This document shows positions 1-64,000 of a stretch of 64,000 nucleotides of DNA, piece by piece. Within the stretch, counting starts at the first letter, position 1. The number at the start of each line of letters is the position of its first letter. The notes under the pieces were generated by a model. The model was not told where the DNA came from and ran no database searches. It was given only the letters and a program-made list of their open reading frames with translations. Made by a program: the position numbers and the translations under genes. The DNA lies in assembly GCF_000230695.2 (NCBI RefSeq), contig NC_020541.1, forward strand, positions 1,240,001 to 1,304,000. Reading direction: 5' to 3'. This DNA comes from Rhodanobacter denitrificans (GTDB taxonomy: Bacteria; Pseudomonadota; Gammaproteobacteria; Xanthomonadales; Rhodanobacteraceae).

Positions 1-488
1 AGCAGCAGCGCATCGAACAGGGGCTGAAGTCCGGCCAGCTGAGCACGGCCGAGGCGGCGCGGCTGGAACAGGGCCAGGCGCACGTGGACCGCATGCAGCA
101 GCACGCGCTTGGCGACGGCAGCCTGAGTGCGGGCGAGCAGGCACGCCTCACGGCGGCGCAGAACCGCCAGAGCCACGCCATCCGCGCCGAGCGGCACAAC
201 GGCGTCAACGGCAACCCGCAGTCGCGCTCGTCGCGGCGCATGCAGCGCGACGTGGCGCGCAACGTGCACCAGCAGAGCCGCATCGAGCACGGCGTGCAGT
301 CCGGCGCGCTGACCGCGCACGAAACCGCCCGGCTGGAAGGGCGCCAGGCGCATGCCGCGCAGGTCGAGCAGCGCGCCGCCCGCGACGGCCACCTGGGGCC
401 GCACGAGCAGCGCCACATCCAGCGCGTCGACCAGCGCGACAGCCGCAGCATCTACCGCAAGAAGCACAACGGGCGGGTGGTGGGCTGA
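1..488 (+). CDS. Hypothetical repeat protein, 5' end outside window
   Basis: The open frame already runs at the window edge (first full codon at position 3), so the true start lies upstream. The visible 161 residues hold two tandem copies of a roughly 64-residue charged helical unit. Each begins with RIE.G..SG.L and ends with R..HN, and each contains a D-G-x-L-x-x-x-E segment (DGSLSAGEQ and DGHLGPHEQ) that loosely resembles an EF-hand loop. The composition is rich in Gln, Arg, His and Ala. I do not recognise a named family; similar proteins in this bacterial group are annotated as hypothetical. The stop is at 486-488. A 9-bp inverted repeat just downstream (509-517/542-550) separates it from the convergent DUF4442 gene. 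Confidence 0.7.
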   Translation, partial: QQRIEQGLKSGQLSTAEAARLEQGQAHVDRMQQHALGDGSLSAGEQARLTAAQNRQSHAIRAERHNGVNGNPQSRSSRRMQRDVARNVHQQSRIEHGVQSGALTAHETARLEGRQAHAAQVEQRAARDGHLGPHEQRHIQRVDQRDSRSIYRKKHNGRVVG

Positions 489-508
489 GCGGCGGCGGCC
501 ATCCGCGT

Positions 509-550
509 CAGGTTCGCGCCCCCGTGCCGTGCGCGGCGGGTGCGAACCTG
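509..550. terminator. Hairpin between convergent genes
   Basis: A 9-bp perfect inverted repeat (CAGGTTCGC at 509-517 and GCGAACCTG at 542-550) with a 24-nt loop lies between two convergent genes. It has no T-tract, so a role as bidirectional terminator is inference. Confidence 0.35.
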
Positions 551-554
551 GCGC

Positions 555-1007
555 TCAACGCGCCTTCGGCTTCAGCCGCACGTAGAGCTGCTTGCGCACG
601 CGGGCGATGAGCTGGCCGGAAGCGGTGGTCACCTCGGTCTCGAACCAGCGCAGCACCTTCTCGCCGCCGGCGGCTGCGGTGCGCAACTCGTCGACCACGC
701 TGGCCTCGAGTTTGAAGTGCGCGTAGACGTCCTCGTAGCCCGGCGCGACGAAGTCGATCGCGCCGGCCTTGTCCCACACGTAGTAGTCGCGGCCGAGCTG
801 GTGCATCGCCAGCAGCATCCAGAACGGGTCGACCATCGCGAACAGGTTGCCGCCGAACTGGCTCTTCACGTAGTTGCGGTTCCACGGTCGCAGCCGCAGT
901 ACCACTTTCGCCTCGGTGTAGTCGTCGCTGAGCGACTGCAGGCGGATCGCGTTGACCAGGAACGGCGGCCACAGGTTGAGCAGGCGGCGGAAGGTCGATG
1001 CGCGCAT
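555..1007 (-). CDS. DUF4442 domain-containing protein (hotdog fold)
   Basis: This 150-residue protein matches the DUF4442 family, a single-domain hotdog-fold group related to acyl-CoA thioesterases. The characteristic central stretch with N-R-N-Y-V-K-S-Q-F-G-G-N-L-F-A-M (about residues 43-58) is present, followed by a D-P-F-W motif. Thioesterase activity is expected from the fold but the substrate is not known. The ATG at 1005-1007 gives the usual family length. An IS701-type element begins about 54 bp upstream of the start and separates this gene from cnoX, which lies in the same orientation. If the two were once co-transcribed, the insertion has broken that link. Confidence 0.85.
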   Translation of the reverse strand: MRASTFRRLLNLWPPFLVNAIRLQSLSDDYTEAKVVLRLRPWNRNYVKSQFGGNLFAMVDPFWMLLAMHQLGRDYYVWDKAGAIDFVAPGYEDVYAHFKLEASVVDELRTAAAGGEKVLRWFETEVTTASGQLIARVRKQLYVRLKPKAR

Positions 1008-1060
1008 GGGGAGGCTCGTTGGGGCGGGAAGGGGGTATCTTACCTAACCGTACCTTGCGG

Positions 1061-2539
1061 TATTTCTACTGTGTCAATAAATATATGGCATGATCACGGC
1101 ATCTTCTAGCAACCTGCGAGGAGGTGGGTCATGGGCATCGGTCTGGAAGGCCGCTTTGAGCGGTATGGCGAAGCGATGGTCATCGCCATGGGGCACGCGG
1201 ATCGGGTGGCGCCCACGCGCTGGTATCTGCAGGGTTTGATGCTGCCTGGCGGCCGCAAGAGCGTGGAGCCGATGGCGGCACGGGTGCGGCCGCAAGATGT
1301 ACGGGCGACCCACCAGTCGATGCATCACCTGGTGTCGACGTCGGCATGGAACGACGATGCCTTGCTGGCCGCCGTGGCCGAGCAGGTGCTGCCCGTGCTG
1401 ACGCACGGCGGAACCACACCGTGCTTCTGGATCATTGATGACACCGGCTTTCCGAAGAAGGGTAGGCACTCGGTGGGCGTAGCCCGGCAGTACTGCGGGC
1501 AGACCGGCAAGACCGACAACTGTCGGGTGGCGGTGAGCTTGTCGCTGGCGACGGACTCCAACAGCCTGCCGTTGGCGTATCAGCTATACCTGCCGGCCGA
1601 ATGGACCGACGACCCGCAGCGATGTGCCGCTGTTGGGGTGCCCGCATCAGTCGGCTTTCTGACCAAGAACCAGATTGCGGTGGCGCAGATCCGCGCCGCC
1701 GTCGCGGCGGGCGTGCCGCGAGGCGTCGTGTTGGGCGATGCCGCCTACGGCGATGACAGCACGCTTCGCGATGCGCTGAGCACGCAAGACCTGATCTACG
1801 CGCTGGGCGTCAGGCCGCTCACGGCGGTGTGGTGGGGCAAGCATCAACCAGCCACGCCACCACCGCCTGCGACGGGTGGTGGACGCCCCCGCGTGCGGGT
1901 ATGCCGCGATGCGGCGCACCGGCCGATCAGTGTGCGTGCGCTGGCGCAGGCGTTGCCGGCGCGGGCGTACCGCACCATTACCTGGCGGCAGGGCTCCGCC
2001 GAACCCTTGTCCGGCCGCTTCGCCCGCGTACGCGTGGTCGCCGCCCACGACGACCGCGATCGCGCGCCCGAATGGCTGGTCATCGAATGGCCTGGCGGCG
2101 ACGCCGAACCGCTACGCTACTGGTTGTCGACGTTGCCGAAAGCGACGACCTTCAAGGCCCTTGTCGGCACCATCAAGGGCCGTTGGCGCATCGAGCGGGA
2201 CTACCTGGAACTCAAGCAAGAACTCGGCTTGGGTCACTACGAGGGGCGCAACTGGCGCGGCTTTCATCATCACGCCAGCCTGTGTATCGCGGCCTACGGC
2301 TTCCTGACGTTGGAGCGCTTGCGTGGCAGTAAAAAAAACCGTGCACGATTCAAGGCGCCTGCCGTACCCGAAGGCTTCCGCCCGCGTGGGGCTGGGGCCG
2401 ATGCAGCGCCATCAACCGCTCTCGATCGCGACCGTACACTTTCGTCTCGCCCGCCTGATCGCACGACAGTTGGCGCGATGTCCTTGCTGCGGCATGGCGC
2501 ATCCGAGCATCAAACGTCTTTAGTGACACAGTAGAAGTA
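1061..2539 (+). mobile_element. IS701-family insertion sequence, apparently complete
   Basis: The element is bounded by 21-bp imperfect inverted repeats at 1061-1081 (TATTTCTACTGTGTCAATAA and one more A) and 2519-2539, which match at 19 of 21 positions when one is reverse-complemented. They enclose one long transposase gene. The family normally makes a 4-bp target duplication; none is obvious here, only a TA on both sides if the ends are drawn two bases further in. The insertion lies between the DUF4442 gene and cnoX. Confidence 0.85.
1131..2534 (+). CDS. IS701-family DDE transposase
   Basis: The 467-residue protein catalyses cut-and-paste transposition of its element. Family hallmarks are the first acidic motif W-I-I-D-D-T-G-F-P-K-K-G (about residue 100), the second region V-V-L-G-D-A-A-Y-G-D (about 198-207), and the C-terminal R-W-R-I-E-R-D-Y-x-E-L-K-Q-E-L-G-L-x-H-Y-E-G-R-x-W segment carrying the catalytic Glu. 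A strong ribosome binding site (GAGGAGGTG) lies just before the ATG. No frameshift or internal stop is visible, so it may be active. The C-terminal tail after about residue 405 is low in recognisable motifs and extends almost to the right inverted repeat. Confidence 0.9.
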   Translation: MGIGLEGRFERYGEAMVIAMGHADRVAPTRWYLQGLMLPGGRKSVEPMAARVRPQDVRATHQSMHHLVSTSAWNDDALLAAVAEQVLPVLTHGGTTPCFWIIDDTGFPKKGRHSVGVARQYCGQTGKTDNCRVAVSLSLATDSNSLPLAYQLYLPAEWTDDPQRCAAVGVPASVGFLTKNQIAVAQIRAAVAAGVPRGVVLGDAAYGDDSTLRDALSTQDLIYALGVRPLTAVWWGKHQPATPPPPATGGGRPRVRVCRDAAHRPISVRALAQALPARAYRTITWRQGSAEPLSGRFARVRVVAAHDDRDRAPEWLVIEWPGGDAEPLRYWLSTLPKATTFKALVGTIKGRWRIERDYLELKQELGLGHYEGRNWRGFHHHASLCIAAYGFLTLERLRGSKKNRARFKAPAVPEGFRPRGAGADAAPSTALDRDRTLSSRPPDRTTVGAMSLLRHGASEHQTSLVTQ

Positions 2540-2620
2540 TGGAGGCCCGGAAAAACTCCATGCAGCATGAATCGCGGCGAAGGCCGGGAGCCAGTGGCTT
2601 CAGGTCATTGGAAACGCAGC

Positions 2621-2652
2621 GTCACGGGATTCCAGCTTTCGCTGGAATGACG
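2621..2652. repeat. REP-like palindrome (GTCACGGGATTCCAGC type)
   Basis: An 8-bp stem (ATTCCAGC/GCTGGAAT, 2629-2636 and 2641-2648) with a TTTC loop is flanked by GTCAC and GACG. This layout is typical of repetitive extragenic palindromes in Xanthomonadales. It lies 25 bp past the stop of cnoX and could also act as its terminator. Confidence 0.6.
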
Positions 2653-2677
2653 AGCCTGAGGCGGGAGCGATGCGGGA

Positions 2678-3544
2678 TCAGAACAGCAGCGAGGCCATCC
2701 GCCGCCGGTAGCGGCCGACCAGCTCGGCGTCGTCGAGCGTGGCGAAGGCAGCGAGCAGGCGTTTCTTGGCCTGGCCGTCGTTCCAGTCGCGGGCTTTCTG
2801 CAGGATGACAAGGAACTGTTCCAGGCCGGCTTCGACGTCGCCTTCGAGCAGCAGATGCACGCCGAGCTGGTCGCGGGCGGCCCAGTCGCTGGCGTCGGCC
2901 TGCACGCGCTGCTGCAGTTCGGCGATGCCCGGCGTGTCTTTCAGTGCGTGGGCCAGCTCCAGCTCGCTGCGCAGGCGCACGGCGCGGGCATCGGTGGCCA
3001 GGTTGGCCGGCAGCGCGGCCAGCTCGGCCTTGGCCGCGGCGACGTTGCCGGCGCGCATCAGCGCCAGCGCCAGATCGAGTTTCAGCTCGGGCCGGTTCGG
3101 TTCGGTGGCGATCGCCTGCTGCAGGCGGTTGATCGCCTGTTCGGCGGTTTCCGGCACGGTGGCTGCTTCGGCGGGTTCGGCCGGTGCTTCCAGCGGCTGC
3201 ACGTGGCGCGACAGGAATTCGCGTAGCTGGCCTTCGGGCAGCGCGCCGGTGAAGCCGTCGAGCACCTGGCCGTCCTTCACCAGCACCACGGTGGGGATGC
3301 TGCGGATGCCGAACATGCCGGCCAGCTCCTGCTGCGTGTCCACGTCGACCTTGCCCAGCCGGAACGCGCCGTGGTACTCGGCGGCGAGTTTTTCCAGCAT
3401 CGGGCCGAGCGTCTTGCACGGCTCGCACCAGGTCGCCCAGAAATCCACCAGCACCGGCGTGGTCAGCGAGGCCTGCAGCACGTCGGCTTCGAAGGTCTGC
3501 TGGTCCACGTCGAAGACGTGGGAAACGGCGGCGGCATCGGTCAC
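2678..3544 (-). CDS. cnoX: Chaperedoxin CnoX (thioredoxin-TPR protein)
   Basis: This cytoplasmic holdase protects proteins from hypochlorite and other oxidants and hands them to chaperones (function known for E. coli CnoX/YbbN and its Caulobacter relative). Residues about 10-115 form a thioredoxin domain with the active site W-C-E-P-C-K (C40, C43). Residues about 130-285 form TPR-like helices, giving the usual length of about 285-290. Unlike the E. coli protein, which has lost the first cysteine, this one keeps a full CXXC and may be redox-active. The start is a GTG preceded by GGAG at a good distance. The gene runs away from the pqi operon. Confidence 0.9.
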   Translation of the reverse strand: MTDAAAVSHVFDVDQQTFEADVLQASLTTPVLVDFWATWCEPCKTLGPMLEKLAAEYHGAFRLGKVDVDTQQELAGMFGIRSIPTVVLVKDGQVLDGFTGALPEGQLREFLSRHVQPLEAPAEPAEAATVPETAEQAINRLQQAIATEPNRPELKLDLALALMRAGNVAAAKAELAALPANLATDARAVRLRSELELAHALKDTPGIAELQQRVQADASDWAARDQLGVHLLLEGDVEAGLEQFLVILQKARDWNDGQAKKRLLAAFATLDDAELVGRYRRRMASLLF

Positions 3545-3668
3545 GGGAAACTCCAGCTCGGCAGGTGCCGGTTCAGATCGGGGTTGCCGGGCAGCATATC
3601 AAGCGGCGCGTTCACGATAGATTTGCGAGAATCTGCGGATCGTCACGCCGAAGCAAGGCACCGGTTGC

Positions 3669-4286
3669 ATGGGCATGGGCTCACCTGAAACGCTGCTGGT
3701 CTGCGAGCACTGCGACACGGTCTACCGCCGTCGTCCGCTGGCCCGCGGCGAGGTGGCGACCTGCGCCCGCTGCGGGGCGGAGCTGGAGCGCCACCACGCG
3801 TTGAGCGTGAACGCGATGCTGGCGCTGATCCTCACCGCGATGATCGTGTTCGTGCAGGCGAACATGTGGCCGATCGTGACGCTGGGCCTGAGCGGGCAGC
3901 AGAGCAGCACCACGCTGTGGGGCGTGATTCTCGCGATGTGGCGCGAAGAGGCCAAGGTGGTCTCGGTGCTGGTGGCCGCCACGCTGTTCTTCTTTCCGCT
4001 GCTGAAGATGTTGCTGCTGGGCTGGCTGCTGTGGTTCGGCAAGGCCGGGCGGCGCGCGCCGGGCTTCGTGCCGCTGATGGTGGCGCTGCACCGGCTCGGG
4101 CCGTGGACGATGAGCGAGGTGTTCGTGCTGGGCGCGCTGGTGGCGATCGTCAAGGCGCATACCTATTTCGACGTGACGCCGGACCCGGGCATCTACGCTT
4201 ACGCGGCGCTGACCCTGCTGATCACCATCTTCGCCGGGGTGGACCTGCGCCAGCTGTGGGACCAGGTGCCGGAGCACGCCGCGTGA
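3669..4286 (+). CDS. pqiA: Paraquat-inducible protein A, first half-unit
   Basis: An inner-membrane protein of the Pqi lipid-transport system. It starts with a four-cysteine zinc ribbon (CEHC at residues 12-15, CARC at 32-35), followed by four hydrophobic segments between about 45 and 195. E. coli PqiA is a single chain with two such units; here they are two separate genes, and this one (205 aa) is the first. Its stop overlaps the GTG of the second unit by four bases, so translation is probably coupled. PqiA is thought to feed lipids to, or remove them from, the periplasmic MCE assembly made by PqiB. Confidence 0.88.
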   Translation: MGMGSPETLLVCEHCDTVYRRRPLARGEVATCARCGAELERHHALSVNAMLALILTAMIVFVQANMWPIVTLGLSGQQSSTTLWGVILAMWREEAKVVSVLVAATLFFFPLLKMLLLGWLLWFGKAGRRAPGFVPLMVALHRLGPWTMSEVFVLGALVAIVKAHTYFDVTPDPGIYAYAALTLLITIFAGVDLRQLWDQVPEHAA

Positions 4287-4936
4287 GCGCCCTGCCGCGC
4301 GCCGCCGAACTGGGCCTGATCGCCTGCACGGTGTGCGGGCAGGTGTGCCGCAACGTGCCCGGCGACCCGCAGCTGGACGGCGACGGCGTGGACGACGCGA
4401 TGGCCTGCCCGCGCTGCGGCAGCACGTTGCGCCGGCGCAAGCCGCACAGCTACGCGCACACCTGGGCGCTGCTGATCGCCGCGTTCCTCCTGTACATCCC
4501 GGCCAACGTGCTGCCGATCATGCGCACCGCCAGCCTCAACGACGTGGACGACAACACCATCATCAGCGGCGTGGTGGAGCTGTGGGTGAAGGGTTCGCCG
4601 AACCTGGCGATCATCGTGTTCACCGCCAGCATCGTGGTGCCGGTGCTGAAGTTCCTCGCGCTGGGCACCTTGCTGGTGAGCAGCCAGCGCGGCAGCGGCT
4701 GGGCCCGCGTGCAACGTGCAAGACTCTATCGGCTGGTCGAACTGGTCGGCTACTGGTCGATGCTGGATGTGTTCGTGGTGGCGCTGCTGACCGCGCTGGT
4801 GCGCTTCAGCGTGCTGAGCCTGGTGGAACCGCTGCCGGGCGTGATCTTCTTCGGCCTGACCGTGGTGCTGACCATGCTGGCCTCGATGAGTTTCGACCCC
4901 CGCCTGATCTGGGATGGCAAGGATACCGATGACTGA
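4283..4936 (+). CDS. pqiA: Paraquat-inducible protein A, second half-unit
   Basis: The second PqiA unit, 217 residues. It begins at a GTG that overlaps the stop of the first unit (GTGA). It again has a cysteine ribbon (CTVCGQVC near residue 15 and CPRCG near residue 41) and four membrane spans, including the conserved L-P-I-M segment. Splitting PqiA in two is seen in many Proteobacteria. It ends eight bases inside the start of pqiB, consistent with one operon. Confidence 0.85.
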   Translation: MSALPRAAELGLIACTVCGQVCRNVPGDPQLDGDGVDDAMACPRCGSTLRRRKPHSYAHTWALLIAAFLLYIPANVLPIMRTASLNDVDDNTIISGVVELWVKGSPNLAIIVFTASIVVPVLKFLALGTLLVSSQRGSGWARVQRARLYRLVELVGYWSMLDVFVVALLTALVRFSVLSLVEPLPGVIFFGLTVVLTMLASMSFDPRLIWDGKDTDD

Positions 4937-6626
4937 CGACAACCCCATCGAACAGGCCCCGCCGGGCGGCGAGCTGCCGCGGCCGGTGGTGAAGCGGCGT
5001 CGCTTCAACGCCTCGCTGATCTGGCTGGTGCCGGCGCTGGCGGCGCTGGTCGGCCTGTCGCTGGTGATCAACAACTGGCTGCAGGCCGGACCGCAGATCA
5101 CCATCAGCTTCCAGAGCGCCGAGGGCCTGGACGCCGGCAAGACCCCGGTGAAGTACAAGAACGTGGTGATCGGGCGGGTCAACAAGATCCACTTGAGCGG
5201 CGACCGCAGCCACGTGCTGGTCAACGTGGCGCTGGAAAAGAGCGCCGAGGGCTTCGCCACCCGCGACACCCGCTTCTGGGTGGTGCGCCCGCGGATCGGG
5301 CTGGGCGGCGTATCCGGCATCGACACCCTGCTGTCGGGCGCCTTCATCGGCGCCGACGTGGGCGATTCGAACGACTACGAGGACGAGTTCAAGGGGCTGG
5401 AACTGCCGCCGGCGGTGAACCACGGCGCGCCGGGGCGCAGCTTCGTCCTGCACAGCGACGACCTCGGCTCGCTCGACATCGGCTCGCCGGTGTACTACCG
5501 GCGCATCCAGGTCGGCCGGGTAGCGTCCTATCAGCTGGACAGTGACGGCAAGGGCGTCTCGCTGCAGATCTTCGTGGACGGGCCGAACGACAAGTTCGTC
5601 ACCCGCTCCTCGCGCTTCTGGAATGCCAGCGGCGTGGACGTGTCGATCGGCGCGAACGGGCTGAAGCTCAACACGCAGTCGCTGGCCACCGTGCTGGCCG
5701 GCGGCGTGGCGTTCCAGGACCCGCCCGGGCCGCACGACAGCACGCCGGCGCCGGAGGACAACGCGTACACCCTGTTCGGCGACCAGACCACCGCGATGGC
5801 GCCGCCGGACGGCACGCCGCACTACATCCGCATGCGCTTCGAGCAGTCGGTGCGCGGGCTGGCGATGGATGCACCGGTGGAGTTCCTCGGCATCAACATC
5901 GGCAAGGTGGTGTCGGTGCGGCTGGACTACGACGAGCAGAAGCAGCGCTTCCCGGTGCTGGTCGGCGCGGTGATCTATCCGCAGCGCCTCGGCGCCGCCT
6001 ACGACAAGCTGGAGGCGCTGGCCAAGGCGCACGGCGAGAATCCGGACCTGTCGCAGATGATCGGCCGCCTGGTCGAGCACGGCCTGCGCGCGCAGGCGCG
6101 CACCGGCAACCTGCTCACCGGCCAGTTGTACGTGGCGCTGGATTTCATCCCGAAGACGCCGAAGGTGGCGTTCGACCCGGCCGCGAAACCACTGACCATC
6201 CCGACCGTGCCGGGCAGCTTCGACAAGCTGCAGGAGCAGATGGCCGGGATCGTCGACAAGCTCGCCAAGGTGCCGTTCGACAGCATCGGGCAGAACCTGG
6301 ACCGGAGCCTGGCCGGGCTCGACCGCACGCTGAAGCAGGTCAACGGCCAGACGCTGCCGGCGCTCGGCGATACCCTGCACGGCGTGCAGCGGACCATGGC
6401 CACGGCGAACGAGGCGCTGGCCGGCGACTCGCCGCTGCAGCAGAACCTGGGCGCCACGCTGGAACAGCTGCAGCGCATGGCACGCTCGCTGCGCGTGCTG
6501 ACCGATTACCTGGGCGGCCATCCGGAGGCGCTGATCCGCGGCCGCCGCGCGGATGCGAAACCGGCCGACGCGAAACCCGTCACCACGCCCGCGGCGATGC
6601 CGCCGACGCAAGGGAGCAAACCATGA
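4929..6626 (+). CDS. pqiB: MCE-domain protein PqiB
   Basis: The PqiB protein (565 aa) has one N-terminal membrane helix (about residues 28-48) and three successive MCE (mammalian cell entry) domains at roughly 45-140, 160-265 and 285-400. A C-terminal helical region full of leucine heptads follows (about 420-540). Known relatives stack as hexamers into a tube spanning the periplasm that moves lipids between membranes. I chose the ATG at 4929 because AAGGA lies six bases before it; an in-frame ATG at 4914 has no such site. The gene overlaps both neighbours. The last 30 residues (KPADAKPADAKP-like) are low complexity. Confidence 0.9.
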   Translation: MTDDNPIEQAPPGGELPRPVVKRRRFNASLIWLVPALAALVGLSLVINNWLQAGPQITISFQSAEGLDAGKTPVKYKNVVIGRVNKIHLSGDRSHVLVNVALEKSAEGFATRDTRFWVVRPRIGLGGVSGIDTLLSGAFIGADVGDSNDYEDEFKGLELPPAVNHGAPGRSFVLHSDDLGSLDIGSPVYYRRIQVGRVASYQLDSDGKGVSLQIFVDGPNDKFVTRSSRFWNASGVDVSIGANGLKLNTQSLATVLAGGVAFQDPPGPHDSTPAPEDNAYTLFGDQTTAMAPPDGTPHYIRMRFEQSVRGLAMDAPVEFLGINIGKVVSVRLDYDEQKQRFPVLVGAVIYPQRLGAAYDKLEALAKAHGENPDLSQMIGRLVEHGLRAQARTGNLLTGQLYVALDFIPKTPKVAFDPAAKPLTIPTVPGSFDKLQEQMAGIVDKLAKVPFDSIGQNLDRSLAGLDRTLKQVNGQTLPALGDTLHGVQRTMATANEALAGDSPLQQNLGATLEQLQRMARSLRVLTDYLGGHPEALIRGRRADAKPADAKPVTTPAAMPPTQGSKP

Positions 6627-7282
6627 TTCGTAGCGGAAGGCATCTGCTGGGCGTGGCGGCCGGCGTGCTACTGGCGGCCTGTGCCTCGGCGCCGTTGCAC
6701 TACTACACCCTGGTTGCGCCGGCCGACGAGCCGGCTGGCGGCCTCGTTGCGCCGGCGGACGAGTCTGCCGGCGGCCTGGTGGCGCCGACGACTAGCGCGC
6801 CGTCGCTGCCGTTCGAGCTGCTGCCGGTCGGCGTGCCGGCGCAGGTCGACCAGCCGCAGCTGGTGGTGCGCGAAGGCGGGCAGGGCGTGGCCCTGCTCGG
6901 CAGCGAGCGCTGGATCGCCCCGCTCGGCGACGAGGTGCGCAGCGCGCTGTCGGCCGACCTGGCGCGCGAACTGCACAGCGCGGACGTCAGCGGCCTGCCC
7001 GGCAACGACAAGCCGCTGCTGCGGATCAAGCTGGACGTGCGCCGATTCGACTCCGCGCCCGGCAGCTATGCGTTGATCGAGGCCGCATGGAGCGTGCGCC
7101 TGCTGCACGGCACCCGGCCCGCCACGCTGGCTTGCACCAGCCGCGTCAATGAAGCGGTGGGCCCGGGTTATCCTGCCCTGGTGCAGGGCCATCAGCGCGC
7201 GATCGCCCGGCTGGCGGCGCAGATCGCCAGCGCGGCGCGGGCGCTTGGCGAAGGCCAGGCGCCGGCCTGCCCGCCCGGCTGA
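6623..7282 (+). CDS. pqiC: PqiC-family outer-membrane lipoprotein
   Basis: A lipoprotein (219 aa) with a signal peptide ending in the lipobox L-A-A-C (C20) and an ABC-type transport auxiliary (PqiC/YmbA) domain at about residues 60-205. It is thought to anchor or complete the Pqi conduit at the outer membrane. Its ATG overlaps the stop of pqiB by four bases. Directly after the first mature residues, a 33-nt tandem duplication (6713-6745 and 6746-6778) repeats the motif V-A-P-A-D-E-x-A-G-G-L. Confidence 0.85.
   Translation: MIRSGRHLLGVAAGVLLAACASAPLHYYTLVAPADEPAGGLVAPADESAGGLVAPTTSAPSLPFELLPVGVPAQVDQPQLVVREGGQGVALLGSERWIAPLGDEVRSALSADLARELHSADVSGLPGNDKPLLRIKLDVRRFDSAPGSYALIEAAWSVRLLHGTRPATLACTSRVNEAVGPGYPALVQGHQRAIARLAAQIASAARALGEGQAPACPPG
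6713..6792 (+). repeat. 33-bp tandem repeat inside pqiC
   Basis: Two 33-nt units (6713-6745, 6746-6778) differ at only a few positions. A third partial unit begins at 6779. The repeat keeps the reading frame and lengthens the linker behind the lipid anchor by 11 residues per copy. Confidence 0.8.
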
Positions 7283-7319
7283 AGGCCGCAAGCTTGGCGC
7301 CCGGGCTGCGCTGGGCTAG

Positions 7320-10022
<2,703 letters not shown>

Positions 10023-10027
10023 AACCC

Positions 10028-10576
10028 ATGAGCTTCATGAAGGCGCACCGCCTGTTCCAGGTCTCGCTGCTGCTGGCCGCCACGCTCGTACTGGGCGGCT
10101 GCGGCTTCCATCTGCGCGAGAACGCCACCCTGCCATCCGAGATGCAGCGGGTGCACCTTGCAGTGAGCGGCGGCGGCGAGTTCGAGCGCCACCTGGCCCG
10201 CGCGCTGCAGACCTCCGGCGCCACCGTCGAGGACGACAGCGGCGCCGGCATCGCCGAGCTGCGTGTGCCGGTGGCGGCCTTCAGCACCGAGACGCTGAGT
10301 GCCGGCGGCTACGTGCGCGTCACCGAATATGCGGTGCGCTACCAGGTGCAGTTCGACGTGCTCGGCCCCGACGGACAGGTGCTGGTGCCGCACCAGCGCA
10401 TCGACATGTCGCGCGAGTACAGCTACGACGCCGGCGACACCGTCGGCAACGCCTCGCAGGTGGAAGAGATCCAGCGCAGCCTCAACGACGACATGGTGCA
10501 GGCGATCCTGTTCCGCCTGCAGGCCGCCGGCAAGCATGAGCTGGCCGCACCGGCCGGCGCCGCCAGCACGCACTGA
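10028..10576 (+). CDS. lptE: LPS-assembly lipoprotein LptE
   Basis: LptE plugs the LptD beta-barrel in the outer membrane and helps insert lipopolysaccharide. The 182-residue product has a signal peptide with lipobox L-G-G-C, followed at once by the G-F-H-L-R motif typical of LptE. It includes the later conserved segment that starts R-V-T-E-Y. Three in-frame ATGs exist (10019, 10028, 10037); I chose 10028 because CAGGA is nine bases upstream, whereas 10019 overlaps the leuS stop with no spacing. The stop overlaps the holA start codon by one base. Confidence 0.88.
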   Translation: MSFMKAHRLFQVSLLLAATLVLGGCGFHLRENATLPSEMQRVHLAVSGGGEFERHLARALQTSGATVEDDSGAGIAELRVPVAAFSTETLSAGGYVRVTEYAVRYQVQFDVLGPDGQVLVPHQRIDMSREYSYDAGDTVGNASQVEEIQRSLNDDMVQAILFRLQAAGKHELAAPAGAASTH

Positions 10577-11586
10577 TGCCGCTCAGCCCCGGCCAATGGC
10601 AGAAGGCGCTGGCGGCGGACAGCCTGCAGCCGGTCTACCTGCTCGCCGGCGAGCAGTTGCTGGTGCTGGAAGCCGCCGATGCCTTGCGCGCGCAGGCGCG
10701 CAAGCTCGGCTACAGCGAACGTGAAGTGCTCGAAGTCGGCCAGCATTTCGACTGGAACGACCTGGCCCGCGCCGCGGCGGGCATGTCGCTGTTCGCCAGC
10801 CGCCGGCTGCTCGACCTGCGCCTGCCCAGCGGTCGTCCCGGCATCGACGGCGCCAAGGCGATCGGCGCGTTCTGCGCCGACCCGCCGCCGGACGTCACCT
10901 TGCTGATCACGGCGATGGAATGGAGCAGCAAGCACGACGGCGCCTGGAGCAGGAAGCTCGACGCCAGCGGAGCGATGGTGGTGTTCAGTTCACCGCGGCC
11001 GGACCAGTGGCGGGTGTGGATCGGCGCGCGGCTCGCCTCGCGCGGACTCACCGCCACGCCCGATGCGGTGGCGCTGCTGGCCGAACGCGTCGAAGGCAAC
11101 CTGCTCGCTGCCGCGCAAGAGGTCGACAAGCTCGCCGTGCTGCACGGGCAGGGCCGCGTCGACGCCGCCGAGATGGAGAACCTGGTCGCCGACAGCGCCC
11201 GCTACGACGTGTTCAAGCTCACCGACGCGGCCCTTGCCGGCGACGGCGCACGCGCGCTGCGCATCCTCGCCGGGCTGCGTTCCGAGGGCGACGAACTGCT
11301 GGCGCTGATGGGCTGGCTGGTCAATCAACTGCAGCTGGCGCTGCGCCTGGCCAATGCCGCGGACTTCGCCGCGCAGGCCAAGGCCGAGCACCTGTGGGAC
11401 AGTCGCGCGCAGCAGTTCCGCCAGGCCCTGCGCCGCGCGCCGCGCGAGCACTGGCTGCAGTGCCTGGCCCGCGCCTCGCGCATCGACCGCATGGTCAAGG
11501 GCCGCGAGCAGGGCAACCCGTGGCAGGAAGCCGAACGGCTGATCGCCGCCATCGCCGAGCCGCGCGCGGCCCGGGCGCTCGCATGA
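10576..11586 (+). CDS. holA: DNA polymerase III subunit delta
   Basis: The delta subunit (336 aa) is the wrench of the clamp loader: it binds and opens the beta sliding clamp. The N-terminal region includes the Y-L-L-A-G-E-Q motif (about residues 20-26) typical of HolA. The middle has the conserved E-G-N-L-L-A-A-A-Q-E-V-D-K-L segment (about 173-186). The C-terminal domain is helical. The length matches E. coli HolA (343 aa). Translational coupling to lptE is likely because stop and start share one base (TGATG). Confidence 0.95.
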   Translation: MPLSPGQWQKALAADSLQPVYLLAGEQLLVLEAADALRAQARKLGYSEREVLEVGQHFDWNDLARAAAGMSLFASRRLLDLRLPSGRPGIDGAKAIGAFCADPPPDVTLLITAMEWSSKHDGAWSRKLDASGAMVVFSSPRPDQWRVWIGARLASRGLTATPDAVALLAERVEGNLLAAAQEVDKLAVLHGQGRVDAAEMENLVADSARYDVFKLTDAALAGDGARALRILAGLRSEGDELLALMGWLVNQLQLALRLANAADFAAQAKAEHLWDSRAQQFRQALRRAPREHWLQCLARASRIDRMVKGREQGNPWQEAERLIAAIAEPRAARALA

Positions 11587-11610
11587 CATTTGACCGCCCC
11601 GTCGGGCAGC

Positions 11611-11668
11611 AAGGGGCCGTGACTTGCTCCCGCCCCTGCCTGCAGCGGCGGGTTGGGGAGGGGTAAGG
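11611..11668 (+). repeat. Palindromic intergenic repeat supplying nadD RBS
   Basis: This GC-rich stretch between holA and nadD resembles the intergenic repeat at 24022-24061: a CTCCCxCCCCTGC arm, a short loop and a G-rich arm ending in GGGGAGGGGTA. The 3' arm is the only Shine-Dalgarno-like sequence before nadD. Confidence 0.5.
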
Positions 11669-11671
11669 CTC

Positions 11672-12328
11672 TTGCCGCAGACATCTGCCAGGCCACTCGC
11701 CATCTTCGGCGGCACCTTCGACCCGGTGCACCTGGGCCACCTCAGCGTGGCGTGGGAAGCGGCCGAACTGCTCGACGCCGAGGTGCGCCTGCTGCCGGTC
11801 AGCGTGCCGCCGCACCGCGCACCGCCGATCGCCACCGCGGCGCAGCGGGTGGCGATCCTGCGCGCCGCGCTGCAGGGCCAGTCACGGCTCACGCTGGACA
11901 CGCGCGAACTGGATCGCCCGGGCCCGTCGTACACCATCGACACCTTGCACGAGCTGCGCGCGGAGCAGGGCGAGCGCCCGCTGGTGCTGCTGCTCGGCGC
12001 GGACGCGTTTGCCGGCCTCGCCAGCTGGCATCGCTGGCGCGAGCTGTTCGCGGCGACGCACATCGGCGTGCTGAGCCGACCGGGTGTTGCCACCGCCCTG
12101 CCGGATGCGCTGGAACGCGAAGTGGCCGGCCGGCGCATCGCCGACGCCGCGGAGCTGCGTGCGTGGCCCGCCGGCAAGGTGATCGAGCTGACAGTGACCC
12201 CGCTGGAAATCTCCGCCACCCGCATCCGCGAACTGCTCGCCGCCGGCCGCGACCCGCGCTACCTGCTGCCGGCGGGGTTGTTCGACGATCCGGCGCTGCT
12301 GGCGCCGTACCGGAACCCGGCCGCGTAG
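11672..12328 (+). CDS. nadD: Nicotinate-nucleotide adenylyltransferase
   Basis: NadD transfers AMP from ATP to nicotinate mononucleotide in NAD synthesis. The nucleotidyltransferase signature G-G-T-F-D-P-V-H-L-G-H lies near the N-terminus, and the C-terminal I-S-A-T-x-I-R motif is present (218 aa with the chosen start). No ATG is available. The TTG at 11672 sits about eight bases after a GGGGAGGGG sequence and gives a normal N-terminus. A more upstream in-frame TTG at 11624 would add 16 residues translated from a repeat. It is the last gene of the leuS operon and converges on the NERD helicase gene ten bases away. Confidence 0.88.
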   Translation: MPQTSARPLAIFGGTFDPVHLGHLSVAWEAAELLDAEVRLLPVSVPPHRAPPIATAAQRVAILRAALQGQSRLTLDTRELDRPGPSYTIDTLHELRAEQGERPLVLLLGADAFAGLASWHRWRELFAATHIGVLSRPGVATALPDALEREVAGRRIADAAELRAWPAGKVIELTVTPLEISATRIRELLAAGRDPRYLLPAGLFDDPALLAPYRNPAA

Positions 12329-12337
12329 CAACCGCGC

Positions 12338-14212
12338 TCAGCCGCCGGCCAGCTGCGCGGTGACCTCGTTGATCGAATCGCGGATGCGCCGGGAGAACAC
12401 CGAGTCGAGGTGGTGGATCAGCAGCAGGTGTTCGGTGGCGCGGGTCATGGCGACGTAGAGCAGGCGCGCCTCGTCGGCTTCGCTCTGGCCTTCCTTGGGC
12501 AGGCCGCCGATGCCGGGGATGATCACGAACGGGAATTCCAGCCCCTTGCTGGAGTGCATGGTGACCAGCTTGATGCTGTCCTCGACCGCGAACAGGCTCT
12601 GCTTGCCGGTGTTGTCGGCGAGCCGGCTGGGGATGCCCAGGTCGCGCAGTACCTCGTGCAGTTTTTCGCCTTCCCACTGGTTGCGGTAGATCACCGCCAT
12701 CTCGGAATACGGACGGCCATGCGCGTGCTCGTCGCGCAGCCGCGCGATCAGCACGTCCATCTGCGCGCGGGCGGTGTCGGTGCGCACCAGTTCGGGCACC
12801 GCGCCGCGGCGGCCGGCGCTTTCCGGCGCGACCAGCGGCACGCCGTCGCCGTCGGCCTCGTCGCTGCGCGAGGCGAGCAGGTCCTGCGCGAAGGTGCGCG
12901 CGACCGAGAGGATTTCCAGCGTGTTGCGGTAGTTGAGCTTGAGGATGGTGGTGCGCCCCTGCGCCTGCACGCCGAGGCTCTTCCAGCTGATCTTGCGCCG
13001 GTTCGGGTTGCCGTAGATGTTCTGCGCGTCGTCGTACAGCACCAGCAGCGAGTTGGTGGCCGGGTCGATCATCTGCACGATCAGCTTGTACCAGTCCGGC
13101 TCGAAGTCGTGGCCTTCGTCGACCAGCACCGCGCCGTACTGGGCGCGCGGAATGCGGCCGCGGTCCACGCCGGCGATCACCGCCGGCGGCAGCGCTTCGA
13201 CGAAGGCCTTGCCGCTGCCCGGCGGCAGCGGCTCGTGGTAGGCCACCAGCATCTTGCGGCACCACTTGTGGAAGTTGTAGACCTGCACCTTCTCGCTGAG
13301 GCCGCGCTCGCCGATCAACTGTTCCAGCCGCGCGGCCAGGGTCTTGTTGTAGCAGAGCACCAGGATCGGCTTGGAGAGCTCACGCGCGAGCTGCATCGCG
13401 CGGAAGCCGAGGATCATCGTCTTGCCGGAGCCGGCCACGCCGTGGATGATCCGGTGCTCGCCGCCGATCGAGCGCGCCAGCTGTTCCTGTTGCGTGTCCA
13501 TCACCTTGACCAGGTCGGGGATCTCCAGTGGCCGCACCGCGGCATCGGTAGGACCGAACAGGCCGAACTGGCCGCTGCCGGCTTCCACGCGCAACTCCGG
13601 GAACAGGTGCCAGCGCACGCGGTCGATCTGCGGCAGGGTCAGCGCCACCGGATACACCTGCGGGAACATCGCCCACAGGCGCTGCTGGAACACCTCGGCG
13701 TCGACTGTCTCGTACAGCTCGTCGCGGCAGATCACCAGGTGCTCGGGCAGCACCTCGCCCAGGCCGCCTTCGTCGAACTGCTTGCGGGTGATGTTGGCCA
13801 GCACCACGCCCCAGCCCCACGGCATGATCAGCTTGCCGGCGTAACGCGAGCCTTCCGGGTGGCGCAGCGCGGGGTCCCGCTCCAGCACCACGCCGATCTC
13901 CAGCGCGTACGCGCGTGCCTGCAGCAGCGGGTTGGCCTCCTTCACCAGGCCGCGCTCGGTGACCAGGGTGAACTGGGTGCTGTCGGCGTGGCGGATGGTG
14001 TCGGCCTTCCAGTCCTTCACCTCCAGCACCAGCAGGCCGCGGCGCGGGTGGAACACCACGAAATCCGGGTGGCGCTGTTTCAGCCCGACCGGCACGTCGT
14101 ACCACAGCAGGTAGTCGTCCTCCAGCTTCTGTTCCAGCCGCTCGGAAACGCGCTTCTCGCCGCCGGTCATCCGCGGCAGGCAGCTGTTGCGGGTCGGAAT
14201 GAGTGTCGCCAC
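12338..14212 (-). CDS. NERD-domain UvrD/Rep-like helicase
   Basis: A 624-residue fusion of an N-terminal NERD nuclease-related domain (about residues 10-130) and a superfamily 1 helicase core. NERD residues of the D...E-x-K type are visible (D50, E64, K66 in DFVVF and LVLEVKDWK). Walker A is G-V-A-G-S-G-K-T (258-265) and motif II is D-E-G-H-D-F. C-terminal motifs include T-M-H-S-S-K-G-L-E-F and L-L-Y-V-A-M-T-R-A. Such proteins are presumed to act in DNA repair or phage defence, but the role is not established. I chose the GTG at 14212 because GAGGA precedes it and relatives begin with (M)ATLIP; the frame is open a further nine codons upstream. Confidence 0.85.
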   Translation of the reverse strand: MATLIPTRNSCLPRMTGGEKRVSERLEQKLEDDYLLWYDVPVGLKQRHPDFVVFHPRRGLLVLEVKDWKADTIRHADSTQFTLVTERGLVKEANPLLQARAYALEIGVVLERDPALRHPEGSRYAGKLIMPWGWGVVLANITRKQFDEGGLGEVLPEHLVICRDELYETVDAEVFQQRLWAMFPQVYPVALTLPQIDRVRWHLFPELRVEAGSGQFGLFGPTDAAVRPLEIPDLVKVMDTQQEQLARSIGGEHRIIHGVAGSGKTMILGFRAMQLARELSKPILVLCYNKTLAARLEQLIGERGLSEKVQVYNFHKWCRKMLVAYHEPLPPGSGKAFVEALPPAVIAGVDRGRIPRAQYGAVLVDEGHDFEPDWYKLIVQMIDPATNSLLVLYDDAQNIYGNPNRRKISWKSLGVQAQGRTTILKLNYRNTLEILSVARTFAQDLLASRSDEADGDGVPLVAPESAGRRGAVPELVRTDTARAQMDVLIARLRDEHAHGRPYSEMAVIYRNQWEGEKLHEVLRDLGIPSRLADNTGKQSLFAVEDSIKLVTMHSSKGLEFPFVIIPGIGGLPKEGQSEADEARLLYVAMTRATEHLLLIHHLDSVFSRRIRDSINEVTAQLAGG

Positions 14213-14264
14213 GGAAGTCCTCGACTGACGCTGTCGCACGACGTTAGCCGATGGGATGACGCTG

Positions 14265-15212
14265 TCAATGCCGCTGGACGGCGTGAAGCTGCGCCCAGTG
14301 CCGCAGCTGCTCCGGCGGCACGTCCATGCGCCGGCAGGCGCGGCTGGCGATGCCGTCCTTCAGCGCGGCATGGAACACCGGCGCGATCGACCACAGCGCG
14401 TGCGCCGCCAGCCGCGCCTGGCGCCGCTGCCAGGGCGTGTGGCGCAGCCGCGCGAGCGCCCACTCCGGCAACAGCGCGTGGCCGGCGTACAGGAACAGGT
14501 CGCGCGACAGTCCGGCGGCTGGCACCGGCAGGCGCACCTGCGAAAGCAGGTCGAGCACCACGCGCGAGCGTTCGGTGAAGGCCAGCTCGGGCCGGATGCG
14601 CCGGAAGTATTCCGCTACCTCGTGTTCGCTGGCCGGCACGTCGCGCGCGCCCAGCGCCTCGGCGATCTGCCGCACCTCGTCGTAGTAGCGGTCGACCGCG
14701 CCGGGCGGCAGCGCGATGTGGCTGTAGCGGCGGTAGCCCTGCAGGAAGCAGCACGCCTCGCTGACGTGCACCCAGGTCAGCAGCTCGGGATCATTGGCGC
14801 TGTAGGGGTGCCCGTCCTCGCCATGGCCGGCGATGTGGTCGTGGATCTGCCGCACGTGCGCGATCAGCGCCTCGGCCTGCGCGCGCGGCGCGTAGGTGGT
14901 GCCGCCGACGAAGGCGGTGGTGCGGCGCAGCCGGCCGAGCAGGTCGCCGCGGAAGTTGGAGTGGTCCCACACCCCGGCCAGCGCCAGCGGATGCAGGGTC
15001 TGCAGGGTCAGCGCGGCGAGGCCGCCGGCCAGCATGCCGGGGAAATCCGCGTGCACGCGCCAGGTCGCGCTGTGCGGACCGAACAGGCCCGGATCGCCGT
15101 GCGGATGGTCGTAGTCGAGGCCGCCGCTGTCGGCGCGAGGGAAGGCGCCGAGCACCCAGCGGCGGACCGCTTCGCGGGCAGGTCGGGTCAGCAGGTCGAG
15201 CGGCGAAGGCAT
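14265..15212 (-). CDS. MpaB-family oxygenase (DUF2236)
   Basis: A 315-residue protein of the ER-bound oxygenase MpaB/latex-clearing protein family (DUF2236). Known members are heme-dependent oxygenases or of unknown substrate. The family pattern is visible: an N-terminal helix bundle, the S-A-T-W-R-V segment (about residues 48-53), the D-H-S-N-F region (about 83-87), and the H-V-S-E-A-C motif with a conserved histidine near residue 148. It lies alone, upstream of the NERD helicase on the same strand with a gap of about 50 bases. The substrate cannot be predicted. Confidence 0.8.
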   Translation of the reverse strand: MPSPLDLLTRPAREAVRRWVLGAFPRADSGGLDYDHPHGDPGLFGPHSATWRVHADFPGMLAGGLAALTLQTLHPLALAGVWDHSNFRGDLLGRLRRTTAFVGGTTYAPRAQAEALIAHVRQIHDHIAGHGEDGHPYSANDPELLTWVHVSEACCFLQGYRRYSHIALPPGAVDRYYDEVRQIAEALGARDVPASEHEVAEYFRRIRPELAFTERSRVVLDLLSQVRLPVPAAGLSRDLFLYAGHALLPEWALARLRHTPWQRRQARLAAHALWSIAPVFHAALKDGIASRACRRMDVPPEQLRHWAQLHAVQRH

Positions 15213-15244
15213 GCCGCCAGTCTAGCCTCGTGCCGGCGGGGAGT

Positions 15245-15272
15245 TTGATTTGGACGTCCATTGTGTTATCAA
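15245..15272 (+). promoter_or_regulatory. Candidate promoter of the aroG leader
   Basis: TTGATT (15245-15250) and TATCAA (15267-15272) are 16 bases apart and resemble a sigma-70 promoter. If this is used, the transcript would start almost at the leader-peptide ATG, making the leader mRNA nearly leaderless. Weak evidence by eye only. Confidence 0.3.
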
Positions 15273-15279
15273 TGACGAC

Positions 15280-15363
15280 ATGCATTCCGCCACCGCCCGC
15301 CTTTCTTTCTGGTTTTACGGCTACCCGAAGCCAACGGCGGCGGCGCGGACGCGATCGTTTTGA
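15280..15363 (+). CDS. Aromatic-rich leader peptide of aroG
   Basis: A 27-codon reading frame upstream of the DAHP synthase gene. Residues 10-15 are Phe-Trp-Phe-Tyr-Gly-Tyr, codons for all three aromatic amino acids, and the last codon before the stop is again Phe. This is the pattern expected of a transcription-attenuation leader peptide in which a ribosome stalls when charged aromatic tRNAs are scarce. No clear Shine-Dalgarno precedes the ATG; an in-frame TTG at 15250 preceded by GGGGAG is an alternative start that keeps the same aromatic run. The peptide ends 23 bases before the terminator hairpin. Confidence 0.72.
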   Translation: MHSATARLSFWFYGYPKPTAAARTRSF

Positions 15364-15411
15364 ACTGATCGAAAGAACCACACCGAACCGCCATCCCAGG
15401 GCGGTTTTTTT
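15288..15411 (+). promoter_or_regulatory. Transcription attenuator with 1:2, 2:3 and 3:4 pairings
   Basis: Segment 1 (CGCCACCGCC, 15288-15297) can pair with segment 2 (GGCGGCGGCG, 15336-15345) with one mismatch. Segment 2 can instead pair with the CCGCC of segment 3 (15388-15392). Segment 3 (AACCGCC, 15386-15392) pairs with segment 4 (GGCGGTT, 15400-15406) to form a terminator stem followed by a T-tract (15405-15411). A ribosome stalled on the aromatic codons (15307-15324) would cover segment 1, free segment 2 and allow read-through into aroG. Pairings were traced by eye; energies were not computed. Confidence 0.68.
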
Positions 15412-15447
15412 ATGGCCGCCACCTGAAAAACCTCCAGGAGAGCCGCC

Positions 15448-16542
<1,095 letters not shown>

Positions 16543-16543
16543 G

Positions 16544-16969
16544 TCAGCTTTCCAGCCGGGCGTCCAGCGTGATCGTGGCCTTCAGCAGCTTGGACACCGG
16601 GCAGGCCAGCTTGGTCGCCCGTGCGATGCCGTCGAACGTGGCCGTGTCGATGCGCGGCACCCTGGCCCGGCAGGTCAGCGCCACCTCGGTGATGGCGAAG
16701 CCGTCGCCGTCCTTGAGCAGGGTCACCACCGCCGTCGTGTCGATGCTGTTGGCGGTAAAGCCGGCGCTGCCCAGCCCCAGCGACAGCGCCATCGAGTAGC
16801 AGCCGGCGTGGGCCGCCGCGATCAATTCCTCCGGATTGGTGCCGGGGCCGTCCTCGAAGCGCGATTTGAACCCGAATGGCGACTCTCGCAACACGCCGGT
16901 ATCGGTCGACATGGTGCCCTGGCCGTCCGTGATGCCGCCGGACCAGTGCGCGGATGCGGATCGTTTCAT
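16544..16969 (-). CDS. osmC: OsmC-family peroxiredoxin
   Basis: OsmC reduces organic hydroperoxides with two redox-active cysteines. This 141-residue protein closely follows E. coli OsmC (143 aa): it shares the K-G-x-G-T-x-S-T-x-[ST]-G-V-L-like region, E-D-G-P-G-T-N-P-E-E-L-I-A-A-A-H-A-G-C-Y-S-M with the first cysteine, and the later L-A-C-P-V-S-K with the second. The ATG at 16969 is preceded by GGGAGAG; the upstream extension of the frame is not OsmC-like. OsmC is usually part of osmotic or general stress responses. Confidence 0.92.
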   Translation of the reverse strand: MKRSASAHWSGGITDGQGTMSTDTGVLRESPFGFKSRFEDGPGTNPEELIAAAHAGCYSMALSLGLGSAGFTANSIDTTAVVTLLKDGDGFAITEVALTCRARVPRIDTATFDGIARATKLACPVSKLLKATITLDARLES

Positions 16970-17118
16970 GGGACTCTCCCGTGGGTGGTGGCAGGCAGGC
17001 GCCCACGATGCCCGGCGCCACATGCAGCCGATGCGAATGAAGCAACGCGATCGCTTCACGCCCGTTTGCCTCGCGCGGGTCGTATGCTGTGGGGATTGTG
17101 TTCCGGCCAGGAGTTCGC

Positions 17119-17394
17119 ATGCCGTTCGCCATCCTTCACGATCGCATGGCCCGTCGTTTCGAGACCCGCGTGGACGGCGTGCCGTGCCTGCTCGAGTACG
17201 CCCTGGCCGACGGCGTGATGACGATCACCCATACCGGCGTGCCGGCCGCGGTGGGTGGGCGCGGCATCGCCGCCGCGCTGGTGCAGGAGGCGCTGGCGAC
17301 GGCGCGCGCCGAAGGCTGGAAGGTGGTGCCGGCCTGCTCGTATGCTGCCGCGTGGATGCAGCGGCACCCGGAATACCACGACCTGCTCGGCTGA
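17119..17394 (+). CDS. Small GNAT-like N-acetyltransferase (YjdJ type)
   Basis: A 91-residue single-domain protein of the Gcn5-like N-acetyltransferase group (PF14542 type). It contains the compact acetyl-CoA-binding stretch V-G-G-R-G-I-A-A-A-L-V-Q-E-A-L and the C-terminal C-S-Y-A-A-A-W-M-Q-R-H-P-E-Y. The natural substrate of this group is unknown. The ATG at 17119 has AGGAG at eight bases, so the longer frame upstream is unlikely to be translated. Confidence 0.85.
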   Translation: MPFAILHDRMARRFETRVDGVPCLLEYALADGVMTITHTGVPAAVGGRGIAAALVQEALATARAEGWKVVPACSYAAAWMQRHPEYHDLLG

Positions 17395-17415
17395 GCCCCT
17401 GACGCGGAGACAAGC

Positions 17416-18108
17416 ATGGACGAATCATCAGGGCGCGCGGGCGAACGCGCGCCGCAGCGGCGCGGCTGGCGGCCATGGCGTTTCGTGAAGGGCCGCCGGT
17501 GGACGCTGCTGTCGCTGCTGATCTTCCTGGTGGCGCTGGCGCTGCTGCTGCATGCCGGCGTGCGTCCGGCCAATGCAGTGCTGCTGGGTTTCGACCTGGC
17601 CGCGCTGGTGTTCCTGGGCGTCTTCGCGCGCCTGTTCAGCCGGGCTTCGCCGAGTCACATGCGCATCCAGGCGCGGGCGCTGGACACCGGGCGCTGGGGC
17701 GTGCTGTGGGGCGGCGTGCTGCTCTCGGCAGTGGTGCTGGCGGCGCTGGGCAACGAACTGCATGCGGCCCGGGGCGGTGGCGTGCCGGCGCTGGCCGTCG
17801 GCGTGCTGAGCGTGGTGCTCAGCTGGCTGTTCCTCAACGTGATGTTCGCGGTGCACTACGCCCACGGCTACTACGGTGATTTCGGCGAGAAGCATGCCGG
17901 CCTGGAGTTTCCCGACACGCCCGAGCCGGACTACTGGGATTTCGCCTATTTCTCGATCGTCATCGGCATGACCTTCCAGGTCTCCGACGTGCAGATCACC
18001 AGCAAGTACCTGCGTCGCGTGGTGCTGCTGCACAGCGTGATCGCATTCTTCTTCAACGTGTTCATCATCGCCATCACGGTGAATATCGTGGCCGGGCAGG
18101 GCGGCTGA
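17416..18108 (+). CDS. DUF1345 membrane protein
   Basis: A 230-residue inner-membrane protein with about five hydrophobic segments (near residues 31-50, 54-73, 98-117, 124-148 and 204-226). The DUF1345 signature Y-W-D-F-A-Y-F-S-I-V-I-G-M-T-F-Q-V-S-D-V is present (about 175-194) and precedes the last membrane span. The function of the family is not known. The N-terminus is basic and likely cytoplasmic. It follows the small acetyltransferase gene by 21 bases and could be co-transcribed with it. Confidence 0.85.
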   Translation: MDESSGRAGERAPQRRGWRPWRFVKGRRWTLLSLLIFLVALALLLHAGVRPANAVLLGFDLAALVFLGVFARLFSRASPSHMRIQARALDTGRWGVLWGGVLLSAVVLAALGNELHAARGGGVPALAVGVLSVVLSWLFLNVMFAVHYAHGYYGDFGEKHAGLEFPDTPEPDYWDFAYFSIVIGMTFQVSDVQITSKYLRRVVLLHSVIAFFFNVFIIAITVNIVAGQGG

Positions 18109-18198
18109 GCCGAGCGAGGTAACCGCCGGCCGGCGGGCGGCGAAGGAAGCGAGGGGGCGGCGTGGCCGTTCCCCTTTCTTTCTCCCGAGGATCTTCCG

Positions 18199-18486
18199 AT
18201 GAACGCACGACTTGCCACTCTTCTTGCCGTATCCATGGCCTGCGGCCTCGCCACCGCGTCCGCGCTCGCGCAGGACGCGATGGCCGCCAGCTCCAGCACC
18301 GCCATGGCGCACGACGCCATGCAGAAAACGACCATGAAGCATGACGGCATGAAACATGGTGCGATGAAGCACGAAGCGATGAAGCACGAAGCGATGAAGG
18401 GTGACGCGATGAAGAGTGACGCGATGAAGGGTGACGCCATGCAGGGCGACGCCATGAAGGGCGCGGCGATGAAGTCCGGCGGCTGA
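18199..18486 (+). CDS. Secreted pentapeptide MXKDX repeat protein
   Basis: A 95-residue protein with a cleavable signal peptide (about residues 1-24, ending A-L-A). The mature part consists almost wholly of five-residue units of the form x-x-A-M-K (for example HEAMK, GDAMK, SDAMK). This fits the MXKDX-repeat family, secreted Met/Lys/Asp-rich proteins of unknown function. At the DNA level the core is a 15-bp tandem repeat (about 18350-18475), so copy number may vary. Regularly spaced Met and His/Asp suggest metal binding, which is inference. Confidence 0.85.
   Translation: MNARLATLLAVSMACGLATASALAQDAMAASSSTAMAHDAMQKTTMKHDGMKHGAMKHEAMKHEAMKGDAMKSDAMKGDAMQGDAMKGAAMKSGG
18350..18475 (+). repeat. 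15-bp minisatellite (GCGATGAAGSRYGAM units)
   Basis: About eight tandem 15-nt units encode the MXKDX pentapeptides. Units such as GCGATGAAGCACGAA and GCGATGAAGGGTGAC recur with few changes. The unit length is a multiple of three, so slippage would change copy number without breaking the frame. Confidence 0.8.
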
Positions 18487-18579
18487 GCGCCTGCCGCCGG
18501 CAGGCGGAGCTGCCGGCGGCTTCTGCTGCGCGTGGCAGTGGCGGATACTGTGTCCGTTTCCGCCACGGGCCGCCACGCC

Positions 18580-19647
18580 ATGGATACATCGTTCGCCAGC
18601 CGGCTCGGCATCGAGCATCCGCTGATCCAGGCCCCGATGTCCGGCTCGACGCCGCCGGCGCTGGTGGCGGCGGTGTCCAATGCCGGCGCGCTGGGCTCGC
18701 TCGGCGCCGGCTACCTGGAGCCGCAGGCGATCCTCGACCAGGCGGCGCAGATCCGCGCGCTCGGCGAGCAACCGTATGCGATCGGCCTGTTCGTGCTGCC
18801 GGACGAATTCGAGGCCGGCATGGCGGCGGTGGCGAAAGCGTGCGAGCAGCTTGATGCGCTGATGGTGCGCGAAGGCCTCGACGTGCGCACCAGCGTTCCG
18901 CCGCGCTGGGCGCCGCTTTTCTCCGAGCAGTTCGCCGCGCTGTGCGAGGCGCGTCCGGCGGCAGCGATCTTTACGTTCGGGGTGATCGCCCCGGCGCAGT
19001 TGCGCGAGCTGCATAGGCGCGGCATCTGCGTGATCGGCACCGCCACCACGGTGGCCGAGGCACGCGCCTGGGCCGGCGCCGGCGCCGACGCGGTGTGCAT
19101 GCAGGGCGCCGAGGCTGGCGGCCATCGCGGCACCTTCCTGCACGAGGCGGAGGACGCGATGATCGGCCTGTTCGCGCTGCTGCCGCTGGCCGTGCGCGCG
19201 ATCGACATCCCGGTGATCGCCGCCGGCGGCATCATGGACGGCCGCGGCATGCTGGCGGCGGAAGTGCTCGGCGCGGCGGCCAGCCAGCTCGGCACCGCCT
19301 TCCTCACCTGCCCGGAGTGCTCGGCCGCCGAGGCGTGGAAGCAGGATCTGCCGCAGGTCGAGGAACACCGGGTCACCACCATCCGCGGCTTCTCCGGGCG
19401 CGCCGCCCGCGGCCTGCGCAACCGCTTCGTCGAGGCGATGCCCGAAGCGGCGCAGGGCTTGCCGTATCCGGTGCTGAACGCGCTCACCGCGCCGCTGCGG
19501 CGCGCGGCGGCCGCCGCCGGGCGCGGCGACCTGTTGTCCGAATGGTGCGGCCAGGCCGCCGCGCTGGTGCGCCCGCAGCCGGCCGCCGAGCTGGTGGCGC
19601 GACTGATGCACGAATACCGCTTGGCCAGGCGCTCGCTGGCGCACTGA
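18580..19647 (+). CDS. Nitronate monooxygenase-like flavin oxidoreductase
   Basis: A 355-residue TIM-barrel FMN enzyme of the nitronate monooxygenase/2-nitropropane dioxygenase family. Visible signatures are the N-terminal H-P-L-I-Q-A-P-M-S-G, the N-A-G-A-L-G-S-L-G-A-G phosphate-binding loop, G-A-E-A-G-G-H-R-G (about residue 176) and I-A-A-G-G-I. The family oxidises alkyl nitronates, but many members act on unknown substrates. I placed the start at the ATG 18580, where homology begins; the frame is open 16 codons further up, and no strong ribosome site marks either start. Confidence 0.85.
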   Translation: MDTSFASRLGIEHPLIQAPMSGSTPPALVAAVSNAGALGSLGAGYLEPQAILDQAAQIRALGEQPYAIGLFVLPDEFEAGMAAVAKACEQLDALMVREGLDVRTSVPPRWAPLFSEQFAALCEARPAAAIFTFGVIAPAQLRELHRRGICVIGTATTVAEARAWAGAGADAVCMQGAEAGGHRGTFLHEAEDAMIGLFALLPLAVRAIDIPVIAAGGIMDGRGMLAAEVLGAAASQLGTAFLTCPECSAAEAWKQDLPQVEEHRVTTIRGFSGRAARGLRNRFVEAMPEAAQGLPYPVLNALTAPLRRAAAAAGRGDLLSEWCGQAAALVRPQPAAELVARLMHEYRLARRSLAH

Positions 19648-19700
19648 GCGGGCCTGTCCGTGACGGTGGGCACCTTGACGTGACGTTGCGGTTGCGCGGT

Positions 19701-19706
19701 TATACT
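19701..19706 (+). promoter_or_regulatory. Candidate -10 box for rsfS operon
   Basis: TATACT at 19701-19706 is near consensus. The best upstream -35 (TTGACG, 19675-19680) is 20 bases away, longer than optimal, so the assignment is tentative. Confidence 0.35.
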
Positions 19707-19753
19707 GCGACCGCGCCATTTTGCGCTGCGATCCCGCATCGAGGCCCACCCTC

Positions 19754-20140
19754 TTGAGCACAGCCCGTAGCAACAAGGCCGTCACCACGGCTACCCTGCG
19801 CAAGTCGGTCATCGACGCGCTCGAAGAACTGAAGGCCAAGGACGTGCGCGAGATCGACGTCCGCGGCAAGACCTCCATCGCCGACCTGCTGGTCATCGCC
19901 TCCGGCACCTCGGCCCGCCACGTCAAATCCATCGCCGACGAAGTGGGCAAGTTCGCCAAGAAGGCGGGCGTGATGCCGTTGGGCGTGGAAGGCGAAACGG
20001 AAGGCGAATGGGTGCTGGTCGATCTGGGCGACGTGATCGTCCACGTGATGCTGCCGCGCATCCGCGAGTTCTATGGCCTGGAGCGGCTGTGGACGGTGGG
20101 TGACCACGGGCAGGAAGTCGACGCTGCGCAAGCCAGCTGA
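19754..20140 (+). CDS. rsfS: Ribosome silencing factor RsfS
   Basis: RsfS (YbeB/Iojap family) binds ribosomal protein L14 and keeps the subunits apart in starvation. The 128-residue product contains the family core [22 protein letters not shown] and the closing R-x-F-Y-x-L-E-R-L-W. There is no ATG at the expected place; a TTG at 19754 gives the usual N-terminus. The gene is followed after 14 bases by rlmH, the classical pairing in gammaproteobacteria. nadD, often just upstream of rsfS in other species, is about 7.4 kb away here. Confidence 0.92.
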
Positions 20141-20154
20141 GTCGAACCCACGGC

Positions 20155-20625
20155 ATGCGCGCGCGCCTGATCGCCGTCGGTGAACGCATGCCCGGCTGGG
20201 TGGCGGAAGGCTTTGCCGAATACCGCAAGCGGCTGTCGCACGAATTGCCGCTGGAGCTGGTCGAGCTGAAACCCGGCAACCGCGGCAAGGGCCGCGACGA
20301 TGCGCGGGCGATCCAGGACGAGGGCGCCGCGATCCTCGCGGCCTTGCCGCACGACATCCACGTGGTCGCGCTCGATGGCCGGGGCAAGAGCTGGTCCAGC
20401 GAGGAACTGGCCGCCCAACTGGCGGGCTGGCGCATGGCCGGGCGCGACCTGGCGTTCCTGATCGGCGGTCCGGACGGCCATGCGCCCGAGGTGCTGGCGC
20501 GCGCCGACCAGCGCTGGTCGCTGGGCCCGCTGACCCTGCCGCACATGCTGGTGCGGTTGCTGCTGGCCGAACAGCTGTATCGCGCCACCACGATCGTGGC
20601 CGGCCACCCCTACCATCGCGCCTGA
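20155..20625 (+). CDS. rlmH: 23S rRNA pseudouridine-1915 N3-methyltransferase RlmH
   Basis: RlmH is a SPOUT (trefoil-knot) methyltransferase that methylates pseudouridine 1915 in helix 69 of 23S rRNA on assembled 70S ribosomes. The 156-residue length is typical. The SAM-binding knot motif F-L-I-G-G-P-D-G-H (about residues 101-109) and the C-terminal L-L-A-E-Q-L-Y-R-A-x-x-I-x-x-x-H-P-Y-H-R are both present. It lies directly downstream of rsfS. Confidence 0.96.
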   Translation: MRARLIAVGERMPGWVAEGFAEYRKRLSHELPLELVELKPGNRGKGRDDARAIQDEGAAILAALPHDIHVVALDGRGKSWSSEELAAQLAGWRMAGRDLAFLIGGPDGHAPEVLARADQRWSLGPLTLPHMLVRLLLAEQLYRATTIVAGHPYHRA

Positions 20626-20647
20626 CGTCCAACGGAGTCCGCCCACC

Positions 20648-21097
20648 ATGTCCTTCCACATCCGCCAAGCCACCATCCTCGACCTCGACACGTTGGCGCC
20701 GCTGTTCGACGGCTACCGCCAGTTCTACGGCCAGCCGGCAGACCTGGCACGGGCGCGGGATTTCCTGGCGGAGCGCTTGCGCCAGCACGAATCGCTGGTG
20801 CTGCTGGCGCTGGACGAGCACGGCGCCGCGCTCGGCTTCACCCAGCTGTATCCGCTGTTCTCCTCGGTGCGCACCGTACGCACCTGGCTGCTCAACGATC
20901 TGTTCGTGGCGGCGACGGCGCGGCGGCAAGGTGTGGGAGCTGGGTTGCTGAAGGCGGCGGCGGAACATGCGCACGCCCTGGGCGCGGCCAGCCTTTCGTT
21001 GTCCACCGCACTGGACAATGCCCCGGCGCAGGCGCTGTACGAAGCGCTGGGCTGGCAGCGCGACTACCAGTTCTGCGAATACAGCCTGACGCTGTGA
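20648..21097 (+). CDS. GNAT-family N-acetyltransferase
   Basis: A 149-residue GNAT enzyme. The acetyl-CoA-binding motif A reads [10 protein letters not shown] (about residues 97-106). It is preceded by the L-N-D-L-F-V strand and followed by [13 protein letters not shown], both typical of the fold. Substrate unknown. Its stop overlaps the GTG start of the maf gene by four bases, so the two are probably translated together. Confidence 0.88.
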
Positions 21098-21681
21098 GCC
21101 CGAGGCTTTATCTCGCCTCGCAGTCGCCGCGCCGGCACCAGTTGCTGGAGCAGCTCGGCGCGGACTTCGTCGTGCTCGACGTCGACGTGCCCGAGCAGCG
21201 TGCGCCGGGCGAATCGCCGCACGACTACGTGAGCCGGGTGGCGCGCGACAAGGCGCGCGCCGGCCTCGCCGCGCTGGCGCACGCTGGCGACGCGCTCGTG
21301 CTCGGCGCGGACACCGAGGTGGTGCTGGACGACGACGAAGTGTTCGGCAAGCCGCGCGACGCCGCCGACGCGGCGGCGATGCTGCGCCGGCTGTCGGGCC
21401 GCACGCATGCGGTGGTCTCGGCGGTGTGGCTGGTCGGCAGCGGCGGCGAGCGGTGCGAGGTGTGCGTGTCGCAGGTGCGCTTCGCCACGCTGGACGAGCC
21501 GGCGATCGCCGCCTACGTCGCCACCGGCGAGCCGTTCGGCAAGGCCGGCGCGTATGCGATCCAGGGCCGCGGCGCGGCGATGGTCGAGCATCTCGACGGC
21601 AGCTATTCCGGGGTCATGGGCCTGCCGCTGTTCGAGACCGCGCGACTCCTGCGCCGCGGCGGAATCAGCCCGGCGGGTTGA
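21094..21681 (+). CDS. maf: Maf-family nucleotide pyrophosphatase (YhdE type)
   Basis: Maf proteins hydrolyse non-canonical and canonical nucleoside triphosphates; the YhdE group prefers dTTP and UTP. The 195-residue protein carries the N-terminal A-S-Q-S-P-R-R loop, G-A-D-T-E-V (metal ligand region) and the Y-A-I-Q-G-R-G-A segment that identifies the YhdE subgroup. The start is GTG, overlapping the stop of the GNAT gene. The 3' end overlaps the convergent CPBP gene by 17 bases. Confidence 0.9.
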
Positions 21682-22492
21682 TCGCCACGAACCAGACGGC
21701 GACGGCCAGCAGGTTGTTGACGCCATGCGCCAGCACCGCCGGCCAGATCGAGCCCGAACGCAGCCGCAATCCGGCCAGCAGCAGCGCCAGCAGAAGCAGG
21801 TTCGGCAGCGCGTACCACTGGTAGTCCAGCCCCGGCAGGTGCACCAGCGCAAACAGCAGCGAGCTGCCGGCCACCGCCCAGCCGACATGCACGCGCTTCA
21901 TCAAGGCCGACAGCAGCACGCCGCGGAACAGCAGCTCTTCCACCAGCGGCCCCACGCACACCACCACCAGCACCAGCGGAATGCGCAGCCCCAGCGGGGT
22001 GTTGCCGCCGATCTGCTGGATGTCCTGGGTCACCGTGTGGCCGTGGGCCAGCCACTCGGTCAACAGCGCACCGAGGAACGGCGCGGCCAGTCCGACCAGC
22101 ACCGCCAGCGCGAAGAACAGGGGCTGGCGCGGAGGCACGAAGCCGAACCCCGGCGGCTGCGCCTGCGGCCACAGCGCCGGCCAGCTGCGGCGCATCAGCC
22201 ACAGGGTCAGCGGCGCGGCCACGCCGAGCGAGAGGATCGCCAGCAGCGCCTGCATCGCCGGTTGCGCCAGCGTGGTGCGGATCGCCGTCTCGATGCCCGC
22301 GCCGTTGTTGCGCAAAGCCGCCGTCGCCGCGATCGCCGCCCCGAACAGGAAGCTGACGGCGAACTGCAGTGCGAAGTAGACGACGATGATGCCCACGCTG
22401 GCGCGCAGGCCGGGCGCGGTGCGGCCGGCATGCGGTGGGGGTGGCGAATCCGGAGGCGACAGGGGCGAGACCTCGGTGCTGCTGATCTGCAT
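21665..22492 (-). CDS. CPBP intramembrane glutamic endopeptidase
   Basis: A 275-residue multi-pass membrane protein of the CPBP (CAAX protease and bacteriocin-processing) family. The diagnostic motif E-E-L-L-F-R-G-V-L holds the catalytic glutamate pair, followed by the membrane segment ending in H and a later A-H-G-V-N-N. Bacterial members are linked to bacteriocin immunity or protein processing, but the target here is unknown. The N-terminal 35 residues are Pro/Ser-rich and cytoplasmic. Its end overlaps maf on the other strand. Confidence 0.88.
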
Positions 22493-22605
22493 GCGGTGAC
22501 CATGGCCTGTGGCAGGGAACGGCGCGAGCCCAAGCTAGTGGTTTGCAGGCCGGCCGCGCAAGCCGGTCGGCCGCCAGGATTGCCCGCGGCCTGCGGGCCG
22601 CGGGC

Positions 22606-22995
22606 TCAGACTAGCATCGCGCGGCCCACGCCGACGCAGGCCAGCACCAGCAGCGCGGCCCAGCCGAGCATGCCGACCATATAGCCGGGGCCGCGTTTGG
22701 CGGGATCCTTCAGGTAGGTCAGCGCGTACCACACGCGGCCGACGATCCAGACCAGCCCCGCCACGCCGGCCCAGCCGCTGAAGCCGTAGTTCGCCGCCAG
22801 CCACAGCGTGGGCAGGAACATCACCGTGCTCTCCAGCGTATTCATCTGCACCCGATAGGCGCGCTCGAATGCGGGGTCGCCGCTGGTGGCCGGTGCCTTG
22901 ATCCCGTACTTGCCGCGGGCGTGGCCGACGGCCCACATGGTGCCGAACAGCAGCAGCACGGTGAGCAGGGTGACCAGGGCGGGCAGGTGGGTCAT
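22606..22995 (-). CDS. MAPEG-family membrane protein
   Basis: A 129-residue protein with four hydrophobic segments and the MAPEG (membrane-associated eicosanoid/glutathione metabolism) pattern: R-x-Q-M-N-T-L-E-S after the first loop, and later G-R-V-W-Y-A-x-x-Y. Bacterial MAPEG proteins may have glutathione-transferase activity, but this has been shown for few. I chose the ATG at 22995 because GAGGAT lies just upstream and the family starts near it; eight more codons are open above. Confidence 0.85.
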   Translation of the reverse strand: MTHLPALVTLLTVLLLFGTMWAVGHARGKYGIKAPATSGDPAFERAYRVQMNTLESTVMFLPTLWLAANYGFSGWAGVAGLVWIVGRVWYALTYLKDPAKRGPGYMVGMLGWAALLVLACVGVGRAMLV

Positions 22996-23118
22996 GCTGA
23001 AATCCTCACAAAAGGTCACCTACTTTAGCGGCAGCGCATGCCGTGGCGTGATCCCGGTCGACGCGCTATCGTCGCCACGCGGCGTCGGGGCGCGTGCATC
23101 GGTCAGCAAGGGATTCCT

Positions 23119-23979
23119 ATGGATTGGCGAAAAGGCGGCAGCAGCAGCAATGTCGAGGTCGACAACGGTGGCGGCGGTGGCCCGCGTTTCGGTGGCGGTG
23201 GCCGCATGGGCCTGGGCGGCCTGATCGTGCTGGCGCTGCTGGGCTGGATCTTCTTCAAGAATCCGCTGGCACTGCTGGACCAGAGCGGCACCCCGCCGGG
23301 CGCACCGACACAGACCGGGCAGCCGGTCCAGGTCGATCCCGAGCAGCAGGCCTTCGTCAGCGCGATCCTGCATTCCACCGAGCAGAGCTGGGGCGCGATC
23401 TTCCAGGCGCACGGTGCCACCTATGTCGAGCCCAAGCTGCACCTGTTCAGCGGTGGCGTGAACACGGCCTGCGGCGGCGCCACCACGGCGGTGGGCCCGT
23501 TCTATTGCCCGGGCGACCAGAAGGTGTACCTGGACCTGACGTTCTTCCAGCAACTGCAGGACGAACTGCATTCCTCCGGCGACTTCGCCCGCGCCTACGT
23601 GATCGCGCACGAGGTCGGCCATCACGTGCAGAAACTGACCGGCGTGTTCGACAAGGTCGACGAGGCGCGTCGCCGCGGCGCGCCGATGGATGGCGCCGAT
23701 GGCCTGTCGGTGCGGCAGGAACTGCAGGCGGATTGCTATGCCGGCGTGTGGGCGAACCACAGCCAGCAGGAGCTGAACTGGCTGCAGCCGGGCGACATCG
23801 AATCGGCGCTCAACGCGGCCAGCCACATCGGCGACGACGCCCTGCAGCAGCAGGCGCAGGGCCGGGTGCGGCCAGATACGTTCACCCACGGCACCTCGGC
23901 GCAGCGGGTGAAGTGGTTCAAGGCCGGCTTCGGCAGCGGCGACATCGCCCGCTGCAACACCTTCGCCGGCGAGCCATGA
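23119..23979 (+). CDS. ypfJ: Neutral zinc metallopeptidase, YpfJ family
   Basis: A 286-residue protein anchored by one N-terminal membrane helix (about residues 30-50) behind a Gly-rich stretch. The zinc-metallopeptidase motif H-E-V-G-H-H (about 172-177) and the downstream acidic region with Q-E-L-Q-A-D-C-Y-A-G-V-W (third zinc ligand) are intact. It matches the widespread YpfJ/KPN_02809 family, whose substrate is unknown. The ATG at 23119 has AAGGGA upstream; the frame above it lacks similarity. A hairpin follows the stop. Confidence 0.9.
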   Translation: MDWRKGGSSSNVEVDNGGGGGPRFGGGGRMGLGGLIVLALLGWIFFKNPLALLDQSGTPPGAPTQTGQPVQVDPEQQAFVSAILHSTEQSWGAIFQAHGATYVEPKLHLFSGGVNTACGGATTAVGPFYCPGDQKVYLDLTFFQQLQDELHSSGDFARAYVIAHEVGHHVQKLTGVFDKVDEARRRGAPMDGADGLSVRQELQADCYAGVWANHSQQELNWLQPGDIESALNAASHIGDDALQQQAQGRVRPDTFTHGTSAQRVKWFKAGFGSGDIARCNTFAGEP

Positions 23980-23985
23980 GTAACC

Positions 23986-24017
23986 AAGCCGGCAGCCGCG
24001 CAGCGGTTGCCGGCTTT
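23986..24017 (+). terminator. Hairpin terminator after ypfJ
   Basis: A 9-bp inverted repeat (AAGCCGGCA 23986-23994; TGCCGGCTT 24008-24016) with an inner GC pairing lies seven bases after the ypfJ stop and ends in TTT. Confidence 0.55.
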
Positions 24018-24021
24018 CGGA

Positions 24022-24062
24022 ATCTCCTCCCCTGCTCGGCAGGGGAGGGCAGGGAGGGGTAG
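24022..24062. repeat. Palindromic intergenic repeat (CTCCCCTGC-GCAGGGGAG type)
   Basis: The arms CTCCCCTGC and GCAGGGGAG form a hairpin, followed by GGCAGGGAGGGGTAG. The same architecture precedes nadD at 11611-11668, and a related element occurs at 35332-35372. It appears to be a dispersed non-coding repeat. Confidence 0.6.
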
Positions 24063-24145
24063 CGCTTGCTTCCCTGCTGCGCACCGGACGTCCGCTGCAC
24101 TAGAATCTGCCTCCTGCGCGCCTCGGGGCGCCCACGGTCGATTCG

Positions 24146-24532
24146 ATGCAACATCCCTGCCTGCGTTGTGGTGCCTGCTGCGCGTACTTTCGCGTGGCGT
24201 TCCACTGGTCGGAAGCGGAAGCCTTCCTCGGCGGCAACGTACCGCCGGAACTGACCGAGAAGCTCGACCCGCACCGCTTGGCGATGCGCGGCACCAACGC
24301 CGCGCAACCGCGCTGCGTGGCGTTGCAGGGCACGGTGGGCGAGGCGGCGCATTGCGGCATCTACCCGCAGCGGCCGTCGGTGTGCCGCGAGGTGCAGCCG
24401 TCGTGGGAGTTCGGCACGATCAGCCCGCAGTGCGACAAGGCACGCCTCGCCCATGGCCTGCCGGTGCTGACGCCGGAGGACTGGCTCGACCCGTTCGACG
24501 CCGGCGAACCGCCGCTGCCGCAGAGCGCCTGA
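24146..24532 (+). CDS. YkgJ-family cysteine cluster protein
   Basis: A 128-residue protein starting with the C-x-x-C-G-A-C-C motif (residues 5-11) and a later C-G-I-Y-P-x-R-P-x-x-C-R cluster. This arrangement defines the YkgJ/UPF0153 family, small proteins presumed to bind zinc or an iron-sulfur cluster. No function is established for most members. A TAGAAT box at 24101-24106 may be its -10 promoter element. Confidence 0.88.
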   Translation: MQHPCLRCGACCAYFRVAFHWSEAEAFLGGNVPPELTEKLDPHRLAMRGTNAAQPRCVALQGTVGEAAHCGIYPQRPSVCREVQPSWEFGTISPQCDKARLAHGLPVLTPEDWLDPFDAGEPPLPQSA

Positions 24533-24614
24533 GCGCGCTGCCGCGTCCGAAACAGCAGGAGGGAGCTGCCCGCCACCGCGATGGGTGACGGGCATGCTGG
24601 ATACCCGGAGCCGG

Positions 24615-26210
24615 TTATTGGCAGCCCGGGAACTTGAACGACGCAAGGCGCGTGTTCCAGTTGAACGAGCCGGTGCTCTTCAGGTACTCGGTGGTGTACC
24701 AGAACGTGCAGTCGTCGACCGGATCGACCGTCATCGCGCTGTAGTCGCCCCAGCGCGACAGGTTGTTGCCGCTTTGCGAGCCCTGGCCCTCGATGATGCT
24801 GTTCTCGGCTTGCATGGTGCTTAGCGCGTCGGTGCTCAGCCGCCCGGTGTAGCGGATCGCCGGGTGCAGCGCGCTGCTGGATACGCTGTAGCCCAGCGCC
24901 ATGTTTCCCTGCTTGTCCATCGCCACCGAGCCCATCCAGCGATAACTGGTGTCCGGCGAGAAGGTGGACTGCTGGTAGACCACCGGCGTGGTGCCCGGGC
25001 TGCGGATCTCGTACCAGCGCACCCCGGTGTAGGGGTTGTTGTGCTTGGCGCCGACCTGCACCGAATGGTTGACCACCAGCGACTCGTGGTCGCCGAAATT
25101 GCGGTAGGCCAGGCGGAACATCAGGCGATCGCCCAGCGAGTCCAGCTTTTGCCGCGTGCCGTACTGCGGAATGCAGCTGCCGCCGCGGCAGGCGGTGGCG
25201 AAGGCGGCCACCGGGATGTTGATCGGACCGCTCAGCGTGGTGTTGGCGCTGTTCGCCCAGTCCACATGGAATTTCCACAGGTTCAGCGAGTTGCTGGTGA
25301 AGTTCAGCATGTAGTTCGGCGCGCCGGCCGGCGGCGCGGTGGCGCCGTCGAGGTCCGCCGGCAGCACGCCGCCGTAGCTGGTGGACAGCTGGAAGCACTG
25401 CTGGGTCGCCGCCTGGCCGCTCAACATCGCAGTGCGGTCATAGGCGCACAACTTGGCGCCCTGGAAGGTATTGGTGAACATGTTGAAGGTTTCGTAATAG
25501 CCGTCCGGCCAGACGCCCATCTTTGGATAGTCGGGAAAGACGCTGCCGTAGGAGAAGGCGTAGCGGTAGTACGCGCCGGTGGCGTCACTGGTGGCCGACA
25601 CGGCCACGCACTGGTAGTACGGCGTGGCGCTGACGGCGAATTGCGAGACGACCCAGCGGTTGGCGGCCTTGTCGTAGACCACCACGGCGTCGCCGTCGTT
25701 GTCGGCCTCACAGGGGCCGCCAAAGCCGGACCATAGGGTGTTGCTCGGCACCGGACCGTAGATCACCGCCTTGCTGGCTTTGTCGAACACCGCGAAGCCG
25801 GTGTTGACGATCTGCAGGTACTGGGTCGCGCCCACGGCGCCATTCGTATCCGGCGGCGCGCTGTTGACGGTGAAGGTGCCCTGCGGGCCGCTGAAGCCCT
25901 GGCCGACGCCTTCGAAGCCGGCGCCCAGCGCGGGCGCAAACGCCCCGGTGACGGTGTGCTGCACGGCGCCGTCGGTCTGGCTGCCCGGAGCCAGCGGTGG
26001 CAGCGGATGCAGCGGATGAATGCGTGGACTCTTCGAGAAATCTTCCGGGCGCGGCATGGTGCCGCGCAGGGAGCGCAAGGTGTCGTGCTTCACGGCAGGC
26101 GTCACTTCCACCTTCGGCGCCGCGTTTTCGGCGAAGGCCTGGTGGCTTGCCGCCAGACCGAAAACGGCGCCCAGCGCGATGCTCAGGCCGGTCAAGTTTC
26201 GTGATGACAT
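24615..26210 (-). CDS. Large secreted protein of unknown function
   Basis: A 531-residue protein with a clear signal peptide (residues 1-27, ending Q-A-F-A). The mature part has many Trp/Tyr/Gly-rich strands (for example L-W-S-G-F-G-G-P, R-W-V-V-S-Q-F, W-F-Y-like YTTEYLK), repeated in a way that suggests a beta-propeller or lectin-like fold. Six or more cysteines (in GPCEADNDGD, YYQCVAV, CRGGSC, DDCTFW, FPGCQ) suggest disulfides. I do not recognise a named family. GAGGGG precedes the ATG at 26210; the frame stays open 37 codons further up. It stands alone behind a 410-bp non-coding gap. Confidence 0.75.
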   Translation of the reverse strand: MSSRNLTGLSIALGAVFGLAASHQAFAENAAPKVEVTPAVKHDTLRSLRGTMPRPEDFSKSPRIHPLHPLPPLAPGSQTDGAVQHTVTGAFAPALGAGFEGVGQGFSGPQGTFTVNSAPPDTNGAVGATQYLQIVNTGFAVFDKASKAVIYGPVPSNTLWSGFGGPCEADNDGDAVVVYDKAANRWVVSQFAVSATPYYQCVAVSATSDATGAYYRYAFSYGSVFPDYPKMGVWPDGYYETFNMFTNTFQGAKLCAYDRTAMLSGQAATQQCFQLSTSYGGVLPADLDGATAPPAGAPNYMLNFTSNSLNLWKFHVDWANSANTTLSGPINIPVAAFATACRGGSCIPQYGTRQKLDSLGDRLMFRLAYRNFGDHESLVVNHSVQVGAKHNNPYTGVRWYEIRSPGTTPVVYQQSTFSPDTSYRWMGSVAMDKQGNMALGYSVSSSALHPAIRYTGRLSTDALSTMQAENSIIEGQGSQSGNNLSRWGDYSAMTVDPVDDCTFWYTTEYLKSTGSFNWNTRLASFKFPGCQ

Positions 26211-26620
26211 GGGTTCCCCTCCACGAGGTAACGGCATGGGAAAGGATCGGCGCGTGCGACTGGCGTTGCGCAGCTTTTGTGGCCAGGCACGACGGGGATC
26301 CGACAACCGTTCCACCATCACGCGACGTCGGCACCGCGCACCCCCGGACTCCCTGGTGGAACAGCGGAGTCATAGCGCTTCGACGGGAATTTTTCGTGAA
26401 GAAGTCATCCGGCGCCAGATGGCGGACCGCCGCTTATCCTGCAAGCCGATAGATGTCCAAGGCCAGGAAACCCATGTCGATGCCGGCGTCGATCCGTTGC
26501 GAAGGGGGCGTTCGCAGCGGCGGCGCCGCGTGCCACGAACGGCGGCAGCAGGTGATCGTCGGTGGAGTGCACGCGTTTGGCGAACGCTGCGTTGCCTGCG
26601 TGAACGACCGGCGTGGGCTC
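26211..26620. other. 410-bp gap without a convincing gene
   Basis: This stretch lies between the start of the secreted-protein gene and the stop of the sulfotransferase gene (both minus strand). Open frames here are short and look like antisense shadows. It probably holds the promoter of the secreted-protein gene. No repeat, RNA gene or clear terminator was seen. Confidence 0.5.
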
Positions 26621-28237
26621 CTAGCGGCCGAGCATCGGCAGGCCGAGGCCCAGGCGCAGCGGGTCGAGCCGGGCGCCGTAGCGGTCGGCGCGTGCCGTGT
26701 CGCGTTGCAGCGGCTGGCGTACCTGCGCGGCGCTGGCCGTGCGCACGCTGCGGCTGGCCTGGTGGTAGGCGAGGCAGGCCGGGTCGAACGGCAGGCCGCA
26801 GAATGCCAGCAGCGCACGGATCTCGCGCTCGGGCTCGGCCAGCAGCGCCTCGTAGCGCTGGAGGCGGATGCGCTGCGGCTCGGCCGCCTGCCACGCGTCC
26901 ATGATCCGCTGGTAGTCGCGCAGGTAGGCGGCAATGTCGGTCAGCGTGCAGGCGAAATGCGGCAGCCGGTAGAACTGCTGCTTGTAGCAGGACCAGCCGG
27001 CTTCCAGCGCATCGCGCCGCGCGTCGACGATGCGCGCGCCCGGCAGCATCGCGCCCAGCACGCCGGCCAGCAGCCAGTTCGACGGCAGCTTGTCGGTGTG
27101 CCGCGGCTTGTGCGCTCGCCAGCGTGCGGTGCGTTCCAGGTAGCGTCGGCCCAGCCGCTGCCAGTCGTCGCCCGTTGCCGTGGCGAACCACTGCAGCAGC
27201 GGCTGGCGGCGGCGGGCGGATTCCTCGCCGAGCACCTGTTCCAGGTCCGGCAGCTCGCTGGCGCCTTCGACCTCGGGATGGGCGGCGAGGATCTGCTCGA
27301 ACAAGGTGGAGCCGGAGCGCGGCAGGCCGACGATGAAGATCGCCTCATGGCCCAGGGCCGGATCCCTCGCCGTCGGCAGCCCGCTTGAAGCGGCAAACAG
27401 GGCATCGGCATGCGCCCGGAACGCGGCGGCGTTCCATGGATGGAGCTGGCGCAGTGCGGCATTGGCCTGGTCCAGGGCGGCGAAGGCCTGCTCGTAACGC
27501 TGCTGGTCCTCGCACACCTTGCCCAGCGCGAAGCCCATCGCGATACGGTCGGCGGGGTTCAGCCCGGGCAGGCGCAGCGCGGCCGTCAGGCGTTCGCGGT
27601 CGGCGTCCGGCAGCGGTCGCGTCTTGATGTTCGCCAGCCCGCGCCAGGCGTCGCCGCAGGCCGGGTGCAGCGCCAGCGCGGCACGGTAGCGGGCAGCCGC
27701 ATCGTCGAAGCGGCCGGTGTGTACCAGCGCGTCGCCGAGCAGGATGAGTGCCGGCAGGAACTCCGGTGCCAGCGCGTGGGCCTGCTCAAGCGCCTCGATC
27801 GCTGCGGCGGTGTCGCCGTGCAGTTGCAGGTTGCGGCCGAGATTGAACCACGGCATCGGCGCGTGCGGCGCCAGCGCGCAGGCGCGCCGCCAGCTGGCAA
27901 AGGCCGCGTCCGCCTCGCCGGCAGCGAGCTGCGCGTTGCCCAGGTCGGCGTGCGCCAGCGCGTAGTCCGGCCATTGCGCCACGGCCTGCTGCAGGGCCGC
28001 GCAGGCTTCGGCATGGCGTTGTGCGCGGGCGTGCAGCAGGCCGAGCATGCGCAGCAGTTCCGGATGCGCCGGGGCGAGCGCGAGCGCCGCATCCAGCGCC
28101 TGGCGCGCGACCGCTTCGGCACCGTCGCGGATCGCATGGGCCGCCGCCTGCAGGTGCGGCAGGGCGGCCGGAGCCAGCCCATCGAGCCGCGGCTCGGCGC
28201 CGCGGGATGGGTGATGTTCGACGGTGGGGGTGGGCAT
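26621..28237 (-). CDS. TPR-repeat sulfotransferase family protein
   Basis: A 538-residue fusion: about 250 N-terminal residues of tetratricopeptide-like helices (units such as LGNAQLAAGEADAAFASWRR) and a C-terminal sulfotransferase domain. The PAPS 5'-phosphosulfate loop is visible as F-I-V-G-L-P-R-S-G-S-T-L-F-E (near residue 290). The second PAPS region contains the conserved D-A-R-R-D (near 404), after K-L-P-S-N-W. Proteins of this type are common in Xanthomonadales; the acceptor is unknown. It follows deaD on the same strand with a 69-base gap. Confidence 0.88.
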   Translation of the reverse strand: MPTPTVEHHPSRGAEPRLDGLAPAALPHLQAAAHAIRDGAEAVARQALDAALALAPAHPELLRMLGLLHARAQRHAEACAALQQAVAQWPDYALAHADLGNAQLAAGEADAAFASWRRACALAPHAPMPWFNLGRNLQLHGDTAAAIEALEQAHALAPEFLPALILLGDALVHTGRFDDAAARYRAALALHPACGDAWRGLANIKTRPLPDADRERLTAALRLPGLNPADRIAMGFALGKVCEDQQRYEQAFAALDQANAALRQLHPWNAAAFRAHADALFAASSGLPTARDPALGHEAIFIVGLPRSGSTLFEQILAAHPEVEGASELPDLEQVLGEESARRRQPLLQWFATATGDDWQRLGRRYLERTARWRAHKPRHTDKLPSNWLLAGVLGAMLPGARIVDARRDALEAGWSCYKQQFYRLPHFACTLTDIAAYLRDYQRIMDAWQAAEPQRIRLQRYEALLAEPEREIRALLAFCGLPFDPACLAYHQASRSVRTASAAQVRQPLQRDTARADRYGARLDPLRLGLGLPMLGR

Positions 28238-28306
28238 GCGACGGCTTCACGGCGGCGGCGATGGTGCCGATCTTACGGGGCCGCGCCGCGGCTCATCGAG
28301 TGGCGG

Positions 28307-30166
<1,860 letters not shown>

Positions 30167-30321
30167 GGGGGAACCTCGGGAAGGCAGCGCCGGGGTTGCG
30201 GCGCGCGGGTCGGCCATTCTACCAGTGTCCTCGGATGCGCGTGGCGATTCTGGCTGAACGCGAAAGGGCCGGCCGCGCGGTTATGCTCCGCGTTGCCTTT
30301 GCCAGCGGAGCGAAGACCACG

Positions 30322-31170
30322 ATGGGCATGCTCGAAACGATCTCCGAACAGCGCTGCCACGGCGGCATCCAGGGCTTCTACCGCCACCACTCGGAAGCCT
30401 GCGCCGGCGCCATGCGTTTCGCCGTCTACCAGCCGCCGCAGGCCGGCCGGCAGTTGTGCCCGGTGCTGTATTTCCTGGCCGGACTGACCTGCACCGAGGA
30501 AACCGCCACGATCAAGGCCGGTGCGCAGCGGCTGGCTGCCGAACTGGGCCTGGCGCTGGTGATGCCCGATACCAGCCCGCGCGGCACCGGCATCGACGGC
30601 GCCACCGGCGACTGGGAGTTCGGCGAGGGTGCGGGTTTCTACCTCGACGCCACCGAGGCACCGTGGTCGGCGCGCTTCCGCATGGCGAGTTACGTGGTGG
30701 ACGAATTGCCCGCGTTGATCGGCGCGCAGTTCCCGGTGGATGCCGCGCTGAGCGGCATCTGCGGCCACTCGATGGGCGGTCATGGCGCGCTGACCCTGGC
30801 CCTGAAGCATCCGCAGCGCTACCGCTCGGTGTCGGCGTTCGCGCCGATCGTGGCGCCCAGCCAGGTGCCGTGGGGGCGCAAGGCCTTGCCGCGCTATCTC
30901 GGCGACGATCCGGCGGCGTGGGCCGACCACGACGCCTGCGAGCTGGTGCGGCGGCAGACCTTTCCCGGCAGCATCCTGATCGACCAGGGCGAAGCCGACG
31001 GCTTCCTCGAGACGCAGCTGAAACCCGAGCTGTTCGACCAGGCCTGCGCCGAGGCGGGGCAGCCGCTGCTGCTGCGCCGGCATGCCGGCTACGACCACAG
31101 CTACTGGTTCATCACCAGCTTCATCGACGATCACCTGCGCCACCACGCAGCGGCGCTGGGGTTGTCCTGA
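30322..31170 (+). CDS. fghA: S-formylglutathione hydrolase
   Basis: FghA (FrmB/YeiG type) hydrolyses S-formylglutathione to formate and glutathione, the last step of glutathione-dependent formaldehyde detoxification. The 282-residue alpha/beta hydrolase shows the nucleophile elbow G-H-S-M-G-G-H-G, preceded by the typical L-x-G-L-T-C-T-E and P-D-T-S-P-R-G motifs, and the histidine region G-Y-D-H-S-Y-W-F. The formaldehyde dehydrogenase (adhC) that usually accompanies it is not within the window. It lies between two oppositely oriented helicase genes. Confidence 0.94.
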   Translation: MGMLETISEQRCHGGIQGFYRHHSEACAGAMRFAVYQPPQAGRQLCPVLYFLAGLTCTEETATIKAGAQRLAAELGLALVMPDTSPRGTGIDGATGDWEFGEGAGFYLDATEAPWSARFRMASYVVDELPALIGAQFPVDAALSGICGHSMGGHGALTLALKHPQRYRSVSAFAPIVAPSQVPWGRKALPRYLGDDPAAWADHDACELVRRQTFPGSILIDQGEADGFLETQLKPELFDQACAEAGQPLLLRRHAGYDHSYWFITSFIDDHLRHHAAALGLS

Positions 31171-31188
31171 ATTTCCGGACGCTCGAGA

Positions 31189-31220
31189 CGAACGTGGCGA
31201 CCATCAGGCCGCCACGTTCG
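31189..31220. terminator. Bidirectional hairpin between fghA and rhlE
   Basis: An 11-bp perfect inverted repeat (CGAACGTGGCG 31189-31199; CGCCACGTTCG 31210-31220) with a 10-base loop lies between the two convergent genes. There is no U-tract, so termination efficiency is uncertain. Confidence 0.55.
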
Positions 31221-31239
31221 GTGTCATTCAAGCCATCGC

Positions 31240-32568
31240 TCAGGCCTTGGCGGCCGGACGATGGTTCGAGCGACGGCGCTGGTTGCCGGCGGCGTGCTCG
31301 CCGCGGCCCTGCGGCGCATAGCCGTTCGGCCGCGCCGCGCCGGCGGGCTTGCCTTGCCGCGGTGCGCGTTGCTGTTGCCGCTGACCGCCGCCGCCCTGCT
31401 TCGGACGCGGCGCGCCGGCATCCAGCCGCAGCGGGGCGGACGGCTCGTAACCGGCCACCGGGGTGATCGCGATGTCCTGTTTCAGCAGCTTGCGGATGTC
31501 GAACAGCAGCCCGGACTCGTCGTGGCTGACCAGCGACAGCGCGAGGCCTTCCATGCCGGCGCGACCGGTGCGGCCGATGCGGTGCACGTAATCCTCGGCC
31601 ACCGAGGGCAGGTCGAAGTTGATCACGATCGGCAACTGCTCGATGTCGATGCCGCGCGCGGCGATGTCGGTGGCCACCAGCACGGTGACGCGGCCGCTCT
31701 TGAAGTCGCTGAGTGCACGGGTGCGCGCGTTCTGGCTCTTGTTGCCGTGGATCGCGGCGCTGCGCAGGCCGGAGGCATTGAGGAAGGTGACCAGTTTGTC
31801 GGCGCCGTGCTTGGTGCGGCTGAACACCAGGCTCTGGCGGCGGCTGTCTTGCGACAGCACGTGCAGCAGCAGGTCGCGCTTGCGCGAGGCGTCCACGGGA
31901 TGCACCTGATGGCTGACCAGGGTGGTCACGGTGTTCGGCGCCGAGACCGAGATCTCGCGCGGGTTGTGCATGAACTCCATCGCCAGCGTCTTGATCGCCG
32001 GCGCGAAGGTGGCCGAGAACAGCAGGGTCTGGCGCTTCTTCGGCACCGACTGCAGGATGCGCTTCAGTGCCGGCAGGAAGCCCATGTCGAGCATGCGGTC
32101 GGCTTCGTCCAGCACCAGCGTTTCCACCGCCGACAGGTCCAGCGTGCGCTGCTGCATGTGGTCCATCAGCCGGCCGGGGGTGGCGATGACGATGTCGACA
32201 CCGCGACGCAGTGCGTTGATCTGCGGGCCCATGCCGACGCCGCCGAAGATGGTGGTGGCGCTGACGTGGATGTGCTTGCCGTAGTCGCGCATGTTCTCGT
32301 GGATCTGCGCGGCCAGCTCGCGGGTGGGAGTGAGGATCAACGCGCGCGGGCGGCGGGTCATGGTCTGGCCGCTGGTCGACAGTTTCTGCAGCAGCGGCAG
32401 CGCGAATGCGGCGGTCTTGCCGGTACCGGTCTGGGCGGCGGCGAGCAGGTCGTGGCCTTCCAGTGCGGGCGGAATCGCGGCGGCCTGGATCGGGGTGGGC
32501 TGGGTGTAGCCGTAATCGGCAAGCGCACGCAGCAACGCGGGCGCAAGGCCCAGCGAATCGAAAGACAT
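31240..32568 (-). CDS. rhlE: DEAD-box RNA helicase RhlE
   Basis: RhlE remodels RNA during ribosome maturation. The 442-residue protein starts with the RhlE-type M-S-F-D-S-L-G-L and shows [31 protein letters not shown] and [10 protein letters not shown]. The C-terminal 75 residues are low-complexity Gln/Arg/Gly/Pro, as in relatives. The ATG is preceded by AGGAG at six bases, but that site lies inside an 8-bp hairpin (see the regulatory entry). Confidence 0.94.
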
Positions 32569-32570
32569 GG

Positions 32571-32596
32571 AACACTCCTGAGCAACCCGGAGTGTT
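32571..32596 (-). promoter_or_regulatory. Hairpin that buries the rhlE Shine-Dalgarno
   Basis: Read on the minus strand, AACACTCC, a 10-base loop and GGAGTGTT form a perfect 8-bp stem two bases before the rhlE ATG. GGAG of the ribosome site AGGAG is paired with CTCC. This could regulate translation by temperature, by a protein, or by RhlE itself. The effect is inferred; only the inverted repeat is seen. Confidence 0.6.
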
Positions 32597-32737
32597 CATA
32601 CCGTGTTGCAGACTAAGGGGAAGGGGCGACGGTGTGTCGCAGCACGCGTGAGGACGAGTGCAGGAACGAGTATAGCCGATCCTTCGCCGCCGCGTGCGCT
32701 GGCGGGACATCAAGCTGAACGGCGCATCGCGATCATC

Positions 32738-33394
32738 TCAGCGGTGCGGTTGCGCCACGATCAGGTAGCTGTTGAACGGCGTGTGCCCGCGCAGCGGTTC
32801 GATGCGCACCTCGAGCTCGGCGTCTTCCAGTGGCGCGCGCACTTCGCCGGCACTCGGATAGTGCTGCGCACCGCCGGGAATCCAGCCCGAAACGCGCAGG
32901 AAAAACTCCTCGACGCGGGTGGCATGGAAGCGCCAGGTCGGTTCGCGCAGCACGTTGCGGATGATCAGGCAGCCATCGGGCGCCAGGTGCCGGGCGGCTT
33001 CCCGCAGCAGGACGGGCTGGCGTTCGGCGGGCAGGTAGTGCAGTACGTCGAGCAGCGCGACGTGGCCGTGCATCGGCGGCAGTTCGGCCACGTCGGCATG
33101 ACGCAGGCTGATCGAGGCGCCGAGTCCGGCACGCTGCGCGGCCCGTTGCCCGGCGGCGATCTTGCGCGCATCGTGATCCAGTCCGAGGTAAGGCTGGGCA
33201 TGGTCCCGTGCGTGCAGGTACAGCCCGAGCAGGCCGATGCCGCAGCCGATGTCGAGCAGCGGCATCGCCGTGCCGGCCACCAGCGCGGCGGTGGCCGCGT
33301 AGACCGGGTCGCCGGCCAGTTTGCTCCGGACGTAGCCGCGCTGCAGAGAGTTGTCGTACAGCTGGGCGATGCGCTGGCGGCCGTGGCGATCCAC
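32738..33394 (-). CDS. Class I SAM-dependent methyltransferase
   Basis: A roughly 218-residue protein with the SAM-binding motif I L-L-D-I-G-C-G-I-G-L-L-G-L-Y and the acidic motif II L-G-L-D-H-D. Motif V-L-L-D-V-L-H-Y-L follows. Together these mark a small-molecule methyltransferase; the substrate is unknown. Start is uncertain: I chose the GTG at 33394, which follows GGAG by eight bases and precedes the family-like L-Y-D-N-S-L segment. The frame stays open to 33547, but that would overlap the start of the divergent MFS gene. Confidence 0.75.
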   Translation of the reverse strand: MDRHGRQRIAQLYDNSLQRGYVRSKLAGDPVYAATAALVAGTAMPLLDIGCGIGLLGLYLHARDHAQPYLGLDHDARKIAAGQRAAQRAGLGASISLRHADVAELPPMHGHVALLDVLHYLPAERQPVLLREAARHLAPDGCLIIRNVLREPTWRFHATRVEEFFLRVSGWIPGGAQHYPSAGEVRAPLEDAELEVRIEPLRGHTPFNSYLIVAQPHR

Positions 33395-33499
33395 ATCCGG
33401 GCTCCGCTGTTCGGTGGTGACCAGCCTAGGCCATCGGGTGCACGAGTACCATCGTCGCCGGCACGCCCCGTGCGTGAGGTCCCGTTCGAGGAGAGACCG

Positions 33500-34732
33500 A
33501 TGTCGCTGCTTGCACCCTTGCGTGAACTCGATACTGTCCAGCGGCACACGGTGCTGGCCAGTTTCCTGGGCTGGACACTGGATGCGTTCGACTATTTCCT
33601 GCTGACCTTCGTCATCGTCACGGTGGCGAAGGAGTTCGACGTGGGTACGGCGCAGATCACCTACGCGCTGTTCCTGACCCTGGCGGCACGGCCACTGGGC
33701 GCGCTGCTGTTCGGGCGCCTGGCCGATCGTTTCGGGCGGCGGCCGATCCTGATGCTCGACGTGATCCTGTTCTCGTTGTTCGAATTCGCCACGGCGTTTG
33801 CCTCGTCGCTGACCGCGTTACTGGTGCTGCGTTTCCTGTTCGGCGTCGCGATGGGTGGCGAATGGGGCATCGGCGCGTCGCTGGCGATGGAGTCGATCCC
33901 GGCGAAGGCGCGCGGCGCGGTGTCGGGCCTGCTGCAAAGCGGCTACCCGTGCGGCTTCTTTCTCGCCGCGCTGGCGAACTGGTTGCTGGTCGACCACATC
34001 GGCTGGCGCGGCCTGTTCGTGGTCGGCGCGCTGCCGGCGCTGCTGGTGCTGTACATCCGCCGCAAGGTGCCGGAGTCGGCGGTATGGCAGGAGGGCGCGC
34101 GGGCGGCGAAGCGGCCCGGCCTGCGGGAGGCCATGCGCGGGCACTGGAAGCTGGCGATTTACCTGATGCTGCTGATGATGGCGTTCAACATGTTCAGCCA
34201 CGGCTCGCAGGACATGTACCACACCTTCGAGGAGGTGAACCTGCACCTGCCTACCGGCTCGGCCACGGCCTTCGTGCTGGTGGCGCTGCTCAATCTCGGC
34301 GCGCTGGCGGGCGGTCTGTATTTCGGCGCGCTGTCGGAGCGGATCGGTCGGCGCAAGGCGATGATGATCGCCGCGCTGCTGGCGATACCGGTGATTCCGC
34401 TGTGGATGTACGGCGGCTCGCTGATCCTGCTGGGGGTGGGCGCGTTCCTGATCCAGGTGATGGTGCAGGGCGCCTGGGGCGTGGTGCCGAGCCATCTGAA
34501 CGAGCTGTCGCCGGCCGCGCTGCGCGGCACCTTGCCCGGGTTTGCCTACCAGATGGGCAACCTGCTGGCGGCGGTCACCGCCACCGCGCAGACCTGGCTG
34601 GCGCAGCGCCATGGCGGCGATTTCGCGTTCGCGATGGCGCTGTGGATGGTCTTGGTGGCGCTGCTGCTGACCTTGCTGCTGTGGCTGGGACCGGAGGCGC
34701 GCGGGGTAGGCTTCGGTCACCGCGAGTCCTAG
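33500..34732 (+). CDS. MFS transporter (sialate/carboxylate symporter type)
   Basis: A 410-residue major facilitator with 12 predicted membrane helices. The loop 2-3 motif reads G-R-L-A-D-R-F-G-R-R-P, and loop 8-9 has S-E-R-I-G-R-R-K. The N-terminal W-T-L-D-A-F-D-Y-F motif and the G-G-E-W-G segment of helix 4 place it near the metabolite:H+ symporter and SHS (sialate/lactate) groups, which carry organic acids. Substrate not determined. The ATG at 33500 follows GAGGAG. Confidence 0.85.
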   Translation: MSLLAPLRELDTVQRHTVLASFLGWTLDAFDYFLLTFVIVTVAKEFDVGTAQITYALFLTLAARPLGALLFGRLADRFGRRPILMLDVILFSLFEFATAFASSLTALLVLRFLFGVAMGGEWGIGASLAMESIPAKARGAVSGLLQSGYPCGFFLAALANWLLVDHIGWRGLFVVGALPALLVLYIRRKVPESAVWQEGARAAKRPGLREAMRGHWKLAIYLMLLMMAFNMFSHGSQDMYHTFEEVNLHLPTGSATAFVLVALLNLGALAGGLYFGALSERIGRRKAMMIAALLAIPVIPLWMYGGSLILLGVGAFLIQVMVQGAWGVVPSHLNELSPAALRGTLPGFAYQMGNLLAAVTATAQTWLAQRHGGDFAFAMALWMVLVALLLTLLLWLGPEARGVGFGHRES

Positions 34733-34749
34733 CGTCGCCGGGCTACTGC

Positions 34750-34755
34750 TAGAAT
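34750..34755 (+). promoter_or_regulatory. Candidate -10 box for slyD
   Basis: TAGAAT at 34750-34755 followed by CCGCC. A similar TAGAATCTGCC sits before the ykgJ gene at 24101. No convincing -35 box is visible. Confidence 0.3.
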
Positions 34756-34786
34756 CCGCCGTTTGATCCCATCGACGAGACAGGCA

Positions 34787-35272
34787 ATGAAGGCTGGCAA
34801 GGACAAGGTCATCGCACTCCACTACACGCTGACGGCGGATGGCGAAAAGGTTGAGAGCTCGCACGATCGCGACGAGCAGTTGTGGATCCTGCTGGGGCAC
34901 GGCCAACTGATCCCGGGCCTGGAAACGGCGCTGGAAGGGCATGCGTCCGGCGAGACGCTGAGCGTGGACGTGGCACCGGCCGACGCTTACGGCGAACGCC
35001 AGGAGGGCCAGATCCAGCGCATGTCGAAGAAATACTTCCCGCAGGCGAACCGGCTCAAGCCGGGCATGACGACCGTGCTGCAGCTGAAGCAGGGCGGCCA
35101 GCGCGCGGTGACCGTACACAAGGTCGGCATGAGCGCGATCGACGTGGACCTGAACCACCCGATGGCCGGCAAGACCCTGCATTTCGACGTGGCCATCGGT
35201 GAAGTGCGCGACGCCACCGAGGAAGAGATCGCCCACGGCCACGCCCATGCGCCGGGCAGTGCGGAGCACTGA
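34787..35272 (+). CDS. slyD: FKBP-type peptidyl-prolyl isomerase SlyD
   Basis: SlyD is a cytoplasmic prolyl isomerase and chaperone. The 161-residue protein has an FKBP domain split by the insert-in-flap (IF) chaperone domain (about residues 70-125), with G-x-L-I-P-G-L-E-x-A-L-E-G and D-L-N-H-P-M-A-G-K-T-L-H-F as landmarks. The C-terminal metal tail of E. coli SlyD is reduced here to H-G-H-A-H-A-P-G. Start at the ATG 34787 gives the normal N-terminus K-D-K-V-I-x-L-H-Y. A strong hairpin follows. Confidence 0.92.
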   Translation: MKAGKDKVIALHYTLTADGEKVESSHDRDEQLWILLGHGQLIPGLETALEGHASGETLSVDVAPADAYGERQEGQIQRMSKKYFPQANRLKPGMTTVLQLKQGGQRAVTVHKVGMSAIDVDLNHPMAGKTLHFDVAIGEVRDATEEEIAHGHAHAPGSAEH

Positions 35273-35296
35273 CCCCGCTTCAATGAAGCCAACGCG

Positions 35297-35322
35297 ATAA
35301 CGGCGCCCTCGGGCGCCGTTAT
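35297..35322 (+). terminator. Terminator after slyD
   Basis: A perfect GC-rich hairpin (ATAACGGCGCC / GGCGCCGTTAT) about 25 bases past the slyD stop, followed by TCG. Confidence 0.7.
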
Positions 35323-35331
35323 TCGTTCGCC

Positions 35332-35372
35332 CCTTCTCCAACCGGGAGAAGGTTGGGATGAGGGTGCCGGTC
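35332..35372. repeat. Palindromic intergenic repeat (CCTTCTCC-GGAGAAGG type)
   Basis: CCTTCTCCAACCGGGAGAAGG forms an 8-bp stem, followed by TTGGGATGAGGGT. It belongs to the family of dispersed repeats with CTCTCC/GGAGAG arms found between genes in many Proteobacteria. Confidence 0.55.
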
Positions 35373-35443
35373 CGTGCCTCGATCTATCCGCTGCCTGCTT
35401 CGCTGTTTCGGAAGATTCTGGAAGGGCGCTCCCCGCACCACCC

Positions 35444-36019
35444 TCAATCCAGCACCCGCTTCCCATAGGCGAAATGGCCGCCCCAGTACGGCCCGTCGAT
35501 GTCGTCCAGCCGCACCGTGCCGCCGCTGTTCGGCGCGTGCACGAAGCGGCCCTTGCCGACGTACACGCCGACATGGCTGATCGCGCCGCCGATGTCGAAG
35601 AACACCAGGTCGCCGCTGGCCAGCTGGGTCATCTTGCGCACCTTGTGGGCGTCCATCGAGGCCATGTCGTGCGAGGTGCGCGGCAGCTTGATGCCGGCAG
35701 CGGTGCGGTAGATGTAGTCGACCAGGCCGCTGCAGTCGAAGCCGCCGGCGGGCGTGTTGCCGCCCCAGCGATACGGCGTGCCGACCAGGCCGATCGCGCG
35801 GAACAGGATGTCGTTCGCTTCCCCAGCGCTGGCGGCCGAAGGTGCGCGCGGCGGCAGCTCGGCCAGTGCCGAGTGCGAGGCTTTGTAAGTGGGCTGGCGC
35901 CGTTGCGGACTGCTGGCGCACGCAGCCAGCAAGGCGATCGCAGAGAAAAGCAGCACCCAGCGTGCGACCTGCGGCAGCGCTAACGACAAGGGAAATCGGG
36001 CGACGGGCTGCGGACTCAC
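35444..36019 (-). CDS. NlpC/P60 (C40) peptidoglycan endopeptidase lipoprotein
   Basis: A 191-residue lipoprotein with signal peptide and lipobox L-A-A-C (C34). The C40 peptidase domain follows, with the catalytic cysteine in F-D-C-S-G-L-V (C96) and histidine in H-V-G-V-Y-V (about residue 150). W-G-G-N-T-P and S-G-D-L-V-F-F are also typical. It likely cuts peptide cross-links in the cell wall, like Spr/MepS. The start is GTG; its GAGG ribosome site lies in the 3' arm of a 9-bp hairpin (36025-36051). Confidence 0.9.
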   Translation of the reverse strand: MSPQPVARFPLSLALPQVARWVLLFSAIALLAACASSPQRRQPTYKASHSALAELPPRAPSAASAGEANDILFRAIGLVGTPYRWGGNTPAGGFDCSGLVDYIYRTAAGIKLPRTSHDMASMDAHKVRKMTQLASGDLVFFDIGGAISHVGVYVGKGRFVHAPNSGGTVRLDDIDGPYWGGHFAYGKRVLD

Positions 36020-36024
36020 GAGAC

Positions 36025-36051
36025 AACCTCGGCGTGGGGCGTGCCGAGGTT
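36025..36051 (-). promoter_or_regulatory. Hairpin overlapping the RBS of the NlpC/P60 gene
   Basis: AACCTCGGC and GCCGAGGTT (9 bp, 9-base loop) precede the GTG start by five bases on the minus strand. The GAGG Shine-Dalgarno is inside the 3' arm. Control of translation is inferred. Confidence 0.45.
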
Positions 36052-36115
36052 ATCAATTCAATAATTCATATGCAAATCAATACGCTTTTTTGCATTTTAA
36101 ATTCAGTTTCTCAAC

Positions 36116-37336
36116 TCAATCCTTGTTGGCTCCGTCCGGAAGTGGCGTCAGGTCGAATTTGACCGGCACACGCGCATAGCCATCGACCGGCTTCCCGTCC
36201 TTCATCTGCGGATTGAAGTGCCATTGCCTTGCCGCATCACTGGCGGCGGCGATCAGGTCAGCAGACGTGGTGGTGCTGTGCTTAGGGTCGTAGGCGATGG
36301 TGCCCACCGTACCGTCGGCATGGACCTGGACCGTGAGCAGTACCGTGCCTTGCTCGTTGTTCTTGATCGCCGGAGCCGGGTAGCGGGGCTGGAGTTTTGC
36401 GTTGTAGGTCAGGTCCGATTCGGCTTGCCGATCGGACGATGGCCCAGTGCTGGCCTGGACCACGAATACGCCGCCTGCCATCAGCGTGGCGAGTGCAAGA
36501 CAACCGATGCGACGGCGCAGGGCGCCGGGACGATGACGCTGGATCATGGTGAGTCGCTCCTTGAGTTGTGGCTCGGCGAGCCAGGGAATCAGCGCCGGTG
36601 CGGGGGACATGCCGGCGCTGTGCAGCAAGGTTTGCGCGTAGCCCGCTTCATCCTGCGGCGAGTGGCGCAGCACGCGTTCGTCGCAGGCCAGCTCCTGATC
36701 GAGCCGGAAACGCGGCAGCGCCAGCCACATCAGCGGATGGAACCACAACAGCGCGCCGGCCAGCTCGGCCAGCAGGTTCCACAGCGCATCGCCGCGACGC
36801 AGGTGGGTCAGTTCGTGACGCAATACCAGCCGACGCTCGGTGGCGCCGAAACGCTGCATGAAATCTGGCGGCAGCAGCAACAGGCTGCGTGGCGCCCATA
36901 GCACGGCCGGACCGGCCGGATGCAGACGCAGGCGGTGCGGGTCGAGCGTGTCCATTGCCGACCGCAAGGCCGGCTGCCATGCCTCCGGTAGCGGACGGCT
37001 GTGCCGATGAAGTTTCAGGTACTGCACGACCAGACGCAGCAGGCAGAACAGCACGCCAGGCAACCACGCCGACGCCAGCCAGATCCCTCGCGAGCCGTGG
37101 TGGGCCGGAGCGACGGCCATGGCGAGGTTGCCGGACAGCACCTCGATGCTCGGCAACGTCAGCAGAGGGGCTGGCAGTGTCGGTATCCAGGGTAGCGTTG
37201 CCATCAACGGCGGCAACAGCCACAGCGTGAAGGCCGGTCCCGCGCCGAAGCCGCGGCGCAGCGGGCGTCGCACCAGCAGCACCAGGAAAATCGCCGCGGT
37301 CACCAGCAGCAAGGAGCGCAGCGCGGCGGCATCCAT
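36116..37336 (-). CDS. M56 family metallopeptidase with TonB C-terminal domain
   Basis: A 406-residue BlaR1/MecR1-like membrane protease. There are several N-terminal membrane spans (about residues 5-22, 35-60 and 85-108), the zinc site H-E-L-T-H (H174, H178), and a further span near 310-328. In place of a penicillin sensor the C-terminus (about 325-400) is a TonB-C domain with R-Y-P-A-P-A-x-x-x-x-x-Q-G-T-V and W-x-F-x-P. It likely cleaves the BlaI-type repressor encoded just upstream. The ATG is one base after the repressor stop, so the two form an operon. The signal it senses is unknown. Confidence 0.88.
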   Translation of the reverse strand: MDAAALRSLLLVTAAIFLVLLVRRPLRRGFGAGPAFTLWLLPPLMATLPWIPTLPAPLLTLPSIEVLSGNLAMAVAPAHHGSRGIWLASAWLPGVLFCLLRLVVQYLKLHRHSRPLPEAWQPALRSAMDTLDPHRLRLHPAGPAVLWAPRSLLLLPPDFMQRFGATERRLVLRHELTHLRRGDALWNLLAELAGALLWFHPLMWLALPRFRLDQELACDERVLRHSPQDEAGYAQTLLHSAGMSPAPALIPWLAEPQLKERLTMIQRHRPGALRRRIGCLALATLMAGGVFVVQASTGPSSDRQAESDLTYNAKLQPRYPAPAIKNNEQGTVLLTVQVHADGTVGTIAYDPKHSTTTSADLIAAASDAARQWHFNPQMKDGKPVDGYARVPVKFDLTPLPDGANKD

Positions 37337-37337
37337 G

Positions 37338-37724
37338 TCAACGGTCCTTCTTCTCGATGGCGTCGAGCAGCTTGCGCAGTTCGGCAATGTCCTTCGCGCC
37401 CAGTTTCTCGTGGGCACTGAAATGCACCAGCAGCGGCGAAAGCCGACCGCCGAACACACGATCGAGCAGACTGCGGCTTTCCTGCGATTGCCATTGCCCG
37501 CGGGTCAGCGTGGGCGAATAGAGGTAGCGCCGGCCATCCCGCTCGGCAGCTACCGCGCCCTTGCCGAGCAGGCGGCTGAGCAGGGTGCGGATGGTTTTCT
37601 CGTGCCAGCCGGTGGGTTGCAGCAGTGCGGCGACGATCTCCTCGGAGGTTCGCGGAGCCTGCTGCCACAGCAGCTCCATGACCCGGCTCTCGGCTTCGCT
37701 GATGGCAATGGGTTTGTCCGGCAT
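37338..37724 (-). CDS. blaI: BlaI/MecI/CopY family repressor
   Basis: A 128-residue winged-helix repressor. It begins with I-S-E-A-E-S-R-V-M-E-L-L-W, the family hallmark, followed by the recognition region E-K-T-I-R-T-L-L-S-R-L-L-x-K-G and a C-terminal dimerisation helix. In this family the M56 partner protease cleaves the repressor when induced. A pair of TACA/TGTA-type half-palindromes lies 20-54 bases upstream and is a likely operator. No beta-lactamase gene is nearby. Confidence 0.9.
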   Translation of the reverse strand: MPDKPIAISEAESRVMELLWQQAPRTSEEIVAALLQPTGWHEKTIRTLLSRLLGKGAVAAERDGRRYLYSPTLTRGQWQSQESRSLLDRVFGGRLSPLLVHFSAHEKLGAKDIAELRKLLDAIEKKDR

Positions 37725-37743
37725 GAGCGTCCCGCCATTGGAT

Positions 37744-37778
37744 TACATGTGTAGTTCAAAACGAAGACTACGCGTGTA
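37744..37778 (-). promoter_or_regulatory. Putative BlaI operator dyad
   Basis: Two sites, TACATGTGTA (37744-37753) and TACGCGTGTA (37769-37778), match the TACA-N-TGTA core of BlaI/MecI operators. They are also mutually inverted (ATTACATGTGTAGT against ACTACGCGTGTAAT; 12 of 14 match). They lie upstream of blaI, suggesting autorepression of the blaI-M56 operon. Confidence 0.6.
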
Positions 37779-38210
37779 ATTCTTTTGTGGCAAGCGTCTG
37801 CGCAACGCGCAGGAAAGCGGACGGATCGGGGCCGTGCCTGGACGGGGTTGGCGCGATGTCCCGGAAGAGCCAGGGAGTACCGCCGCGGACGGCAAGCTCT
37901 TGCCGCCTGGACGTCCCGGACATGTTTGAAGACACGCGGTGCCACGACAGAACCCTGGCAGACCAGGGTTGCACGATGGCCTTGCCGCGGCGGCCCAACG
38001 AGGAAACTCTCCGGGAACAACCTGCCCGCGACGATCTTCCGAGTTGCCGCGTCATTGGCGCCCGAGGCCGCAACCGACAACGAGCGGGCGAAATCGCCGG
38101 GCGTGGAACCGATGGCGCAGACCAGACCACCATCCGGGTCAATCGAGACGCCGCCGCCAGCAGGGTGCAAGCGGGTAGGCGCGCTGTTGGCGGCCGCAAG
38201 GCGGATCGAG
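37779..38210. other. 430-bp region without an assignable gene
   Basis: Between the blaI promoter and the stop of the secreted EreA-like gene. Minus-strand frames run open through the region (one continues past the stop of the EreA-like gene to about 37750) with moderately GC-rich third positions, but no start with a ribosome site and no recognisable family. It could hold a decayed gene. No terminator or RNA gene seen. Confidence 0.4.
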
Positions 38211-39656
38211 TCAGGGAGTCGCGACCGCTATGGTGTGTTCGTTCATGGTCCGCCCGTCGGCGCCGATGCTGCGTAACCGGTAGGTGCCGGGGCGCAGGTA
38301 AAGTACATTTTTCGCATGGCGCAGGAAGAGATAGCGGTCGGCGGCAATGGCGTTGGCGGATTCCGTGGCGTAATGCGCCTCGACCAGACACGGAAATTTC
38401 TGCTCGCAGGACTCGCTGTCGACGGGCACGGCGACGCGCTGGCCGCCGAGCGAGAGCCAGTCGGGCCGGTGGCCGTTGTTGGCAGGCGGCAGCACGGCGC
38501 GCTTCTCGCCGTCGATCGACAGCCAGAGCGGGCCTTGCGTGTAATCGGAAGGCACCGGGTTGGCCGGCGGCAGAATGATGTTGAGGTCGTATGCGCCGGG
38601 CCTGGCACTCCATGGGGTGTGGTCGGCGGTCCGCAGAAGCGCGATCGGTCCGCTGGGGTGGAACGTGGCGACGATCCGGGTGTAAATACCGGTCACCGGG
38701 CGTGCCGGCAGGTCACCGGGGCCATTGGAGTTCAGTGATTGCCTGGCCGTTTGCGTGAGCGTCTCGTATTTCCGCAAGGCGTGCCGGAACGCGTGGTACG
38801 CCAAGGCTTCATTCTCCGGATTTTCTTCCCGGACGTCGGTCTGGTCGACCGACAGGGGATCGAGGCCGCTGAGCTTGCTCAATTGCATCGCCATCGGCCT
38901 GGTCGAGCCGATCCGGCCGCGCTGCTTGTCGATGTGGGCATAACCGGCGTGCACGAAGAGCTTCGCCTCGGGGTTGTGGGCAAAGACCTGCTCGTACAGG
39001 TTCCTGGCCTGGCCGTCCTCGCGGCCCTGCGGCGTGGCATCGACCGCTTCATAGGGAACGATGACGTAGCCCAGCCGGATGGCCTCGCGCACGATGTCGC
39101 CGTACAACGGCTCGTGGAGGTATTCGCTGCCGCTGCTGGTCACCGGGTAGCCGCGTTTCATGAGTGGAACATCCCGACGGTCGAGGGCTTCGGCGGCGAA
39201 GTGCGTGTAGCCTTCCGCACGCAGGCGCGGCAGCAGCATCAGGGTCAGCTCGCGGGTATGACCGTCGTGATGGGCCTCGTTCACCATCACCAGGCGCCGG
39301 TTGCGGGCCAGCGCGGCGATGGCATCGACCCCGTCCACCGCCTGCCAGCGATCGGCTTGCGGTGCGGTCAATCCTTTTGGCAGTTCGTTGCGCAGCGGGA
39401 AATCGCGAACCGCCTCGCTGTAAAGCCCCAGCTCGTTTTCGCTGAAGGCCAGCATCTGCTGGGCGAGCGACTGGTCGTTGCCGGTCAGCTGGGGCGTTGT
39501 CGCGATGAGGTAATCGTACCGGGCCAGTTCTCCGCTCAACGACTGCAGTTGATCGAACAGATTCGGCGGCGCTTCTTTTTGCGCGGCGTGAGCTCCGGTG
39601 CAGGCGATTGCAAGTGCCAGCAGGATCCATGTGGCGGCAGACGGGCGCTGATGCAT
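38211..39656 (-). CDS. Secreted protein with erythromycin-esterase/TraB-like motif
   Basis: A 481-residue exported protein (signal peptide residues 1-24, ending A-H-A). The central part shows V-M-V-N-E-A-H-H-D-G-H-T-R-E (about residue 125) and H-F-A-A-E-A-L, resembling the catalytic Glu/His region of erythromycin-esterase and TraB/Tiki hydrolases. A C-terminal beta-rich domain (about 320-480) follows, with D-R-Y-L-F-L and R-P-G-T-Y-R-L-R. Substrate unknown. The C-terminal domain is duplicated in decayed form just upstream (39724-40082). Confidence 0.65.
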   Translation of the reverse strand: MHQRPSAATWILLALAIACTGAHAAQKEAPPNLFDQLQSLSGELARYDYLIATTPQLTGNDQSLAQQMLAFSENELGLYSEAVRDFPLRNELPKGLTAPQADRWQAVDGVDAIAALARNRRLVMVNEAHHDGHTRELTLMLLPRLRAEGYTHFAAEALDRRDVPLMKRGYPVTSSGSEYLHEPLYGDIVREAIRLGYVIVPYEAVDATPQGREDGQARNLYEQVFAHNPEAKLFVHAGYAHIDKQRGRIGSTRPMAMQLSKLSGLDPLSVDQTDVREENPENEALAYHAFRHALRKYETLTQTARQSLNSNGPGDLPARPVTGIYTRIVATFHPSGPIALLRTADHTPWSARPGAYDLNIILPPANPVPSDYTQGPLWLSIDGEKRAVLPPANNGHRPDWLSLGGQRVAVPVDSESCEQKFPCLVEAHYATESANAIAADRYLFLRHAKNVLYLRPGTYRLRSIGADGRTMNEHTIAVATP

Positions 39657-39723
39657 GATTTTTCACCTGCGATGCGTTATCCGAATCCAGACTAGGTTTC
39701 CCCGATGTGCCACGCAAGGAACG

Positions 39724-40082
39724 TCATTGGGTTTTCCTGATGGCTTGACGTTCGTTGGTCGTGATGACCTGCTCGGACAGGGTTCTGCGGCGGATGTCCC
39801 ATGCGCGCAGCCGGTAGTGGCCGGGCCTCACAGCTTGCTCACGGTGTCGTCCTGCATGAAGGCGTAGCGGTCGGCGGCGATCGCGCTCCCGTCTTCGTCG
39901 GCATAGTGCGCGTCGACGACGCAGGGCGTGGTGACGCGGCACAGGGTCGTGCTGGTCGTGTACGGGAGGCGTTCACCGTGCAGGGTGAGCCATTCCGGGC
40001 GCTGCGTGTTGACGAGGTGCGCCAGCATGGGCTGGTTGCGGACGGGAATCAATCGGAACAGCGCTCTGGCCGGCATATGCAA
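39724..40082 (-). pseudogene. Decayed partial copy of the adjacent secreted protein
   Basis: Two minus-strand frames together resemble the C-terminal 80 residues of the intact gene at 38211-39656. The first frame (40082 to about 39830) gives R-P-E-W-L-T-L-H-G-E-R and A-I-A-A-D-R-Y-A-F-M, matching R-P-D-W-L-S-L-G-G-Q-R and A-I-A-A-D-R-Y-L-F-L. It then hits a stop. The other frame continues with R-P-G-H-Y-R-L-R to a stop at 39724. One frameshift and loss of the N-terminal domain mark it as a pseudogene. A sequencing error cannot explain the missing N-terminus. Confidence 0.65.
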
Positions 40083-40175
40083 CCCCCCGTGGATGATCCG
40101 GGGCTAGCGTGCCGGCGTATGCTCCGGCAGGCAAGCGCCTGCCGGCCCGGCGGGCGGACTGGGTACAATGCGCCG

Positions 40176-40955
40176 ATGGCCCCATTCACCCTGCAGCGCG
40201 GTCGCGCACCGTTGTTGATCAGCCTGCCGCACGACGGCAGCTTCATTCCCGACGATATCGCCGCACGGATGCACTCGGCGGCGCGCCGTGCGCCGGACAC
40301 CGACTGGCATGTCGGTCGGCTGTACCAGCCGTTGGCCGAAGCGTTGGGCGCCAGCGTGCTGAAGCCGCGGGCGTCGCGCTACGTCGTCGACCTGAATCGT
40401 CCCGCCGACGGCCATGCGTTGTATCCCGGGCAGCGCGAGACTGGCCTGGTTCCCTTGATTGGTTTCGATGGTAAACCCCTGTACCGGGACGGCGCCGAGC
40501 CGGATGCCGCCGAAATCCAACGGCGCATAAACGATTGCTGGCAACCCTACCATCAGGCCATCGCGCAGGAACTTGCACGGCTGTGCGCCGAGCATGGCCG
40601 CGCGGTGTTGTGGGAAGGGCATTCGATCCGCAGCCGGGTGCCCATGCTGTTCGAAGGTCGGTTGCCGGACTTCAACCTCGGCACGGCGGCTGGGGCCAGC
40701 TGCACCCCCGCGCTGCAGGATCGGTTGCAAGCCTGCCTGGCGTCGCAGTCGCGCTTCGATTTTGCCGTCAACGGCCGCTTCAAGGGCGGCTACATCACGC
40801 GCCACTACGGCACGCCCGCGACCGGCGTGCAGGCCGTGCAGCTGGAACTGGCCCAGCTCAATTACATGGACGAAGCGAGCTTCGCGTACGACGAGGCGAA
40901 AGCGCCCGAGGTGCAGGAGCTGATCGGCCGGATGCTGCAGCTCTGCCTGGCATGA
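40176..40955 (+). CDS. hutG: N-formylglutamate deformylase
   Basis: HutG hydrolyses N-formylglutamate to glutamate and formate in histidine breakdown. The 259-residue protein shows the family motifs L-L-I-S-L-P-H-D-G, D-T-D-W-H-V, S-R-Y-V-V-D-L-N-R and E-G-H-S-I-R-S, followed by F-N-L-G-T. Other hut genes are not within the window, so its partners lie elsewhere. A TACAAT box ends seven bases before the ATG, so the mRNA may be leaderless. Confidence 0.92.
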   Translation: MAPFTLQRGRAPLLISLPHDGSFIPDDIAARMHSAARRAPDTDWHVGRLYQPLAEALGASVLKPRASRYVVDLNRPADGHALYPGQRETGLVPLIGFDGKPLYRDGAEPDAAEIQRRINDCWQPYHQAIAQELARLCAEHGRAVLWEGHSIRSRVPMLFEGRLPDFNLGTAAGASCTPALQDRLQACLASQSRFDFAVNGRFKGGYITRHYGTPATGVQAVQLELAQLNYMDEASFAYDEAKAPEVQELIGRMLQLCLA

Positions 40956-41143
40956 GCGCAAGGAATTGCGGGCACGATCGGCTGCCGTGAAAGTCAAGAT
41001 CCCGTGCGCCTGTCGCGCGGGAAAGTCCGTGTTCCATTCAGCCCTGGTATTCCCTCGCCGTCGCATCGTCGGTTCGTCGCGCCGCCCGAGTTGCCGGGTT
41101 CCGGCCGGGTCCGCGATACCTTCATTGTCCGAGGCTCGACATC

Positions 41144-41401
41144 ATGATGCGTAAACTTCTGACCGCTGCCCTGCTCGTGGCGGGCGTTGTGCTTTCCGGT
41201 TCCGTGCTGGCCCAGGCCGCTGCTGCCCCGCAGGCAGCTGCTCCGGCGGCGCAGGCAGCCCCGGCGGCGGCTCCCGCTGCTGCAGCGGACGCCGCGCCGA
41301 AAACGGCCATGCACCACAAGTCGCACCACAAGTCCCATCATCACAAGAGCCACAAGGCGGCTGCAGACGCAGCACCGGCGCCTGCGTCGACGGCGGGTTG
41401 A
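41144..41401 (+). CDS. Secreted Ala/His/Lys-rich small protein
   Basis: An 85-residue product with a signal peptide (residues 1-23, ending V-L-A-Q). A Pro/Ala-rich stretch (24-55), a histidine/lysine cluster H-H-K-S-H-H-K-S-H-H-H-K-S-H-K (57-71) and an Ala/Pro tail follow. The layout resembles acid-shock (Asr-like) and metal-binding periplasmic peptides, but identity is not certain. Start may be either of two adjacent ATGs. A strong rho-independent terminator follows directly. Confidence 0.75.
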   Translation: MMRKLLTAALLVAGVVLSGSVLAQAAAAPQAAAPAAQAAPAAAPAAAADAAPKTAMHHKSHHKSHHHKSHKAAADAAPAPASTAG

Positions 41402-41420
41402 TGCGGTCGTAGCAGCCCGG

Positions 41421-41453
41421 AACCCCGCCGGAGCCATCCGGCGGGGTTTTTCA
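41421..41453 (+). terminator. Rho-independent terminator after the His-rich gene
   Basis: Stem AACCCCGCCGGA / TCCGGCGGGGTT with a GCCA loop and a run of T. Well formed; 20 bases after the stop. Confidence 0.9.
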
Positions 41454-41485
41454 TGTGCAGCTGGTTCGCGTGCCGCTTGCAGGGC

Positions 41486-41917
41486 TCAGTGCGGCGGCGC
41501 CGGCAAGGCGGCGATGCACTTCAGCTCGATCGCGATCGGCGTGGGCAGGGCGTCGATGCCCACCGTGGTGCGGCAGGCGTCGACGCCGGCGAAATACTCG
41601 GCGTAGAGACGGTTGTAGGCGGCGAAGTCGCGCTGCATGTCGGTAAGGAACACGGTGACGTCGACCAGGTCCTCCCAGCGTGCGCCGCTGGCTTCGAGCA
41701 CGGCGCGCACGTTGGCGAACACCTGCCGGCACTGCGCCTCGATGTCGTAGCCGGCCAGGCGGCCGTCCGCGTCGTGCACGTTGCCGGGAATCGCATTGCT
41801 GCCGGGTTGGCGCGGGCCGACGCCGGACAGGAACAGCAGGTTGCCGACGCGCCGCGCGTGCGGGTAGGCGCCGACCGGCGCAGGGGCGGCGTCGGTGCGG
41901 ATGCTGTCGCTGCTCAC
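41486..41917 (-). CDS. RidA-family deaminase, possibly 2-aminomuconate deaminase
   Basis: A 143-residue YjgF/YER057c/UK114 (Rid) family protein. RidA members deaminate reactive enamines and imines; the subgroup near AmnD releases ammonia from 2-aminomuconate. The N-terminal P-V-G-A-Y-P-H-A-R-R and F-L-S-G-V-G-P-R-Q are closer to the aminomuconate type than to canonical RidA, and the conserved central Arg is in D-A-C-R-T-T-V-G. The start is a GTG that overlaps the stop of the carbonic anhydrase gene by four bases. An aldehyde dehydrogenase of the aminomuconate semialdehyde type lies two genes upstream, supporting this role. Confidence 0.75.
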   Translation of the reverse strand: MSSDSIRTDAAPAPVGAYPHARRVGNLLFLSGVGPRQPGSNAIPGNVHDADGRLAGYDIEAQCRQVFANVRAVLEASGARWEDLVDVTVFLTDMQRDFAAYNRLYAEYFAGVDACRTTVGIDALPTPIAIELKCIAALPAPPH

Positions 41918-42579
41918 GCGGCGCCTTCCCAGCGGCGAGTGAGTTCGATCACTGCCTGCTGGTAGGCCTCAGGCAATTGTTCGCGGCTGCGCACGTCCAG
42001 GCCCAGGTCGTGGATATGCCCATTGTCGAGGCCATAGATCCACGCATGCACGGCCAGCTGCTGGCCACGCTCCCACGCCTCGCGCACCACCGTGGTGTGG
42101 CATACGTTGAGCGCCTGTTCCAGCGCGTTGAGTTCGCACAGGTGTGCATGCCGAATCGCGAACGATTGCGCCGGGTCGAGCTTGTCGGCGTGCTTCATGG
42201 CGATGTCGGTGATATGCCTGAGCCAGTTATCGATCAGGCCGAGGCGGCTTTCCTTCAGCACCGCACCGACGCCGCCGCAGCCGTAGTGGCCGACCACCAG
42301 GATGTGCTTCACCTTGAGCACGTCGACCGCGAACTGGATGGTGCTGAGCGCGTTGAGGTCGGTGTGCACCACCACGTTGGCGACGTTGCGGTGCACGAAG
42401 ATCTCGCCCGGCGGCAGGTCGACGATCTGCGTGGCCGGCACGCGTGAATCCGAGCAGCCGATCCACAGGTAACGCGGCGCCTGCTGCTGCGAGAGTTGTT
42501 CGAAAAAGGTCGGGTCCTGCGCGGTGACCTGGGCGGCCCAGCGGCGGTTGTTGGCAAGCAGATCTTTCAGTGAATTCAT
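41914..42579 (-). CDS. can: Beta-carbonic anhydrase
   Basis: A 221-residue beta-class carbonic anhydrase that interconverts CO2 and bicarbonate. The zinc ligands and catalytic dyad are in place: C42 and D44 in C-S-D-S-R, H98 and C101 in G-H-Y-G-C-G-G. It matches E. coli Can (YadF) in length and layout. It is embedded between an aldehyde dehydrogenase and a RidA gene, and overlaps the latter by four bases, so it is co-transcribed with a catabolic module. Confidence 0.94.
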   Translation of the reverse strand: MNSLKDLLANNRRWAAQVTAQDPTFFEQLSQQQAPRYLWIGCSDSRVPATQIVDLPPGEIFVHRNVANVVVHTDLNALSTIQFAVDVLKVKHILVVGHYGCGGVGAVLKESRLGLIDNWLRHITDIAMKHADKLDPAQSFAIRHAHLCELNALEQALNVCHTTVVREAWERGQQLAVHAWIYGLDNGHIHDLGLDVRSREQLPEAYQQAVIELTRRWEGAA

Positions 42580-42609
42580 CAGGACTCCATGGGTTCGCGC
42601 CAGCGTGTC

Positions 42610-44097
42610 CTAGCGCTGCGGCGGGGTCGCAGCGTAGGCAAGGCAGATGTTTTTCGGTTCGGTGAAAAAGTGCAGCGCTTCGCTGCCGCCCTCGCGACCA
42701 AGCCCGGATTGCTTGACTCCGCCGAACGGCGTGCGCAGGTCGCGCAGCAGCCAGCAGTTGATCCAGACGATGCCGAATTCGAGCAGGGCGGCGAGCCGGT
42801 GCGCACGCGCGAGGTCCTGCGTCCACAGCGAGGCGGCCAGGCCGTAGCGGCTGTCGTTGGCGATCGCCAGCGCCTCGGCTTCGTCCTCGAACGGGATCAG
42901 GCTGACCACCGGGCCGAAGATCTCCTGCTGGTTGGTCGGCGCCGCGGACGGCAGGCCTTCGAACACGGTCGGCGCGATGAACCAGCCGCCGGCGCAGCGG
43001 CCGGGCAGGCTGAGCGCGCCGCCACCGCAGAGCACGCGGCCGCCTTCGGCGCGGGCCTGTTCGATGCAGCCGAGCACCTTGTCGTAGTGCGCCTGCGAGA
43101 CCATCGCGCCGAGGTCGCTGCCGGCGTCGTTCGGATCGCCCACGCGCAGTGCCTGCACGCGCGCCAGGTAGCGCTGGCGAAAGGCGTCGTAGATCGAGCG
43201 CTGCACCAGCAGGCGCGAGCCGCACAGGCAAATCTCGCCCTGGTTGGCGAAGCCCGAGCGCACGATGGTGTCCAGGTTTGCGTCGGACAGCTCGGCATCG
43301 GCGAACACGATCGCCGGGTTCTTGCCGCCCATCTCCAGCGAGACTTTCTTGAACTGCGCAGCCGCGATGGCGGCGATCCGTGCGCCGGTGGCCGTGCTGC
43401 CGGTGAAGGAGACCGCCTTCACCGCCGGGTGTTCCACGATCGCCTCGCCCACGCTAGGGCCGCGGCCCTGCACGATGTTCAGCACGCCGGGCGGGAAGCC
43501 GGCCTGGATGCTCAGCTCGCCGAGCAGGGCGGCGGTGCACGGCGTCACCTCCGACGGTTTGGCCACCACCGTGCTGCCGGCGGCCAGCGCCGGCGCGATC
43601 TTCCAGCTGAACAGGTACAGCGGCAGGTTCCACGGACTGATGCAGCCGACCACGCCGAGCGGCTGGCGCAAGGTGTAGTTGATCGCGCCGATGCCGCTGG
43701 CGCCGGCTTCCATCGCGTGCGATTCGCTGCCCCAGCCGACGATCGCGGCGGCGAAGTAGCGCAGGTTGCTGACCGCGCGCGGGATGTCGAGCCGGCGCGC
43801 GAGGCCCAGCGGCTTGCCGCTGTCGCGCGATTCCAGTGCGGCGAATTCCTCCAGCCGTGCCTCGACCAGGTCGGCCAGCCGGTTCAGGTAGTGCGCACGC
43901 TGCTCGATCGGTGTACCGGCCCATCCCGGCGCGGCGCGGCGGGCGGCGTCCACCGCCGCGGCGACATCCGCCGTCGACGAATCGGGGCAGTGCATGAAAA
44001 CCTGACCGGTCGCCGGATCGTGCACATCGAGCCAAGCATCGAGGTGGGGCGCCTGCAGGCGACCATCGATCAGATTGGCTAGGCGCGGGGTGGACAT
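42610..44097 (-). CDS. Aldehyde dehydrogenase, 2-aminomuconate/2-hydroxymuconate semialdehyde type
   Basis: A 495-residue NAD-dependent aldehyde dehydrogenase. Key parts are the catalytic cysteine region F-A-N-Q-G-E-I-C-L-C-G-S-R, the general base region L-E-M-G-G-K-N, and F-T-G-S-T-A-T-G. The stretch S-R-D-S-G-K-P-L-x-L-A-R-x-x-D-I-P-R-A and P-W-N-L-P-L-Y-L are typical of the ALDH8/AmnC/HMSD subgroup, which oxidises muconic semialdehydes in kynurenine or catechol pathways. The ATG at 44097 matches the family N-terminus; no strong ribosome site is seen. Confidence 0.85.
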   Translation of the reverse strand: MSTPRLANLIDGRLQAPHLDAWLDVHDPATGQVFMHCPDSSTADVAAAVDAARRAAPGWAGTPIEQRAHYLNRLADLVEARLEEFAALESRDSGKPLGLARRLDIPRAVSNLRYFAAAIVGWGSESHAMEAGASGIGAINYTLRQPLGVVGCISPWNLPLYLFSWKIAPALAAGSTVVAKPSEVTPCTAALLGELSIQAGFPPGVLNIVQGRGPSVGEAIVEHPAVKAVSFTGSTATGARIAAIAAAQFKKVSLEMGGKNPAIVFADAELSDANLDTIVRSGFANQGEICLCGSRLLVQRSIYDAFRQRYLARVQALRVGDPNDAGSDLGAMVSQAHYDKVLGCIEQARAEGGRVLCGGGALSLPGRCAGGWFIAPTVFEGLPSAAPTNQQEIFGPVVSLIPFEDEAEALAIANDSRYGLAASLWTQDLARAHRLAALLEFGIVWINCWLLRDLRTPFGGVKQSGLGREGGSEALHFFTEPKNICLAYAATPPQR

Positions 44098-44184
44098 CGT
44101 TGCAAGCTTAAAACCAGCGTGCCGCAATTGCACCGGACGCCGGCGTATGCGCCGGCAGGAAACGGGGCGACGACGACGGGTCGC

Positions 44185-44976
44185 TCAGCTCAACGCGCGG
44201 GTGCGGCCACCGTCCACCGCGATGCTGACGCCGTTGACGTAGGCGGCGGCGGGCGTGCACAGGAACGCGATCACCGCGGCCACTTCGCCGGCTTCGCCGA
44301 AGCGGCGGGCCGGCACCGAGGCCAGCATGGCCTGGGCGATCGCGTCCTCGTTGCGTCCGCTGGCCGCGGCCTGCGCGGCGAGCAGGCTGTCGAGGCGCTG
44401 GGTGCGGGTGTAGCCGGGCAGCACGTTGTTGACGGTGATGCCGTCGGCGGCCAGTTCGGCGGACAGGGTCTTGGCCCAGCCGGCAACGGCGGCGCGCACG
44501 GTGTTGGACACGCCCAGCCCGGCGATCGGTTCCTTCACCGAGGTGGAGATCACGTTGACGATGCGGCCGTAGCCGCTCTGGCGCATGCCGGGCAGCAATG
44601 CCTGCAGCAGCACCTGGCCGGCCAGCAGGTGCTGCCGGAACGCGGCCTCGAAGGCCGCAGGCTCCGCACTGTGGGCCGGGCCGCCCGGCGGGCCGCCGCT
44701 GTTGTTGATCAGGATATGTACCGGGGCGCCGGCGGCGAGGTCGGTGGCGGTGGCCTGCAGGCCGGCGGTGTCCAGCATGTCCACGCTGTGCCAGTCGTGC
44801 CGCTGCCCGGCGTGCGTCCGTGGCAGGCTTTCGGCGGCGGCCTGGAGCCGGTCGCCCGAGCGCGCCAGCAGGGTGACGCTGGCACCCAGTTCGGCCAGCT
44901 CGATCGCGCTGGCGCGGCCGATGCCCTGCGAAGCGCCGCAGACCAGCGCGTGACGTCCACCCAGATCCAGTTGCAT
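44185..44976 (-). CDS. Divergent short-chain dehydrogenase lacking the YxxxK pair
   Basis: A 263-residue SDR-fold protein. The NAD(P) loop G-A-S-Q-G-I-G-R-A is normal and N-N-S-G-G matches the N-N-A-G motif. The usual catalytic Tyr-x-x-x-Lys is replaced: the aligned positions are Ser157 and Arg161 (S-N-T-V-R), while the serine of V-I-S-T-S is kept. This is a known divergent SDR branch, and activity is uncertain. AAGGAG precedes the ATG at 44976. It precedes the aldehyde dehydrogenase gene, with about 90 bases between. Confidence 0.82.
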   Translation of the reverse strand: MQLDLGGRHALVCGASQGIGRASAIELAELGASVTLLARSGDRLQAAAESLPRTHAGQRHDWHSVDMLDTAGLQATATDLAAGAPVHILINNSGGPPGGPAHSAEPAAFEAAFRQHLLAGQVLLQALLPGMRQSGYGRIVNVISTSVKEPIAGLGVSNTVRAAVAGWAKTLSAELAADGITVNNVLPGYTRTQRLDSLLAAQAAASGRNEDAIAQAMLASVPARRFGEAGEVAAVIAFLCTPAAAYVNGVSIAVDGGRTRALS

Positions 44977-44990
44977 GTCCCTAGGCTCCT

Positions 44991-45305
44991 TCAGTGCACC
45001 CACAGCCGCATGGCCAGCGCGGCGAGCCAGCACAGCCAGCCCAGCCACTGACTGTAACGCCACACCAGGCGCCAGCGGTTGATCGCGGCGTCGCCCAGCG
45101 CGGGCAGGGCCGGCGAGCGCAGCACCTGCTGCATGCTGGCCCATACACGGAACCCGGAGAGCCGGCCCTGCGCGGCGTTGGCGATGACCTGCCAGTGTTG
45201 CGGGTAGCGCGTGCGCAGCAGCGCGGCGACCCGGAACGGCGCCACGTACGACAATACGAACAGGCCGACGCCGCTCGCCAGCAGGGCGAGATAGAGGACG
45301 ATCAT
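44991..45305 (-). CDS. Small two-helix membrane protein
   Basis: A 104-residue protein with hydrophobic helices at about residues 2-22 and 84-102 around a basic middle. The layout and the R-W-R-L-V-W-R-Y segment recall universal stress protein B (UspB) but similarity is weak, so I leave the function open. It overlaps the malM-like gene by four bases and precedes the SDR gene by 14 bases, so the three are probably one transcript. Confidence 0.6.
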   Translation of the reverse strand: MIVLYLALLASGVGLFVLSYVAPFRVAALLRTRYPQHWQVIANAAQGRLSGFRVWASMQQVLRSPALPALGDAAINRWRLVWRYSQWLGWLCWLAALAMRLWVH

Positions 45306-46129
45306 GGCGAAGGACTATGGCCGGCCTTGCCGGCGCTGCCGTTGCTCCAGGGCAGCGGCAAGGCCGTGCGCAGGGTATTGAGCACGCCGTCGCCCTTCGC
45401 CGCCTTCTTGCAGATCGCGTTGTCGAGCGCCTTCTCGTAGGTCTTGTTCATCAGGCCGACCCACAGCGTACCGTCCGGTCCATGCGGGATGCTGAAGCTG
45501 CCGGTGGAATTCATCTGCAGCGAGGCGGCGCTGGAAGCGGAGAACGACGCCGGCGACTGCTCCCAGTAGGTCTTGCCCGACTGCTGCTCGGCCGAGCTGT
45601 AGACCAGCAGGTAGCGTGCCTGCGCGCTGTCGATGCTGAGGCTGCCGAAGGCGCCGGTGGTCTCGTCGCCCCAGCCCATGTGCTCGCACAGCCCGATGTC
45701 TTCCGAGCGGATCGGCTGGAAGCCCGCGTCCAGCAGCACCACGGTCGGTGCGAACAGGTAGCTGGCATGCAGCCAACGGCCGTTCAATTCCGACTTCATG
45801 GCCACCTTGTACGGCAGTTTCAGTTCGGTGGGCAGGCGGAAGGCGAGAAAATAGCTCTGTGTGCCGTTGAGGTTGGCCACCATGCTGCCGCGGCCCAGCA
45901 CGAACTTCTGCGGTTGCCACGGCAGCAGGTTGCGGTAGGAAAAGTCGGCGAAGCTGCTGCAGCACGGGCTGGCCTGCATCAGCTGCAACTGGGCCAGCTT
46001 CAGCGCATCGCCGGTGTTTTCCGACGGCGGGCGCAGGTTCGGCGGCAGCAGGGCCTTGGCGTTGTGGCAGCCGCCCAGCAGGGCGGCGAAGGCCAGTACG
46101 GCGGCGATGGCGGGGAGTCGAAGCGGCAT
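45302..46129 (-). CDS. MalM-like lipoprotein
   Basis: A 275-residue protein with a lipoprotein signal peptide (lipobox L-G-G-C near residue 21). Its core region contains alternating strands with Y-L-F-A-P-T-V-V-L-L-D, close to the S-V-F-A-P-N-V-L-I-L-D segment of E. coli MalM, plus the N-terminal A-L-x-x-L pattern. MalM is a periplasmic maltose-regulon protein of unclear role. No mal transport genes are near. An upstream frame extension overlaps asnS and is ignored. Confidence 0.7.
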   Translation of the reverse strand: MPLRLPAIAAVLAFAALLGGCHNAKALLPPNLRPPSENTGDALKLAQLQLMQASPCCSSFADFSYRNLLPWQPQKFVLGRGSMVANLNGTQSYFLAFRLPTELKLPYKVAMKSELNGRWLHASYLFAPTVVLLDAGFQPIRSEDIGLCEHMGWGDETTGAFGSLSIDSAQARYLLVYSSAEQQSGKTYWEQSPASFSASSAASLQMNSTGSFSIPHGPDGTLWVGLMNKTYEKALDNAICKKAAKGDGVLNTLRTALPLPWSNGSAGKAGHSPSP

Positions 46130-46142
46130 GGGCAAGGGTCGC

Positions 46143-47558
<1,416 letters not shown>

Positions 47559-47709
47559 CGGTTGAAACTCCTGCTGATGCGCCGCACGTCGGCGCGTAGA
47601 TGATGAACGGCGCGCGCGGCGGCGCCGCAAGGCCAAACCGGCATGATAATGTAGGCATCGTCCGCGCCGCGACTTTCCGGGCCATCCATCGAGGTCGACA
47701 CCCAGCGCC

Positions 47710-48036
47710 ATGAGCATCACCATCACTCCCGCCGCCAACGAACGCATGCGCCACTTCCTGGCTGGCACGCCGACCGCGGCCGGCGTGCGTTTCGGGGTCC
47801 GCCGCAGCGGCTGCTCCGGCTTCGCGTACGTGGTGGATCTGGCCGATGCGGTCGGCGAGGGCGATTCCCTGGTCGAGGTGGACGGGCTGCCGTTGATCGT
47901 CGATGACAAGAGCCTGTCCCTGGTCGACGGCACGGTGATCGACTTTCAGCGGCAGGGGCTCAACGCCAGCTTCGTGTTCCACAACCCGAACGCCACCGGC
48001 GAATGCGGTTGCGGCGAGAGTTTCACGGTGGGTTGA
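47710..48036 (+). CDS. erpA: Iron-sulfur cluster insertion protein (ErpA/IscA type)
   Basis: A 108-residue A-type carrier that receives and delivers Fe-S clusters. The three conserved cysteines are C35 (G-C-S-G-F) and C99/C101 (E-C-G-C-G). It lacks isc neighbours, which favours ErpA over IscA, but the exact subtype cannot be fixed by sequence alone. The gene is divergent from asnS. Confidence 0.88.
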
Positions 48037-48050
48037 GCGAGGCGGTACTT

Positions 48051-48106
48051 GTGCGCTCATCCCTGGGCGCGAAGGTCAAAAGCGGCCATCCGTGGCCGGA
48101 CCTTTC
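48051..48106. repeat. Dispersed repeat with GCGGCCATCCRTGGCC palindrome, copy 1
   Basis: GTGCGCTCATCCCTGGGCGC, then GAAGGTCAAAAGCGGCCATC and CGTGGCCGGACCTTTC. It is strongly similar to 63014-63070, and a diverged version lies at 48127-48169. Confidence 0.75.
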
Positions 48107-48126
48107 AAGTCCCGTCTGCTCTTTCG

Positions 48127-48169
48127 TGGGCGCATGAGCCGGAAGGCGGTCATCCGTGACGGTGCCCTT
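48127..48169. repeat. Dispersed repeat, diverged copy 2
   Basis: GGGCGCATGAGCCGGAAGGC, then GGTCATCCGTGACGG. It shares the order and the central ATCCGTG palindrome centre with copies 1 and 3. Confidence 0.5.
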
Positions 48170-48234
48170 CAGATTCAGTCACTTGCGCGGCATCGCGCAT
48201 TCCACGTAGAATTTCGCTTCTGTCCGCGCCCCAA

Positions 48235-48269
48235 CCGGTGCCGGCAGGACACTTGCCTCACCGCACCGG
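48235..48269 (+). promoter_or_regulatory. Candidate S6:S18-binding leader hairpin of rpsF
   Basis: CCGGTGC (48235-48241) pairs with GCACCGG (48263-48269). An inner stem GGCA/TGCC (48243-48246, 48254-48257) leaves a 3' bulge TCACC next to the outer stem. A hairpin with a CCG-containing 3' bulge before rpsF is the known autoregulatory motif bound by S6:S18. Fit is by eye. Confidence 0.45.
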
Positions 48270-48318
48270 CGGGAGGCTGCGAGGCCGCAAGGCCGCATCC
48301 ACAAGGAGTCAACCTACA

Positions 48319-48741
48319 ATGACCCTGCGTCATTACGAAGTTGTGTTCATGGTCCATCCGGACCAGAGCGAGCAGGTCCCCGCGATGCTCGAGCGCTACA
48401 AGGCGCTGATCGAGACCGACGGCGGCAAGATCCACCGCCTGGAAGACTGGGGGCGTCGCCAGCTGGCCTACCCGATCGTCAACCTGGCCAAGGCGCATTA
48501 CGTGCTGCTCAACATCGAAGTGAGCCAGAACGCGCTGAACGAGCTGGAGTCGGGTTTCCGCTTCAACGACGCCGTGCTGCGCCACCTGGTGATCCGTCGC
48601 GACGAGGCCGACACCGAGCCGTCCTTCATCCTGAAGTCGAAGGAGAAGGACGATGCCAAGTCCACCCGCCGTCGCGACGACGAGGGTGAGGGCGAGGGCC
48701 GCGGCCACGACCGCGACAACGATCGCGACAGCGACGACTGA
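48319..48741 (+). CDS. rpsF: 30S ribosomal protein S6
   Basis: S6 binds S18 and the platform of the 30S subunit. The 140-residue protein starts [12 protein letters not shown], contains [19 protein letters not shown], and ends in an acidic Asp/Glu/Arg tail like that glutamylated in E. coli. AAGGAG precedes the ATG. First gene of rpsF-rpsR-rplI. Confidence 0.97.
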
Positions 48742-48755
48742 TCAGGAGCACAGCC

Positions 48756-48986
48756 ATGTCCAAGTTTTTCCGCCGCCGCAAGTTTTGCCGCTTCACTGCC
48801 GAGGACGTGAAGGAGATCGACTACAAGGATCTCAACACCCTGCGCCAGTACGTCACCGAGAATGGCAAGATCGTGCCCAGCCGCATCACCGGCACCAAGG
48901 CCCGCTATCAGCGCCAGCTGGCCACCGCGATCAAGCGTGCGCGCTTCCTCTCGCTGCTGCCGTATACCGACAACCACGACGTCTGA
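48756..48986 (+). CDS. rpsR: 30S ribosomal protein S18
   Basis: A 76-residue S18. Family motif R-R-R-K-F-C-R-F, followed by I-D-Y-K-D and [11 protein letters not shown], ends with [10 protein letters not shown]. It partners S6. The single zinc-type cysteine is present, suggesting the C+ or partial form. Confidence 0.97.
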
Positions 48987-48993
48987 TTGAAAA

Positions 48994-49021
48994 GCAGGGA
49001 ATAGGGAGCAGGGAATAGGGA
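48994..49021. repeat. 14-bp direct repeat (GCAGGGAATAGGGA) between rpsR and rplI
   Basis: Two head-to-tail copies (48994-49007, 49008-49021). Related GGGAATAGGGAAT runs lie at 49652-49675, and the reverse form at 55088-55104. Such tracts are common intergenic repeats in this order. Confidence 0.7.
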
Positions 49022-49137
49022 GTTGGTTGCCTCGCGGCACTTGCTGTTCCTGTTCCCCATTTCCCCTTCCCGGAAATTCGGACAACCGTCCTCTGGCTGC
49101 GCCGGGCCACACCGGCGCTAACGAACAGGAAAGCATC

Positions 49138-49587
49138 ATGGAACTCATTCTTCTGCAGAAGGTCCGCAACCTCGGTACGCTCGGCGACAAGGTCGTCGTG
49201 AAGCCGGGTTACGGGCGCAACTACCTGCTGCCGCAGGGCAAGGCCGTGCGCGTCAATGCCGCCAACCTGGCCGCGTTCGAGCAGCGTCGCGCCGAATACG
49301 AGGCGAAGGCCAACACCATGCTGGCCAATGCCGAGTCGCGCAAGGCCAAGCTGGCCGATGCATCGGTCACCATCGCCGCACACTCCAGCGCCGAAGGCAA
49401 GCTGTTCGGCTCGGTTGGTCCGCGCGACATCGCCGAGGCGCTGGTCGCCGCCGGCCACGAAGTCCACAAGAACGAAGTTATCCTGGGCGAAGGCCCGCTG
49501 CGCAACGTCGGCGAGTACGACGTGGTGGTGAGTCTGCACGCCGACGTGCAGACCACGGTCAAGGTGGTCGTGGTCGGCGACAAGTAA
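49138..49587 (+). CDS. rplI: 50S ribosomal protein L9
   Basis: The 149-residue L9 has an N-terminal domain with the [25 protein letters not shown] signature, a long helix and a C-terminal domain. ACAGGAAAGC precedes the ATG. It is separated from rpsR by 151 bases that contain GGGAATAG-type repeats, an unusually wide gap inside a ribosomal protein operon. Confidence 0.97.
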
Positions 49588-49618
49588 GCCGTACGCCATC
49601 CGCGTGGTGGAACGAACG

Positions 49619-49645
49619 GGCGCCGCGAGGCGCCTGTTTGTTTTT
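49619..49645 (+). terminator. Terminator after rplI
   Basis: GGCGCC-GCGA-GGCGCC stem followed by TGTTTGTTTTT; ends the rpsF operon. Confidence 0.85.
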
Positions 49646-49732
49646 GGAGGCCGGGAATAGGGAATGGAGAATGGGCAACGGCCGGAGCGTCGCGGTTCCT
49701 GCCTTCGATTCCCCGTTCCGTGTTCGCAGGTT

Positions 49733-49762
49733 TTATCCCCATCAACCCACAGCTTATCCACA
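49733..49762 (+). promoter_or_regulatory. DnaA boxes upstream of dnaB
   Basis: TTATCCACA at 49754-49762 is a perfect consensus DnaA box. TTATCCCCA at 49733-49741, 21 bases upstream in the same orientation, differs at one base. They lie about 115-140 bases before the dnaB start. DnaA-dependent control of dnaB is inferred; the neighbourhood is not oriC-like in gene content. Confidence 0.6.
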
Positions 49763-49875
49763 AGGTTGTTGTATCGACGGTTGAGACGCCGCCGCGCATC
49801 ATGGTGTCCGTGTGGCTACCCGCGACATGTCGGTGCATCGCGTGCCGCTCGCGGGGCAATTTTCGAGGTAAGTCG

Positions 49876-51270
49876 ATGTCCTTCGTGCCCGAGCGCAAAC
49901 CTTCCTCTCCCGCCATCGAGGCACTGCGGGTGCCGCCGCATTCCATCGAGGCCGAGCAGGCGGTGCTGGGCGGCCTGATGCTGGCGCCGGATGCGCTGGA
50001 CAAGGTGGCCGATCGGCTCGGCGAGGACGATTTCTACCGCAAGGACCACCGGCTGATCTGGCGTGCGATCAACGAGCTGGCGAACAAGGGCATGCCGTGC
50101 GACGCGGTGACCCTGGGTGACTGGTTCGAGAGCAACGGCCTGGCCGAGATGGTCGGCGGCGCCGGCTACCTGATCGAGCTGGCCAACAGCACGCCCAGCG
50201 CCGCCAACATCGCCGCCTACGCCGAGATCGTGCGCGAGAAATCGGTGCTGCGCCAGCTGATCGACGCCGGCACCTCGATCACCGAGGACGGCTACCGGCC
50301 CGAGGGCAAGAGCGTGCACGAGGTGCTGGAAAGCGCCGAGCAGCGCGTGTTCCACATTGCCGAATCCGGCGCGCGCGGCAAGAAAGACTCCGTCTCCATG
50401 CGCGAGGCGGTGAAGGACGCGTTCCGCCTGCTCACCGAGCGCTACGAGAACCGCGGCCAGCTGACCGGCGTCAGCACCGGCTTCACCGACCTGGACAGGC
50501 TCACCTCCGGCCTGCAGCCGTCGGACCTGATCATCGTGGCGGCGCGCCCGTCGATGGGCAAGACCGCCTTCGCGCTGAACATCGCCGAGGCCGCCGCGCT
50601 GGGCGGCAAGAAGGCGGTGGTGGTGTTCTCGATGGAAATGTCCTCCTCGCAGCTGGCCTTCCGGCTGATCTCCTCGGTCGGGCGCATCCACCAGCAGCAT
50701 CTGCGCAACGGCGACCTGCAGGAGGAGGACTGGCCGCGCGTGTCCAATGCGATCGCGCTGCTGTCCGAAGCGAAGATCTTCATCGACGACACGCCTGGCC
50801 TGTCGCCGGTGGAGCTGCGCTCGCGCGCGCGCCGGCTGCACCGCGAGCACGGCGGGCTGGGCCTGATCGTGATCGACTACCTGCAGCTGATGCAGGTGCC
50901 CGGCAACAAGGAGAACCGCGCCACCGAGATCTCGGAGATCTCGCGCTCGCTGAAGGGGCTGGCCAAGGAGCTGAACGTGCCGGTGATTGCCCTGTCGCAG
51001 TTGAACCGCTCGCTGGAGCAGCGCGCCGACAAGCGTCCGATGATGTCCGACCTGCGCGAATCCGGCGCGATCGAGCAGGACGCCGACGTGATCATGTTCA
51101 TCTACCGCGACGAGTACTACAACAAGGAATCGCCCGACAAGGGCGTCGCCGAGATCATCATCGGCAAGCAGCGCAACGGCCCCACAGACACCTGCAAGCT
51201 CACCTTCCTCGGCCACTACACCCAGTTCGTGAACTACGCGTCGGATTCGTTCGTCGGCTCGTTCGACTGA
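49876..51270 (+). CDS. dnaB: Replicative DNA helicase DnaB
   Basis: The hexameric helicase of the replication fork. The 464-residue protein has an N-terminal domain (E-A-E-Q-A-V-L-G-G-L-M) and a RecA-like C-terminal domain with Walker A R-P-S-M-G-K-T-A (about residue 220) and the D-Y-L-Q-L-M Walker B. S-Q-L-N-R-S-L-E-x-R-x-D-K-R-P and D-L-R-E-S-G-A-I-E-Q-D-A-D complete the signature. No intein is present. CGAGGTAAG precedes the ATG; the frame extends 52 codons above without similarity. Confidence 0.97.
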   Translation: MSFVPERKPSSPAIEALRVPPHSIEAEQAVLGGLMLAPDALDKVADRLGEDDFYRKDHRLIWRAINELANKGMPCDAVTLGDWFESNGLAEMVGGAGYLIELANSTPSAANIAAYAEIVREKSVLRQLIDAGTSITEDGYRPEGKSVHEVLESAEQRVFHIAESGARGKKDSVSMREAVKDAFRLLTERYENRGQLTGVSTGFTDLDRLTSGLQPSDLIIVAARPSMGKTAFALNIAEAAALGGKKAVVVFSMEMSSSQLAFRLISSVGRIHQQHLRNGDLQEEDWPRVSNAIALLSEAKIFIDDTPGLSPVELRSRARRLHREHGGLGLIVIDYLQLMQVPGNKENRATEISEISRSLKGLAKELNVPVIALSQLNRSLEQRADKRPMMSDLRESGAIEQDADVIMFIYRDEYYNKESPDKGVAEIIIGKQRNGPTDTCKLTFLGHYTQFVNYASDSFVGSFD

Positions 51271-51383
51271 GGGCAAGGAAACCGCGCGGCGAAAACGGAC
51301 AGCTTTTCGCGCCGATACGTCTCGCCGCCTGCGATGATCGCGTGCCAAGCTCGCTTCATCCACGCATCCAGCCGGGAACCCGC

Positions 51384-52769
51384 ATGGCCAAAGCCAAGAC
51401 CGCCTACGTCTGCACCGATTGCGGCGCCGAACACCCGAAGTGGCAAGGTTCATGTGCCGAGTGCGGCGCCTGGAACACGCTCAGCGAGATCGTGCTGGCG
51501 CCGGCCTCGGCGGCGAAGCCGTCGGTGGGCGCGCAGCGCTCCAGCTACGCCGGTGCCGCCGCCGGCGCGCCGCGCATCACGCCACTGACCGCGGTGGCGC
51601 TGACCACCGAGGCGCGCACGCTGACCGGCATTGGCGAACTGGACCGCGTGCTGGGGGGCGGCCTGGTCGAGGGTTCGGTGGTGTTGATCGGCGGCGACCC
51701 CGGCATTGGCAAGTCCACCCTGCTGCTGCAGATGCTGGGCATGCTGGGCGCGCATCTGTCCAGCGTCTATGTCACTGGCGAGGAATCGCTGGCGCAGGTG
51801 GCCGCACGCGCGCAGCGCCTGGGCCTGCCGTTGGAGCCGCTGCAGGCGCTGGCCGAAACCTGCATGGAGCGCATCCTCGAACAGGCCGCGGCGATGCGCC
51901 CGCGGGTGCTGGTGATCGACTCGATCCAGACCATCTGGACCGAATTGCTCACCGCCGCGCCCGGTTCGGTGTCGCAGGTGCGCGAGTCGGCGGCCAAGCT
52001 CACCCGCTATGCCAAGGAGACCGGCACCTCGGTGTTCCTGGTCGGCCACGTCACCAAGGAAGGCGGCATCGCCGGCCCGCGCGTGCTCGAGCACATGGTC
52101 GACGCAGTGCTGTATTTCGAGGGCGAATCCGGTTCGCGCTTCCGCGTGCTGCGCGCGTTCAAGAACCGCTTCGGCGCGGTCAACGAACTGGGCGTGTTCG
52201 CGATGAGCGACAAGGGCCTGCGCGAAGTGCCGAACCCGTCGGCGATCTTCCTGTCCGCGCACGCGGGGCCGACTTCGGGCAGCGCCGTGATGGTCACCCG
52301 CGAGGGCACCCGGCCGCTGCTGGTGGAGGTACAGGCGCTGGTCGATCAGTCCTCGCTGGGCAACCCGCGCCGGGTCACCCTGGGGCTGGAGCAGAACCGG
52401 CTGGCGATGTTGCTGGCCGTGCTGCACCGGCATGGCGGCGTGGCGGCCTACGACCAGGACGTGTTCGTCAACGTGGTCGGCGGCATCCGCGTGCAGGAAA
52501 CCGCCGCCGACCTGCCGGTGCTGCTGGCGGTACTGTCGTCCCTGCGCGACCGGCCACTGCCGGAGCACACCATCGCCTTCGGCGAAGTCGGCCTGTCCGG
52601 CGAGATCCGCCCGGTGCCGAACGGCGAGGAGCGCCTGAAGGAAGCTGCCCATCACGGCTTCCGCCGCGCCATCGTGCCGAAGGCGAACGCGCCGAAGAAG
52701 GGTCGCGTCGGCGAGATGGAGGTGGTCGGGGTGGAGCGCTTGAGCGAGGCGATCGACGCCTGCCGCTGA
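51384..52769 (+). CDS. radA: DNA repair protein RadA
   Basis: RadA (Sms) is a RecA-related branch-migration helicase that processes recombination intermediates. The 461-residue protein has an N-terminal zinc finger (C-T-D-C-G and C-A-E-C-G), Walker A G-G-D-P-G-I-G-K-S-T, the RadA-specific F-K-N-R-F-G motif, and a Lon-like C-terminal domain with E-V-G-L-S-G-E-I-R. Start at the ATG 51384 (14 codons inside a longer frame) agrees with the family. Confidence 0.96.
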   Translation: MAKAKTAYVCTDCGAEHPKWQGSCAECGAWNTLSEIVLAPASAAKPSVGAQRSSYAGAAAGAPRITPLTAVALTTEARTLTGIGELDRVLGGGLVEGSVVLIGGDPGIGKSTLLLQMLGMLGAHLSSVYVTGEESLAQVAARAQRLGLPLEPLQALAETCMERILEQAAAMRPRVLVIDSIQTIWTELLTAAPGSVSQVRESAAKLTRYAKETGTSVFLVGHVTKEGGIAGPRVLEHMVDAVLYFEGESGSRFRVLRAFKNRFGAVNELGVFAMSDKGLREVPNPSAIFLSAHAGPTSGSAVMVTREGTRPLLVEVQALVDQSSLGNPRRVTLGLEQNRLAMLLAVLHRHGGVAAYDQDVFVNVVGGIRVQETAADLPVLLAVLSSLRDRPLPEHTIAFGEVGLSGEIRPVPNGEERLKEAAHHGFRRAIVPKANAPKKGRVGEMEVVGVERLSEAIDACR

Positions 52770-52778
52770 ACGTTGCCG

Positions 52779-53576
52779 CTACATCCCCCGGTGCAGAATC
52801 AGTTCCAGCACCGCCTTGCTGCCGAAGAACGCCAGCATCAGCACGGCCATCCCGATCAGGGTCAGGTTGACTGCGCGCGCGCCGCGCCAGCCGTGCCGCC
52901 AGCGGCCGTACAGCAGCACGCCGAACACCAGCCAGGCGCCGATCGACAGCACGGTCTTGTGCGCCAGGTGCTGGCCGAACAGGTTGTCGACGAACAGCAC
53001 GCCGGTGAGCAGGGTCAGCGTAAGCAGCACGAAGCCGGCGCTGATCAGGCGGAACAGCAGGGTTTCGGTCAGGGTCAGCGGCGGCAGCGCGCGCAGCCAG
53101 CGGCCGAACTGGCGATGGCGCAACGCCCGCTCCTGGAGCGCCAGCAGGATCGCCAGCGCCGCGGCGATCGACAGCACGCCGAACGCGAGCAGGGCCACCG
53201 TCACGTGCAACTTGATCTGCCAGTCCATCGGCTGCGGCAGGGTGGGCGGCGCCAGGAAGCCATCCAGCGCGAGCAGCGCGGCGGTCAGCGGGAACACGAT
53301 GACGCCGAGCGCGGCGACCGGACGCGAGGCATTCACCAGCAGGGTCAGTGCCGAGACGACGAACGCGACCAGCGACAGCGCGGCGAAGAAGTGCAGGTCC
53401 AGCGCGCCGCGGTGCATGCCCAGCAGGATGCCGGCGTGGATCAGCACGGCGCTGCCGGCCAGCACCAGCGCCAGCCGGTTCAGCGGTTGCCCGCCGCCCA
53501 GCAGCGGGCGCGCCAGCCCGGCAGCGGCGGCGAGATAGAGCACGATGGCGAGTAGGGCAAGAACGTGGAGGGTCAT
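52779..53576 (-). CDS. ypjD: Cytochrome c assembly-type membrane protein (YpjD)
   Basis: A 265-residue protein with eight hydrophobic segments of the CcsA/CcmC (cytochrome c assembly) family. Candidate heme-contact histidines lie in I-K-L-H-V-T-V-A and L-A-H-K-T-V-L. YpjD is regularly found divergent from ffh in gammaproteobacteria, as here. Its exact role is not settled. The start at 53576 follows six extra open codons that are not conserved. Confidence 0.85.
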   Translation of the reverse strand: MTLHVLALLAIVLYLAAAAGLARPLLGGGQPLNRLALVLAGSAVLIHAGILLGMHRGALDLHFFAALSLVAFVVSALTLLVNASRPVAALGVIVFPLTAALLALDGFLAPPTLPQPMDWQIKLHVTVALLAFGVLSIAAALAILLALQERALRHRQFGRWLRALPPLTLTETLLFRLISAGFVLLTLTLLTGVLFVDNLFGQHLAHKTVLSIGAWLVFGVLLYGRWRHGWRGARAVNLTLIGMAVLMLAFFGSKAVLELILHRGM

Positions 53577-53672
53577 GGCCGCGCAGTGTCGCACAGGGTC
53601 GTGCCGGCATGCATGCGGAGCGGAGCGATCCGTCCGCTATAATCGGCCACTTTCCCGTTTGCCGGTTTCGCC

Positions 53673-55052
53673 ATGTTCGAGTCGCTCAGCCAACGCCTTT
53701 CCACCACCGTCAATCGCCTGCGCGGTCGCGGCCGGCTGACCGAGGAGAACATCCGCGAAGCCCTGCGCGAGGTGCGCATCGCGCTGCTGGAGGCGGACGT
53801 GGCGCTGCCGGTGGTGCAGGCGCTGATCCAGCGCATCAAGGTACGCGCGGTCGGCCAGGACGTGACCAAGAGCCTGTCGCCGGGCCAGGCGCTGATCAAG
53901 GTGGTCAGCGACGAGCTGACCGTGGTGATGGGCACTGCCAACACCGAGCTGAACCTGGCCCAGCAGCCGCCGGCCGTGGTGCTGATGGCCGGCCTGCAGG
54001 GCGCCGGCAAGACCACCACGGTGGCCAAGCTGGCGCGATTGCTGACCGAGCGCAAGAAGAAAAAGGTGATGGTGGTCAGCTGCGACGTCTACCGCCCGGC
54101 CGCCATCGAGCAGTTGCGCACGCTGGCCGAGCAGGTCGGGGTGAAGTTCTTCCCGTCCGCGGCGGGTCAGGATCCGGTGCAGATCGCCAGGGACGCGATC
54201 GCCGCTGCGCGGCGCGAGGTGGTCGATGTGCTGCTGGTCGATACCGCCGGCCGCCTGCACGTGGACGAGGCGATGATGGCCGAGATCAAGGCGCTGCACG
54301 CCGCGGTCACGCCGATCGAGACCCTGTTCGTGGTCGATTCGATGACCGGCCAGGACGCCGCCAACACCGCCAAGGCATTCAACGAGGCGCTGCCGCTGAC
54401 CGGCGTGATCCTGACCAAGACCGACGGCGACGCCCGCGGCGGTGCCGCGCTGTCGGTGCGCTACGTCACCGGCAAGCCGATCAAGTTCCTCGGCGCCGGC
54501 GAGAAGAGCGACGCGCTGGAACCGTTCCACCCGGATCGTCTGGCCCAGCGCATCCTCGGCATGGGCGACGTGCTGTCGCTGGTCGAGGAGGTCGAGCGCA
54601 AGGTCGACCAGGACAAGGCGCAGAAGCTGGCCCAGAAGGTGATGAAGGGCAAGCGCTTCGACCTGAACGACATGAAGGACCAGTTGGAGCAGATGGGCAA
54701 CATGGGCGGCCTGGCCGGCCTGATGGACAAGCTGCCCGGCGTGTCCAGCCTGCCGGACAGCGTCAAATCGAAAGTGAACGATGGCGAGATGAAGCGCATG
54801 ATCGCGATCATCAGCTCGATGACGAAGAAGGAGCGCCGCCATCCGGATCTGCTGAACGGCTCGCGCCGCGCCCGCGTGGCGCGCGGTTCAGGCACCCAGC
54901 CGGCCGACGTCAACCGCCTGCTGAAGCAGTACATGCAGATGGAAAAGATGATGTCCAAGCTGTCCAAGGGTGGCAGCAAGGGCCTGCTGCGGCAGATGCG
55001 CGGAGCCATGAAGGGCATGGGCGGCATGGGCGGGCTGCCGCCGATGCGCTGA
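53673..55052 (+). CDS. ffh: Signal recognition particle protein Ffh
   Basis: The GTPase of the signal recognition particle, which targets membrane proteins with 4.5S RNA. The 459-residue protein has the NG domain with [26 protein letters not shown] and [10 protein letters not shown]. The methionine-rich M domain (about residues 330-455) ends in [13 protein letters not shown]. The gene for 4.5S RNA was not found in the window. Confidence 0.97.
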
Positions 55053-55185
55053 GGGCGGCGGCGCAGTCCGAGGCTGCTTTTCCGATGCCCTATTCCCTTT
55101 TCCCGATTACGCCCCTAAAATACCCCGTTTACCGCGCACGACTCTCGTGCGCCTGCCGCTGATTCGGCAATTCTGGAGTTTTACC

Positions 55186-55440
55186 ATGGTCAAGATTCGT
55201 CTTTCGCGCGGTGGCGCCAAGGGCCGTCCGTTCTACCACGTCGTCGTGACCGATCAGCGCAACAAGCGCGACGGCCGCAACATCGAGAACGTGGGCTTCT
55301 ACAACCCGGTCGCGGCGGGCAAGGACAAGCGCCTTGAGCTGAACATCGCGCGCGTGCAGGAGTGGGTCGGCAAGGGTGCCCAGTTGACCGACAAGGTCGC
55401 CGCCCTGGTCAAGGAAGCCGGCAAGCAGCAGGCTGCCTGA
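55186..55440 (+). CDS. rpsP: 30S ribosomal protein S16
   Basis: The 84-residue S16 opens with [16 protein letters not shown] and has [12 protein letters not shown]. The start at 55186 follows GGAG. It begins the rpsP-rimM-trmD-rplS operon, a conserved arrangement; rimM follows after one base. Confidence 0.97.
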
Positions 55441-55441
55441 A

Positions 55442-55975
55442 GTGGCGGCAGCCGGTCGGCGCGTCCTGATCGGACGCATCGTCGGGCTGTATGGCGTGCA
55501 GGGCTGGCTGAAGATCGAATCCTTCGCCGAGCCGCGCATGCGCATCTTCGACTACCAGCCGTGGCTGCTCGGTGCAGCGCCCGGCACGGAGACGCAGGTC
55601 AGCGGAGTGAAGGGTCGTGCGCAGGGCAAGGGCATGGTGGCCCATCTGCCCGGGGTGGACGACCGGGAGCAGGCAGCGGCGCTGGTCGGTGCCGACATCC
55701 ATGTCGCCCGCGAGCAGCTGCCGCCGCCGGCGCAAGGCGAGTATTACTGGGTCGATCTCGAAGGACTTGAGGTCGTCACCACGGAAGGCGTGAAGCTGGG
55801 GCGGGTCAGTCACCTGTTCGCCACCGGTGCCAACGATGTCGTGGTGGTGAGGGACGGCGAGCGCGAGCGCGAGCGCGAGCGCGAGCGGCTGGTCCCCTTC
55901 GTCCAGGGTTCGTATGTGCGTTCGGTGGACTTGTCCGCAGGGCGCATGGTGGTGGACTGGGATCCCGAGTTCTGA
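55442..55975 (+). CDS. rimM: Ribosome maturation factor RimM
   Basis: RimM helps assemble the 30S head and binds S19. The 177-residue protein has [15 protein letters not shown] at the N-terminus and a PRC-barrel C-terminal domain with [11 protein letters not shown]. The start is GTG. The usual single E-R-E-R before L-V-P-F is expanded here to E-R repeated five times, encoded by a hexanucleotide repeat (55859-55888). Confidence 0.94.
55859..55888 (+). repeat. GAGCGC hexanucleotide repeat in rimM
   Basis: Four perfect GAGCGC units and a fifth ending GAGCGG. In frame, coding for (Glu-Arg)5. It is a likely site of replication slippage without frameshift. Confidence 0.9.
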
Positions 55976-56010
55976 CGTCGCCGGGTCGCGGGCTGAGGGG
56001 GTCGAGGATC

Positions 56011-56784
56011 ATGCGCATCGATGTCGTCAGCCTGTTTCCCGACTTCGTGCGCCAGTGCGCCGCCGTCGGTGTGGTGGGACGCGCGCAGCAACGCGAGCTG
56101 CTGCAGGTGGAAACCTGGAACCCGCGCGACTACGCCACCGACAAGCACCGCAGCGTGGACAGCGGCTCGTATGGCGGCGGTCCCGGGATGGTGATGATGA
56201 TCGAGCCGTTGCGCACGACCCTGGCGGCCATGCGCGCGGCGGCACCGGAACCGGTGCATCTGGTTTATCTCAGTCCGCAGGGAGTGCGGCTGACGCAGGG
56301 CCGGGTGGAGGCGCTGGCGAAGTTGCCGCGCATCGCTCTGCTCTGCGGGCGTTACGAAGGTGTGGACGAGCGTCTGCTGGCGCACGAGGTCGACGAGGAG
56401 CTTTCCATCGGCGATTATGTGCTGTCCGGCGGCGAGCTCGCCGCGGCGGTGGTCATCGACGCGGTGGGGCGCTTGCAGGAAGGTGCGTTGCACGATGCAC
56501 AGTCGGCCGAACAGGATTCGTTCGCTGACGGCCTGCTGGATTGCCCGCACTATGCGAGGCCGGTGCACGATGCACTGGGTAGCGTGCCGGACGTGCTGCT
56601 GTCCGGCGACCACGCGGCAATTGCCCGCTGGCGCCTGAAGCAGTCGCTGGGACGCACCTGGTTGCGCCGCCCGGACTTGTTGTCACAGCGTGGACTGGAT
56701 GCGGCATCCCGGGCCTTGCTGGATGAATTCCGCCGCGAACATGCCCAAGCCGGGCGTTTGCGGCAAGACGATGCGGCCGAATGA
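56011..56784 (+). CDS. trmD: tRNA (guanine-37-N1)-methyltransferase TrmD
   Basis: TrmD methylates G37 next to the anticodon and prevents frameshifting. The 257-residue SPOUT enzyme shows the knot motifs [11 protein letters not shown] and [11 protein letters not shown], together with [10 protein letters not shown] near residue 50. It lies between rimM and rplS, as is usual. Confidence 0.97.
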
Positions 56785-56828
56785 CGACCGCAGCATTGAT
56801 ATCGCTGAAGTGAACCGACAGGTGCGCC

Positions 56829-57221
56829 ATGAACAAGATCATTGAACAGTTCGAATCCGAGCAGATCACCCGCCAGCTGCCGGAATTCAGCCCCGGCGAC
56901 ACCGTGGTGGTCAACGTCAAGGTGAAGGAAGGCAACCGCGAGCGCGTGCAGGCGTTCGAGGGCATCGTCATCGCCAAGCGCAGCCGCGGCCTGCATTCGG
57001 CCTTCACCGTGCGCAAGATCTCGCATGGCACCGGCGTGGAGCGCGTGTTCCAGGCGCACAGCCCGGCCATCGACTCGGTGACCGTGAAGCGCAGGGGCAA
57101 GGTGCGCGGCGCCAAGCTGTACTACCTGCGTGGCCTGGAAGGCAAGGCCGCCCGCATCAAGGAAGACGTCGCCGCCGCCGCCGCCGCCAAGGCGAACGCG
57201 AAGGCTGCCGCCGCCGAGTAA
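56829..57221 (+). CDS. rplS: 50S ribosomal protein L19
   Basis: The 130-residue L19 contains the core [23 protein letters not shown] and later [24 protein letters not shown]. A lysine/alanine tail ([11 protein letters not shown]) extends past the usual end. It is followed by a strong terminator. Confidence 0.97.
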
Positions 57222-57245
57222 TCCGCTGCGCCATCGCTGCATGAA

Positions 57246-57274
57246 AAACCCGCGGAGCGATCCGCGGGTTTTTT
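57246..57274 (+). terminator. Terminator after rplS
   Basis: AACCCGCGGA-GCGA-TCCGCGGGTT stem with six T in a row after it; ends the rpsP operon. Confidence 0.92.
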
Positions 57275-57316
57275 CGTGCTTGCGGGGTGGCGTGCGGCAG
57301 GTTTTGCCGGAAGGGG

Positions 57317-59359
57317 TTACTCCAGGCGCTGCGGCTGCTGCAGGAAGTTGCCCTGCACGAAATCCACGCCGCAGGCGAACAGCAGCGAGGTACTGGTGGC
57401 GTCCTCGACCCATTCGGCGATGGTCTGACGCTTCAGCTCGTGGGCCTGCAGGCAGATTTCGGAGACCTTCTTCTGGCTTTCCGGGTGCTGCGGCAAGTCG
57501 GCCATGTAGCTGCGGTCGATCTTCAGGTAGTCCGCGTCGATGTGGTTGAGCAACTGGAACGAGTTCAGGCCCGAGCCGAACTGCTCAAGCGCGAAGCGGC
57601 CGCCCAGCTTCTTCCAGCCGTTGACGAATTCCTGGGCCGGGCGCAGCAGGGTCATCACCTTGCTCTCGGTCATCTCCAGCACCAGCTGGCCGCGCTTCAG
57701 CCCCGCCAGCTTGAGCCGATCGCCCAGCCACGCCAGCAGGGTGTCGTCCTGCAGCGAGGCAGCAGTGAGCTTGACGAAGAACGTGGTCTGCTGGCCCTGG
57801 CCTTCACGATCCTGCAGCGCCTTGATGGTCTGCTCGAATACCCAACGGTCGATCGCGCCGGTGAGGCCGTGTTTTTCGGCGATCGGCATGAAGAAGCCGG
57901 GCAACACCTCGCCCTGCGGGCCGTTCATGCGCAACAGGATTTCCGAATAGTCGCCCTCGGCGTCCTGCAGGCTGATGGTCTGCTGGTGGTAGAGCAGCAG
58001 GCCTTCGCCGGTGAGTGCGTTGCGCAGCAGTTCCAGCCAGTAGCGCTCGCGTTCCTCGTCGGCCTTCTCGCGCGCGGCCGGGTCGTGCAGTTCCACCTGG
58101 CTGCCGCCGAGGCTCTGCGCGGTGCGCAGGGCCTGGCTGGCCTGGTTGAGCAACAGTTCGGTGTTCGCGTTCTTCTCGCCCAGCAGGCTGCCGCCGATGC
58201 TGGCGGTGACCGTGATCGAGCGCGAGCCGGCGTCGAAGATCTCGTTGCTGACGCTGTGCTGCAACTTGGCGATCCACTCCCTGATCGCCTCGTCCGGGCG
58301 CGAGTCGAGCACCACGCCCAGGGTGTGTTCGGCGAGCATGCCGGCGACGTCGTCGGCGCCGAGCAGCATGCGGATGCGGTCGGCGAAGCCGGCCAGCAGT
58401 TCGTCGGCCTTGCCCAGGCCGATGCCGCCCACCAGCGAGGCCCAGTTGTCCGGCTCGATCAGCAGCAGCGACTGGCCCTTCTTGCCCTTGGCCGCCGCGG
58501 TGACGGCGTCGTCGATGGATTCCAGCATGCGGGCGCGATTGAACAGGCCGGTGACCGGGTCGCGCTGCAGTTGCTCCAGCACGGCCTGGTCGACGAGTTG
58601 CCGGCGGAACACGATCTGCAGGCAGGGTTCGCCCTCGAACGTGGCCGGCGCGAATTCCACCGTGGCGTCGAACTGGCTGCCGTCGGCGCGGCGCGCGTGC
58701 AGGGTGAGCTGGGACGGCGTCTTCTCCTGCCGTGCGTGGCCGCGCAGCAGGGCCTTGAACTCGTCGGCATGGGTCGAGTCGATCATGTCCAGCACCGGCA
58801 GCCCGAGCAGGTCGTCGAAGCTGTCGTAGCCGAAGGTTTCCAGGTAGGCCTGGTTGGCGCGCACGTGCATGCCCTCGTGCACGTAGGCGATCGCGTCGGT
58901 GGACGAGTCGAGCAGCGCGTCGCAGCGCCGCTCCGATTCGCGCAGGGCGGTCTCCAGGCGGCGCACCTGGCGGCGCGTCTGCAGCGAGTCGAACTCGCGC
59001 TGCAGTACCGCGATCAGCTGCTTCGGCTGGCTGCGCGAGGCGACGCCGCGGGCGCCATGCACGAACAGCTCCGCCACAACCTGGTTGTCGATCGAGTTGA
59101 CCAGGCCCAGCAGCGAGTAGTCGCGGCCGTAGGCATCGAGCACCTTGACGGCGTCCTCCAGGCTGATGCTGGTGATCGCCGGGTCGAACATCACCACGTC
59201 CGGTTCCAGCTCGTTCACCGCAGCCTGCATCTGTTCCACATTGGTGGCACGGGCCGGCCGCACGGCAATGCCGGTATTGCGCAACAGGCTGATGATCTGC
59301 TCGGCCTCTTCCAGCGAGCTTTCGACGAAGAGGATCTTGATGACGTAATCTTTTTTCAT
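57317..59359 (-). CDS. fimX: FimX-type c-di-GMP receptor (REC-PAS-degenerate GGDEF-EAL)
   Basis: FimX controls type IV pilus assembly and twitching through c-di-GMP binding. The 680-residue protein has a receiver-like domain (about residues 5-125) without the phospho-acceptor set, a PAS domain (155-265), a degenerate GGDEF domain (275-410; G-G-D-E-F replaced by H-T-L-G-V) and a degenerate EAL domain (440-680). EAL reads E-I-L in S-E-I-L-L-R-M, and the D-D-F-G motif reads E-Q-F-G, so catalysis is unlikely while ligand binding may persist. This matches Xanthomonas/Pseudomonas FimX. The ATG at 59359 starts the family-like K-K-D-Y. Confidence 0.88.
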   Translation of the reverse strand: MKKDYVIKILFVESSLEEAEQIISLLRNTGIAVRPARATNVEQMQAAVNELEPDVVMFDPAITSISLEDAVKVLDAYGRDYSLLGLVNSIDNQVVAELFVHGARGVASRSQPKQLIAVLQREFDSLQTRRQVRRLETALRESERRCDALLDSSTDAIAYVHEGMHVRANQAYLETFGYDSFDDLLGLPVLDMIDSTHADEFKALLRGHARQEKTPSQLTLHARRADGSQFDATVEFAPATFEGEPCLQIVFRRQLVDQAVLEQLQRDPVTGLFNRARMLESIDDAVTAAAKGKKGQSLLLIEPDNWASLVGGIGLGKADELLAGFADRIRMLLGADDVAGMLAEHTLGVVLDSRPDEAIREWIAKLQHSVSNEIFDAGSRSITVTASIGGSLLGEKNANTELLLNQASQALRTAQSLGGSQVELHDPAAREKADEERERYWLELLRNALTGEGLLLYHQQTISLQDAEGDYSEILLRMNGPQGEVLPGFFMPIAEKHGLTGAIDRWVFEQTIKALQDREGQGQQTTFFVKLTAASLQDDTLLAWLGDRLKLAGLKRGQLVLEMTESKVMTLLRPAQEFVNGWKKLGGRFALEQFGSGLNSFQLLNHIDADYLKIDRSYMADLPQHPESQKKVSEICLQAHELKRQTIAEWVEDATSTSLLFACGVDFVQGNFLQQPQRLE

Positions 59360-59493
59360 GGGGCGTGATGCTGTCCGTTGATCATCGCAGGCGGTACCGG
59401 GCGGTCTGCGCATTCAGCCGCGATGACTGTTTGTAACGGATTCCGCCGGCAGCCGCCAGCGGGAAAACCGTGCAACAGGCACCGCTGCCCGGT

Positions 59494-60510
59494 TTACAGG
59501 GGACGCTTGGAGGCGTCGCCGCCCACCTCGCGTACCAGCCGGGGCACCAGGTAGCCCGGCAGGCGTGCACGCAGGGCCTCCATCAGCGCCAGTGCGCGGC
59601 TGTCGTCGACCTCGAAGTGCGCCGTGCCCTGCACGCGGTCGAGCTGGTGCAGGTAGTACGGCAGCACGCCGGCGGCGAACAGCCGCTCGGACAGGTCGGC
59701 CAGGGTATCGGCACCGTCGTTCACCCCCTTGAGCAGCACCGACTGGTTCAGCAGCGTGGCGCCGGCTTCGCGCAGCCTGGCACAGGCGGCGTCCACGCTG
59801 GCGTCGAGCTCGTTCGCGTGGTTGGCGTGCAGCACCACCACTTTTTGCAGGGGCAGCGACGCCAGCCAGTGGATGAAGGCGTCGTCGATGCGCTCGGGCA
59901 GCACCACGGGCAGGCGGCTGTGGATGCGCAGGCGGGTCACGTGGGGGATGCCTGCCAGTTCCTGCGTCAGCTCCTCCAGCTTGCCGGTGGCCAGCGACAG
60001 GGGGTCGCCGCCGGAGAGGATCAGCTCGTTGATCGACGGCGCGCGGCGCAAGTGCTCCAGTGCCTCCCGCCAGTGGTTGCTGGCGGCCATTTCCTCACCG
60101 TAGGGAAAGTGGCGACGGAAGCAGTAGCGGCAATTCACCGCACAGCTGCCGCTGGCGATCAGCAGGGCGCGGCCCGCGTACTTGTGCAGCACGCCGCGTG
60201 CCTCGCGCGCCGCCATGTCGCCGACTGCGTCGACGACGAAGCCGGGCACCTCGCCCAGCTCGGCCAGTTGCGGCAGCACCTGCAGCAGCAGCGGGTCGCG
60301 CGGGTCGCCATGGCGCATGCGGGCGACGAAGCCGCGCGGCACGCGCAGCTGGAAACCGGCGTCTGCCGGCGGCAGCTGGTCGACGAGTTGCTGCAGTCCG
60401 AGCAGGTCCAGCAGTTCGCCAGCGTCGGTGACGGCTTCGCGCCACAGCTGGCGCCAGTCGGCGGCCGGGGCGTCCGGCGTAATGCGTGCGGCAGGGCTTG
60501 CGGTTATCAT
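59494..60510 (-). CDS. epmB: EF-P beta-lysylation protein EpmB
   Basis: EpmB (YjeK) is a radical-SAM lysine 2,3-aminomutase that makes (R)-beta-lysine for attachment to elongation factor P. The 338-residue protein has the cluster motif C-A-V-N-C-R-Y-C-F-R-R-H (C-x-x-x-C-x-x-C), L-S-G-G-D-P-L and a PLP-lysine region near L-L-K-G-V-N-D. The gene is divergent from efp. The ATG at 60510 is chosen; the 30 open codons above overlap the efp promoter. The ligase EpmA is not in the window. Confidence 0.92.
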   Translation of the reverse strand: MITASPAARITPDAPAADWRQLWREAVTDAGELLDLLGLQQLVDQLPPADAGFQLRVPRGFVARMRHGDPRDPLLLQVLPQLAELGEVPGFVVDAVGDMAAREARGVLHKYAGRALLIASGSCAVNCRYCFRRHFPYGEEMAASNHWREALEHLRRAPSINELILSGGDPLSLATGKLEELTQELAGIPHVTRLRIHSRLPVVLPERIDDAFIHWLASLPLQKVVVLHANHANELDASVDAACARLREAGATLLNQSVLLKGVNDGADTLADLSERLFAAGVLPYYLHQLDRVQGTAHFEVDDSRALALMEALRARLPGYLVPRLVREVGGDASKRPL

Positions 60511-60573
60511 GTGTGGCCTTGTCTGGGCCGGCCGGCCCGTCAAACCATCTATTTTAGCTGCCGGCAGCGGCGC

Positions 60574-60594
60574 AAGGGCCCGTTTCGGGCCCTT
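60574..60594 (+). promoter_or_regulatory. Hairpin in the efp leader
   Basis: A perfect 9-bp stem AAGGGCCCG / CGGGCCCTT with a TTT loop, 34 bases before the efp ATG. No T-tract. It could stabilise the mRNA or end antisense transcription; function unknown. Confidence 0.4.
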
Positions 60595-60627
60595 GAACAT
60601 TGAAATTCACATATCGGAGCTCACTGC

Positions 60628-61194
60628 ATGGCCACTTACGGTCTCAACGACGTCAAGAACGGGGTGAAGATCATCGTCGACGGCGATCCCTACGTCATCG
60701 TCGAGGCGGAGTTCATCAAGCCGGGCAAGGGGCAGGCGTTCACCCGCATCCGCATCCGCAACCTGCTCAACGGCCGCACCACCGAGAAGACGCTGAAGTC
60801 GAGCGAGTCGTTCGAAGGCGCTGACGTGGTCGATACCGACATGCAGTACCTCTACAGCGACGGCGAGTTCTGGCACTTCATGCAGCAGGAGACGTTCGAG
60901 CAGCATCAGGCCGACAAGGCGGCCGCCGGCGACGCCGCGAAGTGGCTGAAGGGCGAGGAGGAGTGCGTGGTGACGCTGTGGAACGGCCGGCCGATCGCGG
61001 TGCAGCCGCCGAACTTCGTCGAGCTGAAGATCGTCGAGACCGATCCGGGCGTGCGCGGCGATACCTCCGGCGGCGGCGGCAAGCCGGCCAAGCTGGAGAC
61101 CGGCGCGGTGGTTCGCGTGCCGCTGTTCGTAGGCCAGGACGAGGTGATCAAGGTCGACACCCGCACCGGCGAATACGTCAGCCGCGTCAAGTGA
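60628..61194 (+). CDS. efp: Elongation factor P
   Basis: EF-P rescues ribosomes stalled at proline runs. The 188-residue protein has the three-domain build. The modified residue is Lys34 in the loop P-G-K-G-Q-A-F, which fits beta-lysylation by EpmB encoded next door. The tail ends [13 protein letters not shown] precedes the ATG. Confidence 0.96.
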
Positions 61195-61203
61195 CGAACC
61201 GGC

Positions 61204-61223
61204 GCGCGGGCATTCGCCCGCGC
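61204..61223 (+). terminator. Hairpin after efp
   Basis: GCGCGGGC-ATTC-GCCCGCGC, nine bases beyond the efp stop. No U-tract, so weak as an intrinsic terminator. Confidence 0.45.
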
Positions 61224-61234
61224 TGTTGCCGGTG

Positions 61235-61264
61235 CGTCATCCCGGCGCAAGCCGGGATCCAGTG
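61235..61264. repeat. REP element (CGTCATCCCGGCGCAAGCCG type), copy A
   Basis: The stem ATCCCGGC-GCAA-GCCGGGAT is flanked by CGTC and CCAGTG. The consensus is common in Xanthomonadales and Burkholderiales intergenic regions. Confidence 0.75.
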
Positions 61265-61315
61265 AAACACTCGTGCGCAGCGCGCCTCACTCTTTGCACA
61301 AGCAGCCGCAGCAAC

Positions 61316-61345
61316 ATGGGATCCGGACCTGGTCCGGGATGACGG
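61316..61345. repeat. REP element, inverted copy B
   Basis: GGATCCGGACCTGGTCCGGG followed by ATGACG is the inverted counterpart of copy A about 50 bases away. The pair is arranged head to head as in BIME-type clusters. Confidence 0.75.
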
Positions 61346-61412
61346 ACATGGGGCGGGCGCTGCACGGTGCACCGCCCTTTCTCGTATCCACCCCTTGCAC
61401 AGTGAGTGAACG

Positions 61413-62741
61413 ATGAACCAGCCCCCCCAGCCCGTCGACCTCCTCATTGAAGCCCGCTGGGTGGTGCCGGTCGAGCCGCATGCCGTGGTGCTGGAGAACC
61501 ATGCGGTGGTGGTGCAGGACGGGCGCATCGCGGCACTGCTGCCGATCGCCGAGGCGCATGCCACCTACGCGCCGCGCGAGCGCGTTTCGCTTGCCGAGCA
61601 CGCGCTGATCCCCGGCCTGGTCAACAGCCACACGCACAACCCGATGACCCTGCTGCGCGGCCTGGCCGACGACCTGCCGCTGATGGTATGGCTGCAGCAG
61701 CACATCTGGCCGGCCGAGGCGAAGGTGATGGGGCCGGAGTTCGTGCGCGATGGCGTCGAGCTGGCGGTGGCCGAAATGCTGCGCGGCGGCACCACCTGCG
61801 CCAACGAGAACTACTTCTTTCCCGACGTGATCGGCGCCACCTACCGCAAGCTGGGTTTCCGCGCGGTGGTCGGCCTGCCGGTGATCGAGTTTCCCACCGC
61901 ATGGGCGAAGAGCCAGGACGAATACTTCGAGCGCGCCGGCGAAGTGCACGACAGCTTCCGCGGCGACGGCCTGATCAGCACCGCGTTCGTGCCGCACGCG
62001 CCGTACACGGTGTCGGACGAGAGCTTCGAGCGCATCCGCGTGCTGTCCGACCAGCTCGACATCCCGGTGCATCTGCATACGCACGAGACCGCGCACGAGG
62101 TCGAGGACGAGAAGGCCAAGAGTGGCCTGCGTCCGTTCCAGCGCCTGCAGAAACTGGGCCTGGTCAACGACCGCCTGATCGCGGTGCACATGACCCAGCT
62201 GACCGACGGCGAGATCGCCGCCTGCGCTGCCGCCGGCGTGTCGGTGGTGCACTGCCCGGAGTCCAACCTCAAGCTCGCTTCCGGCTTCTGTCCGGCCGAA
62301 AAGCTGCGCGCGGCCGGCGTCAACGTGGCGCTCGGCACCGACGGCTGCGCCTCCAACAACGACCTGGACATGTTCGGCGAGATGCGCACTGCCGCGCTGC
62401 TGGCCAAGGCGGTGGCCGGCGACGCTGCCGCGTTCGATGCGGCGTTCGCGCTGCGCGCGGCCACGCTCAACGGCGCCAGGGCGGTCGGACTGGAGGCGAA
62501 GATCGGCTCGATCGAAGTCGGCAAGCAGGCCGACTTCGCCGCCGTGCGATTGAGCGACCTGGAAACCCAGCCGCTGTTCCACGTCGTCTCGCAGCTGGTC
62601 TACGCCACCGGCCGCCACCAGGTCAGCGACGTGTGGATCGCCGGCAAGCGCAAGCTGGCCGCGCGCGAACTGACCGGCATGGACACCGCCGCGATCCTGG
62701 AGCGCACGCGCGCCTGGCGCGAACGCATTGCCTCGGCCTGA
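61413..62741 (+). CDS. mtaD: TRZ/ATZ family hydrolase (MTA/SAH deaminase type)
   Basis: An amidohydrolase of the 5-methylthioadenosine/S-adenosylhomocysteine deaminase group. The 442-residue protein has the metal motif G-L-V-N-S-H-T-H-N, the H-L-H-T-H-E-T region and G-T-D-G near the end of the barrel. In Pseudomonas the same gene stands before ubiG and the mupP-type phosphatase, as here. The true substrate (MTA or SAH) is inferred from that synteny. Confidence 0.88.
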   Translation: MNQPPQPVDLLIEARWVVPVEPHAVVLENHAVVVQDGRIAALLPIAEAHATYAPRERVSLAEHALIPGLVNSHTHNPMTLLRGLADDLPLMVWLQQHIWPAEAKVMGPEFVRDGVELAVAEMLRGGTTCANENYFFPDVIGATYRKLGFRAVVGLPVIEFPTAWAKSQDEYFERAGEVHDSFRGDGLISTAFVPHAPYTVSDESFERIRVLSDQLDIPVHLHTHETAHEVEDEKAKSGLRPFQRLQKLGLVNDRLIAVHMTQLTDGEIAACAAAGVSVVHCPESNLKLASGFCPAEKLRAAGVNVALGTDGCASNNDLDMFGEMRTAALLAKAVAGDAAAFDAAFALRAATLNGARAVGLEAKIGSIEVGKQADFAAVRLSDLETQPLFHVVSQLVYATGRHQVSDVWIAGKRKLAARELTGMDTAAILERTRAWRERIASA

Positions 62742-62755
62742 ACCGGAGTCTTTCG

Positions 62756-63010
62756 ATGAACCGTTACCTGGTCCTGCTGATCCGCCGGCCGCACCTCGAC
62801 CCGGCGGTGGTGCCGCTGCACCTGGCGTTCCTGCAGGGCTTGCATGCAGAAGGCCGGGTGGAACTGTCCGGCGGCTTCAGCGACAAGTCCGGCGGCGCCT
62901 ACCTGCTGCACGCGGCCGACCTCGCCGAGGCGACCGCGATCGTGCACGACGATCCCGCCCACGTCAGCGGCGGCTGGGACATCACGGTGTACGAGTGGCA
63001 GGTGGTTTGA
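62756..63010 (+). CDS. YciI-family protein
   Basis: An 84-residue member of the YciI/YCII group with a ferredoxin-like fold. Features are the N-terminal R-Y-L-V-L-L-I-R-R, H-L-x-F-L-Q-x-L, and D-D-P at about residue 66. Its role is unknown; some relatives are fused to enzymes of stress responses. CGGAG precedes the ATG. It separates mtaD from ubiG with 14 bases on one side and 80 on the other, the latter holding a dispersed repeat. Confidence 0.85.
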   Translation: MNRYLVLLIRRPHLDPAVVPLHLAFLQGLHAEGRVELSGGFSDKSGGAYLLHAADLAEATAIVHDDPAHVSGGWDITVYEWQVV

Positions 63011-63013
63011 TCT

Positions 63014-63070
63014 TTGCGCTCCTCCATGGGTGCGAAAATCAGGAAGCGGCCATCCATGGCCGCACTTTCC
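63014..63070. repeat. Dispersed repeat with GCGGCCATCCATGGCCGC palindrome, copy 3
   Basis: TTGCGCTCCTCCATGGGTGC, then GAAAATCAGGAAGCGGCCAT and CCATGGCCGCACTTTCC. Same build as copy 1 at 48051-48106 but with a perfect central palindrome. Confidence 0.8.
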
Positions 63071-63090
63071 AATAAACTCACAGGTTCACC

Positions 63091-63807
63091 GTGGACTCGA
63101 ACATGACCGCCGCCAACGTCAACCCCGACGAGATCGCCCGCTTCGACAGCCTGGCGGCACGCTGGTGGGATCCCGACGGCGAGTCGCGCCCACTGCACGA
63201 CCTCAACCCGGTGCGCGCCGCCTATGTCGCTGCCCGCGTCGACCTGCGCAGGGCGAACGTGGCCGACGTCGGTTGCGGCGGCGGCCTGCTCAGCGAGGCG
63301 CTGGCGCGCGCTGGCGCGAAGGTCACCGGCATCGACCTGGGCGAGAAGGTGATCGATGTCGCGAAGCTGCACCTGCATGAGTCCGGGCTCGATGTCGACT
63401 ACCGCGTGCAGTCCTCGGCCGAGTTGGCCGCGGCCGAGCCGGCAGGTTTCGACGCGGTGTGTTGCATGGAGCTGATCGAGCATGTGCCCGACCCGGCGGC
63501 GCTGGTGAACGACCTGGCCGCGCTGCTGAAGCCGGGCGGGCGGCTGTTCATGTCCACCCTCAACCGCACGCCGGCCGCGTTCGGCGCGGCGATCGTGGGT
63601 GCGGAATACGTGATGCGCCTGCTGCCGCGCGGCACCCATCACTACGCGCAGTTCCTCAAGCCGTCCGAGCTGGGCCGCCTGCTGCGCCACGCCGGGCTGG
63701 AGCTGGAGGACGTCTCCGGGCTGGCCTACAACCCGCTCAACCGCAAGGCCCGGTTGAGTTCGACCACCGCGGTCAACTACGTGCTCAGCGCACGCAAACC
63801 GGCATGA
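63091..63807 (+). CDS. ubiG: Ubiquinone biosynthesis O-methyltransferase UbiG
   Basis: UbiG performs both O-methylations in ubiquinone synthesis. The 238-residue protein starts with E-I-A-R-F-D-S-L-A-A-R-W-W-D and has the SAM motif V-A-D-V-G-C-G-G-G-L-L-S-E and the later M-E-L-I-E-H-V-P-D-P. The GTG at 63091 follows AGGT; an in-frame ATG at 63103 is the alternative. Its stop overlaps the next start by four bases. Confidence 0.93.
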   Translation: MDSNMTAANVNPDEIARFDSLAARWWDPDGESRPLHDLNPVRAAYVAARVDLRRANVADVGCGGGLLSEALARAGAKVTGIDLGEKVIDVAKLHLHESGLDVDYRVQSSAELAAAEPAGFDAVCCMELIEHVPDPAALVNDLAALLKPGGRLFMSTLNRTPAAFGAAIVGAEYVMRLLPRGTHHYAQFLKPSELGRLLRHAGLELEDVSGLAYNPLNRKARLSSTTAVNYVLSARKPA

Positions 63808-64000
63808 AGCCCTTGCCCGGAAACATCCAGGGCGTGCTGTTCGACCTCGACGGCACCTTGCTCGACAGCGCGCCCGACCTGTACGCCGCCTTGCAGGTGC
63901 AGTGCGCGGAAGAGGGCGTGCCGCCACCGCCGTATGCGCCGGTGCGCGAGGTGGTTTCGCGCGGTGCGCGTGCGGTGCTGCGCTGCGCGTTCGCCGATCG
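63804..64000 (+). CDS. HAD-family phosphatase (MupP/Gph type), 3' end outside window
   Basis: The first 65 residues of a haloacid-dehalogenase phosphatase. The N-terminal motif V-L-F-D-L-D-G-T-L-L-D-S-A-P-D-L is complete, and the cap begins after it. Position after mtaD and ubiG matches the MurNAc-6-phosphate phosphatase MupP of Pseudomonas; phosphoglycolate phosphatase (Gph) is the close alternative. The ATG overlaps the ubiG stop (ATGA). Cut off by the window end. Confidence 0.8.
   Translation, partial: MKPLPGNIQGVLFDLDGTLLDSAPDLYAALQVQCAEEGVPPPPYAPVREVVSRGARAVLRCAFAD

Follow-up and report, generated by a model that had tools for sequence, protein, structure and literature searches.

The type I DAHP synthase gene of Rhodanobacter denitrificans is very probably controlled by a ribosome-mediated transcription attenuator. 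All positions given below are those of the window, the whole stretch of 64,000 nucleotides that was analysed (contig NC_020541.1, positions 1,240,001 to 1,304,000), and the features of the locus are collected in Table 1. The parts of the attenuator, their conservation, the constraint acting at the RNA level on its segment 2 and the energetic feasibility of the switch are established in the present work.

Table 1. Features of the attenuator and of the gene that follows it, in window positions.
Feature	Position	Strand	Basis
-35-like hexamer TTGATT, 16 nt before the -10	15245..15250	+	Sequence, partial conservation
Extended -10 TGT-TATCAA, ending 7 nt before the leader ATG	15264..15272	+	Conservation
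Leader ORF MHSATARLSFWFYGYPKPTAAARTRSF, 27 codons plus TGA, without Shine-Dalgarno	15280..15363	+	Sequence, relatives
Segment 1, putative protector, pairing with segment 2; CGCCACCGCC	15288..15297	+	P(1:2) 0.96
Putative regulatory codons F-W-F-Y-G-Y, codons 10-15	15307..15324	+	Sequence, relatives
Segment 2, antiterminator 5' arm; GGCGGCGGCG	15336..15345	+	NNG-GCG-G conservation
Segment 3, terminator 5' arm and antiterminator 3' arm	15385..15392	+	Terminator scan, folds, covariation
Segment 4, terminator 3' arm	15400..15407	+	Terminator scan, covariation
T-tract of the intrinsic terminator	15405..15411	+	T at four columns in 61/61 aligned sequences
Shine-Dalgarno AGGAG of the DAHP synthase gene, 7 nt 5' of its ATG	15436..15440	+	Sequence
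Regulated gene, DAHP synthase type I (aroFGH family; called aroG)	15448..16542	+	TIGR00034, PF00793

The identity of the regulated gene was assessed by profile search. Its product scores 529.9 bits against TIGR00034, for which the cut-off is 173.2, and its best model is that of AroG (NF006723), reached with 543.7 bits and under that model's own cut-off of 568. Among the closest solved chains are Phe-regulated and Phe-sensitive DAHP synthases (1gg1, 5cks; 486 bits). At 133 of 166 loci, the enzyme gene has a Shine-Dalgarno-like tetramer no more than 22 nt 5' of its aligned start.

A first-pass annotation of this DNA had described a frame of 27 codons with FWFYGY at codons 10-15, three mutually exclusive pairings and a T-tract, and all of these were recovered where it had placed them. 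The frame opens with the ATG at 15280 and closes with the TGA at 15361-15363. Segments 1 (15288-15297) and 2 (15336-15345) pair at nine of ten positions, the remaining one being an A-C mismatch. The core GGCGG of segment 2 (15336-15340), read as codons NNG GCG GNN, is complemented over five pairs by CCGCC (15388-15392) of segment 3, and AACCGCC (15386-15392) forms seven perfect pairs with GGCGGTT (15400-15406). The run of seven T overlaps the last two pairs of this terminator, whose hairpin was also found by the terminator scan. The ORF located upstream (14265-15212, minus strand) is divergent and the terminator does not therefore serve as its end. Folded as a whole, the stretch only modestly beats chance (z -2.0, a value equalled or bettered by 9 of 200 shuffles). 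When the 239 nt preceding the gene were shuffled 5000 times with dinucleotides preserved, a short ORF containing five or more aromatic residues in six codons arose in 3 cases, and no other short ORF (8-60 codons) on either strand of the window reaches this density. In its exact spelling, the core pattern is found once in the organism's own 4.2-Mb genome, and the 368 other genomes sampled from the class do not contain it; this count tests the spelling and not the element, since the sample includes members of the order with a differently spelled leader.

The region upstream of the enzyme gene was then compared among relatives. Matches to the enzyme are present in 30 of 45 genomes of the genus, 110 of 233 of the family and 144 of 398 of the order. 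A set of 168 loci, including that of R. denitrificans, was read upstream, comprising 109 of the family and 59 of 74 other members of the order; a 39-residue fragment (G005), the second fragment of another genome (G204) and 15 of the 74 non-family genomes, one of them with a weak fragment, were left out. An aromatic leader stands ahead of the DAHP synthase gene at 167 of these loci, and Phe, Trp and Tyr are all encoded at 166. Relatives retaining the terminator without the aromatic codons, which had been named as one observation that would refute attenuation, were not encountered among them. In one genome of the genus (G023), the enzyme gene is kept at 83% identity without the leader and without the conserved terminator, and a different hairpin with a short T-stretch, as judged by eye, is found at that place. 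The Trp residue is replaced by Gly in a single leader (G480). Among 166 leaders, chosen for having Trp, the five columns from -2 to +2 around this residue are aromatic in 147, 157, 166, 165 and 149 cases. Phe and Tyr are exchanged at several columns, and the codons at column -2 are TAC in 64 leaders, TAT in 62, TTT in 15 and TTC in 6. This exchange together with the synonymous variation implies that aromatic coding is kept, and not one nucleotide string. Names on leader-bearing contigs, among the matches listed, are mostly Rhodanobacter, Dyella and Lysobacterales. A pattern scan of named genomes returned at least 117 stretches and at least 48 short ORFs, of which at least 45 are followed by a terminator. 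One leader on a contig of a metagenome-assembled genome titled Candidatus Eremiobacteraeota (L185) is identical to Dyella leaders, and this title looks wrong.

The RNA segments were examined in the same set of relatives. A hairpin with a T-run follows the leader at 165 of 166 loci according to the filter applied, and at the remaining one (G206) the loop is longer than this filter allowed. Over 61 aligned sequences, the terminator is paired in 96.2% of cells. Cells with a double change number 24, compared with 4.7 in shuffles, and none of 500 shuffles attains as many; four of the ten pairs have changed on both sides, a value reached by 17 of 500 shuffles. The antiterminator displays no covariation beyond controls, which neither supports nor refutes the pairing because its core hardly varies. 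Segment 2 is conserved in another manner. Downstream of the aromatic block, 163 of 166 leaders keep the motif NNG-GCG-G in register with the reading frame, and its first codon specifies ten different residues. Ala at column +9 is encoded by GCG in 122 of 122 cases; the Ala codons located 5' of Trp are GCC (168), GCA (30), GCT (11) and GCG (5). Codon usage of this kind indicates that segment 2 is constrained as RNA, on top of the aromatic coding, as two separable layers of selection.

The sequence preceding the leader carries a candidate promoter. The motif TGnTA[TCA] lies within 24 nt 5' of the leader start at 161 of 166 loci, as compared with 36 of 4937 control windows, and the extended -10 ends 6-10 nt from the leader start codon at 158 of 166. 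The best hexamer 15-19 nt upstream of the -10 matches TTGACA at four or more of six positions in 121 of 161 leaders, a count made without shuffled control. As a scan with the sigma-70 consensus scored no promoter at the locus, the assignment rests on conservation. A Shine-Dalgarno-like tetramer precedes the leader start at 1 of 166 loci, for a background of 13.5%. The position of the -10 and the missing Shine-Dalgarno lead to the prediction that the transcript starts within a few nucleotides of the leader ATG, and the leader ORF is probably leaderless. The first-pass annotation, made without relatives, had mentioned neither this probable start nor the occurrence in Alphaproteobacteria described below. 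A TGnTA motif has been reported 5' of mapped leaderless mRNAs in Bradyrhizobium japonicum (PMC4842269), and the rnTrpL RNA of Sinorhizobium meliloti is reported to start with the ATG of trpL (PMC7298713).

For the start site, the translation of the leader, the stalling and the weight of each of the three amino acids, we infer a mechanism which can be summarized as follows. The promoter would start the transcript at or next to the leader ATG, where a ribosome would initiate without a Shine-Dalgarno sequence. A shortage of charged tRNA for any of Phe, Trp or Tyr would make the ribosome stall within codons 10-15 and leave segment 2 free. The latter would engage segment 3 ahead of the synthesis of segment 4, the terminator would not form and the enzyme gene would be transcribed. 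When all three are plentiful, the ribosome would cross segment 2 up to the stop codon, segments 3 and 4 would pair and transcription would terminate at 15405-15411.

The energetic side of this mechanism was modelled with a ribosome whose front edge lies 15 nt past the first P-site base, everything behind this edge being treated as unpaired. The switch was measured as the highest pair probability between leader codons and the terminator 5' arm, and a value above 0.5 was taken as pairing. In a transcript that still lacks segment 4, segment 3 pairs upstream whichever aromatic codon of the block the ribosome occupies at 159 of 165 loci of the order, 1012 of 1018 aromatic codons passing the threshold, and likewise at 29 of 31 alphaproteobacterial loci described below. 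One or two aromatic positions are at or below 0.5 in six loci of the order and in two of the Alphaproteobacteria. A ribosome placed at the stop codon brings this measure below 0.5 in 165 of 165 loci; seven loci were modelled in more detail. On the complete transcript of the R. denitrificans locus, the equilibrium favours the terminator in nearly all states (P34 at least 0.69) and the switch therefore needs co-transcriptional kinetics. The trp leader of Escherichia coli, submitted to the same procedure as a control, shows the same switch pattern, including the terminator winning on the complete transcript. Folds with the leader masked, as suggested in the first-pass annotation, behave in the way it had predicted and like this control. 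The model has nevertheless to be read with its own controls. When the linkers are shuffled, segment 3 is sequestered in 51% of cases, versus 61 of 61 observed loci with the ribosome at the last aromatic codon, and no more than 20 of the 61 loci beat 27 of their 30 shuffled linkers; the fold of a single locus is consequently weak evidence. In the R. denitrificans locus devoid of a ribosome segments 1 and 2 pair with a probability of 0.96 (Table 1), yet segment 3 is paired upstream above 0.5 in 74 of 165 loci under this condition, so that the protector is not uniform. The coding part of the E. coli trp leader is preceded by untranslated RNA that contains a Shine-Dalgarno sequence, and segment 2 there follows the stop codon. 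Segment 2 is located inside the leader ORF in the present case, unlike in E. coli, and termination after full translation therefore depends on the 1:2 hairpin or on ribosome occupancy, both modelled crudely.

With some reserve, we are inclined to view the leaderless ORF as an OR gate for the three aromatic aminoacyl-tRNAs, in which a shortage of any one would result in extra type I synthase, and to view gene and attenuator as one unit over the order and an alphaproteobacterial sister branch of the enzyme, whose patchiness suggests joint transfer. The first-pass annotation had the leader sense Phe, Trp and Tyr together. This claim derives from the codons. The same kind of attenuator might answer a single amino acid (e.g. 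Phe or Trp), with the remaining aromatic codons as passengers or as a means of tuning. We regard this as somewhat unlikely. The Phe-Tyr-Phe aroR leader of Corynebacterium glutamicum is reported to answer the availability of Phe and not that of Tyr (PMC11802643), and Trp, kept in 166 of 167 leaders, is the most conserved residue; all three residues are however encoded at 166 of 168 loci of the order as well as in 31 of 31 first-examined alphaproteobacterial loci, and the modelled antiterminator is free to form at nearly all of the aromatic positions (1012/1018).

It is also conceivable, and in our opinion improbable, that the leader peptide or the terminated leader RNA acts in trans in addition, in the manner of peTrpL and rnTrpL of S. 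meliloti. Past its aromatic residues, the peptide can still be recognised throughout the order, and a short mRNA-like RNA would result from the leaderless start predicted here, as in that organism (PMC7298713), but the RNA constraint on segment 2 explains part of this peptide conservation. A terminator that is constitutive or controlled by a metabolite or protein, with an incidental aromatic ORF, agrees with the terminator being the stable state of the full transcript and is nonetheless very hard to credit, given that aromatic coding is kept with synonymous change across the order and also in Alphaproteobacteria, that such an ORF appears in just 3 of 5000 shuffles and that no Rfam family (release 15) reaches its gathering score in the window or in 16 related loci. 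At a lax threshold, three weak Rfam matches were obtained, all far under the gathering scores of their families.

The distribution of the element was investigated using a covariance model derived from 61 of these sequences. A search of 299 genomes of the order gave matches at E 0.01 in at least 190, of which the full-length ones of at least 72 bits were counted: 91 genomes contain one each (72-132 bits), 30 of these being part of the training set. All 91 share the strand of the enzyme gene and precede its aligned start by 33-143 nt. Among the matches listed, the weak secondary ones (38.5 bits in the R. denitrificans genome, or less) were rejected, the seven inspected out of eight being plain terminators without aromatic leader. 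Among Gammaproteobacteria outside the order, leader and terminator were found together before none of the 24 genes scanned; these come from the best 28 of 104 matches, four of which were left out as the gene motif was not found. One of the 24 is preceded by four aromatic residues in six codons, with a TTG start and without a T-run.

Among the matches listed by the pattern scan, two alphaproteobacterial contigs carry the element, one of Kaistia dalseonensis and one of a metagenome-assembled Phenylobacterium. The enzyme is present at high score in 30 of 249 genomes of the order of Kaistia (35 at E 0.001). These 30 loci and that of Phenylobacterium display leaders with Phe, Trp and Tyr and hairpins in 31 of 31 cases. 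A Shine-Dalgarno-like tetramer precedes none of these 31 leaders, and CTAnA occurs within 24 nt of the start in 24. A sample of the class Alphaproteobacteria yielded an enzyme match in 8 of 240 genomes, two of them weak. Of five further strong loci, one has the leader and four have none that was found, the upstream sequence being truncated in one of the latter, which brings the alphaproteobacterial total to 32 of 36 loci with the leader before the same enzyme branch. Three loci (L362, L364 and L366) belong to this enzyme branch without a detectable aromatic leader and are possible natural losses. An enzyme tree was computed from 74 sequences (15 of the order, 35 alphaproteobacterial and 24 others), with a root for drawing only. 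The enzymes of the order cluster with those of the Alphaproteobacteria, to the exclusion of the other Gammaproteobacteria (support 100/99). Within this cluster the two are sister groups, the support of the alphaproteobacterial group being weak (90/26). The shared leader and this grouping of the enzyme indicate that gene and attenuator have travelled together, whether inherited or transferred.

The role of the regulated enzyme has to be considered with respect to a second DAHP synthase. The control of such enzymes is usually described as relying on TyrR, TrpR or feedback inhibition (PMC5343134). The R. denitrificans genome also possesses a type II DAHP synthase, located outside the window (G000:C1:1103002-1104303; PF01474, 626.8 bits). 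In the approximately 600 nt upstream of this gene and of two trpE-family genes, no short ORF exceeds three aromatic residues in six codons. The type I match is missing from 15 of 45 genomes of the genus, and one more contains a fragment only. With a type II synthase that shows no such leader in this stretch and a type I gene that some genomes of the genus lack, the attenuated enzyme is best seen as an additional synthase, presumably switched on by need, and not as the sole gate of the pathway. The earlier wording, according to which the attenuator sets the entry into the shikimate pathway, was thus too strong, the attenuated enzyme being one of two entry enzymes.

An attenuator of the same kind, aroR-aroF of Corynebacterium glutamicum, was reportedly described by Neshat et al. 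in 2014. In this actinobacterium, the aroR leader located before aroF contains Phe-Tyr-Phe (PMC11802643, PMC4046766). Both systems share an aromatic leader peptide before a DAHP synthase, ribosome-mediated attenuation and a target that is one of two synthases, whereas the Rhodanobacter-type leaders keep Phe, Trp and Tyr together. The uORFC-13-1 motif found 5' of aroF in Acholeplasma is likewise a candidate uORF attenuator with a terminator before a DAHP synthase gene; it differs by a U run coding for at least one Phe, by a ribosome binding site and by 24 representatives confined to Acholeplasma and environmental sequences (PMC8632094). The trpL-trpE(G) attenuator of S. meliloti resembles the present one by an RNA that starts at the leader ATG, as predicted here, and differs by its Trp codons and its location before trpE(G) (PMC7298713). 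An older survey lists putative attenuators for tyrA operons, and the DAHP synthase gene is absent from the portion of its table that was available (PMC1173090). No earlier description of the element from Xanthomonadales or Alphaproteobacteria emerged from the open literature searched; one may exist in subscription papers about attenuators of Proteobacteria. The kind is therefore already known, and the three-way coding, the probable leaderless layout and the conservation over two classes set this variant apart.

If the proposed reading is true, a large gammaproteobacterial group and several Alphaproteobacteria would read three end products by one RNA switch, the sensing would take place at the level of charged tRNA and a regulatory protein would be unnecessary. 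The element would also offer a simple sequence for studying how one leader integrates several amino acids, as well as attenuation from a leaderless start. It may moreover assist annotation: three of the leader peptides, compared to Pfam and NCBIfam, matched no model, and the 17 sequences submitted to Rfam are equally unmatched at gathering score.

The surroundings of the locus contain two further genes on the minus strand. The divergent neighbour (window 14265-15212) encodes an MpaB/rubber-oxygenase-like protein (PF09995, 212.1 bits). The product of 12338-14239 combines a NERD nuclease-related domain with UvrD-type helicase domains, a layout which we take to resemble that of candidate defence proteins.
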